The notes under the pieces were generated by a model. That model was given only the letters and a program-made list of their open reading frames with translations. It made no database searches and was not told the origin of the DNA. From positions 1 to 33,919 of the IMG/VR virus record IMGVR_UViG_3300032240_002942: a DNA stretch of 33,919 nt. One strand, given 5' to 3'. The DNA comes from a virus. Positions 1-33,919 of the stretch are shown here, piece by piece. A program made the translations under genes and the position numbers. Numbering within the stretch: the stretch's first letter is position 1; every line of letters starts with the position of its first letter.

Positions 1-425
1 AATGTCTTTACACCTTGTTGCATCCACATTGGAAGCATTTCATACATCATCTCATATCTATATAAAACTTCTCTGGCTGCTGAAGATTTATTCGCAAGAA
101 TGGCAACTGTCTTATTTTGTTGAAATAAAGTATACCATAGAATGCATGCAGCCGAGGTAATTGTTTTGCCCTGTTGGCGACCTTCCATTAAAATAACCTT
201 ACGATTATTTAAAATGACTTCAACTTTTTCTTTTTGACAATCGTACAATTTAAAAGGAATTAAACCATGATCCAATGAAACAATCATACAATATGTTTCA
301 ATAAAGTATACAGGATCCTGCATACACTTCATTATTTCTTTAACTTGGTCAGCAGAATATGACTCCTGTGTCCCAATAGGTTTTAAATTGGGATTGCCGT
401 TGTATGATATTTGTTTAGCCGTCAA
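1..425 (-). CDS. 17: Terminase large subunit, gp17-type (C-terminal part beyond window)
   Basis: This is the N-terminal ~141 residues of the packaging motor ATPase, which with the small subunit cuts concatemeric DNA and pumps it into the prohead. A Walker A motif GRQQGKT is visible, preceded by the family's Y-F-I-E-T-Y segment and followed by VAILANKSSAAREVL and LPMWMQQG, all typical of marine T4-like gp17. The frame stays open to the left edge, so the rest of the ATPase and the nuclease domain are outside. The most complete start is a TTG at 425-423, overlapping the end of the gp16 gene by 11 bases. The next ATG lies about 29 codons later and would drop the conserved GNPNLKPIG-like N-terminus. 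Start choice is an inference; family assignment is firm. Confidence 0.93.
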   Translation of the reverse strand, partial: MTAKQISYNGNPNLKPIGTQESYSADQVKEIMKCMQDPVYFIETYCMIVSLDHGLIPFKLYDCQKEKVEVILNNRKVILMEGRQQGKTITSAACILWYTLFQQNKTVAILANKSSAAREVLYRYEMMYEMLPMWMQQGVKT

Positions 426-840
426 TTATGCCACCGTTATTATTGTTCTTTAGCAATTTCATTAAATCGTTAGTAGAACCCGCAAATACCACATTATTGT
501 TTGTAATGTTTTTAGCAGATTCAGGAGTATCTTTATTTAAATCTTTAACTTGTTTTTGTAATGCAAGCAAATCTTTGGCCACATCTGAAACTGTTTTAAT
601 TAATTGGCCCGCAACTTCATATGTTCTAGGATGTTCTGAACTTTTGGCAAGTTCAATCATTTCATCAAGTGTTCCTTCACTTTTAAATATTAAATTTCTT
701 AAAGTGCTTCTTGCAAGCTCATAATCTTCTTGTTGATCTATACTTTGTTTAGTTGATTCATGTATAACTGTAGGCAAAGGTGCTTCAGGTGCCTGTGGTT
801 CAATATTAAAAATTTTATCAAGTTCAGGTATTTGTTTCAT
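415..840 (-). CDS. 16: Terminase small subunit, gp16-type
   Basis: This 141-residue protein is the small terminase partner that regulates gp17 and helps recognise DNA for packaging. The central segment (SSEHPRTYEVAGQLIKTV, then a helix with DLLALQKQVKDL) lines up with the T4 gp16 oligomerisation helices (SPRHMEVFATLM...). The C-terminus has VVFAGSTNDLMKLL, matching the T4 motif VFMGSPTELM, followed by an Asn/Gly-rich end. It lies immediately upstream of the large subunit gene and overlaps it, as in other T4-like phages. Length is close to T4 gp16 (164). Confidence 0.92.
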   Translation of the reverse strand: MKQIPELDKIFNIEPQAPEAPLPTVIHESTKQSIDQQEDYELARSTLRNLIFKSEGTLDEMIELAKSSEHPRTYEVAGQLIKTVSDVAKDLLALQKQVKDLNKDTPESAKNITNNNVVFAGSTNDLMKLLKNNNNGGIIDG

Positions 841-841
841 T

Positions 842-1594
842 TTAAAAATCAGTAAATGACTGAGTAAATCCAGTATAAGAATTTAAATTTGCATTTGGAG
901 GATAAACTTCTGTTACAATAGAATTTTGAACATTGCTTAATGCAGCATTATTGAATGTGGATGCAATAACTTTCTTAATGACACCAGACTTATCAACAGG
1001 CCCATAAAAGTTAAGTTTAATTGTAAATGTTAATGTCCATACTATTTCTCGTCTGTCCTCAAAATTACCTTCGTATGAATCTTCGAAGTTAATAGCATCT
1101 AAAAGAACAGGTAAATTGTTTTTAATATCTAATTCAGGAATAGCAATTAATTTTAAATTATAATCAGGATTAAAATAAGGTAAAATTTGCTCTATAATTT
1201 GTAGACCATCATCCTGATTTTTAACATACACATATAATGCCATTGTTATATTATATGGCGTAGGTGCATACTGAGCATTCAATGTAGTAGATGTATTATT
1301 GACAATTCTTGATTGTTGAATAGGAGCAATTTTTCTATCAAAATCATAACTCATCGTTAGCATTTCAAATGCCATTCTAGGAGCAAGAATTTGAATGCTA
1401 CTATCGTCAACATTTGGACGTTGCTGAATTCTGGCTAAGAATTTTTGTTTACCAGCATAAGCAAGAGGAACTTTTAATCCCTGAATAACATTGCCTGCAG
1501 AATCTCTTCTTTCAATAGTAATACTGTTAAAAAGATTTCCAAAAGCGATAACTGCTTTTCTTATAGTGCCCCAATAAAATGTTTGATCTAACAT
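842..1594 (-). CDS. 15: Proximal tail sheath stabiliser, gp15-type tail terminator
   Basis: This 250-residue protein is predicted to cap the finished tail sheath and form the head-tail junction. It aligns by eye with T4 gp15 (272 residues): LFNSITIERRD near residue 20, VPLAYAGKQKFLARI near 45, an Y-x-P-(T/S)-P motif near 115, IIEQILPYFNPDYN near 130 and the WTLTFTIKLNF segment near 190. Its ATG shares one base with the stop codon of the upstream gp14 gene, so the two are likely translationally coupled. Confidence 0.92.
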   Translation of the reverse strand: MLDQTFYWGTIRKAVIAFGNLFNSITIERRDSAGNVIQGLKVPLAYAGKQKFLARIQQRPNVDDSSIQILAPRMAFEMLTMSYDFDRKIAPIQQSRIVNNTSTTLNAQYAPTPYNITMALYVYVKNQDDGLQIIEQILPYFNPDYNLKLIAIPELDIKNNLPVLLDAINFEDSYEGNFEDRREIVWTLTFTIKLNFYGPVDKSGVIKKVIASTFNNAALSNVQNSIVTEVYPPNANLNSYTGFTQSFTDF

Positions 1595-2343
1595 TATCTA
1601 AGCACCTCTCCAAACGGATTTGTTTCGCTAAAATCTAAAATGGATGATGCTTGTGTCGTAAAGTCTTCGTTTCTAGATCCTGTATCTGTTACATTTTGTA
1701 TATTGAAATCTTCCATAATAACAGATGTAGTATTAAAATATTCAAATAATATAGCATCACCATTTTCCAATAACAACTGATGATTCATAATATCCTCGTC
1801 TACCGTTGGTGGGTAGTAATCAACTTCAGCAATTCCTGTATCAATAATTTCATTAGAATATTGATACAATTCACACTTCAAAGTGTAAGTATATAATTTG
1901 CCTACCTGATAGAATGGTTTGGCGCCCTCAACCTTGCGTATTTCAAAATATGATTTAGTCAAAGGAAAATATATTAAATCTCCCTCTGCTGGTCTCGGCA
2001 ATACTGTAACTTGACCATTATTTGTTATTTCATTCCATCTACGTCTTGATACTACAAAGTTTGCACTATCAGCAGTCTGTACACCAAACTTAGATAAGAA
2101 TTCTCCTTGTCCATCGTACCCATAAATGTTTTCCATATACATCTCAATAGGGAAAGCATGATCAAATCGATTCAACGGATCTTCGCCCAAAATGCGATCT
2201 TCGTTGTAACTAGAACGTGGTATATAATAGACTTCGAAACCATAAATCTTCAAAGACTCTATAATAATCGATTCATAAAGCCCTTGTTCTCCAGTTGTTC
2301 CCATTGGGATGCCGGATTGAAAATATTTGTTTACGGTAGCCAT
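1594..2343 (-). CDS. 14: Neck protein, gp14-type
   Basis: This 249-residue protein is a head-completion/neck component that joins the filled capsid to the tail together with gp13 and gp15. Recognition rests on the N-terminal block (N-K-Y-F near residue 5, then LYESIIIESLKIYGFEVYYIPR), the ILGED and MYMEN segments and the VVSRRRWNE motif, all typical of T4-like gp14 (256 residues in T4). It sits between gp13 and gp15 as expected. A 73-base non-coding gap separates it from the gp13 gene and holds an 11-base tandem repeat. Confidence 0.92.
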   Translation of the reverse strand: MATVNKYFQSGIPMGTTGEQGLYESIIIESLKIYGFEVYYIPRSSYNEDRILGEDPLNRFDHAFPIEMYMENIYGYDGQGEFLSKFGVQTADSANFVVSRRRWNEITNNGQVTVLPRPAEGDLIYFPLTKSYFEIRKVEGAKPFYQVGKLYTYTLKCELYQYSNEIIDTGIAEVDYYPPTVDEDIMNHQLLLENGDAILFEYFNTTSVIMEDFNIQNVTDTGSRNEDFTTQASSILDFSETNPFGEVLR

Positions 2344-2355
2344 ATTAGTTTAGTG

Positions 2356-2377
2356 ATCTATTGACAATCTATTGACA
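2356..2377. repeat. Perfect tandem duplication of an 11-mer in the gp14-gp13 gap
   Basis: The sequence ATCTATTGACA occurs twice with no spacer, at 2356-2366 and 2367-2377. It occupies part of the 73-base non-coding gap (2344-2416) between the gp13 stop and the gp14 start, on the leader side of gp14. On the plus strand each copy contains TTGACA, but no plus-strand gene lies downstream. Function unknown. Confidence 0.85.
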
Positions 2378-2416
2378 CGATGTTAGTATATGCTATGAGC
2401 CTGGGTGATAAGTATT

Positions 2417-3160
2417 CTATCCTACAAACATATCTACAGGCAATTCCCAATTAGATCTAGCTTCAATTTCAAGAAGTTTAATATCTTCTAATGCTTCATC
2501 ATATATTCTTTGACCATTCATTAATACTCCGCCGGGTAATTGAACTCCTTCAAATTTCTTTAAATTTGTTCCCCATTGTTTTTTAATTAAAGCAGTAGTA
2601 TATTTCTTTAAAAAATAATCATTATATACTGCGGTATAAGTATTGGGATCTAATACTCTCCATCCCTCAATAATTATGTATTGTCCGGGTTGACCATTTG
2701 CTACCCAATCCATATCTATAAACATTTTGTTCATATTACGATTGAATCGAATTGGTTTCACACCAACTAAAAGTTGATTGATTAATTCTAATTCTTGTTT
2801 AACTTGAGCATAATAGATCATGTCCGTTGCCATAATACTATATAAGTCATTGATTAGAATTTGATATCTAATATCAAAAATGTTTATGCCTGTTGTTCTA
2901 TTTGAAAAAGGTAAAATCCTTTCCACTCCGATAACTGTAGGATCCATCGGAATATATCTATTGGCATAATCTGTAGGTGTGATCAAATAACTTAGATACA
3001 TTTTTTCAACTGCATCGTAATGATACTGTTGATAAAATTGAAATGCCTCATCTATACGATCATCAATTTGTTCATCGGCTACATTAACTTCAATAACAGG
3101 CGCACCCAATTGTCTTAAACAATAGTTTTTCAAATCTTCTCTAGTTTGAATTGTTGCCAT
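2417..3160 (-). CDS. 13: Neck protein, gp13-type
   Basis: This 247-residue neck/head-completion protein acts with gp14 at the portal vertex. Family features are the N-terminal block LKNYCLRQLGAPVIEVNV, the DDRIDEAFQFYQQYHYDA motif near residue 35, YIPMDPTVIGVERILPF near 70, and a C-terminal segment with KKQWGTNLKKFEGVQLPGG and LELPVD-like WELPVDMFVG. It is shorter than T4 gp13 (309), as in marine relatives. A good Shine-Dalgarno (AAGGA) precedes the ATG at 3160. A one-mismatch late-promoter-like box lies upstream. Confidence 0.93.
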   Translation of the reverse strand: MATIQTREDLKNYCLRQLGAPVIEVNVADEQIDDRIDEAFQFYQQYHYDAVEKMYLSYLITPTDYANRYIPMDPTVIGVERILPFSNRTTGINIFDIRYQILINDLYSIMATDMIYYAQVKQELELINQLLVGVKPIRFNRNMNKMFIDMDWVANGQPGQYIIIEGWRVLDPNTYTAVYNDYFLKKYTTALIKKQWGTNLKKFEGVQLPGGVLMNGQRIYDEALEDIKLLEIEARSNWELPVDMFVG

Positions 3161-3175
3161 TTTTATCCTTTTGTA

Positions 3176-3183
3176 TATTTATG
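3176..3183 (-). promoter_or_regulatory. Possible late promoter box (CATAAATA) before gp13
   Basis: On the minus strand this reads CATAAATA, one mismatch from the T4-type late consensus TATAAATA. It is 15 bases upstream of the gp13 ATG, which would leave a very short leader that starts at the Shine-Dalgarno. In a genome this AT-rich a one-mismatch match is weak evidence. Confidence 0.3.
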
Positions 3184-3187
3184 CCGT

Positions 3188-3526
3188 TTATCTAGTAACA
3201 CTTGGATTAACAGTCATTATACCTTCTATTACTCTAACAACACTATTAGTATTTTTATTTGTTGCGCTGACATCATATAGATATCTACCTGCAGTTAAAT
3301 TTGCAGTAGTTCCATAATCCAAACTAATAGTAATATTGCCTCTAGTTTGATCATATATCACTGCATTTAAAATTGCTGCTGCATTTGCACTGCCGTAAGA
3401 TTTTCTTATTTGGCAATTTGCAGTATACCCTGTTAACGGTATAGGATTTTTATAAATGTCTATATACTGCACATTTGTAGAAAATGAGGCACCTTGATCT
3501 ATGTATAAATTTTTTGTTGTTGCCAT
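3188..3526 (-). CDS. Small beta-rich virion protein (Ig-like), unknown role
   Basis: This 112-residue protein has an all-beta pattern: a start with NLYIDQGASFSTNVQY, an Ig-like run with PLTGYTANCQIRKSYGS, then ITISLDYGTTANLTAGRYLYDVSAT and a final strand ending VIEGIMTVNPSVTR. Such N-terminal blocks are common in small proteins that decorate baseplates or receptor-binding parts. It starts three bases after the fibre gene's tandem TAA TAA stops and precedes gp13, so it belongs to the late structural operon. I recognise the style of protein, not a named T4 gene. An adaptor or decoration role is inference. Confidence 0.75.
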   Translation of the reverse strand: MATTKNLYIDQGASFSTNVQYIDIYKNPIPLTGYTANCQIRKSYGSANAAAILNAVIYDQTRGNITISLDYGTTANLTAGRYLYDVSATNKNTNSVVRVIEGIMTVNPSVTR

Positions 3527-3529
3527 TTA

Positions 3530-6500
3530 TTATCCGCAGTGATAAGTACAAGCTATTTGTTTAACTTCTGTTTGTGATGAGAATGTTACTGCTTCTCTAG
3601 ATTTTGCTACAGTATAATTGTGCATCAAATCATCAGATTGTTTCATTCCCTTACCTGCCATAGATGATGTAGTAATAAAATCGCCAATCTCAATATCACC
3701 GTTTTCGCCGCAGACATTAATTAAACCTTCACCTAATGAGTTCATAATAATTAGTTTGTTACCATCAAAAATATGCGTAAACTCTGATTTAATTTCTGTT
3801 CTTATATTGTTATAAGTGCCTATTACATTACCGCCATCGTCATAATTTGAAATTTCATCATTAAATGTTTCTGATATTGCAGTTGGTTTATGATTTTCAC
3901 TTATAGTTGAAAATACACCTACTACTGCCTTTTGATTCGGCGCTGATGATAATGCAACTTTTGTTATTGCATCATTAATTGATTTTTTGGCAATTACTTC
4001 AATATCCACTAATATATCACCTGGTTCAAATGTTGCTGCATTGTCTATGAATGCGTCGTGGGAACCCGTAAATGGACCAAGCAATCCACCTGCAGCATAT
4101 AAATAGTATGAACCATACCCCAAGTATGCAGATGATACAGTAGAACCTCCAGAAAAACCATTAAATAAACCAGAAATGGTGCCATTGGACGCATTTAATA
4201 CACCAAGTCCAGTAGTTGTTCCTGAAGCATTATAAGCTACAGAATACACACCGTTACCGGTACTACCCACAGTTGTTACATTATAATATAAGCCACCGTA
4301 TACGCCACCTCTTGCTGCATAAAAATCTGCAGCATTTCCATTACCTTTATTTCCTACAACTAAAGCTGTATTTGCAACTGCACTAGATACCAATAAACCA
4401 AATTTAGATGCAGAAGTTGCTTCAAATGCACCCACACCATAATATCCTGCAATGTTTGTTCCTGTACCTAATGAGAATGTTCCACCTGTAACAGATACTG
4501 ATCCAGCGCTACTAGAAAGTTTATCCACTGTGATTGCACCTGCTGCAATTTTATCTGCAGATATTACACCTGATTGAATTTTATCTGCAGATATTGCACC
4601 TGCAGCAATTTGATTTGCAGAAATTGTTCCATTGACAACTAAACCGCCATTGATATATGCAGATATTGTTGACCATGCTGAACCGGTCCAAAATCTAGTT
4701 TCGGAATATCCTGCACCTGTATTGTATAAAGTTACCATATCTCTGGTAACAACTGAACTAAATATTGCCAATATTCCGCTTGTTGCAGCAGCATCAGACC
4801 AAGAAGATCCTGCATATGCAACTGCTAAATTATAATTGCCTCTAGAACCATTGGTACCTGCTGCACCTGTAGCGCCTGTGGCACCTGTAGAACCAGCTGG
4901 TCCTGTGGCACCCGTAGCACCTGTAGCGCCGGCTGCACCTGCAGGGACAAATAATACCCAAGCACTACCATTATAAATGTAGGTGTTATTATCTGTAGTA
5001 TTTTTATAAACAGAATTAGTTGCTTGACCCGATGGTGCTGCAGAATATGATCCAATAAAATTAACCGATGGTGTTGATGTTGCAGTTCCAATTTGATCAA
5101 GAGTTTTTGTCGATCCATTTGATAATGTGACTTGTACAGAACTTGAAATTGCACCTACACCTGTACCTGCACCAAATAAAACTGCACCTGTTGCGTCTTT
5201 AATTGTCAATCCTCTGGAATCAATTCTATCTGCAGTAATTGATCCTGTTGCAATTTGTAATGCAGTAATTGATCCTGCTAAAATGTTATTTGCTGTTACT
5301 GCATTAGCAGCCAATTTTACTGAGGTGATTGCATTTGCCGCAATTGTTGCCGCTGTTATTGCATTTGCCTGTATAGCACCTGCATAAATTGAATTCGCAG
5401 CCAATGAAACTGCTGTTACTGCATTTGCTGCTATACTACCTGCAGTGATTGCATTTGCCTGTACTGCTCCTGCATATACTGCATTCGCAGCCAACTGCGT
5501 TGCTGTAATTGAGTTAGCTTGAATATTGCCCGCTGAAATGGCATATGCTTGTATTGCACCTGCATATATCGAATTCGTTGCAATTTGACTTGCGGTAATA
5601 GAATTTGCTGCTAATAGCACAGATGTGATAGAATTTGCTGCTAGTACATTTGCGGTAATTGAACCAGCTTGAATAGCACCTGCATAAATTGAATTTGCCG
5701 CAAGTTGAACTGATGTTATAGAGTTTGCTGCAATACTATTTGCTGTAATTGCGTTGGCTTGAATTGCTCCAGCATATATTGAATTTGCTGCAATTTGAAC
5801 TGATGTAATTGCATTTGCCGCAATACTATTTGCTGTAATAGCATTTGCTTGAATAGCACCAGCATATATTGCATTTGCCGCAACTAACGAAGATGTAATT
5901 GCATTTGCCGCAATTTTTTCTGATGAGATTACACCTGCAGAAATAGATCCCGCTATAATTGCATTGGACGCAATTAATGAAGAAGTAATTGCGTTTGCTG
6001 CAATTTCAGTTGCGCTAATTGCGCCTGCTGCTATTTTGCCTGCAATAATTGCGCCTGAAACAATCTTATCAGCAGTTATAATTCCTGATTGCAACATTGC
6101 GCTAGAAATACTATTAGCTGCTAATGACACATTGCCCGAAGATGCTCTAATATAATTGTTATAATTATTCCATGCACCACCAATATTAATATAAAGATTT
6201 GAATCTACTGTCCAAAATACTGTTCTACCGTCAAATAATCCTGTATTTGGCAATGGTGTTGTTGACCATATACCAACAGATGCTATTGAATTGGCAGTGG
6301 GAGTATAAGATGCACTAGGAGATACCCAGGCATTGCCATTCCAAACATATAATCCTCTATCTGTAGTATTATATGCTGCTTGTCCTGCAACCGTTCCATT
6401 TGCTGTTAAATTAGAAACAACTGATACTGGGCCAGGGGTATTTGCTGCAATATTTGCTGCAATTTGAGCAACATTAGCTAAAGCAACGGTTGTTACATTT

Positions 6501-7024
6501 GCTAATGCATTTGCTAATCCACCTAAATTTGTATAACTAACATTAGCTAACGCATTTGCTAAACCAGTCAAACTAGTTACACTAATGTTATTAATTGTGT
6601 TATTTACTGTAACTAACGCATTAGATAAATCAGATAAGTTAACAGTTCGTACATTAGATAATGCTAAATTTAAATCATTTAAACTAACTGCTCTTACATT
6701 TGATAATTGAGCATTCAAATTTGTTAAATCAACTGCCTGTACTGTAGACAAAATATTTGCTAATGTATTGGCAACATTTCCTAAATTTAAAAAATTTCCC
6801 GAACTGTTACTAACATAATATCTAATGTAGGTATTAACAGTTGTATAATCTATATTGCCTGTAACATTTCCACTTCCCCCTCCATTACCACCTAATAGCG
6901 CAAGAGAATATACATTTGAAAAATTTTGATTTATCTTTACAAAGGCAGTACGTAAAGGATCACCTTGTCCGTCATTTGCGTAACTGCCTACATTAACATT
7001 ACTTATTGTATATGATGTTGCCAT
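3530..7024 (-). CDS. Giant repeat tail fibre / adhesin
   Basis: This 1164-residue protein is a probable long fibre or receptor-binding protein. The first ~45 residues (ISNVNVGSYANDGQGDPLRTAF) are the attachment module seen on many marine phage fibres. Residues ~80-195 carry a ~15-residue Leu/Asn/Val repeat (LSDLSNAL, LGGLANALANV). Residues ~300-605 are about thirty decapeptide units of the form A-A-N-(A/S)-I-x-A-x-x-I. A collagen-like Gly-X-Y run follows near residues 695-720. The C-terminal ~250 residues contain GDILVDIEVI, GLINVCGENGDIEIGDFITTSS and end QIACTYHCG, a C-terminal module shared by many marine phage fibres. The repeats suggest a trimeric beta-helical shaft. It lies between the baseplate and neck genes. 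Confidence 0.88.
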   Translation of the reverse strand: MATSYTISNVNVGSYANDGQGDPLRTAFVKINQNFSNVYSLALLGGNGGGSGNVTGNIDYTTVNTYIRYYVSNSSGNFLNLGNVANTLANILSTVQAVDLTNLNAQLSNVRAVSLNDLNLALSNVRTVNLSDLSNALVTVNNTINNISVTSLTGLANALANVSYTNLGGLANALANVTTVALANVAQIAANIAANTPGPVSVVSNLTANGTVAGQAAYNTTDRGLYVWNGNAWVSPSASYTPTANSIASVGIWSTTPLPNTGLFDGRTVFWTVDSNLYINIGGAWNNYNNYIRASSGNVSLAANSISSAMLQSGIITADKIVSGAIIAGKIAAGAISATEIAANAITSSLIASNAIIAGSISAGVISSEKIAANAITSSLVAANAIYAGAIQANAITANSIAANAITSVQIAANSIYAGAIQANAITANSIAANSITSVQLAANSIYAGAIQAGSITANVLAANSITSVLLAANSITASQIATNSIYAGAIQAYAISAGNIQANSITATQLAANAVYAGAVQANAITAGSIAANAVTAVSLAANSIYAGAIQANAITAATIAANAITSVKLAANAVTANNILAGSITALQIATGSITADRIDSRGLTIKDATGAVLFGAGTGVGAISSSVQVTLSNGSTKTLDQIGTATSTPSVNFIGSYSAAPSGQATNSVYKNTTDNNTYIYNGSAWVLFVPAGAAGATGATGATGPAGSTGATGATGAAGTNGSRGNYNLAVAYAGSSWSDAAATSGILAIFSSVVTRDMVTLYNTGAGYSETRFWTGSAWSTISAYINGGLVVNGTISANQIAAGAISADKIQSGVISADKIAAGAITVDKLSSSAGSVSVTGGTFSLGTGTNIAGYYGVGAFEATSASKFGLLVSSAVANTALVVGNKGNGNAADFYAARGGVYGGLYYNVTTVGSTGNGVYSVAYNASGTTTGLGVLNASNGTISGLFNGFSGGSTVSSAYLGYGSYYLYAAGGLLGPFTGSHDAFIDNAATFEPGDILVDIEVIAKKSINDAITKVALSSAPNQKAVVGVFSTISENHKPTAISETFNDEISNYDDGGNVIGTYNNIRTEIKSEFTHIFDGNKLIIMNSLGEGLINVCGENGDIEIGDFITTSSMAGKGMKQSDDLMHNYTVAKSREAVTFSSQTEVKQIACTYHCG
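5208..6125 (-). repeat. Tandem decapeptide-coding repeats in the fibre gene
   Basis: About thirty tandem ~30-base units encode ten-residue blocks such as ANSIYAGAIQ and ANAITANSIA. Several form a ~90-base super-unit (IYAGAIQANAIT...). At DNA level the units share GCATTTGC and GAATTTGC type cores but have diverged from each other, which points to old expansion with protein-level selection. Such runs are prone to recombination and to misassembly from short reads. Confidence 0.85.
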
Positions 7025-7246
7025 TTATTTTTCCGAAGAAGAAAGATTTACTAGTTGTTGTAACAAAGATTTTATCTCAGATATATCTGTTTTCATTATA
7101 TTTATTTCATCTGATAATGAATTTACTTTGTTAGCCATTTCTTTTTTATTTTTATATTCTTTCAATCCCGTTAAATCGGTATTGATAAGAGAATTGTTCA
7201 TAGTATTTTTTAAAAACCTATTTTCATTTTCTAATCTTACGTACAT
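7025..7246 (-). CDS. Small coiled-coil protein, unknown
   Basis: This 73-residue protein is charged and helical. It begins VRLENENRFLKNTMNN and has a long heptad-like C-terminal helix (ANKVNSLSDEINIMKTDISEIKSLLQQLVNL). It abuts the fibre gene on one side and the 582-residue structural gene on the other with no gap, so it is translated as part of the late operon. A fibre chaperone or a trimerising connector would fit its size and place, but that is inference; no family is recognised. Confidence 0.7.
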   Translation of the reverse strand: MYVRLENENRFLKNTMNNSLINTDLTGLKEYKNKKEMANKVNSLSDEINIMKTDISEIKSLLQQLVNLSSSEK

Positions 7247-8995
7247 TTAAACCACCGCAGTCGCTATAATATTTTTAATTTTTGGAACTACTGTGGTATC
7301 ATTAGAATAAAATACTACTTTAATTTGAAATTGATTAAAGGTATTAAATGTTGTAACAACATCGCCAACATTAGAGGTATATGCTAAATTGGCAGTTCCT
7401 GTTGTTGCTAATGAATCACCTTCTAATATCTTATATGTTTCATTAAAGAATAAACTATCATTTAATCCTGCGTAATTTTTTGTTCCTGTAACTGATAAAA
7501 CACTATCAACATTTGCCAATTGATTAAACAATGGCATTTTTATCCAAGAATTGTTTAATATGGTCGCATCTTTACTGTTATCTAAAGAACTAATTACTCT
7601 ACAGAATACATCAATATCTGTGCCTGTTTTTCTGTTGACGTCTAACTTGACTTCCAATCCAGTTGAATCAAATCCATCCTGCAATTGAATTGGTTTGCTT
7701 ATATACTTAGATCTTGCTAATCCATTTGTAGGCGATACTTCAGAATTACTAATTGAAAGACTATATGGATCAATTAAATTCTTAAAAGAATACAAACCAG
7801 AATGTGATTTATCTATAGCAGGTGTAATATCTTTATTAGAATTATTCATAGTAACTTGTATTACTGCATCACCTTGATTCTGTATTTTGCTTCTTTTTAA
7901 TAATTTTGTAGGAGTATTTTCTTTAAAATCCACAAAATCATTTGTATATCCACTAACATCTGTTGTTTTTATTTTGTATGATGTTGAACTTTGATCGCCA
8001 AAAGAGTATTGTTTAGCATCAAAAAATAAATTGTCAAATTCATTATAAGATGTATCTGATGTTGCAAGTTCAAATGTTTTAGATCCTGTTTCAAATACAG
8101 CTTTATTTAATTTAAAGCATATGTTTGTACTTGTTTCTTCTAACCATAAATTTGTATTTTGTGGTTTATATAAAGCACCAGTATACGGTTGCTTATTGAT
8201 TGTAGTGCCAGAATTGCCTAATGCAGATAAACCAACTGTTGCCGAATACAAATAATAATCTTTTGAATTTGTCAAAACACATAAAGCATATTTTCCGGGT
8301 GCAAGATATAATGGCTGCGAAAATGTAAATTTAGTAGATGGGCCTATTCCAGAAGCAGGATTTGCAGGAACATTTACATCACTTGAGTTAACTATAACAG
8401 ATGATCCTTGTAAATAATCTGAGGAGGATGGAAATCCATTAACCATATTTCTAATTTCTATAGATATGGGAGTTTCCGCATCTTTAGTCGCAATGTATAA
8501 TTCTACAGATGTTAGCATAAGACCATATGGGTATCTTGTAGCATCTACTGAAAATGTTTGTGTTAAAGGACTAAATCCTGTTTCTCCGCCCTGTAAAGCT
8601 ACTGTGGAAACACCCGCAACTGCAGATGAACCATTATTACTAGGAATTGCGTCATATGTTCTAATGAATCCTGAAGATATACCACCACCTGGGCCTGTTA
8701 TGCCTGAACCAATTGCTTTAACTTGAGCATATATTTTTCCCGAAGAATAATCTATAAATTTAATAATTAAATCTGATCCGCCCAATTGAATAGCATAGGA
8801 TGAAAGAACAAGAATTTTTCCCTTTGCTCTTCCTGTAGTATCTGTACTAATTGGATCTCCTACCAATCCATTGTCAGGGGCAGCCAATAGTGTACAATCT
8901 ACATCGTTTAATAAAACCTTTAAATTAGTATTTGGTGGTAGATTGTAAACATCATAATTAACTACCGACGACGTTGGTTTTGAAATATCTTGCAT
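7247..8995 (-). CDS. Virion structural protein, baseplate/fibre-associated
   Basis: This 582-residue protein is beta-rich and lacks obvious enzymatic motifs. Near residues 95-105 there is a Gly/Pro hinge (GITGPGGGISSG). The following domain (SPLTQTFSVDATRYPYGLMLTSVELYIATKD, ISIEIRNMVNGFPSS, then FSQPLYLAPGKYALCVLTNS) is a jelly-roll-like module commonly found in large structural proteins of marine T4-like phages, often next to DUF4815 proteins. It lies downstream of the DUF4815 protein, the 207-residue protein and gp8, in the position T4 uses for gp9-gp12, so a wedge-peripheral or fibre-connector role is likely. No direct T4 homologue is recognised. Confidence 0.82.
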   Translation of the reverse strand: MQDISKPTSSVVNYDVYNLPPNTNLKVLLNDVDCTLLAAPDNGLVGDPISTDTTGRAKGKILVLSSYAIQLGGSDLIIKFIDYSSGKIYAQVKAIGSGITGPGGGISSGFIRTYDAIPSNNGSSAVAGVSTVALQGGETGFSPLTQTFSVDATRYPYGLMLTSVELYIATKDAETPISIEIRNMVNGFPSSSDYLQGSSVIVNSSDVNVPANPASGIGPSTKFTFSQPLYLAPGKYALCVLTNSKDYYLYSATVGLSALGNSGTTINKQPYTGALYKPQNTNLWLEETSTNICFKLNKAVFETGSKTFELATSDTSYNEFDNLFFDAKQYSFGDQSSTSYKIKTTDVSGYTNDFVDFKENTPTKLLKRSKIQNQGDAVIQVTMNNSNKDITPAIDKSHSGLYSFKNLIDPYSLSISNSEVSPTNGLARSKYISKPIQLQDGFDSTGLEVKLDVNRKTGTDIDVFCRVISSLDNSKDATILNNSWIKMPLFNQLANVDSVLSVTGTKNYAGLNDSLFFNETYKILEGDSLATTGTANLAYTSNVGDVVTTFNTFNQFQIKVVFYSNDTTVVPKIKNIIATAVV

Positions 8996-9010
8996 TTTTA
9001 ATTATCCGAA

Positions 9011-9634
9011 TTAAATATATTGGCTAGCATAAACTGATTTTAATATAGTTGTGCCGACATCTGACATGGTTCCTATAGTCTCACCGTGTGGTGTTAAATC
9101 AAAATCTTTAGATGTTAAATTTGTCCAATTTGTTAAATGGCCATATTGTAATGCATAATCTAAAGTAGAACTAACATTTGCTGATACATAGGTTGGATTG
9201 TTATCCAATTTTGTCGCTATAAATGTATTTAATGCCGTTACATTTGTAGTATAACTTTCATTTGAAGTATTGGCAAATGTTTTTTCGTGTATTACAACTT
9301 CCGACGCTTTTGCAATAATGCCATTAGCAGTAGTAATATTGGTTGGAACTGATGCTGAAATACTTTCAATATTTGCTTGATTTACAAATTTTCCATCACC
9401 GTGCGTCACAATAGAATTTGCAATATACTGTGTTGTTGTTGAATCCTGTAACTTCAATACTCTCATATTATCTGCAGTAATAACATCATTTAGAGCTTGT
9501 ACGGTTGTTAACCAACCCGCTGCATTAGATCCATGTGCTATTTGCATTTGTCTTGCAACATTTGAAAACAAAGCAATACTCGCTGTTTGCAATCCTGCAA
9601 TTTTTAAATTATCTAATTGTGGTAATAATGCCAT
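9011..9634 (-). CDS. Virion structural protein, unknown
   Basis: This 207-residue protein has no recognised catalytic motif. It has a mixed helix/strand composition with many Asn, Thr and Ala (for example NAAGWLTTVQALNDVITADNMRVLKLQDSTTTQYI, read in parts) and ends ILKSVYASQYI. It lies between two large structural genes with short gaps of about 14-16 bases, so it is co-transcribed with them. A baseplate-periphery or fibre component is inferred only from context. Confidence 0.78.
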   Translation of the reverse strand: MALLPQLDNLKIAGLQTASIALFSNVARQMQIAHGSNAAGWLTTVQALNDVITADNMRVLKLQDSTTTQYIANSIVTHGDGKFVNQANIESISASVPTNITTANGIIAKASEVVIHEKTFANTSNESYTTNVTALNTFIATKLDNNPTYVSANVSSTLDYALQYGHLTNWTNLTSKDFDLTPHGETIGTMSDVGTTILKSVYASQYI

Positions 9635-9648
9635 TTTTAACCTTATTA

Positions 9649-12600
9649 TTAAAACTTAAGACCCAGACCTTTGAATACACTTGTTACAAGATTTTCTGCA
9701 CCTTTAACTACATTTTTAACTATTGGAATTTTATTATAGGCATAATCTACTGCAAGAGCAGCTGCGCCTGCAGATCCTAATATTGTCGCCGATGCAATGT
9801 CTTCAAATGCCAAATCTAATCCTGCACTTACGGCAAACTGAGATCCTGCCAATGATACTCCTGCAGATGCAATACTTGTACCATATGTGCCAACAATATA
9901 ATCAGTCAATAATGCTGCGGGTATTGCTTCAACTGACATTTTAGCCAATAAATCTACAGTGCTATTTCCTCCACCATTTGTATTAATAGTTGATGGATAT
10001 ATTGTTGCTCTCCCTGCAGTATTTACTATACCTGCAGGATTTACTTCAAGTAAAGTACCACTAGCAATTGATTGGTCTACAAAAGATTCCTCAGTATAAT
10101 TAAATACTGTAAGATCGTTTAATGTAGATACTCCAGTTGGTGTTGTCGCAAAGAATAAATTATATACATGAGCAGAAAATGCCGGTCTACATTCTTTTCT
10201 TATGGGATCAACTGCTGCAGTAAAATATGGACTTGCAATATAACTTGATCCGTATCCTGAAAAATCATCAACAAGAATACCTGTTGTATATAAAATATTT
10301 CCTGTTGTTCCGTTTCTATCAAATACTTTATTATTTAAAGCAACAATATCTATAGAATTTTTCTTAACTGTTTTTTCTAATGATGTTAATCTTTTATCTA
10401 TATTATAAACATCATTCATCGTATAACGAGGAAAATTTGCGTATACAATTTTTACATCATTTGCAGTTGCCGTATATGGATTAACGCCAATTGTTGCAAT
10501 TAATTGTGTATCCTTAGATGATTTGTCGTTTGGTACTTTAGGAATTACACCGGGTGTTCCTTGATCTAATAAGAAATAACTACCTTGTGTATTTGCATTT
10601 CTATTTTGAACATACAAACGATCTATTCTTCCTAAGTAGTATTCAATATCAATTTGTGTACTTGATACTGATGTTGGATTAGGTTTAATATAGTTATCAA
10701 AAAGTTCTACATTTGAAATTCGCCCACTGCCGAAATTTGGATTAATTGATGCACTATATTTTCTTGTTGGTCTGTAATCCAAAGCATCTCTTAAAGAAAT
10801 TACTTGGCCATCTGTTTGTGATTTATAATTAGGTATTGTGCTATATAAAGATGCGGGATACGACTGTGCATCAAATGCGCCTGTACCTGAATGTGAAAAA
10901 TAATCATAAGATATTAATACATTTCCTGGGGCATAGTTATCATCACCCACATATGTAATCATACCGTGATCATAATAATCATCTCTTTGTCCATCATCTA
11001 AAACATATGATACTAAAGATTCCGCGGGCAATTTTTTCCAATAGGTAGAATTTGTTAATAATTGATTTGCATTTGTTGTAACTGCTTGATATGCGATACC
11101 ATTATATAAAACAACAGAGTTTGATGTATATGCTGTACCTGAATCATATGCTCCTATATAAGAATTACTGCCTATTTTAAATACACCATTTAATCTATAA
11201 ATATCAGAATTAAATAATGAATAAGGAGTATCTGTTAATAATATATTTGCTCGTGTTCCATAATTTTGAACTAATGTTTTAGTTCTTCTTGGTAGAACAT
11301 CATTTTCAAGAGTAGCCATAATATCAACAGTACCTGATCCTACATCTGCACCAAAATTAATTGTCAATTGTGTTTGATCTGCATTTAAAGTTACAGTTGT
11401 ATCATCTAAAGGAACAAAAACACCATTAGATACAGTCCCTGATATTACACTTGTAACTACAAAAGTATAATACTCTCTTTTTATTGATGAAGATAAAACT
11501 CCAGGTCCACCTACAAATTTATCTGGGGAAGTAGCAGTTATTGTAACAGAGCTTCCTGATACAGAAACGCCTTTATATGTTTTTCTATATGTTACTCTAT
11601 TATTTGTTAGAGTTTTTGGATATTGTCTGCCTAACGGAAATACTAATTTATTATGTTGGCTTGGTTCAAAAATTTGTAATGCACCATCAACTAAACCCTT
11701 TGCAGAATTGACAGTTGCAAAAAATGTGGGTGTCGCGTATGTTCCACCATTACCATACATTGCACTAATGCTATTAGACACACCAATAATAGATTTAATA
11801 TTTGCAGGTGTTTTAGATAATGAAGCTTGTGCATAATAATACCAATAGAATCTAAAGGTTGCTGTAGAACCATATCCATTTTCATACTGAATATGCTTAG
11901 GTACAACATAACCTATCAATGTGCCTGCCCCCATTGCATTTCTATCAGTTGTAGAATGGCACTCATAATAATCATATAAATTAATAGTATCAGTATAAGG
12001 CAATCCAAATTGCGGGGCATTTATTATAATGTAGTTACCATAATAAGTATTAACCGAAATATTAGTTTCTGATTTTGTTGTTCTTGCTTTTGGGACAAGT
12101 AATTCTGTTTTGCCGACTGTTGCAACATCAAAACCTCCAATATAGGCTTCACCTGGGGAAATATAATACTTTATATTTTTATCGTCTGATGTGCTTCCTG
12201 AATTTTCTAATGAGAATGAAGAAACAGAAAAATTACCTGCTTCTGTATATGTTCTATCTGCCAAAATTTGATTCAAACCGGCATACGCAGAATCGGATGG
12301 TGATTCTAGAAAATCTACATTACCATTAATAAATCTTGCTATTTCAATATAGCTATCAGTTACATCAGGTTTTTTATCAACAGTTAAATCTACTGAATCA
12401 ATGTCTAAAGTAATTTTTAACCTATCTGCACCTGGTGCTAAATAATTAGAACTACCAAATGAAGGATCTAATAAACTATTATCATCTCTGTAATTTTGAA
12501 TAGATTCATTATATCTTAAAATAACAGATTTTGTTGGATATGCTGAATATTTTTGGGGAACAACTGATTGATTCTTTACTTGAATAAAAAATCCATTTTT

Positions 12601-13350
12601 ATAGTATGCACCACTACTACAAGAAACAATTAATGTTTTGCTTGTACATTGTCTCACAAAAGATAAAGAAATACCCGAACCCGTACTTCCAAAATTTCTG
12701 TTTAATAAAACTACAGTAGATGATAACACTTTAACTACATATAAATCATCTTGCCCATATACTTTATCGCCTTCTGCTATTGTGCCTGATGACGATAACA
12801 ATGTAATTTCATCAGAAACATCTACAGTATTTACAATAGCAGAAACTACAGATTCGCTTAATGTTATTTCTGAATATGAACTTGCACTTGTATTTGCTGC
12901 TGCACCAATTGTGTTGTAAAAATAAATTGTTTCTCCACCTGTAAAAATACCATCATTTTCTATTTTCTTTAAATTGATAATAATAGTTGCAGGGTCTCCT
13001 AAGTTGGGTGTATCTATAGGATACACCGCAACAACTTGACCTATAGTATTTGATGCAGCACCAGTAACATACTTATTGAGGTAAGAATAAATGTTTGCAG
13101 ATGTTGGCTGAATTTTAATTGCTCTAACATCTTTGTTTATGGAAACAGAAACAGGAGAATCTTTAAGTGTTCTACTACCATCCACAAAAATATGATTAGC
13201 AAACTTTTTAATCTGATCTTGCAGAATAGATTGAATTTGGGTAAGTTCTCTTGCCTGTACTGCCGTACCTGGTTTGAAAAGAATTCTATAAAAATTCTTC
13301 GTTTGATCAAAATCATCGTAATAAGGAGATGATGTGGTATTTACTGCCAT
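9649..13350 (-). CDS. Large DUF4815-type baseplate/fibre structural protein
   Basis: This 1233-residue virion protein is one of the largest in the window. The N-terminus (SSPYYDDFDQTKNFYRILFKPGTAVQARELTQIQSILQDQI) is the signature of the DUF4815 family found in marine T4-like phages, including the Gln-Ala-Arg-Glu-Leu-Thr-Gln core and HIFVDGS. Long beta-rich sections follow, with a short helical stretch near residues 985-1010 (NIDKRLTSLEKTVKKNSIDIVALNN) and a hydrophobic, Ala/Gly-rich C-terminus (residues ~1150-1233, including SAGAAALAVDYAYNKI). It follows gp8 directly, in the position of T4 gp9-gp11, so it probably sits at the outer baseplate. The exact role is not known. Confidence 0.85.
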   Translation of the reverse strand: MAVNTTSSPYYDDFDQTKNFYRILFKPGTAVQARELTQIQSILQDQIKKFANHIFVDGSRTLKDSPVSVSINKDVRAIKIQPTSANIYSYLNKYVTGAASNTIGQVVAVYPIDTPNLGDPATIIINLKKIENDGIFTGGETIYFYNTIGAAANTSASSYSEITLSESVVSAIVNTVDVSDEITLLSSSGTIAEGDKVYGQDDLYVVKVLSSTVVLLNRNFGSTGSGISLSFVRQCTSKTLIVSCSSGAYYKNGFFIQVKNQSVVPQKYSAYPTKSVILRYNESIQNYRDDNSLLDPSFGSSNYLAPGADRLKITLDIDSVDLTVDKKPDVTDSYIEIARFINGNVDFLESPSDSAYAGLNQILADRTYTEAGNFSVSSFSLENSGSTSDDKNIKYYISPGEAYIGGFDVATVGKTELLVPKARTTKSETNISVNTYYGNYIIINAPQFGLPYTDTINLYDYYECHSTTDRNAMGAGTLIGYVVPKHIQYENGYGSTATFRFYWYYYAQASLSKTPANIKSIIGVSNSISAMYGNGGTYATPTFFATVNSAKGLVDGALQIFEPSQHNKLVFPLGRQYPKTLTNNRVTYRKTYKGVSVSGSSVTITATSPDKFVGGPGVLSSSIKREYYTFVVTSVISGTVSNGVFVPLDDTTVTLNADQTQLTINFGADVGSGTVDIMATLENDVLPRRTKTLVQNYGTRANILLTDTPYSLFNSDIYRLNGVFKIGSNSYIGAYDSGTAYTSNSVVLYNGIAYQAVTTNANQLLTNSTYWKKLPAESLVSYVLDDGQRDDYYDHGMITYVGDDNYAPGNVLISYDYFSHSGTGAFDAQSYPASLYSTIPNYKSQTDGQVISLRDALDYRPTRKYSASINPNFGSGRISNVELFDNYIKPNPTSVSSTQIDIEYYLGRIDRLYVQNRNANTQGSYFLLDQGTPGVIPKVPNDKSSKDTQLIATIGVNPYTATANDVKIVYANFPRYTMNDVYNIDKRLTSLEKTVKKNSIDIVALNNKVFDRNGTTGNILYTTGILVDDFSGYGSSYIASPYFTAAVDPIRKECRPAFSAHVYNLFFATTPTGVSTLNDLTVFNYTEESFVDQSIASGTLLEVNPAGIVNTAGRATIYPSTINTNGGGNSTVDLLAKMSVEAIPAALLTDYIVGTYGTSIASAGVSLAGSQFAVSAGLDLAFEDIASATILGSAGAAALAVDYAYNKIPIVKNVVKGAENLVTSVFKGLGLKF

Positions 13351-13359
13351 TTGTGGTTC

Positions 13360-14661
13360 CTAGAATTCTATAACTATATGAATATTTTCTGCTTGATCGT
13401 AAGTTCTTGTAATTTTTCTACGATTTTCTACATAAAGAACTTTGCCTGTATTATGCTTCACATTTGGATAATTAATGTTTGTAATTTTTGCTGAGGCCAT
13501 TGATGTATTGCCTCGTATGGTTTCACCAATTGAATATAATAAATTTCCTGAATTCATTTCAATCGGTTGCACGAATCTAATAATGCCGGTATTTGCTGAA
13601 ACATTAGATGTTAATACAATGGCATTTGCATTAGTATTACTGCCAATTATTACTTCGTCTATTGAAAAACTACCATTTACATTTGCTAAAGTCAATGAAT
13701 AGGTAGAAGATAATGTTGTTTCTGTGGCGATGGAAGATGTTAAATTTGATATTGGATTTTTTACAATTCCTATTCTTCTATAATCATTTAGTACAGGAAA
13801 ATCACCCAAACCTTCAGCATAATCTAATCTAGTGTTTATCATGACATAATACGCACCCAATTCTTCTGATGGCACATATCCGTGTCCGTTATATGGACTA
13901 ATTACTGCTCTTGCTGTAGCGTTTGAGCCGCCGCCGCCAGATATATTAATATTAGCATAAGTATAATTATAACCAACATTTGCCAAATTAATATATTGAA
14001 TTGTATTTGCTGCAGTTAAACCAATTGATGATATATTTGCAGATGTGCCATTGCCTAATATTTTTATATTAATATTTGATGCATTTACATAATTATTGCC
14101 AGAATTTGTAACAACAATACTATCCAATGTTCCTTTTATCGCTGTTGCTGATATAGTATAATCGGAATTAACCGGCATATAATTATTTGTTAGAAATTTT
14201 AATAGATCTATATCTGCTAAACTATACAAATATTTCCATCTATAACCATCTGCTGTAGTTATAATACTCGAAGATCTACCACTTGGCATATCTGTAGAAA
14301 TTGCACCATTGTTATTAAATAAGCATTTGTAGACATTATTTTCATTCGGTGTTAAAGCATAAAAATTTCTACCAAGAATAAAATTACTATTATCATATTG
14401 AGAATATACTGTTCCAGCTACCCAATCTATTCTAGGAACAACTAACTTAATATCATTAGAAGTTATCTTTTTTAATGCAATAGTATCTGCCCAGTATCTA
14501 TTATCCTCGAATTCATTGTTGAGAGGCACTGGGGGAGATGATTCATTATCCCAAGATAAAGGTTTACCTATAAAAAGGTATAGGCTATTATTGCTCGCAA
14601 ACGAATTTACGAATTGTGAAGCACTATAAACTTTAAAATTACTTGTAAGAATTTGTGGCAT
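13360..14661 (-). CDS. 8: Baseplate wedge protein, gp8-type
   Basis: This 433-residue protein is a wedge component that binds the gp6-gp7 scaffold. Marks of the family are the N-terminal SLYLFIGKPLSWDNESSPPVP segment, NFYALTPNENNVYKCL near residue 105, the GRSSSIITTADGYRWKYLYSL block near 130, LKFLTNNYMPV, and a C-terminal GKVLYVENRRKITR motif with a final Q-A-E-N-I-x-I-x-I-E-F. It is longer than T4 gp8 (334). An insert of Asn/Ser-rich beta repeats (roughly residues 185-265) accounts for much of the difference. Its start is 29 bases after the stop of the gp7-position gene. Confidence 0.9.
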   Translation of the reverse strand: MPQILTSNFKVYSASQFVNSFASNNSLYLFIGKPLSWDNESSPPVPLNNEFEDNRYWADTIALKKITSNDIKLVVPRIDWVAGTVYSQYDNSNFILGRNFYALTPNENNVYKCLFNNNGAISTDMPSGRSSSIITTADGYRWKYLYSLADIDLLKFLTNNYMPVNSDYTISATAIKGTLDSIVVTNSGNNYVNASNINIKILGNGTSANISSIGLTAANTIQYINLANVGYNYTYANINISGGGGSNATARAVISPYNGHGYVPSEELGAYYVMINTRLDYAEGLGDFPVLNDYRRIGIVKNPISNLTSSIATETTLSSTYSLTLANVNGSFSIDEVIIGSNTNANAIVLTSNVSANTGIIRFVQPIEMNSGNLLYSIGETIRGNTSMASAKITNINYPNVKHNTGKVLYVENRRKITRTYDQAENIHIVIEF

Positions 14662-14690
14662 TAAACTTATCCAATTATTTTAATTATTTA

Positions 14691-16529
14691 TTACAAATAT
14701 CCGAATAGAATTACCACATGATCTGCTTTAATTGCTAGATTGGAAACTCTATGATCTGAGTAAGTAGTCATACTGGCATTAAATATTCCAGTTTTATCTG
14801 CGGTTATTCCTAAATAATCCCAAACTTCACCTTTTATTAACGCATTTGAATTTGCACTCAATTCATTATTAACATAAATTTCACTAAATACCTCAGTTCC
14901 TGCGGGATGTACTAAATTTTCAACTATATTTTTCCATTCGCCTATATTTACATCACTTCGAACAACATATGAATATGGTTGATAATAAATTAATCCAGGC
15001 GTTGTACTATTTTCAGCTGGCCCATGTAAATGTATTACATCAGATATCTTACCTTTACTTGTTAACCAATATCCTTTAGATTCTTTAACCACGCCAATAT
15101 TTGCAGATAATACAGATTTTTCTGTATATTTTAAATTTGCATATAATCTAGTATTATTTAGATTTGTATTATATAATGTGTTTGATGCAGGGGGATTAGG
15201 TATAGCAAATTTAAATCTCTTAGTATCTAAAACACTTAATACTGCAATTGTATTTTCTGTACTGTTTAAATACGATGCACTATTTCCATAAAAAATTAAA
15301 TTTGCTTTATTTCCTGTACTTAATCCATGAGGGTACGATGATGTATATGTGCCGGTACTATTTAAGATAGTTATAGTCGCACCCAATACATTTGCTGACG
15401 GCGATTCTATATATACAGGAATTTCTATATTTGGAATATTTTTTATATTTGATCCATAATATATCCCAGGATTAACTACATTTATACTTTGAATTTTACC
15501 TGTATCTGATATACTATCTACAAATACACTTAAAGTTTGATCGTATGTTGCAAAAATTCCGCCAGTAATATTTGCAATAGGTAGTGTTATTTTTGAGTTT
15601 GCTGTATATCCAGATTTACTGTTAACGATATCTACATTTACTAAAATTGGCATAGTATTTGCAGAAACTGTCATAAATTTAGACGGTGCAGTTATTAATT
15701 TTTTGGCAGTAACTTTTTCGTAAGTAAAATTGCCTTTTATATTTTCTAAATATAATTCATAAACATTTATTTCTCTAACTTGCAATTTAATTACATTATT
15801 AACAGTCGCAGTTGCTTTAGAAACTTCTCCAGTTATACGAGTATTTAAAAATTCAAATCCATTAGTAGATGAATCTGCGTATACTCTTATTGTATAATCT
15901 TTTTTCCAAACACCATCGGATGCCTTTAAAATTACAGAATCAGGATAAAATAATTCCACCTTTTCACCAAACAATGCCTGAAACAGCAATTTATATGCTT
16001 GCTCGGTGCCTTTTGTTTTGTAAATATCTCTAACGTGTTTTAAAAATGTTCTTTTATCTGTAGCAAGATTTCTAGGAATATCATTAGCATAATTTTTAAA
16101 GAAAGATTCTAATAACGAATCTATTGTTTTTTCTGTATCAGCGTAATCTCTTGCATTTTGCAATAATTCTTGAGGATACTGATCTTGTTCAAGAAATTGA
16201 TAATATGCTTTTAAAAATTTTACAAAATTAGAGTCTGTATTTTGTTTGCCTATAGATATGGTTCTATTTGTCCAAGAATACGGCATATTGCCCGTAAGTA
16301 TTAATTTTGTTCCTGTTAATACTTTTGCAATGTATAACGGTGAACCTACCAATGTTGGTTCTATTATTTGATCACCGGGTGTAAGATATAGTGTACTATT
16401 TACCTGTAATACGTTTGATCCAGATGTAGAAGAAGCATTTAATACTATAGGAGTAGTATCATTTGCCCTAATAAATTCGGGCACTTGTGAAGATATTATC
16501 TGCGATAATTTATTTTTAATTCTACTCAT
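14691..16529 (-). CDS. Baseplate wedge protein in the gp7 position
   Basis: This 612-residue protein lies between gp6 and gp8, exactly where T4 has gp7, but is much shorter than T4 gp7 (1032). Residues ~95-190 form a helical conserved core (LKAYYQFLEQDQYPQELLQNARDYAD, FFKNYANDIPRN, FLKHVRDIYKTKGTEQAYKLLFQALFGE). The rest is beta-rich, ending in ADHVVILFGYL. The same core is found in marine T4-like proteins between gp6 and gp8. I infer a gp7-equivalent role in starting wedge assembly from position and conservation, without a clear alignment to T4 gp7. The start overlaps the end of gp6 by eight bases. Confidence 0.85.
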   Translation of the reverse strand: MSRIKNKLSQIISSQVPEFIRANDTTPIVLNASSTSGSNVLQVNSTLYLTPGDQIIEPTLVGSPLYIAKVLTGTKLILTGNMPYSWTNRTISIGKQNTDSNFVKFLKAYYQFLEQDQYPQELLQNARDYADTEKTIDSLLESFFKNYANDIPRNLATDKRTFLKHVRDIYKTKGTEQAYKLLFQALFGEKVELFYPDSVILKASDGVWKKDYTIRVYADSSTNGFEFLNTRITGEVSKATATVNNVIKLQVREINVYELYLENIKGNFTYEKVTAKKLITAPSKFMTVSANTMPILVNVDIVNSKSGYTANSKITLPIANITGGIFATYDQTLSVFVDSISDTGKIQSINVVNPGIYYGSNIKNIPNIEIPVYIESPSANVLGATITILNSTGTYTSSYPHGLSTGNKANLIFYGNSASYLNSTENTIAVLSVLDTKRFKFAIPNPPASNTLYNTNLNNTRLYANLKYTEKSVLSANIGVVKESKGYWLTSKGKISDVIHLHGPAENSTTPGLIYYQPYSYVVRSDVNIGEWKNIVENLVHPAGTEVFSEIYVNNELSANSNALIKGEVWDYLGITADKTGIFNASMTTYSDHRVSNLAIKADHVVILFGYL

Positions 16530-18396
16530 TGATAGCAGTTATGTTTATTGTTAACCCTTGCATTCTATTTACAATACTATCTAAAGTACTATCATCAAGC
16601 AATAATATTTCATTTTTATCCACATTAATATCCAAGAATGAATCCTGTATTGTAGCAGTTAATCTTATATCTACAGATGTGGATATATAACCATTAAAAC
16701 GTAAATCTGTTATCGTAACTTCACCTGTACCATAATTTATACTTCCATAATTGGAATTCAATACTGTAGCAGTATCAGCATCTATTAATTTTAATGTTCC
16801 TGTGCCTGTTAAATTTGGGATGCTATCATTTGGAACATCTATAATTGTAGCTTCAATTAAAGCATTACTTGAATTAGTTACAACAAATCGAGTACTTTCT
16901 AAAGTACTCGGCATTAAACCATTTTTAAATTTTATACTATTATCTTCAGTATAATTATTAGTTATGCCTATTGCAGGAGAAATTCTTTTCTGCAATTTAA
17001 GCGTAATTAAATTACCAATAATAGAAGAATCTACATTATCAATTGTTCCAACCAATTGCGAAAATATAAAATTGTAATTAAATTTTTGTAAATTTGCACT
17101 AAAATAATTTGTAATTGCATTACGTATTAAAGATTGTATATCATTTGCAGATAATGATGTAATTTTTGTATTATATTTTGCATTAACTGTTAAATTTATA
17201 TAAACATAATCGGGTGTTATAAACTCAGGCGTAATTGTTAATACTTGTTTATTCGCCAATAGTGTATTTTGAATTTGATTCTTTAAATCAGTTGTTACTT
17301 CATATCCATCATATGGTTTCAATGAAATAATTACTTTACCATATTTAGGTGGAGTATTTTGTTCACCGCCCCATACAGAAATAGATTCTATCAATGGAAA
17401 ATTCTTTTCAATTATTGCTTTATAATCATTTGCACTAACTGCTCTATTTTGAGAAGATGTAAATAATGGTGCTTTAAATTTTATTTCATCTATTGTTTCC
17501 GCAGCATATCCGCCAGATGAATTAATAGTTGCAACAATAGTATTATCTGGAGTTCCTCCGCCTATTGTGCTTGGGCATGCAAATTCTTGAATTATATTTC
17601 CAGATACATTTCCTGCAGTGCCATTGGTTACTAAATAAGTGACTATTATTAAATTATTACGAGATAATTGTTTACCAATTATACCATCACCAAAATATAA
17701 TTGAAATTGCTCAAATGGATTTTGCTCTAAAAAATAAACCTTACTGTTACCATCAACATTTAATGAATCATCTGATAAATTATAGGTTGTTGATGTAGTA
17801 TCGGTCAAAGAATTTTGAACAATTACTTGCATAGTAGAAGTATCTATGTTTAAATTTTGAATCACATATTTTTCAGCTGGCCCTGGATTATATACACTAA
17901 AAACATATTGTAAAGGTGCACCTTCAACTACTTCTATATCGGTAAAAGTATAGACTCCGTTAACAGGATTAATTGTCACAGGATTTAAATTTACGAAAGT
18001 ATAGGAAGCACCGTCAATGGATGTAGTAAAAGGTGTAAATTTTTCTAATGTTAAAGATGTGGGATTATTTGTAGGGTTTGATACATTAAATGTTAATTTT
18101 GCTCTTGCACCTCGAGGAGATAACGGCGTATATCCCAAATGTTTGGCAATTGAAATTGCAGAAGATTTCTTAACTGCAGAATCCAAAAACATTTCATTTA
18201 CAACCATACTTGCAAAATATGCATTATAGTGTGTATTATATGCCAATACATCTAATAAAATAGATATCCCAGATCCCTCAAAATCAAAATCTGTAAAGTA
18301 TGGTGATCCGTCAGTATCAGTATAATTTTTTAAGAAATCTTTTAAATTTCCTTTAATTGTATCGAAATCTAATTCTGTTATTCTTAAATTTGACAT
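16522..18396 (-). CDS. 6: Baseplate wedge protein, gp6-type (baseplate J-like)
   Basis: This 624-residue protein forms the inner ring of the baseplate. Recognition: N-terminal SNLRITELDFDTIKGNLKDFLK, then YFTDFDFEGSGISILLDVLAYNTHYNAYFASM, LDSAVKKSSAISIAKHLGYTPLSPRGA, the QLYFGDGIIGKQL motif near residue 235 and the RAVSANDYKAIIEKNFPLIESISVWGGE block near residue 320, all hallmarks of gp6 and the wider baseplate-J family. T4 gp6 has 660 residues. It shares one base with gp25 upstream and overlaps the gp7-position gene downstream. Confidence 0.94.
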   Translation of the reverse strand: MSNLRITELDFDTIKGNLKDFLKNYTDTDGSPYFTDFDFEGSGISILLDVLAYNTHYNAYFASMVVNEMFLDSAVKKSSAISIAKHLGYTPLSPRGARAKLTFNVSNPTNNPTSLTLEKFTPFTTSIDGASYTFVNLNPVTINPVNGVYTFTDIEVVEGAPLQYVFSVYNPGPAEKYVIQNLNIDTSTMQVIVQNSLTDTTSTTYNLSDDSLNVDGNSKVYFLEQNPFEQFQLYFGDGIIGKQLSRNNLIIVTYLVTNGTAGNVSGNIIQEFACPSTIGGGTPDNTIVATINSSGGYAAETIDEIKFKAPLFTSSQNRAVSANDYKAIIEKNFPLIESISVWGGEQNTPPKYGKVIISLKPYDGYEVTTDLKNQIQNTLLANKQVLTITPEFITPDYVYINLTVNAKYNTKITSLSANDIQSLIRNAITNYFSANLQKFNYNFIFSQLVGTIDNVDSSIIGNLITLKLQKRISPAIGITNNYTEDNSIKFKNGLMPSTLESTRFVVTNSSNALIEATIIDVPNDSIPNLTGTGTLKLIDADTATVLNSNYGSINYGTGEVTITDLRFNGYISTSVDIRLTATIQDSFLDINVDKNEILLLDDSTLDSIVNRMQGLTINITAINE

Positions 18397-18800
18397 TATC
18401 TTACTCTATTAAGTGTTGATGTAACTGTTACTGGCTGTAATGAATTGCCTATTAAAAATGTAATAATAATACTAACAGCATTAACGTCAGAATCATCTTT
18501 AACTGTTATATCAGTTATTGTCACTCTTGGTTCAAAATTTTTAATTACTTTTTCTATAGTATATTTTATAGAGGCAATTGCTGCATTATCTAAGTTCTCA
18601 AACATTAACGCATTTACTTGACAACCAATTTCAGGATGAAAGAGTCTTTCAAAATTTTTGGTTAAAATTAAATTTTTTATCGAAGTTTTAACCGCGTCTT
18701 CATTTTTTAAAGTTAAAACATCTCTTGTATATGGATGTGGTGAAAATATCAAATTTAAATCTGTATATCTTCTAGTAGCTCTATTGATTGTTGCTGCCAT
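18396..18800 (-). CDS. 25: Baseplate wedge protein, gp25-type
   Basis: This 134-residue protein is the wedge component that starts sheath assembly, related to the gp25/lysozyme-like baseplate family of contractile injection systems. The family core is clear: DAVKTSIKNLILTKNFERLFHPEIGCQV near residues 35-62, and the invariant Glu-Pro-Arg triad at residues 90-92 followed by VTITDITV. Length equals that of T4 gp25 (132). Its ATG is 9 bases after the gp5 stop. Confidence 0.95.
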   Translation of the reverse strand: MAATINRATRRYTDLNLIFSPHPYTRDVLTLKNEDAVKTSIKNLILTKNFERLFHPEIGCQVNALMFENLDNAAIASIKYTIEKVIKNFEPRVTITDITVKDDSDVNAVSIIITFLIGNSLQPVTVTSTLNRVR

Positions 18801-18809
18801 TTTATTTAT

Positions 18810-20867
18810 TTATGCATACTGCACAAATGCTCCTCGTTTAACCAATGTATTATCAAATAATGTGCCAATTTTCATTGGTGCTTGTTGATTTTGAAGATAA
18901 GCAATGTGAATCCAAGAAATTACAGAATCGTTGTATTTTCTTTTGTATTCTAATAATAATTGTTTATATGGAATATTATCTCTTATCCATTGTATAATTT
19001 CATAGTATTCTGAATAACTATGATTTGTAAATTGTAAATCTACTGCGGCTCCAACTTCATGATCTGAGCCATGATTAGTGGCTCTAAAACCGCTAGTTAT
19101 TATCATATCCGAATATTTATCTCTAATAGAATCCAACACATTTACAGATAATCCTTTTAGATTACATGCAATTTGTGCTTTTGTTAATCCTCTATTTGAA
19201 GTCAATCTATATGATGTAGCAGCAGGTCTAGTTGTTAATGCACCTAAAGTATAATACTTAGACAATCTTAATGCATCTGGAAAAATACTATATTTAGTAA
19301 ATTCTTCACAGTCTATAGGAATACCAGTTAATCCGTTGCCCGGAGTATCAGATTCATCAAGTTGTTGTGGCGTATTTGTATTTGACGATAAACTTCTTGA
19401 TGTTATTTGTGCCTGTTTATAATCAGATGCTCCTTTTTCTAAACTATCGAACAAATAAATGTTTGCATCTGTTTCTGGTCTTGTTAAATCATAATTAACA
19501 TTGGCAACAACTGTTTTGGATGTTGGTGGATCAAATACTGGCAAATTTGTAGTATTGATACTAATAGCTCCCATTTTTTCTTTAATGATTGCCGCATCTA
19601 ATAATAATTCAAGTCCGCCTTTTAAACTCATTTTAGAAATAGGCCCCGACTGTAACGCAAAATCTTTATTTGCCTTTGCCGCAAAATTTCCAGTTTTTGC
19701 AACTAAGGTCACATCACTTCCTTGTATATTAACTGCACCCTCACTAACTAAATTTAAACTTTGTTTTGCAGATACTATAATATTTTCACCAATGACGCCA
19801 ATTTCTTTTGCAGATTCTACAGTTGTTGATCCGTGACCAACTACATTCACATCTCCATCAATTTCAATGTCTGCATTATTTTCTATTAATATTTTTGTTG
19901 CACCATTTACCGTCATGGTATAGGCGCCTTTGACATTTAGATGTCCATTGTTGTCTATTATTTCAAAGTCATCCCCCATGACTTTTTTAACCATGGTGCC
20001 ATTAACATCTACTTCAATGTATGTTCCTTTTTTATGGTATATATGAAGTCTTTCAGCATTTGGTGTATTATCTAATTCTATGATATGACCAGCTTCAGTT
20101 TCAATTACTTGATTATAGGGATATCTTGCGGCATATGCATAATCGGGTTCATTCCAAGTAGTACTCTCATTTGCTATTTTAATGCTCTTAACTAAAGTAT
20201 TTGATTTTTTATTGAATATAGTATGAGATTTATCTTGAGTAGCTAACTTATTTGTATCAGGCAAACCTATATATGAGGCTTTTGGATAAATTTTATTGGG
20301 ATCCTTAAATCCTCCAGGCAAACCTATTGATGTTGCATTTAAAGATTTTGTTGGATCATTTGTTGGATTGAACGGGTTGCCTGGATTCGTTGTATCCAAA
20401 TCATAATTGGATGTAGAATTTGTTATTGTATTACTAGTATATAACGGATTTAATTGTTCATCATGAACAATATTGTTATTATTTGTTAACTGCACTTTAC
20501 CTGCAGCTGCATTATTTTGAATTTGTTGCTGTATTGCAGTTTCTTCTATTGTTGTATCTTTTGGTTTTCCACCAACGGTTCCCATCATTATTGGTTGTTG
20601 TTTTTCTTCACCGTCTAAAAACCAACCTGTTACCCATGTACCCTCTATAGGTCCCAAAGGTGTGCTCCCTATACCCGAATTTGCTGCAGATGTTATGGGC
20701 TGTAAAGGAACTGCCCATGGTAAATCTTCTGTGGGCAATATTGACAAGTTTTCAGTATGATACCCAAAAATTCTAACCTTACATCTACCCAATTTTTCAG
20801 GATCATTCCTATCTTCAACTACACCGATCCACCATATAAAATTTTTATTTCCGTACATTAAATTCAT
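18810..20867 (-). CDS. 5: gp5-type baseplate hub/spike protein with C-terminal M15-like peptidase
   Basis: This 685-residue protein is the central spike carrier. The N-terminus (FIWWIGVVEDRNDPEKLGRCKVRIFG, then WAVPLQP and GTWVTGWFLDGEEKQQPIMMGTVGG) is the OB-fold of gp5/VgrG proteins. Residues ~255-440 are a repetitive beta-helix stalk (IELDNTPNAERLHIYHKKGTYIEVD and later strands). The C-terminus is not a T4 lysozyme. It has SGFR at 592-595, S601-x-H603-x-x-G606-x-x-x-D610 and W652-I-H654, the metal-ligand pattern of M15-type D-Ala-D-Ala carboxypeptidases. It probably cleaves peptide cross-links in peptidoglycan during injection. The peptidase call is from motifs only. Confidence 0.9.
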   Translation of the reverse strand: MNLMYGNKNFIWWIGVVEDRNDPEKLGRCKVRIFGYHTENLSILPTEDLPWAVPLQPITSAANSGIGSTPLGPIEGTWVTGWFLDGEEKQQPIMMGTVGGKPKDTTIEETAIQQQIQNNAAAGKVQLTNNNNIVHDEQLNPLYTSNTITNSTSNYDLDTTNPGNPFNPTNDPTKSLNATSIGLPGGFKDPNKIYPKASYIGLPDTNKLATQDKSHTIFNKKSNTLVKSIKIANESTTWNEPDYAYAARYPYNQVIETEAGHIIELDNTPNAERLHIYHKKGTYIEVDVNGTMVKKVMGDDFEIIDNNGHLNVKGAYTMTVNGATKILIENNADIEIDGDVNVVGHGSTTVESAKEIGVIGENIIVSAKQSLNLVSEGAVNIQGSDVTLVAKTGNFAAKANKDFALQSGPISKMSLKGGLELLLDAAIIKEKMGAISINTTNLPVFDPPTSKTVVANVNYDLTRPETDANIYLFDSLEKGASDYKQAQITSRSLSSNTNTPQQLDESDTPGNGLTGIPIDCEEFTKYSIFPDALRLSKYYTLGALTTRPAATSYRLTSNRGLTKAQIACNLKGLSVNVLDSIRDKYSDMIITSGFRATNHGSDHEVGAAVDLQFTNHSYSEYYEIIQWIRDNIPYKQLLLEYKRKYNDSVISWIHIAYLQNQQAPMKIGTLFDNTLVKRGAFVQYA

Positions 20868-20871
20868 AATA

Positions 20872-22239
20872 TTAACCTTTTACAGATGGCGAGTTTGATG
20901 TAATAGAATCTCTAATTACTTCCATGGACATAGTGTGTTTAACTGGGTTTATTTTGTGGTTAATAGATGTGATTAAATAATTTCCAGAAAATCTATAATC
21001 TAAATTTTCTGAGGTTAAATCTCTTTCAGATGCTGGTTGAAAATTAGGAAATGCTATTTCAATAGTTCTGCCAACTTCAATATCTGTTCTTCCATAGATG
21101 TTTATATTTAGTCTTAAATTATTTAAATCCATTAAATTGGAATTTCTGTTACCATGAATAACATTCATCTTTTCAGTGTAGTTTTCAGAAATTCCGTCAT
21201 ATAATCCTGGTTGTTTAGGATATATTGTAATGTTTCTATCCAAATTACTAAAAGTATTTCTATTATTAAATAATGCATCTGCGGCAAGATGATTATATTC
21301 TTTGAACATTGTACTATGGTCATAATAAGTTACATCATGTGTCTTATTATAAATGTCTAATGCTATCATCTTACTTGAGAAATAACCATTATCTAAACTA
21401 TTTAAATTATCCAATGATGATATAATTTCTAAATGTTCTATCAACAACATTTTTTCAGAAATATCATCTGTTCCATTTATTACGCCCGATGGCGCATATC
21501 TATATTTACCTATACTAAAATTATTTTTTATTAATTGTTCTATACTACCAAAAAAGAAATTCTTAGTTGTTTCCCAGAATAAAAAATTACAAGCTTTTAA
21601 ATCTTTTGGTATAGATTTTTTAGCCAACCAATTAATACATTGTAAAGGGGTCCAACCTGGACTTACAAATTTTATTTCATTAGTTGTATCATTTAAAACA
21701 ATTAAATTTGTTTTATTGGGATTTAATGAAATGTCATTATTTGCACTAATATCATATGTTCTTTCTATGGTTAAACTTTCACTATAAATTTGTGAAACTA
21801 CGTCTGATATTGTACCTTTGTATGGATTAAATAACGGAGAAAGAGAATCAACAATTCCTTCTTGCGAGATAAATTTTAATTTGTATACTTGTGTATTTTG
21901 ATCTCGAACCAAATTTCTATCTTCTACAGAATATACCCTAAATGTTTTTGTTATACCAAAATTATCTGGCATAGAAGGTGTTTTTGCTTTTAATATCAAT
22001 AATTCTTCGCCTATAATTGGCAATACTTTTATTAAATTTGCACTATCAGATATTAATAATTCTCCAGATAAAACATTACTAAAAATACTTTCATACAATT
22101 GAATTTCAACCATATAATCTAAAACTGATAAAAAATTACCATTCATAGAATATATGATAAGGGTATCAATTGTTATTTCGCCCGGACTTTGTATGCCGGT
22201 CTGCAGTGCCGGAGATGGTGCAATTTGTGATGTTGCCAT
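20872..22239 (-). CDS. Baseplate hub protein, gp27-like
   Basis: This 455-residue protein lies between gp53 and gp5, and is a hub candidate that would bind the gp5 OB domain as gp27 does in T4. It shows the hub layout: an N-terminal beta domain (MVEIQLYESIFSNVLSGELLISDS), a middle helix-containing section (GTISDVVSQIYSESL, then WTPLQCINWLAKKS) and a closing beta domain (DIEVGRTIEIAFPNF, then GNYLITSINHKINPVKHTMSMEVIRDS). The terminal G-x-Y-L-I-T-x-I-x-H pattern is typical of contractile-tail hub proteins. T4 gp27 has 391 residues and pairwise similarity is low, so the gene number is inferred from layout. Confidence 0.82.
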   Translation of the reverse strand: MATSQIAPSPALQTGIQSPGEITIDTLIIYSMNGNFLSVLDYMVEIQLYESIFSNVLSGELLISDSANLIKVLPIIGEELLILKAKTPSMPDNFGITKTFRVYSVEDRNLVRDQNTQVYKLKFISQEGIVDSLSPLFNPYKGTISDVVSQIYSESLTIERTYDISANNDISLNPNKTNLIVLNDTTNEIKFVSPGWTPLQCINWLAKKSIPKDLKACNFLFWETTKNFFFGSIEQLIKNNFSIGKYRYAPSGVINGTDDISEKMLLIEHLEIISSLDNLNSLDNGYFSSKMIALDIYNKTHDVTYYDHSTMFKEYNHLAADALFNNRNTFSNLDRNITIYPKQPGLYDGISENYTEKMNVIHGNRNSNLMDLNNLRLNINIYGRTDIEVGRTIEIAFPNFQPASERDLTSENLDYRFSGNYLITSINHKINPVKHTMSMEVIRDSITSNSPSVKG

Positions 22240-22242
22240 TTA

Positions 22243-22833
22243 TTAAGTATTAACTAATTGTGTAAATGTCGAATCTATTTCTGAAACGATTGATGGTTTT
22301 ATTACTAGTATTCTTCGTTTTGCTTCATTTAACTTTTCTTCATGATCAAAATTAGTAACGGGCGTAGTTTTTACATTGTAATTTTGAAATAATAATGACG
22401 ATTCATATGCACCAGAACTTTCAAAAACAAAAGGTATTGGATTTTCATATGTGGATGCCTGATCAATAAATCTTGAACTGTCAACCACAAAATCTACCTC
22501 ATTTATATAATGATGAGTATGGTAAATTTGATTTTCACCATACTTACCTTTACAATATTGTATTAAATTATAATAACTTAATGGCCATTCAAAACGGGGA
22601 TCTATAATATCATTTGCCATCAAGATTGCCCAATGTAACTGAGGATCATTATAAAAATAATTGGCTACCATTTCAGGAGTCTCGCCATCTTTAATATCAT
22701 ATTGATCATAGAAAGCTTCATTTTTTCTTATCTCTGGGGATAAAATAACTCTTCTTAAAATGTCAGTTACTGTTTGAAAACTTTTGCCATTATCTAAAGT
22801 ATAAAGTATTGAAGGAAATTTATCAAAAAGCAT
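22243..22833 (-). CDS. 53: Baseplate wedge protein, gp53-type
   Basis: This 196-residue protein joins wedges around the hub. The diagnostic block is YDIKDGETPEMVANYFYNDPQLHWAILMANDIIDP near residues 44-80, split here as DIKDGETPEMVANYFY and DPQLHWAILMANDIIDP; it is a LysM-like segment shared by all gp53 proteins. Length matches T4 gp53 (196). It begins directly after the gp48 stop codon and is followed by the hub gene after three bases. Confidence 0.95.
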   Translation of the reverse strand: MLFDKFPSILYTLDNGKSFQTVTDILRRVILSPEIRKNEAFYDQYDIKDGETPEMVANYFYNDPQLHWAILMANDIIDPRFEWPLSYYNLIQYCKGKYGENQIYHTHHYINEVDFVVDSSRFIDQASTYENPIPFVFESSGAYESSLLFQNYNVKTTPVTNFDHEEKLNEAKRRILVIKPSIVSEIDSTFTQLVNT

Positions 22834-23913
22834 TTAATATCCTTGCGTTCTTATTGATTCTTTAGTTAATAATTCTAATTCTCTAAAACTTAAACTCATA
22901 GATACTTGTGTGGGTGCACCATCTGAAAAAGAAGAAAATTGAGAGCCACCATAATCCACAGACATACTTGTCAATACGCATGGCGCTATTCTATTAAAAT
23001 ATCCATTTTCTGCATTTTTGTAGTAATACTTAATTTCAAATTCTGAAGGGTAAACATAAAAGTAACCACCTGCAGATAATTCGGGATGCATATGTTCCTT
23101 AAATAAATCAATTATTCGTCTAACATTTTGTGATTCTCTTGCATTTTTTGGATAGAATGTATATTTAAAATTAAACTTTCTATAATCTACACCTTCAAAA
23201 AATACTTCTCTAAAAGGATTGGTTTTTACTTTTCCGCCAAACTGAGCTATATCGGATAAAGATGCAGATCCAAATCCTGGCAATATCGATGGAATTTTTG
23301 CTACTTGCAATAAAGCAGCAGCACCCAATTCAGAATTAATGCCATTTTGCCCACCGGTCGAATTTCCTGCAGACGCACCTGGATTCAAAAATCCTCCTAA
23401 AATTCCCATGTCTTTATCTTGATAATTTACCCCATATGAAACAGATGGTGCATTCTCCATATGCAAAGTAATATAATCTTTAAGCGCTTCTAAATTATCA
23501 GATTTTAGAGTATCGTACATATTAACTGCAGTATTTACTGCACCTACGATAAATGTGCCAACTGCAGCAGTCGCTAATCCTGCTGTTGCTGCTTTTCTGC
23601 CAATATCAATGACATTGGATACTGTTTTAGCATTAATTGCTGTCGAGAGTTTTGATGCTGATACTGCACCTGCTGATAATAAAACTGCAGCTTCAGCTCT
23701 AGTAAATGAGTCCAATGTTCCGACTAATGGAGTATTTCTATTGCTATTTCCTGCAGATTGTCCTGGATTTTTTACTGTGGAATCTCTTTGGCTCTTATAA
23801 AACTTCGATTTTTTTCGAACATTTATAAAAAAGGTAACAGAATGTTGCAAATCCTGATTTGTTCCAATTCCCTCAGGATAGCTATATTTTCCTATTTCGT
23901 ATCTTTGTCTCAT
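22834..23913 (-). CDS. 48: Baseplate tail-tube cap, gp48-type
   Basis: This 359-residue protein is the first gene of the minus-strand late block, of the size of T4 gp48 (364). It has a low-complexity Ser/Asn region near residues 45-65, a hydrophobic Ala-rich middle (AAVLLSAGAVSAS, AATAGLATAAVGTFIVGAVN) and a conserved C-terminal tube-like domain (FEGVDYRKFNFKYTFYPKNARES, then GYFYVYPSEFEIKYYYKN, and MSLSFRELELLTKESI). The closing SLSFRELELLT matches the end of gp48-family caps. gp54 is a related alternative but is smaller; the neighbouring gp53 supports gp48. Confidence 0.87.
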   Translation of the reverse strand: MRQRYEIGKYSYPEGIGTNQDLQHSVTFFINVRKKSKFYKSQRDSTVKNPGQSAGNSNRNTPLVGTLDSFTRAEAAVLLSAGAVSASKLSTAINAKTVSNVIDIGRKAATAGLATAAVGTFIVGAVNTAVNMYDTLKSDNLEALKDYITLHMENAPSVSYGVNYQDKDMGILGGFLNPGASAGNSTGGQNGINSELGAAALLQVAKIPSILPGFGSASLSDIAQFGGKVKTNPFREVFFEGVDYRKFNFKYTFYPKNARESQNVRRIIDLFKEHMHPELSAGGYFYVYPSEFEIKYYYKNAENGYFNRIAPCVLTSMSVDYGGSQFSSFSDGAPTQVSMSLSFRELELLTKESIRTQGY

Positions 23914-23921
23914 TCTTTTCC

Positions 23922-23929
23922 TATAAATA
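23922..23929 (+). promoter_or_regulatory. Late promoter box TATAAATA for the gp4 block
   Basis: An exact match to the T4-type late promoter element lies in the 44-base gap between divergent genes, with transcription expected to start about 6 bases downstream (~23936) and the gp4 ATG at 23958. It would be read by RNA polymerase with the phage gp55/gp33 late factors; a gp33 gene is in this window. Match quality and position give the support. Confidence 0.7.
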
Positions 23930-23943
23930 TTATAGTTATTAAT

Positions 23944-23951
23944 TATTTATA
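23944..23951 (-). promoter_or_regulatory. Late promoter box TATAAATA for the gp48 block
   Basis: The minus strand reads an exact TATAAATA at 23951-23944, with expected start near 23938 and the gp48 ATG at 23913. It lies beyond the plus-strand box, so each box falls inside or beside the other transcript's first bases. Confidence 0.7.
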
Positions 23952-23957
23952 TTAATC

Positions 23958-24431
23958 ATGTACACCAAAACCTATAAAGGGCGCTTTAAAGTAAAAAATA
24001 CTGCAAAGTATAAAGGCGACATTTCCAATGTGATTTACAGATCTTTATGGGAATTACGATTTATGAAGTGGTGTGACGATAATCCATCTATAAAAGAATG
24101 GGGGTCAGAAACTGTTATTGTTCCTTACGTTTCTCCTGTAGATAATAAAATACATAGGTATTTTGTAGATTTCTTTATAAAAACAGTAACAAAAGATAAT
24201 AAAATAGAAACATACTTAGTCGAAATAAAACCAGAAAGATTTACAAAACCGCCAGAAATTCCAAAAAATAAAACAAAACGATTTATAGATGAGGTATTTC
24301 AATATGGCGTAAATGAAGCAAAATGGAAAGCAGCATTTGAATTTTGTGAAGATAGAAAAATGAAATTCATTATATTAACAGAAAAAGATTTAGGAATAGA
24401 TAAAACAAATGGCAACAAAAAATCCGTTTGA
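23958..24431 (+). CDS. 4: Head completion protein, gp4-type nuclease fold
   Basis: This 157-residue protein completes the DNA-filled head before tail joining. It matches the T4 gp4 family along its length: TYKGRFKVKNTAKYKGD, then YRSLWELRFMKWCDDNPSIKEWGSE, HRYFVDFFIK and VEIKPERFTKPP. The D-x(n)-E-x-K arrangement (Asp in YFVDFF, then VEIKP) is the active-site pattern of TnsA-like/PD-(D/E)XK nucleases. No clear Shine-Dalgarno precedes the ATG at 23958. The 3' end overlaps the next gene by 23 bases. Confidence 0.93.
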   Translation: MYTKTYKGRFKVKNTAKYKGDISNVIYRSLWELRFMKWCDDNPSIKEWGSETVIVPYVSPVDNKIHRYFVDFFIKTVTKDNKIETYLVEIKPERFTKPPEIPKNKTKRFIDEVFQYGVNEAKWKAAFEFCEDRKMKFIILTEKDLGIDKTNGNKKSV

Positions 24432-24990
24432 GGCAATAAAGCTTGATGCTGCAGGACAGAAGAAATCCTATGATTGGTATAGACAACAGATTGATACTTT
24501 ATTTAAATCCAGTTCTCAATCAACAATAAACAAGCTAAAAGCAGAATCAAAATTAGTAACAAATATAGTTCCTGGCGAAATGTATTTGTACTATTATGAT
24601 CCAAAATTTAAAGAAACTCTTCCGTACTACGATCAATTACCGTTGGTCCTTCCTTTTAGAAAAACACCTACAGGATTTTACGGAATAAACCTACATTATT
24701 TGCCATATGGTATTAGATTTAAAGTATTGAATTTATTATCAGAATATGCTATAACAAATAAAAATAGCACAGACAAAAGAGTTAGATTATCATGGGAATT
24801 GCTAGAAAATACTGCTAAATTAAAACCAGCTCAGTTTGCAGTAAAACAATATTTAGCAAATCATGTTAAATCTAATTTTTATAAAATACCATATGATGAT
24901 TGGTTAACAGCATCGCAATTACCTGTGGAACAATTTAGAAAAGCAAACAAAACACAAGTATGGCGAGATTTCAACAATAGAACATTTTAA
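24409..24990 (+). CDS. Conserved T4-like phage protein, function unassigned
   Basis: This 193-residue protein has a conserved block PGEMYLYYYDPKFKETLPYYDQLPLVLPF at residues ~54-82, followed by GFYGINLHYLPYGIRFKVLNLL, a pattern I know from virion-associated proteins of many marine and jumbo myoviruses. The C-terminal half is helical and basic, ending QVWRDFNNRTF. It overlaps the gp4 gene and precedes a tail-tube-family gene. T4 has gene 2 (DNA end protector) next to gene 4, so that role is one possibility, but I cannot show homology. The gene itself is clear. Confidence 0.85.
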   Translation: MATKNPFEAIKLDAAGQKKSYDWYRQQIDTLFKSSSQSTINKLKAESKLVTNIVPGEMYLYYYDPKFKETLPYYDQLPLVLPFRKTPTGFYGINLHYLPYGIRFKVLNLLSEYAITNKNSTDKRVRLSWELLENTAKLKPAQFAVKQYLANHVKSNFYKIPYDDWLTASQLPVEQFRKANKTQVWRDFNNRTF

Positions 24991-24998
24991 GGATTTAA

Positions 24999-25601
24999 AT
25001 GTCTACAGTAAACGATTTTTTGTCGGCTATAAAAAATAATGGTATATCCAGACCATCTCGATATGAAGTATTAATTGGAAAACCTACGGGACCAAGAGGA
25101 AATTTTTATCGATTTGACAGAGATGTTAGTCTAATGTGTGAGATTAGTCAATTACCTTCTCTTATCATACAAACCAAACAATTAAAAATACAAGGTCCAG
25201 CATATCAAAGACCGATAGGAATGGATTTTAATGGCGATGGTATTCCAATGACATTTTATGTTGATAAAAATTTAAAAATTAAAACATTTTTTGACGATTG
25301 GATGTATTCTATAGTAAATCCAAATTCATTTAATGTCAAATATCAATCAGAATACGTAACTACTTTACGTGTATCCCAATTAGATGAATCTGATAATATT
25401 AAATATACTATCGAATTGCTTGATGCATTTCCAAGATCAATGGGGCAACTAGATTTAAATGCAAGTTCAGCTAATCAAATGCATAGATTAACTGTTGTAT
25501 TTGCATACAGAAAATGGCAAGTTATTAAGCCATACAATACACAAGATAATTATAGTGATACATTACAACAGCCTTATCAATTTCAACCACAGGATAATTA
25601 A
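24999..25601 (+). CDS. Tail-tube-family protein (gp19/gp54 type)
   Basis: This 200-residue protein has the tail tube fold of contractile tails. It shows ISRPSRYEVLIGKP near the N-terminus, LMCEISQLPSLIIQTKQLKIQGPAYQRP near residues 45-72, IPMTFYVDKNLKIKTFFDDWM near 82 and a final RLTVVFAYRKWQVI strand. These are gp19-type hallmarks. Because it is encoded beside baseplate and chaperone genes and away from the terminase-sheath region, it may be the tube initiator (gp54 role) and not the main tube protein. A Shine-Dalgarno-like AAGGA precedes the ATG. Confidence 0.88.
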   Translation: MSTVNDFLSAIKNNGISRPSRYEVLIGKPTGPRGNFYRFDRDVSLMCEISQLPSLIIQTKQLKIQGPAYQRPIGMDFNGDGIPMTFYVDKNLKIKTFFDDWMYSIVNPNSFNVKYQSEYVTTLRVSQLDESDNIKYTIELLDAFPRSMGQLDLNASSANQMHRLTVVFAYRKWQVIKPYNTQDNYSDTLQQPYQFQPQDN

Positions 25602-25615
25602 TTTTAGGACTTATT

Positions 25616-26305
25616 ATGACATTGCCAGTATTAGAAACACCAACTTATGAATTGATTTTACCATCAACAAACAAAAAAATAAAATATAGACCATTTTTAG
25701 TTAAAGAATATAAAATTTTATTAACTAATGTGGGCAATGAAGCCAACGAAATTTCTAGAATAGTTATTGAACTTGTAGATAATTGTACATTCAAAGCATT
25801 GGATATGAGTAAGTTAGCTCATTTTGATGTCGAATATTTGTTTTTAAATATTAGAGCAAAATCTATTAGTGAAACAACAGATTTAGTTATTAATTGTGAA
25901 TGTGGTGAAAAAATAGATTATTCTATGGATTTAACTAAAATTGAAGTTAAAAAAGAAAAAAATATAGTAAATAAAATAATGTTGACTGAAGATATTGGTG
26001 TCGTAATGCGATATCCGAAGTTTGATGAAATTATCGAAATACACAATAATATATCTTCAGAAAAAATAATAAAATTAGTATGTAATTGTATAAGTGCAGT
26101 ATATACAAAAGAAGATTATTATGATTCTTTCACTTCTGAGGAAATGGAAGTTTTTGTCAATTCATTTACGAAAAAGCAATTTGATTTATTAGAAGACTTT
26201 TTTAAGAATATTCCAAAAATTATACATGATATACATGTAGATTGTCCGGCATGCGGCAAACACAATAATGTGAAATTGGAGGGACTTGAAAATTTTTTCG
26301 TCTAA
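25616..26305 (+). CDS. 26: gp26-type baseplate hub assembly / tail chaperone (short frame-0 product)
   Basis: This 229-residue protein belongs to the T4 baseplate hub assembly family (gp26/gp51 type). Features are KYRPFLVKEYKILL near residue 23, LAHFDVEYLFLNIRAKS near 67, and a four-Cys pair C94-x-C96 and C210-x-x-C213 that probably binds zinc. The gene ends GAA AAT TTT TTC GTC TAA, which carries overlapping slippery heptamers (see the slip site). A -1 shift would add 63 residues and give a 291-residue form, analogous to the G/GT pair that chaperones the tape measure in other tailed phages. Both products are predicted. Confidence 0.88.
   Translation: MTLPVLETPTYELILPSTNKKIKYRPFLVKEYKILLTNVGNEANEISRIVIELVDNCTFKALDMSKLAHFDVEYLFLNIRAKSISETTDLVINCECGEKIDYSMDLTKIEVKKEKNIVNKIMLTEDIGVVMRYPKFDEIIEIHNNISSEKIIKLVCNCISAVYTKEDYYDSFTSEEMEVFVNSFTKKQFDLLEDFFKNIPKIIHDIHVDCPACGKHNNVKLEGLENFFV
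26290..26299 (+). promoter_or_regulatory. Programmed -1 ribosomal frameshift site
   Basis: Frame-0 codons AAT TTT TTC include two canonical X-XXY-YYZ heptamers: A AAT TTT (26290-26296) and T TTT TTC (26293-26299). The -1 frame has a TGA at 26287-26289 just before and frame 0 stops at 26303-26305. The only window in which a ribosome can change frame is therefore about 16 bases and contains the slip site. An AU-only 7-bp hairpin (26318-26334, loop GGT) lies 18 bases downstream and is a weak stimulator at best. Confidence 0.8.
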
Positions 26306-26490
26306 CTCTTTCTCATGATAATTTGGTAAATTATTATCAATCGAATTTTAATTTAATGCATCACCATAAATATTCATTGACAGAAATTGAAAATATGGTA
26401 CCGTGGGAAAGAGAAATATATACTACATTATTGATTAATTATATTAATGAGGAAAATGAAAAATTAAAACTTAAATCTTTAGGAAAATAA
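26299..26490 (+). CDS. -1 frame extension of gp26 (GT-like C-terminal part)
   Basis: This is a 63-codon frame entered from gp26 by -1 slippage, beginning RLTLSHDNLVNYYQSNFN and continuing with YSLTEIENMVPWEREIYTTLL and a charged C-terminus ending KLKSLGK. The E-x-M-x-P-W-E-R-E-x-Y-x-x-L-L segment resembles the second reading frame of tail assembly chaperones, where it contacts the tape measure. It has no convincing start of its own: the upstream TGA leaves only a TTG and an internal ATG (26356) without a Shine-Dalgarno. The holin-like ATG follows two bases after its stop. An independent 44-residue peptide from the ATG is the alternative. Confidence 0.78.
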   Translation, partial: RLTLSHDNLVNYYQSNFNLMHHHKYSLTEIENMVPWEREIYTTLLINYINEENEKLKLKSLGK

Positions 26491-26492
26491 TC

Positions 26493-27023
26493 ATGGCCAA
26501 AAAAGAAGAAGAAAAACAAGCTAAAAGAGATGAAGATTGGATGAGCAAAAAATGGCGTCCAATGATGGCAATTATGTACATGGCATGTTGTGCATCAGAT
26601 TTTATATTATTCCCTATTATGTATACTGTTGTTCAATTCTGGGAAACAGAAGCAGCAAATGATGCATTTAGACAATGGACCCCGATAACACTTCAAGGCG
26701 GTGGATTATTTCACATTGCCATGGGTGCAGTTTTAGGTATCTCTGCGTATGGTAGAACTCAAGAAAAATTAGGCGGCGCAGCTGGCAATACACCTTTAGG
26801 AACACCAAATGCAACAAACATACCATCAAGCGGGTTTACAGCATCTAGCGCACCTGCGCCAAGCGGATTCGGATCAAGCAGTGGATTCGGTGCCACAACA
26901 GCATCATCAGGATTCGGAGGAACAGCAGCGCCTACATGCTCAGGTTTCGGAACACCCCCAGCATGCACAGCGACGCCAACCACAACTCCAGCAATCAGAC
27001 CAATAATTAAAAAGCCAACATAA
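26493..27023 (+). CDS. Holin-like membrane protein with FG-rich tail
   Basis: This 176-residue protein resembles the GTA-type three-span holin family. It opens with a charged stretch and the motif DWMSKKWRPMMAIMYM, then DFILFPIMY and LFHIAMGAVLGISAYGR. Two hydrophobic spans are visible (residues ~23-49 and ~68-86). A holin would permeabilise the inner membrane at the end of infection and release or expose the hydrolase. The last ~80 residues are low-complexity Ala/Ser/Thr/Pro with four Gly-Phe-Gly triplets (near 125, 131, 140 and 151) and two Cys, and DNA there is visibly richer in GC than its surroundings. It follows the frameshift ORF by two bases. Confidence 0.8.
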   Translation: MAKKEEEKQAKRDEDWMSKKWRPMMAIMYMACCASDFILFPIMYTVVQFWETEAANDAFRQWTPITLQGGGLFHIAMGAVLGISAYGRTQEKLGGAAGNTPLGTPNATNIPSSGFTASSAPAPSGFGSSSGFGATTASSGFGGTAAPTCSGFGTPPACTATPTTTPAIRPIIKKPT

Positions 27024-27026
27024 TAA

Positions 27027-28433
27027 ATGGTTAATAGTAATCCTGCAGTAAAAGATTTAGCAGATCAAATAACCTCATCTGAAAATAATAAAGAGATAGA
27101 GAAATCAATAGTAGAATTAAAAGAATCTATTGATTCTCTATCTGAAGAAATTAAAAAACGAGGTGTGAAATCTGTAAAAAATTCATCAGGGGAATCCGAT
27201 GAAGACAAACTTCCTTTTTTAACTTTAATAAAAGGATTATCCAAGGGATTTTTAAATCCTTTTACTGATACTGATGTATTAGAAAAACAACTATCATCAA
27301 AGCAGGAAGAAATTCCTGCTGATAAATTAAAAACAAATGAATTAGAAACTGATGAGTCTACACCCGAAATAAAAACTAAAAATATAAAAGAAAATACTAC
27401 AGAAAATGTTGAAAAGACTGAAAAGAAAAATAAAACTAAAGATCCAGAATTAAATAATAGATTATTGGTTAGTATTTCCCAAATGCTTAATGAGTTAAGA
27501 GAAAATGCTGTAGAAAAACAATTATTGGAAGAAGCTATAAAAATAAGAAATATTTTAGAAAAAGAAAATACACAAATACCCACTGTAGAAAATATAATTT
27601 CTGCTGAACACAATTTAACAGATTTATCTAATATTGCACCTGAAACAAATGGTAAAATAGAACCTTATCTAGAAGAAGAAAAAAATAAAGCACCAATAGT
27701 CACTGCAAATGCATCAACTCCGCCAATACACGGTGAAGTTATTGTTCCTGATCAAGATAATGAAGAAAAGAAAGCAAAAGATAGAGAACTATTAGCAGAT
27801 GCAATTGCAAACAAATTATCAAGTATTTTGGGAAATTTGGGTGGCGGCACGGATGTATCTGATTTTTTCGAAAAAGAACTTGGCAATAATAATTCTAAGA
27901 TAGGAAAGGCAATTGACGCACAAAGTAAAAAGTTTGGAAAATTGGGTAAGTTTGGCGCAATTAGTTCATTGGGAGCAAGCGCAACAGAACAATTAAGTTC
28001 TGAAGATTTTGTCGATGAAAAAGCTTCTGATTACTTAAAATCACTTGGTATAGATTCATCTGAGACACCAAATAAAAATATAGAAAATAAATCTTCTGAT
28101 ACATCTAATATAGGATCACTTGATTTAATAAAAAATTTATTGGGCGCTGATTCTGTTGGGCCTAAACCATCACCAATGTCTCAAAATAATAAAGCGTTGC
28201 CATTACAGCCAAAAGAAAATCAAAATGCAGGTAGTGTTTTGCAAAATATATCAAAGGCAAATGAAGAATTAAAATCACAAGAAACACAGATGTATACTCA
28301 GCAAATGATGCAACCTATTATATCAAATCAAACAACTACTAATAATTCTCAAACCGTTTTGCCTGCATCTCCCGTACCTAATCAAAATACCAATTCTTAT
28401 CTGCAATGGATAAAATCAAGAGCTAATTACTAA
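27027..28433 (+). CDS. Helical, low-complexity protein; possible tape measure or virion component
   Basis: This 468-residue protein is rich in Lys, Glu, Asn and Ser, with helical heptad stretches at residues ~15-45 (IEKSIVELKESIDSLSEEIKKR) and ~145-190 (LLVSISQMLNELRENAVEKQLLEEAIKI), a disordered middle, a Gly-rich segment near 270 (LSSILGNLGGGTDVSDFFEKELG) and a Gln/Asn/Pro-rich end. There are no membrane spans or enzyme motifs. It is the last gene of the plus block, after the chaperone pair and the holin-like gene, where a tape measure often sits. T4 gp29 has 590 residues. A tape-measure role is an inference from position only. Confidence 0.8.
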   Translation: MVNSNPAVKDLADQITSSENNKEIEKSIVELKESIDSLSEEIKKRGVKSVKNSSGESDEDKLPFLTLIKGLSKGFLNPFTDTDVLEKQLSSKQEEIPADKLKTNELETDESTPEIKTKNIKENTTENVEKTEKKNKTKDPELNNRLLVSISQMLNELRENAVEKQLLEEAIKIRNILEKENTQIPTVENIISAEHNLTDLSNIAPETNGKIEPYLEEEKNKAPIVTANASTPPIHGEVIVPDQDNEEKKAKDRELLADAIANKLSSILGNLGGGTDVSDFFEKELGNNNSKIGKAIDAQSKKFGKLGKFGAISSLGASATEQLSSEDFVDEKASDYLKSLGIDSSETPNKNIENKSSDTSNIGSLDLIKNLLGADSVGPKPSPMSQNNKALPLQPKENQNAGSVLQNISKANEELKSQETQMYTQQMMQPIISNQTTTNNSQTVLPASPVPNQNTNSYLQWIKSRANY

Positions 28434-28442
28434 TCAATAAAA

Positions 28443-28462
28443 AACCCCGGTCTCCCGGGGTT
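28443..28462 (-). terminator. Rho-independent terminator of the gp32 block
   Basis: The stem AACCCCGG / CCGGGGTT (28443-28450 with 28455-28462) with a TCTC loop is GC-rich in a very AT-rich region. On the minus strand it is followed by TTTTTTATTG, the usual U-tract, and lies just after the stop of the lysine-rich gene. Downstream of the hairpin the plus strand has no U-run, so for the convergent plus block it is at most a weak stop. Confidence 0.9.
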
Positions 28463-28467
28463 CTAAA

Positions 28468-28689
28468 TTACTTCTTACTTGCTTCTTTTTCCTGTTTAAG
28501 CTCTTCAGGTCGTTTGACCTTAACATTGAGCTTTTTAGGTTTCTTCGCTTCTTTTTTGTCTTTTGCTTTATCTTTGCCTTTCTTTTCCGCCGCTACCTTT
28601 TCGGTAATATTTGTCGGCTTCTTTTTAGGCTCAGCATATGTCGCAGTCAACATAAAAGCCGCTATTAAAAAAACTAGTAATTTTTTCAT
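28468..28689 (-). CDS. Small exported lysine-rich protein
   Basis: This 73-residue protein has a Sec signal peptide: MKKLLVFLIAAFMLTATYA, with probable cleavage after residue 19. The mature ~54 residues are about one-third lysine (EPKKKPTNITEKVAAEKKGKDKAKDKKEAKK is the start, read in parts) with several Glu and Asp and no Cys. It is encoded directly after gp32, with no gap, and before a strong terminator. A periplasmic role is implied by the signal. Binding of an acidic envelope polymer or a nucleic acid is a guess. No family is recognised. Confidence 0.8.
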   Translation of the reverse strand: MKKLLVFLIAAFMLTATYAEPKKKPTNITEKVAAEKKGKDKAKDKKEAKKPKKLNVKVKRPEELKQEKEASKK

Positions 28690-29607
28690 TTAATCCTCGT
28701 TTGCTAATTTAGCGAAATAAGACAAAGATTCGTCGTCATCATCAAAATCAACTTCCTTCTTAGGAACAGGTTTTGTTGCTGTGACTACTTGTGTCTTTGT
28801 TGGTGTTGGTTCTAGATGGTCTTCTTCTAGACTTGTATCTTCAGCTCTTGGACCTGCAGGCGCACCCGCTAATACCATATTGAGCTTTTTCTTCAAATCG
28901 TCGTATGATTTAAAATGCTTTGGATTAGTAAATTCTGTTAAAGAATATTGCTTATCCCAAATTGCCTCAATTACAGAATCATCTTCTGAAAGTGGACTTG
29001 GACTATCAAACTCTGACTTGTCATAGTTACGATAACCTTCTACATTACGAATCTTCAACTTGAAGTTTGCACCTTCCCAAAAATCAAATGGATTCAAAGG
29101 CTTCTCATCCTCAAATTGTGGCTCTGCTACATCTTTGATCTTATCGAAAATCTTTTTACCAAATTTAAATAAGAATACTTTACCTTCATTTTCAGGATGT
29201 TTTGAATCTTGAACAACTAAGATATTAGTATAGTATGTAAGCTTGCGCTTTTGTTTACGAGCAATTTCTTTATTTGCTTCTGAACCTGAATTCCACAGTT
29301 CAGTATTATATTCAGACACAGGATCGGGTTTACCGATTGTTGTCAATGAATTTTCAATATACCATTTACCTGTTGGGCCTTGGAAACCGTGATTCCAAAT
29401 TCTAACCCATGGTAGTTCTTCCCCTTTAGGTGGAGCCAAGAATCTAATAACAGCATAACCGTTACCTGCCTTGTCTACTTCAGGTTGCCAAAAGCGATCG
29501 TCGCCTTTTTTGTCTGATTGGGGATTTGCGATCTTTTCAACTTCCTTCATTAGGTTGTCGAATCCGCCTCTAGATTTGCGGAGATCAGATAGTGATGTGA
29601 ATGCCAT
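28690..29607 (-). CDS. 32: Single-stranded DNA-binding protein, gp32-type, without the zinc ligands
   Basis: This 305-residue protein coats replication-fork ssDNA and recruits gp59 and the polymerase. The N-terminal basic region (SDLRKSRGGFDNLMKEVEKI), VIRFLAPPKGEELPWVRIWNHGF, WYIENSLTTIG, the TYYTNILVVQD and GKVFLFKFGKKIFDKI motifs, and NFKLKIRNVEGYRNYDKSEF match T4 gp32. The acidic C-terminus (FDDDDESLSYFAKLANED) is the protein-interaction tail. Where T4 has C-x(n)-C-x-x-C after WYIEN, this protein reads SLTTIGKPDPVSEYNTELW, so the zinc cysteines are absent. A Shine-Dalgarno AAAGGA precedes the ATG at 29607. Confidence 0.94.
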   Translation of the reverse strand: MAFTSLSDLRKSRGGFDNLMKEVEKIANPQSDKKGDDRFWQPEVDKAGNGYAVIRFLAPPKGEELPWVRIWNHGFQGPTGKWYIENSLTTIGKPDPVSEYNTELWNSGSEANKEIARKQKRKLTYYTNILVVQDSKHPENEGKVFLFKFGKKIFDKIKDVAEPQFEDEKPLNPFDFWEGANFKLKIRNVEGYRNYDKSEFDSPSPLSEDDSVIEAIWDKQYSLTEFTNPKHFKSYDDLKKKLNMVLAGAPAGPRAEDTSLEEDHLEPTPTKTQVVTATKPVPKKEVDFDDDDESLSYFAKLANED

Positions 29608-29648
29608 AATATTTTCCTTTCGTATTAGGTCTTTGTATTAGCGTAATA
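29608..29648 (-). other. gp32 leader with direct repeat CTAATAC
   Basis: The 41-base gap before gp32 contains two copies of CTAATAC on the minus strand (29641-29635 and 29628-29622), six bases apart, followed by the AAAGGA ribosome site. T4 gp32 represses its own translation through its leader, so a regulatory site here is plausible, but nothing beyond the repeat is visible. Confidence 0.4.
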
Positions 29649-29837
29649 TTAACGTCGTTTAAAATTTTGATTTGTGTATACATAATCTAAATATTCATCA
29701 ATTGTATCCTCATCTTTCAATGCGGGTACTACATTATATATAATCTTTCGATGCTTGTCAAGTTTATTTTTAGCCTTTTCAACTTTATGTAGCTTCTTCT
29801 CACGATCATAAAGATCCGATTTTTTAAAATTGCCCAT
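29649..29837 (-). CDS. Small basic protein, unknown
   Basis: This ~62-residue basic protein starts at ATG 29837 (MGNFKKSDLYDREKKLHKV); a TTG two codons upstream is also open and would begin at 29843. It has a Lys-rich helix, then YNVVPALKDEDTIDEYLDYVYTN and a basic end. It lies between gp32 and the gp59 region, where T4-like phages carry short replication-associated genes. A DNA- or protein-binding partner of gp32/gp59 is inferred from context only; no named family is recognised. Confidence 0.65.
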   Translation of the reverse strand: MGNFKKSDLYDREKKLHKVEKAKNKLDKHRKIIYNVVPALKDEDTIDEYLDYVYTNQNFKRR

Positions 29838-29843
29838 TTTCAA

Positions 29844-30077
29844 TTAATTACTATTTTTTGGTATTTTATTTTCAACTTTAACATAAGGCCAAGTAGCGAT
29901 CTTTCTTTCCATGCCTTTTTGCATTTCTGCTAGTCTGAGTATATATCTTTGTGAATCAATTATTGCTTCTTGCTGTGCTTCAATCATTTCTTTAACTAAT
30001 TCAATTTGTTCTGATAACGCATTTACTGCAGTTTCAATATTCTCAATTTTTGATTTTGTCTCTAAGCGTTCTGTCAT
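29844..30077 (-). CDS. Small coiled-coil protein, unknown
   Basis: This 77-residue protein is almost entirely one predicted helix with a heptad pattern (IENIETAVNALSEQIELVKEMIEAQQEAI and further LRLAEMQKGMERKI), ending in a short PYVKVENK tail. Its start overlaps the 3' end of gp59 by 35 bases in another frame, so the pair are likely co-expressed. A dimer or trimer partner in replication would suit the context, but that is inference. Confidence 0.65.
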   Translation of the reverse strand: MTERLETKSKIENIETAVNALSEQIELVKEMIEAQQEAIIDSQRYILRLAEMQKGMERKIATWPYVKVENKIPKNSN

Positions 30078-30648
30078 ATTTTTCCAAATCGATTTTTAAA
30101 AATGGTTTATATTTTTTAATTAACCTAGATATATCAGGCCAAATTACTTCGTCTAATATATTTTTATCAAACTTATCAACAAATCCTATAATTCTATCTA
30201 AAATAACTAAGGTTTCGATAGTAATTGTCTTTCTAAGATATGCCTTAATTATATATGGATGCTGACCTTTTGAGATTGTAAAAATATCTTGAAATTTAAC
30301 ACCATTTTCTTCAATTTCTAACAATATTTTATCAATATCTGTTGAAAATAGATAAGATAGGCTTTCAGTTCGTTTTTTCCAATCAATAAAACGCTTGCCT
30401 GCTTCGGAATCAAACATTCCACCCCATCTATCTCCTGAGACAAAATTTGCAACTAAGAAATTAGCAACATCTTCATCCGAATATGTTTTAGCAATCTTTT
30501 TAATCGAAAATAAATCTTTTCTTTTATTAAAGGCCGATTTGCTTGCTCTTACTTTGCCTTTTTGTTGAATGACATCGTAGTTATCAGTTGTAAAGTGCAA
30601 CTTTAAAGCTAAATACATTCGGTATACAGAAAAATCATCCATTATCAT
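30043..30648 (-). CDS. 59: Helicase loader, gp59-type
   Basis: This 201-residue protein loads the replicative helicase gp41 onto gp32-coated forks. It matches T4 gp59 (217) by the same layout: SVYRMYLALKLHFTTDNYDVIQ at the N-terminus (T4 SVYKLYLMIKQHMNGKYDVI), KVRASKSAFNKRKDLFSIKKIAKTY, DVANFLVANFVSGDRWGG, and a C-terminal helical part with TIETLVILDRIIGFVDKFDK. It overlaps the gp33 stop by four bases (ATGA), and gp32 follows downstream, so the T4 pairing of 33-59-32 is kept. Confidence 0.92.
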   Translation of the reverse strand: MIMDDFSVYRMYLALKLHFTTDNYDVIQQKGKVRASKSAFNKRKDLFSIKKIAKTYSDEDVANFLVANFVSGDRWGGMFDSEAGKRFIDWKKRTESLSYLFSTDIDKILLEIEENGVKFQDIFTISKGQHPYIIKAYLRKTITIETLVILDRIIGFVDKFDKNILDEVIWPDISRLIKKYKPFLKIDLEKYDRTLRDKIKN

Positions 30649-30911
30649 AAAGGTAGTTTGCCTCTTGACTTCATATAGTTTTGGTCTTCAGCCTCAATTT
30701 GAATTTTATCTTTTAGTGATTGATTAATTAGTTTAGCAACTGATTCTACATCAATATCGATTTCATTACAGTATTGAATTACTGCATCCATATATCCTAT
30801 CGCATCTTCTGCAACTTTTTCCTCAATATAAAGTGAAAATTCATTTGGCGATCTAAATCGTTTAGTAATTATTAAGCTGTCTGTTAAATTGTCTTCGTTT
30901 ATATCGGTCAT
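30645..30911 (-). CDS. 33: Late transcription coactivator, gp33-type
   Basis: This 88-residue protein bridges RNA polymerase and the sliding clamp for late transcription. It aligns with T4 gp33 in the helical core: FSLYIEEKVAEDAIGYMDAVIQYCNEIDI against FIIEKMVEEFGMSYLEATTAFLEENSI, then VAKLINQSLKDKIQIEAEDQNYM against FAKFIPSGIIEKIQSEAIDENLL. T4's C-terminal clamp-binding end (DFLL) has no obvious counterpart; the protein ends KLPL. It overlaps the bilin reductase stop by four bases upstream and gp59 downstream. Confidence 0.88.
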   Translation of the reverse strand: MTDINEDNLTDSLIITKRFRSPNEFSLYIEEKVAEDAIGYMDAVIQYCNEIDIDVESVAKLINQSLKDKIQIEAEDQNYMKSRGKLPL

Positions 30912-31591
30912 TTTATTTCTGGAAATAATACATCATCCATATACTTAGCAAATAGGTCTTTATTAATACCTAAACTTGCCATCATAGCAGGTGTATGTGG
31001 ATTTTGTTTTTGGAATTTACAATATCTATTTTGTTTTTCGGCATAATCACCTTGATTATTTTCATAATTTTCATAAACTATATTATATAAGTAATAATCT
31101 AAGTTGTCAATAGCAATTCCGCATAATCTGTCCAATTCTTCTTCAGTATTAATGTTACTAACAGCTAACATACCGGGACTAAAAATTTGTTCAGCCCATT
31201 CTGGTAAAACTCTTGGATTATTCCAATTTTTATTAAGATGTTTTGCTAAAAAATAAATATAAAGCCAAGAATCCCCCATTTTTGAAAAATCATGAAAGGC
31301 GCCTGTGATTTTATTTGCGCCTGCAACAACATCAAAACCAAAAATAGGAGAAGGACAAGTCGTATTTGGAAAAATTGTCATGTGAAATACCCAAATTTTC
31401 TTAAATTCTCTCGCATCAACTATCTCTATATGCGCTTGTCTAAAAGATTTATCAACAAATTTATAATTTCTCCAAGAAAAATCGGATCCATTGTATTGAT
31501 AATCATTATCTAAATCAACTTTTTCATAATTATCCATTTTAGATATTATTTTTTCGGACAATGGTATCATTTTATCCCATACCATTGTCAT
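30908..31591 (-). CDS. pcyX: Ferredoxin-dependent bilin reductase, PcyA/PcyX type
   Basis: This 227-residue enzyme reduces biliverdin IXalpha with electrons from ferredoxin to a phycobilin. By eye it aligns with cyanobacterial PcyA: HIEIVDA.. for HIELAKV.., FHMTIFP for LHCVMFP, and PIFGFDVVAG for PMFGCDIVAG. The PcyA active-site residues Glu76, His88 and Asp105 correspond to Glu56, His70 and Asp87; the His-Asp spacing of 17 is identical. The C-terminal NRYCKFQKQN matches QIHYCQQQQKN. PcyX from oceanic viral contigs is recalled to make phycoerythrobilin, but the sequence alone cannot decide the product. It overlaps heme oxygenase by one base and gp33 by four. Confidence 0.87.
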   Translation of the reverse strand: MTMVWDKMIPLSEKIISKMDNYEKVDLDNDYQYNGSDFSWRNYKFVDKSFRQAHIEIVDAREFKKIWVFHMTIFPNTTCPSPIFGFDVVAGANKITGAFHDFSKMGDSWLYIYFLAKHLNKNWNNPRVLPEWAEQIFSPGMLAVSNINTEEELDRLCGIAIDNLDYYLYNIVYENYENNQGDYAEKQNRYCKFQKQNPHTPAMMASLGINKDLFAKYMDDVLFPEIK

Positions 31592-32115
31592 TAACTATAC
31601 TCCTTAAGCATTTTGATGTTATGATCGAATGCAATATTTGCTTCATCTGCCATATCATCGCTTAATTTTGATCTAATAGATGTCATAAGCTCACGAATAT
31701 TATCAAAACTATACATTTTTGCCGAACCAGGGACACATTTTGCTAGTTGTTGGCCACCAAATAGGTCTCCCATGTGTCTAACATACACATGAGCCATTGC
31801 TTTTTTAGCATCACCTATTGTAGATAAGTAATTGAAGTATTCTAATGTCGATTCTTTGGCAATATATGATATATCTTTACTAGCAATCTCATTGAAATCC
31901 TCAATAATATACTTATGTCGTTTTAGACCCTCCATTCCTTCGAATAATTTAAATTTTTCACCTAAACCTTCTTCTAGGAAATAATAAATTAATCCTAGTT
32001 GAAACAAATAATCAGCATATTGATCTTTATCAACATTTGCTTCAAACATAGATTTAATAAATGGCAAAGATTCCGCTTCACGGTGTTTCTCTGCAGTTGC
32101 TTCTTTTAGATTCAT
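31591..32115 (-). CDS. ho1: Heme oxygenase (biliverdin-forming)
   Basis: This 174-residue protein opens heme to biliverdin, iron and CO, giving the substrate of the bilin reductase. The proximal heme ligand is probably His11 in ATAEKHREAES. The distal helix YVRHMGDLFGGQQLAK (residues 111-126) has the family's Gly-Asp-Leu-x-Gly-Gly-Gln signature, including the Asp (117) that helps activate oxygen. There is no C-terminal membrane anchor, so it is soluble, and it is shorter than typical bacterial HO1 (~210-240). Its stop and the PcyX start share a base, so the two enzymes should be made together. Confidence 0.93.
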   Translation of the reverse strand: MNLKEATAEKHREAESLPFIKSMFEANVDKDQYADYLFQLGLIYYFLEEGLGEKFKLFEGMEGLKRHKYIIEDFNEIASKDISYIAKESTLEYFNYLSTIGDAKKAMAHVYVRHMGDLFGGQQLAKCVPGSAKMYSFDNIRELMTSIRSKLSDDMADEANIAFDHNIKMLKEYS

Positions 32116-32432
32116 GATTTAAAAATAATTAATGCCAATAATGAGGCGTGGATAATAAAGCCTAAGCCAATAGTTACGATATTTAATATATCTTTTAGTA
32201 TAGTTGCTCGAATAAACATCATCGCAAGTCCTGCCCACATGAATAATATTAAATCAACAGGGGGCATTTTATCTGATAGGCCAGACATAACAGCAATCAT
32301 TGTTGGAATAGTTGCTGCGTGTATTAAAATGATACCAAGCCATGCAATAGTATCAGCAGATGCTTTAGCAAACGTATTACTAAAGTATGATTTAATTTCT
32401 TGTACGTCAATATAGGGAAACTGTTTATTCAT
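32112..32432 (-). CDS. Small multi-span membrane protein, unknown
   Basis: This 106-residue protein has three hydrophobic spans: ~27-50 (TIAWLGIILIHAATIPTMIAVM), ~57-75 (PVDLILFMWAGLAMMFIR) and ~83-104 (IVTIGLGFIIHASLLALIIF). Several His, Thr and Pro residues lie in or next to the spans, none in a recognised ligand motif. It overlaps the heme oxygenase start by four bases (ATGA), so it is translationally linked to bilin production. It could be a heme or bilin-associated membrane factor, or part of the lysis module upstream; neither is supported by a family match. Confidence 0.75.
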   Translation of the reverse strand: MNKQFPYIDVQEIKSYFSNTFAKASADTIAWLGIILIHAATIPTMIAVMSGLSDKMPPVDLILFMWAGLAMMFIRATILKDILNIVTIGLGFIIHASLLALIIFKS

Positions 32433-32435
32433 AAT

Positions 32436-32966
32436 TTATTTGTAAAAGATATGGTTACCAATTTGTGCTACTTTTTGATGTTTCCAATTAGGTGCAATGC
32501 TTGTTGCATGAAAATACATAGCATCTTTTAAAATACTAAGTCTAAAATTTTCAAGCAGAACCTTTTTAGCTACTTCATATGATTCTTGATAAGCTTTATT
32601 GTAAATAGGTTTTATTCTACTTGCTGTTTCGCAATACCAACTGAATTGACAAATTACTTTGTCGTAAATTACAGTTTTCTGATATACAACTCGGCAAATA
32701 TCATGGGGGAAAGCACTTGATTCTGCTCTGTTTAAAGTTACTTGTGCTATACCTACTTTACCTTCGAATGGTTCACTACCTGCTTCATAGTAAATGTTTT
32801 TTGCAAGACAATCTAATTGTTGTTGTCTGACAGCCAGAGTTATATCTGAATTATTGAACTCTATATTTCTTAACTTGTCTAATTTTGTGTTAATTGTTGT
32901 GACAAGTATATTCAAAACAAAAATTCCTGTTATTGCTAACAGAAAAGGTTTTGTATATTTGATCAT
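32436..32966 (-). CDS. Cell-wall hydrolase of SleB type with N-terminal membrane anchor
   Basis: This 176-residue protein is a peptidoglycan hydrolase (endolysin). An N-terminal hydrophobic segment (residues ~7-25) acts as a signal anchor. The Hydrolase_2/SleB domain runs from residue ~50: CLAKNIYYEAGSEPFEGKVGIAQVTLNR with the catalytic Glu61, then FPHDICRVVYQK, CQFSW (106-110), and YFHATSIAPNW and IGNHIFYK with His153 and His172. Family enzymes cut the glycan strand. The signal anchor suggests export by the host Sec system and release from the membrane when holins act. An AAGGG ribosome site precedes the ATG. Confidence 0.92.
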   Translation of the reverse strand: MIKYTKPFLLAITGIFVLNILVTTINTKLDKLRNIEFNNSDITLAVRQQQLDCLAKNIYYEAGSEPFEGKVGIAQVTLNRAESSAFPHDICRVVYQKTVIYDKVICQFSWYCETASRIKPIYNKAYQESYEVAKKVLLENFRLSILKDAMYFHATSIAPNWKHQKVAQIGNHIFYK

Positions 32967-32984
32967 TTTATTCCCTTTGTTAGG

Positions 32985-33581
32985 TTACCAAACCCAGGAT
33001 ACACAAGAGTATCTTATTCCTTTGGTAACGGGTTTAACTCGATGTGGATATAAGAATAATGACGGGAATACTAGTACTTGTCCCGCTTTAATATCGATTT
33101 CCATGTCCTCAAACATAGTAAATCGTCCACCTTCGTAGTTGTTATTTAGGCCACCCACAATACTTAATGTAGGAATACCTTTACGTTGTCCGTCAAATAC
33201 ATTGTAAATATGATCACAGTGCATATCCATAATATTCTTTTCTTGATATCGGTTATATCTAACTGCAGTATAACCTGCCCATCCGCCAAACCATGGCATA
33301 TGCATATCTTGTACATACATACTCAATGCACTATAAAATGCCTTCATTATTTCAGCATTTTCGTTTTTTGCATTAACTGCATATGTTACTGATAATTCTT
33401 CTTCGCCTAAATTTTTATCAGTTACGCCACCATATTCCTGCCATCCATGTGTCTGCCATTCTGATTTTTTTAATTTAGTTACAAGTTTTTTGCATAGATC
33501 AAGATCAATTACATCGTATACTTTAATGTAATCTTCTAAATTTTTACTTATGCTAAAATCAAATGTTTCCATAACTTTCAT
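32985..33581 (-). CDS. 2OG-Fe(II) oxygenase (prolyl hydroxylase-like)
   Basis: This 198-residue protein belongs to the double-stranded beta-helix dioxygenases that couple oxidation of a substrate to 2-oxoglutarate decarboxylation. The iron site is visible as H121-x-D123 in MDMHCDH, with the distal His180 in YPHRV, and Arg190 in GIRYSCVSW binds the 2-oxoglutarate carboxylate. Such enzymes are frequent in marine T4-like phages; targets are unknown (protein hydroxylation or a small-molecule role are possible). The ATG at 33581 has a GGAG ribosome site; a second ATG three codons in is less likely. Confidence 0.92.
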   Translation of the reverse strand: MKVMETFDFSISKNLEDYIKVYDVIDLDLCKKLVTKLKKSEWQTHGWQEYGGVTDKNLGEEELSVTYAVNAKNENAEIMKAFYSALSMYVQDMHMPWFGGWAGYTAVRYNRYQEKNIMDMHCDHIYNVFDGQRKGIPTLSIVGGLNNNYEGGRFTMFEDMEIDIKAGQVLVFPSLFLYPHRVKPVTKGIRYSCVSWVW

Positions 33582-33597
33582 ATAAACTCCAAAAGGC

Positions 33598-33632
33598 GTA
33601 GGTTATTTACGGCCTGGACGAAGGGAACCTAC
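33598..33632 (-). other. Inverted repeat between the beta-barrel and 2OG oxygenase genes
   Basis: GTAGGTT (33598-33604) and AACCTAC (33626-33632) can form a 7-bp stem with a 21-base loop, followed on the minus strand by GCCTTTTGG and the GGAG of the oxygenase gene. It may be an imperfect terminator of the preceding gene or an RNA element of the oxygenase leader. The loop is longer than usual for a terminator. Confidence 0.35.
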
Positions 33633-33649
33633 TGAAACCTATTTTCAAT

Positions 33650-33919
33650 TTAGAATGATTTAGTATATGCTAAATTGTAGCTGTGATTCCAACTATCACC
33701 TGTTACTTTATCGTAACGGATACCAATTGTATCTTTATTTGTTAATGCATAACTTACACTAATACGACCTGTACGTGTTTTGTCCAAGTTAATTTCATTA
33801 ACAGCATCACGATAACGATAACCTACTTTAACAGTGGCCTTACCTAGTGTATAAGTCACACCTGGTTCAATGCTATAATAAGCAAAGTTCTTAGTGTTGT
33901 TATACTTTTCACCAATGGC
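33650..33919 (-). CDS. C-terminal end of an outer-membrane beta-barrel-like protein (start beyond right edge)
   Basis: The visible 89 residues read from the right edge to a TAA at 33650-33652. They alternate polar and hydrophobic residues in strand-like runs (FAYYSIEPGVTYTLG, ATVKVGYRYRD, GRISVSYALTNKDTIGIRYDK, NHSYNLAYTKSF) and end in Phe, the C-terminal signal of BamA-assembled outer-membrane proteins. Porin-like genes are unusual in T4-like phages. Possible roles are superinfection exclusion, nutrient uptake during infection, or a gene taken from the host. The N-terminus, and with it any signal peptide, is not in the window. Confidence 0.6.
   Translation of the reverse strand, partial: AIGEKYNNTKNFAYYSIEPGVTYTLGKATVKVGYRYRDAVNEINLDKTRTGRISVSYALTNKDTIGIRYDKVTGDSWNHSYNLAYTKSF

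Follow-up and report, generated by a model that had tools for sequence, protein, structure and literature searches.

The G-T frameshift of tail genes is widely conserved in long-tailed phages "except T4" (Atkins et al. 2016, PMC5009743). Does a virus with a T4-type tail module then make one protein from its gp26 gene, or two? The question is raised by a 33,919-nucleotide stretch of viral DNA (positions 1 to 33,919 of IMG/VR record IMGVR_UViG_3300032240_002942), which is referred to here as the window. Two overlapping slippery heptamers, A AAT TTT and T TTT TTC, lie just before the gp26 stop codon, and the −1 frame is open beyond them.

Two reading frames at the end of gp26

The tail module of the window contains, in order, genes for head closure, DNA end protector, and tail tube, followed by the gp26 ORF (Table 1). 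The PF12322 profile match covers residues 9–228 of gp26; that is, the gp26 family is matched over its full length. The final frame-0 codons are TTG GAG GGA CTT GAA AAT TTT TTC GTC TAA, which give the protein a C terminus of ...LENFFV and place the single codon GTC between T TTT TTC and the stop. In the −1 frame, 66 codons (26290–26487) are open before a TAA (26488–26490), with the next ATG at 26493. For 66 random codons of the same composition, the probability of staying open is about 0.0014. The predicted slip product has 228 + 63 = 291 residues. The positions of the slip site, TGA, and ORFs given in the initial annotation proved exact to the base when rechecked on the sequence, and translation reproduced its predicted products of 229 and 291 residues, together with the junction LENFF-RLTLSH. 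The G+C content of the extension (26290–26490) is just 22%, compared with 32% for the window.

Table 1. Features at and around the 3' end of gp26 in the window
Feature	Position	Strand	Evidence
Tail tube gene, directly upstream of gp26	24999..25601	+	phrog_45 E 2.8e-36
gp26 ORF, putative short tail assembly chaperone, 229 aa	25616..26305	+	PF12322 E 2.6e-58, phrog_150 E 3.8e-60; N-terminal fold
Internal Shine-Dalgarno-like GGAGGG, 9 nt before T TTT TTC	26278..26283	+	position/sequence; synonymous-site selection in relatives
TGA closing the −1 frame just upstream of the slip site	26287..26289	+	sequence
Slippery heptamer A AAT TTT, in frame 0	26290..26296	+	mostly clade-specific in relatives
Slippery heptamer T TTT TTC, in frame 0, conserved putative shift site	26293..26299	+	T TTT TTN in 111/113 relatives
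−1 extension, 63 codons + TAA, gp51-like domain of the predicted long form	26299..26490	+	phrog_634 E 1.1e-27; pN/pS 0.30; alignment
gp26 frame-0 stop TAA	26303..26305	+	sequence
Weak A-U hairpin at the position of the relatives' stem-loop, unsupported here	26316..26339	+	−4.2 kcal/mol; z +0.35
468-aa ORF at the tape measure position, candidate only	27027..28433	+	position; homologues at same place in relatives

The heptamers by themselves are weak proof of frameshifting, since X XXY YYZ occurs in frame at two other places in the gp26 ORF (25843 and 25957). The case for the slip site, as made from sequence, rests on its conservation in relatives.

Conservation of the slip site and selection on the −1 frame

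We gathered 146 loci from IMG/VR and phage genomes, of which 113 were left after dereplication at ≤90% amino acid identity. For the larger IMG/VR scan among these, the gp26 profile was trimmed before the slip site, so that the scan did not select for the site. An in-frame T TTT TTN is present in the last 14 gp26 codons of 111 of the 113 dereplicated relatives, against an expectation of 0.0095 per gp26 tail calculated from the rest of the same ORFs. The carriers include cyanophages, Straboviridae (ValKK3, Ah1), and rhizobial and Pseudomonas phages. It is T TTT TTC that is conserved; A AAT TTT is mostly limited to the window's clade and a few others. The codons at the site are as distinctive as its presence: the T|TTT coding is used for the slip-site Phe-Phe in 105 of 105 cases but for only 7 of 121 Phe-Phe pairs elsewhere (p 1e-56; p values here and below are indicative, as kinship among the relatives is accounted for only through dereplication). 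The second of these Phe codons is TTC rather than TTT by 90:15, compared with a background of 330:908. Judging by these counts, codon choice at the slip site is constrained beyond the amino acids Phe-Phe.

The two relatives that have no T TTT TTN are Ackermannviridae-type phages, Salmonella phage S117 (L061, 2200–2450) and Vibrio phage K361 (L062, 2180–2450). Both retain a gp51-like −1 extension with the motif GYS..E...MPW, and the K361 junction has TAATG; these phages may use another slip site or re-initiation. In five other loci (L098, L125, L136, L138, and L069), the slip site lies 9–13 codons before the frame-0 stop, compared with 0–2 elsewhere, and the short form therefore has a longer private tail.

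The extension itself bears the marks of a protein. Over 57 independent pairs of relatives, the pooled pN/pS of the −1 frame is 0.30, with changes by codon position of 276/148/477, and the comparison of the window with its relative L002 gives a dN/dS of 0.085 in this frame. The first 17 −1 codons, which precede the first ATG in the window's clade, have a protein-like pattern too (93/65/248). These patterns indicate that the −1 frame evolves as protein-coding sequence. The initial annotation had read the locus as a −1 frameshift and had named a conserved slip site and purifying selection on the −1 frame as its checks. Both are found among the relatives, and the reading is thus supported.

The −1 peptide is similar both to phrog_634 ("baseplate hub assembly catalyst") and to the end of the gp26 profile phrog_150. 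T4 gp51 (249 aa) combines the same elements, belonging to the gp26 family over residues 1–201 and to phrog_634 over residues 147–246; T4 gp26 matches the gp26 family only, not phrog_634. When a profile of the predicted fusions was aligned with T4 gp51, the alignment ran through the slip junction (hhalign probability 99, E 4.5e-18, 231 columns). By sequence comparison, then, the extension of the window is the C-terminal domain of T4 gp51. What had been described as a GT-like extension is an extension under protein selection, and its label needs correcting to gp51 (phrog_634). Since the collinear alignment of gp51 spans the entire predicted fusion, T4 gp26 corresponds to the short form and gp51 to the long form.

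A programmed −1 ribosomal frameshift thus very probably yields a short and a long tail assembly chaperone from one gene. Most ribosomes would stop at the TAA at 26303 and release gp26, the short form of 229 residues. A minority would move back by one base on T TTT TTC (26293–26299), where the two Phe tRNAs would shift their pairing from UUU-UUC to UUU-UUU, and would continue to 26490 to make a long form of 291 residues, composed of gp26 and the gp51 domain. The sequences themselves show the site, the open frame, their conservation, the selection, and the gp51 identity; the occurrence and the frequency of slippage are inferred. By analogy with lambda gpG/gpGT, the part shared by the two forms is expected to be the one that binds the tape measure, with tube or hub subunits recruited through the gp51 domain.

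Signals around the slip site and other explanations

The GGAGGG upstream of the heptamers has a counterpart among the relatives. The Glu located five codons before the slip site is encoded by GAG in a ratio of 60:16, compared with a background near 613:1764 (indicative p 2e-21). Predicted pairing with the 16S anti-Shine-Dalgarno sequence peaks at −12 from the heptamer, with a mean of −6.8 kcal/mol and flanks near zero, and exceeds that of synonymous shuffles (z −15). In 60 of the 67 loci with a GAGG, this motif ends 10 nt ahead of the heptamer. An internal Shine-Dalgarno (SD) sequence stimulates −1 shifts at a spacing of 9–14 nt, as in dnaX (PMC5009743), and the GGAGGG of the window falls within this range. 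Its position suggests that it could stimulate slippage here.

Downstream of the heptamer, the relatives and the window differ. In the relatives, the only stretch with an unusual folding energy is the first 50 nt past the heptamer (mean z −1.7, with 39% under −2); elsewhere across −300 to +190, z is about −0.2. Synonymous shuffles give a z of −1.6 after the heptamer versus −0.1 in the following 54 nt. Long helices mostly begin 5–7 nt past the heptamer, and their sequences differ between clades. Covariation in the two best stems is weak, with a few compensatory or G-U changes but mismatches as well. In the window itself, a stem-loop is not supported (synonymous-shuffle z +0.35). The strengths of SD and stem are not traded off across the relatives (Spearman −0.07, p 0.47).

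The locus therefore shares some features with Escherichia coli dnaX and departs from others. Like dnaX, the window has an internal SD about 10 nt upstream of a slippery heptamer, and relatives have a stem-loop. Unlike dnaX, it uses another heptamer, its shift would lengthen the product, and its downstream stem-loop is unsupported. We found no report of an internal SD or a stem-loop at the slip site of a T4-like chaperone gene, although Vladimirov et al. (2022) may contain one. We think it rather likely that the gp26/gp51 shift of the T4 superfamily is driven by an ancestral cassette consisting of an internal SD, T TTT TTC, and a stem-loop whose position, not sequence, is conserved; that T4 lost this cassette on gaining separate short and long genes; and that single clades lost parts of it, the window's clade seemingly the stem-loop.

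The usual public annotation reads the locus differently, with gp51 as a separate short gene whose translation depends on coupling or on re-initiation once gp26 has terminated, and with the overlap and the poly-T as incidental. Records such as those of P-SSM2, ValKK3, and S-CRM01 list gp51 as its own gene, an ATG lies 1–4 codons after the slip site in 36 of the 111 relatives, where a separate gp51 would be possible, and an SD before gene ends can serve coupling as well (PMC5009743). However, the SD considered here, about 10 nt from the heptamer, is too distant from any start codon for this role, and no start codon is conserved. The first possible −1 starts in the window are TTG 26323 and ATG 26356, either of which would drop the residues FFRLTLSH.. 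that alignment with relatives shows to be conserved; the first ATG in the clade of the window comes 19 or 32 codons past the slip site. Protein-level selection also acts on codons that precede any start, a separate gene would leave the invariant T TTT TTN codon choice unexplained, and T4 gp51 is the full fusion, not a short piece. A separate gp51 is thus very unlikely, and for the window's clade we reject it given the lack of a conserved start and the selection on the codons before any start.

The six T in a row could instead cause RNA polymerase to slip and add one U, which would give the same −1 product by ordinary translation from a subset of the mRNA. Yet the bacterial slippage described in PMC5009743 takes place on nine consecutive A or T, and relatives do not favor longer T runs, as the preference for TTC at the second Phe illustrates. 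An SD upstream and, in relatives, a stem-loop 5–7 nt downstream suit ribosomal slippage. Given a T run of insufficient length and the preference for TTC over TTT, transcriptional slippage is very unlikely and was rejected. Homopolymers are also error-prone positions, and one T lost or gained in sequencing or assembly could split a single-frame gene in two, as could decay to a pseudogene. The recurrence of the same two-frame layout in 111 relatives, from many projects and including finished isolate genomes, refutes this explanation and leaves it with practically no probability. Programmed ribosomal frameshifting is the reading that we retain.

Probable short and long chaperones of T4 and other phages

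The gp26 and extension of the window fall in the same families as T4 gp26 and gp51. In T4, the two forms come from two separate genes, 26 and 51, on opposite strands, whereas one gene is predicted to give both in the window. T4-type gp26 ends GLKEFFELL, with the Phe-Phe encoded in GAG TTC TTT, and the next gene is 25. Because of this coding, the slip site is lost in T4, and the T4-type Phe-Phe reads as a protein relic of the lost shift site. Across L057 (3058–3094) and L154–L162, T4-type gp26 mostly keeps Phe-Phe as TTC TTT. The spread of the frameshift, which reaches into Straboviridae (ValKK3, Ah1), suggests that the two-gene state of T4 is derived. The initial annotation had remarked that T4 is not usually given as an example of such shifts. 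T4 is a real exception, with separate genes for a short gp26 and a long gp51. Most sampled relatives of T4 have the shift, and T4 would be the derived exception in which two genes supply the two forms. Earlier genetic work on genes 26 and 51 of T4 then has a simple reading, in which the two encode a short and a long chaperone.

Public records either give the gp51 domain its own gene, as a "baseplate hub assembly catalyst," or omit it. The stand-alone "gp51" entries of cyanophages and other relatives probably do not represent genes but the terminal part of a frameshift product. Across the 14 annotated phage genomes that carry the slip site, gp26 and gp51 are never joined in one coding sequence, and four of these records (Ah1, S-CAM1, S-MbCM6, and ACG-2014h) leave gp51 out altogether. 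As presented in papers that cite it, the study of Vladimirov, Gautam and Davidson (2022, Virology 566:9-15) described TAC genes of T4-like phages (PMC10885494, PMC12846349). According to those papers, certain T4-like phages have two genes of this kind, a short one and a long one (PMC10885494), and T4-like TAC-N genes are known to contain poly-T slip sequences (PMC12846349). Because T4-like TAC genes with poly-T slip sites were, on these accounts, described in 2022, a frameshifted chaperone is not new in kind.

As in lambda gpG/gpGT (mechanism in PMC5009743), the predicted slip is by −1 near the end of a gene adjoining the tail tube gene, a short and a long form are predicted, and the fold is chaperone-like. 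Unlike in lambda, the heptamer is a different one, no sequence similarity was detected, and the tail is of the T4 contractile type. The fold was assessed from an AlphaFold2 model of gp26 (mean pLDDT 86). Structure comparison gave just two entries at Z ≥ 5, HK97 2ob9 (Z 7.6 over 84 residues, 4.3 Å) and YqbN 3klu (Z 6.8), in moderate matches confined to about residues 1–86; YqbN has been termed a TAC (PMC9603447). A Foldseek search of the model against the PDB gave no significant match, with 2ob9 second at E 0.78, and a search of the gp26 profile against PDB sequences gave nothing relevant. In a viral structure library, the best matches were gp26 proteins, including a "baseplate hub assembly chaperone." The model thus points, with moderate strength, to an N-terminal fold resembling the HK97 and YqbN tail assembly chaperones, and by analogy gp26 and its long form would act as chaperones.

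The ORF at the tape measure position has a Lys/Glu-rich, fast-evolving product with homologues at the same place in relatives. A search for its identity gave no match in Pfam, PHROGs, or phages; the gene at the same place in Rhizobium phage RHph_I1_18 is annotated as tape measure. Between this position and the chaperone gene, the window has a 176-aa ORF (26493–27023) that is kept in close relatives; its product resembles holins weakly (PF11351 E 0.0011, phrog_3427 E 1e-4) and has a tail rich in SGFG.
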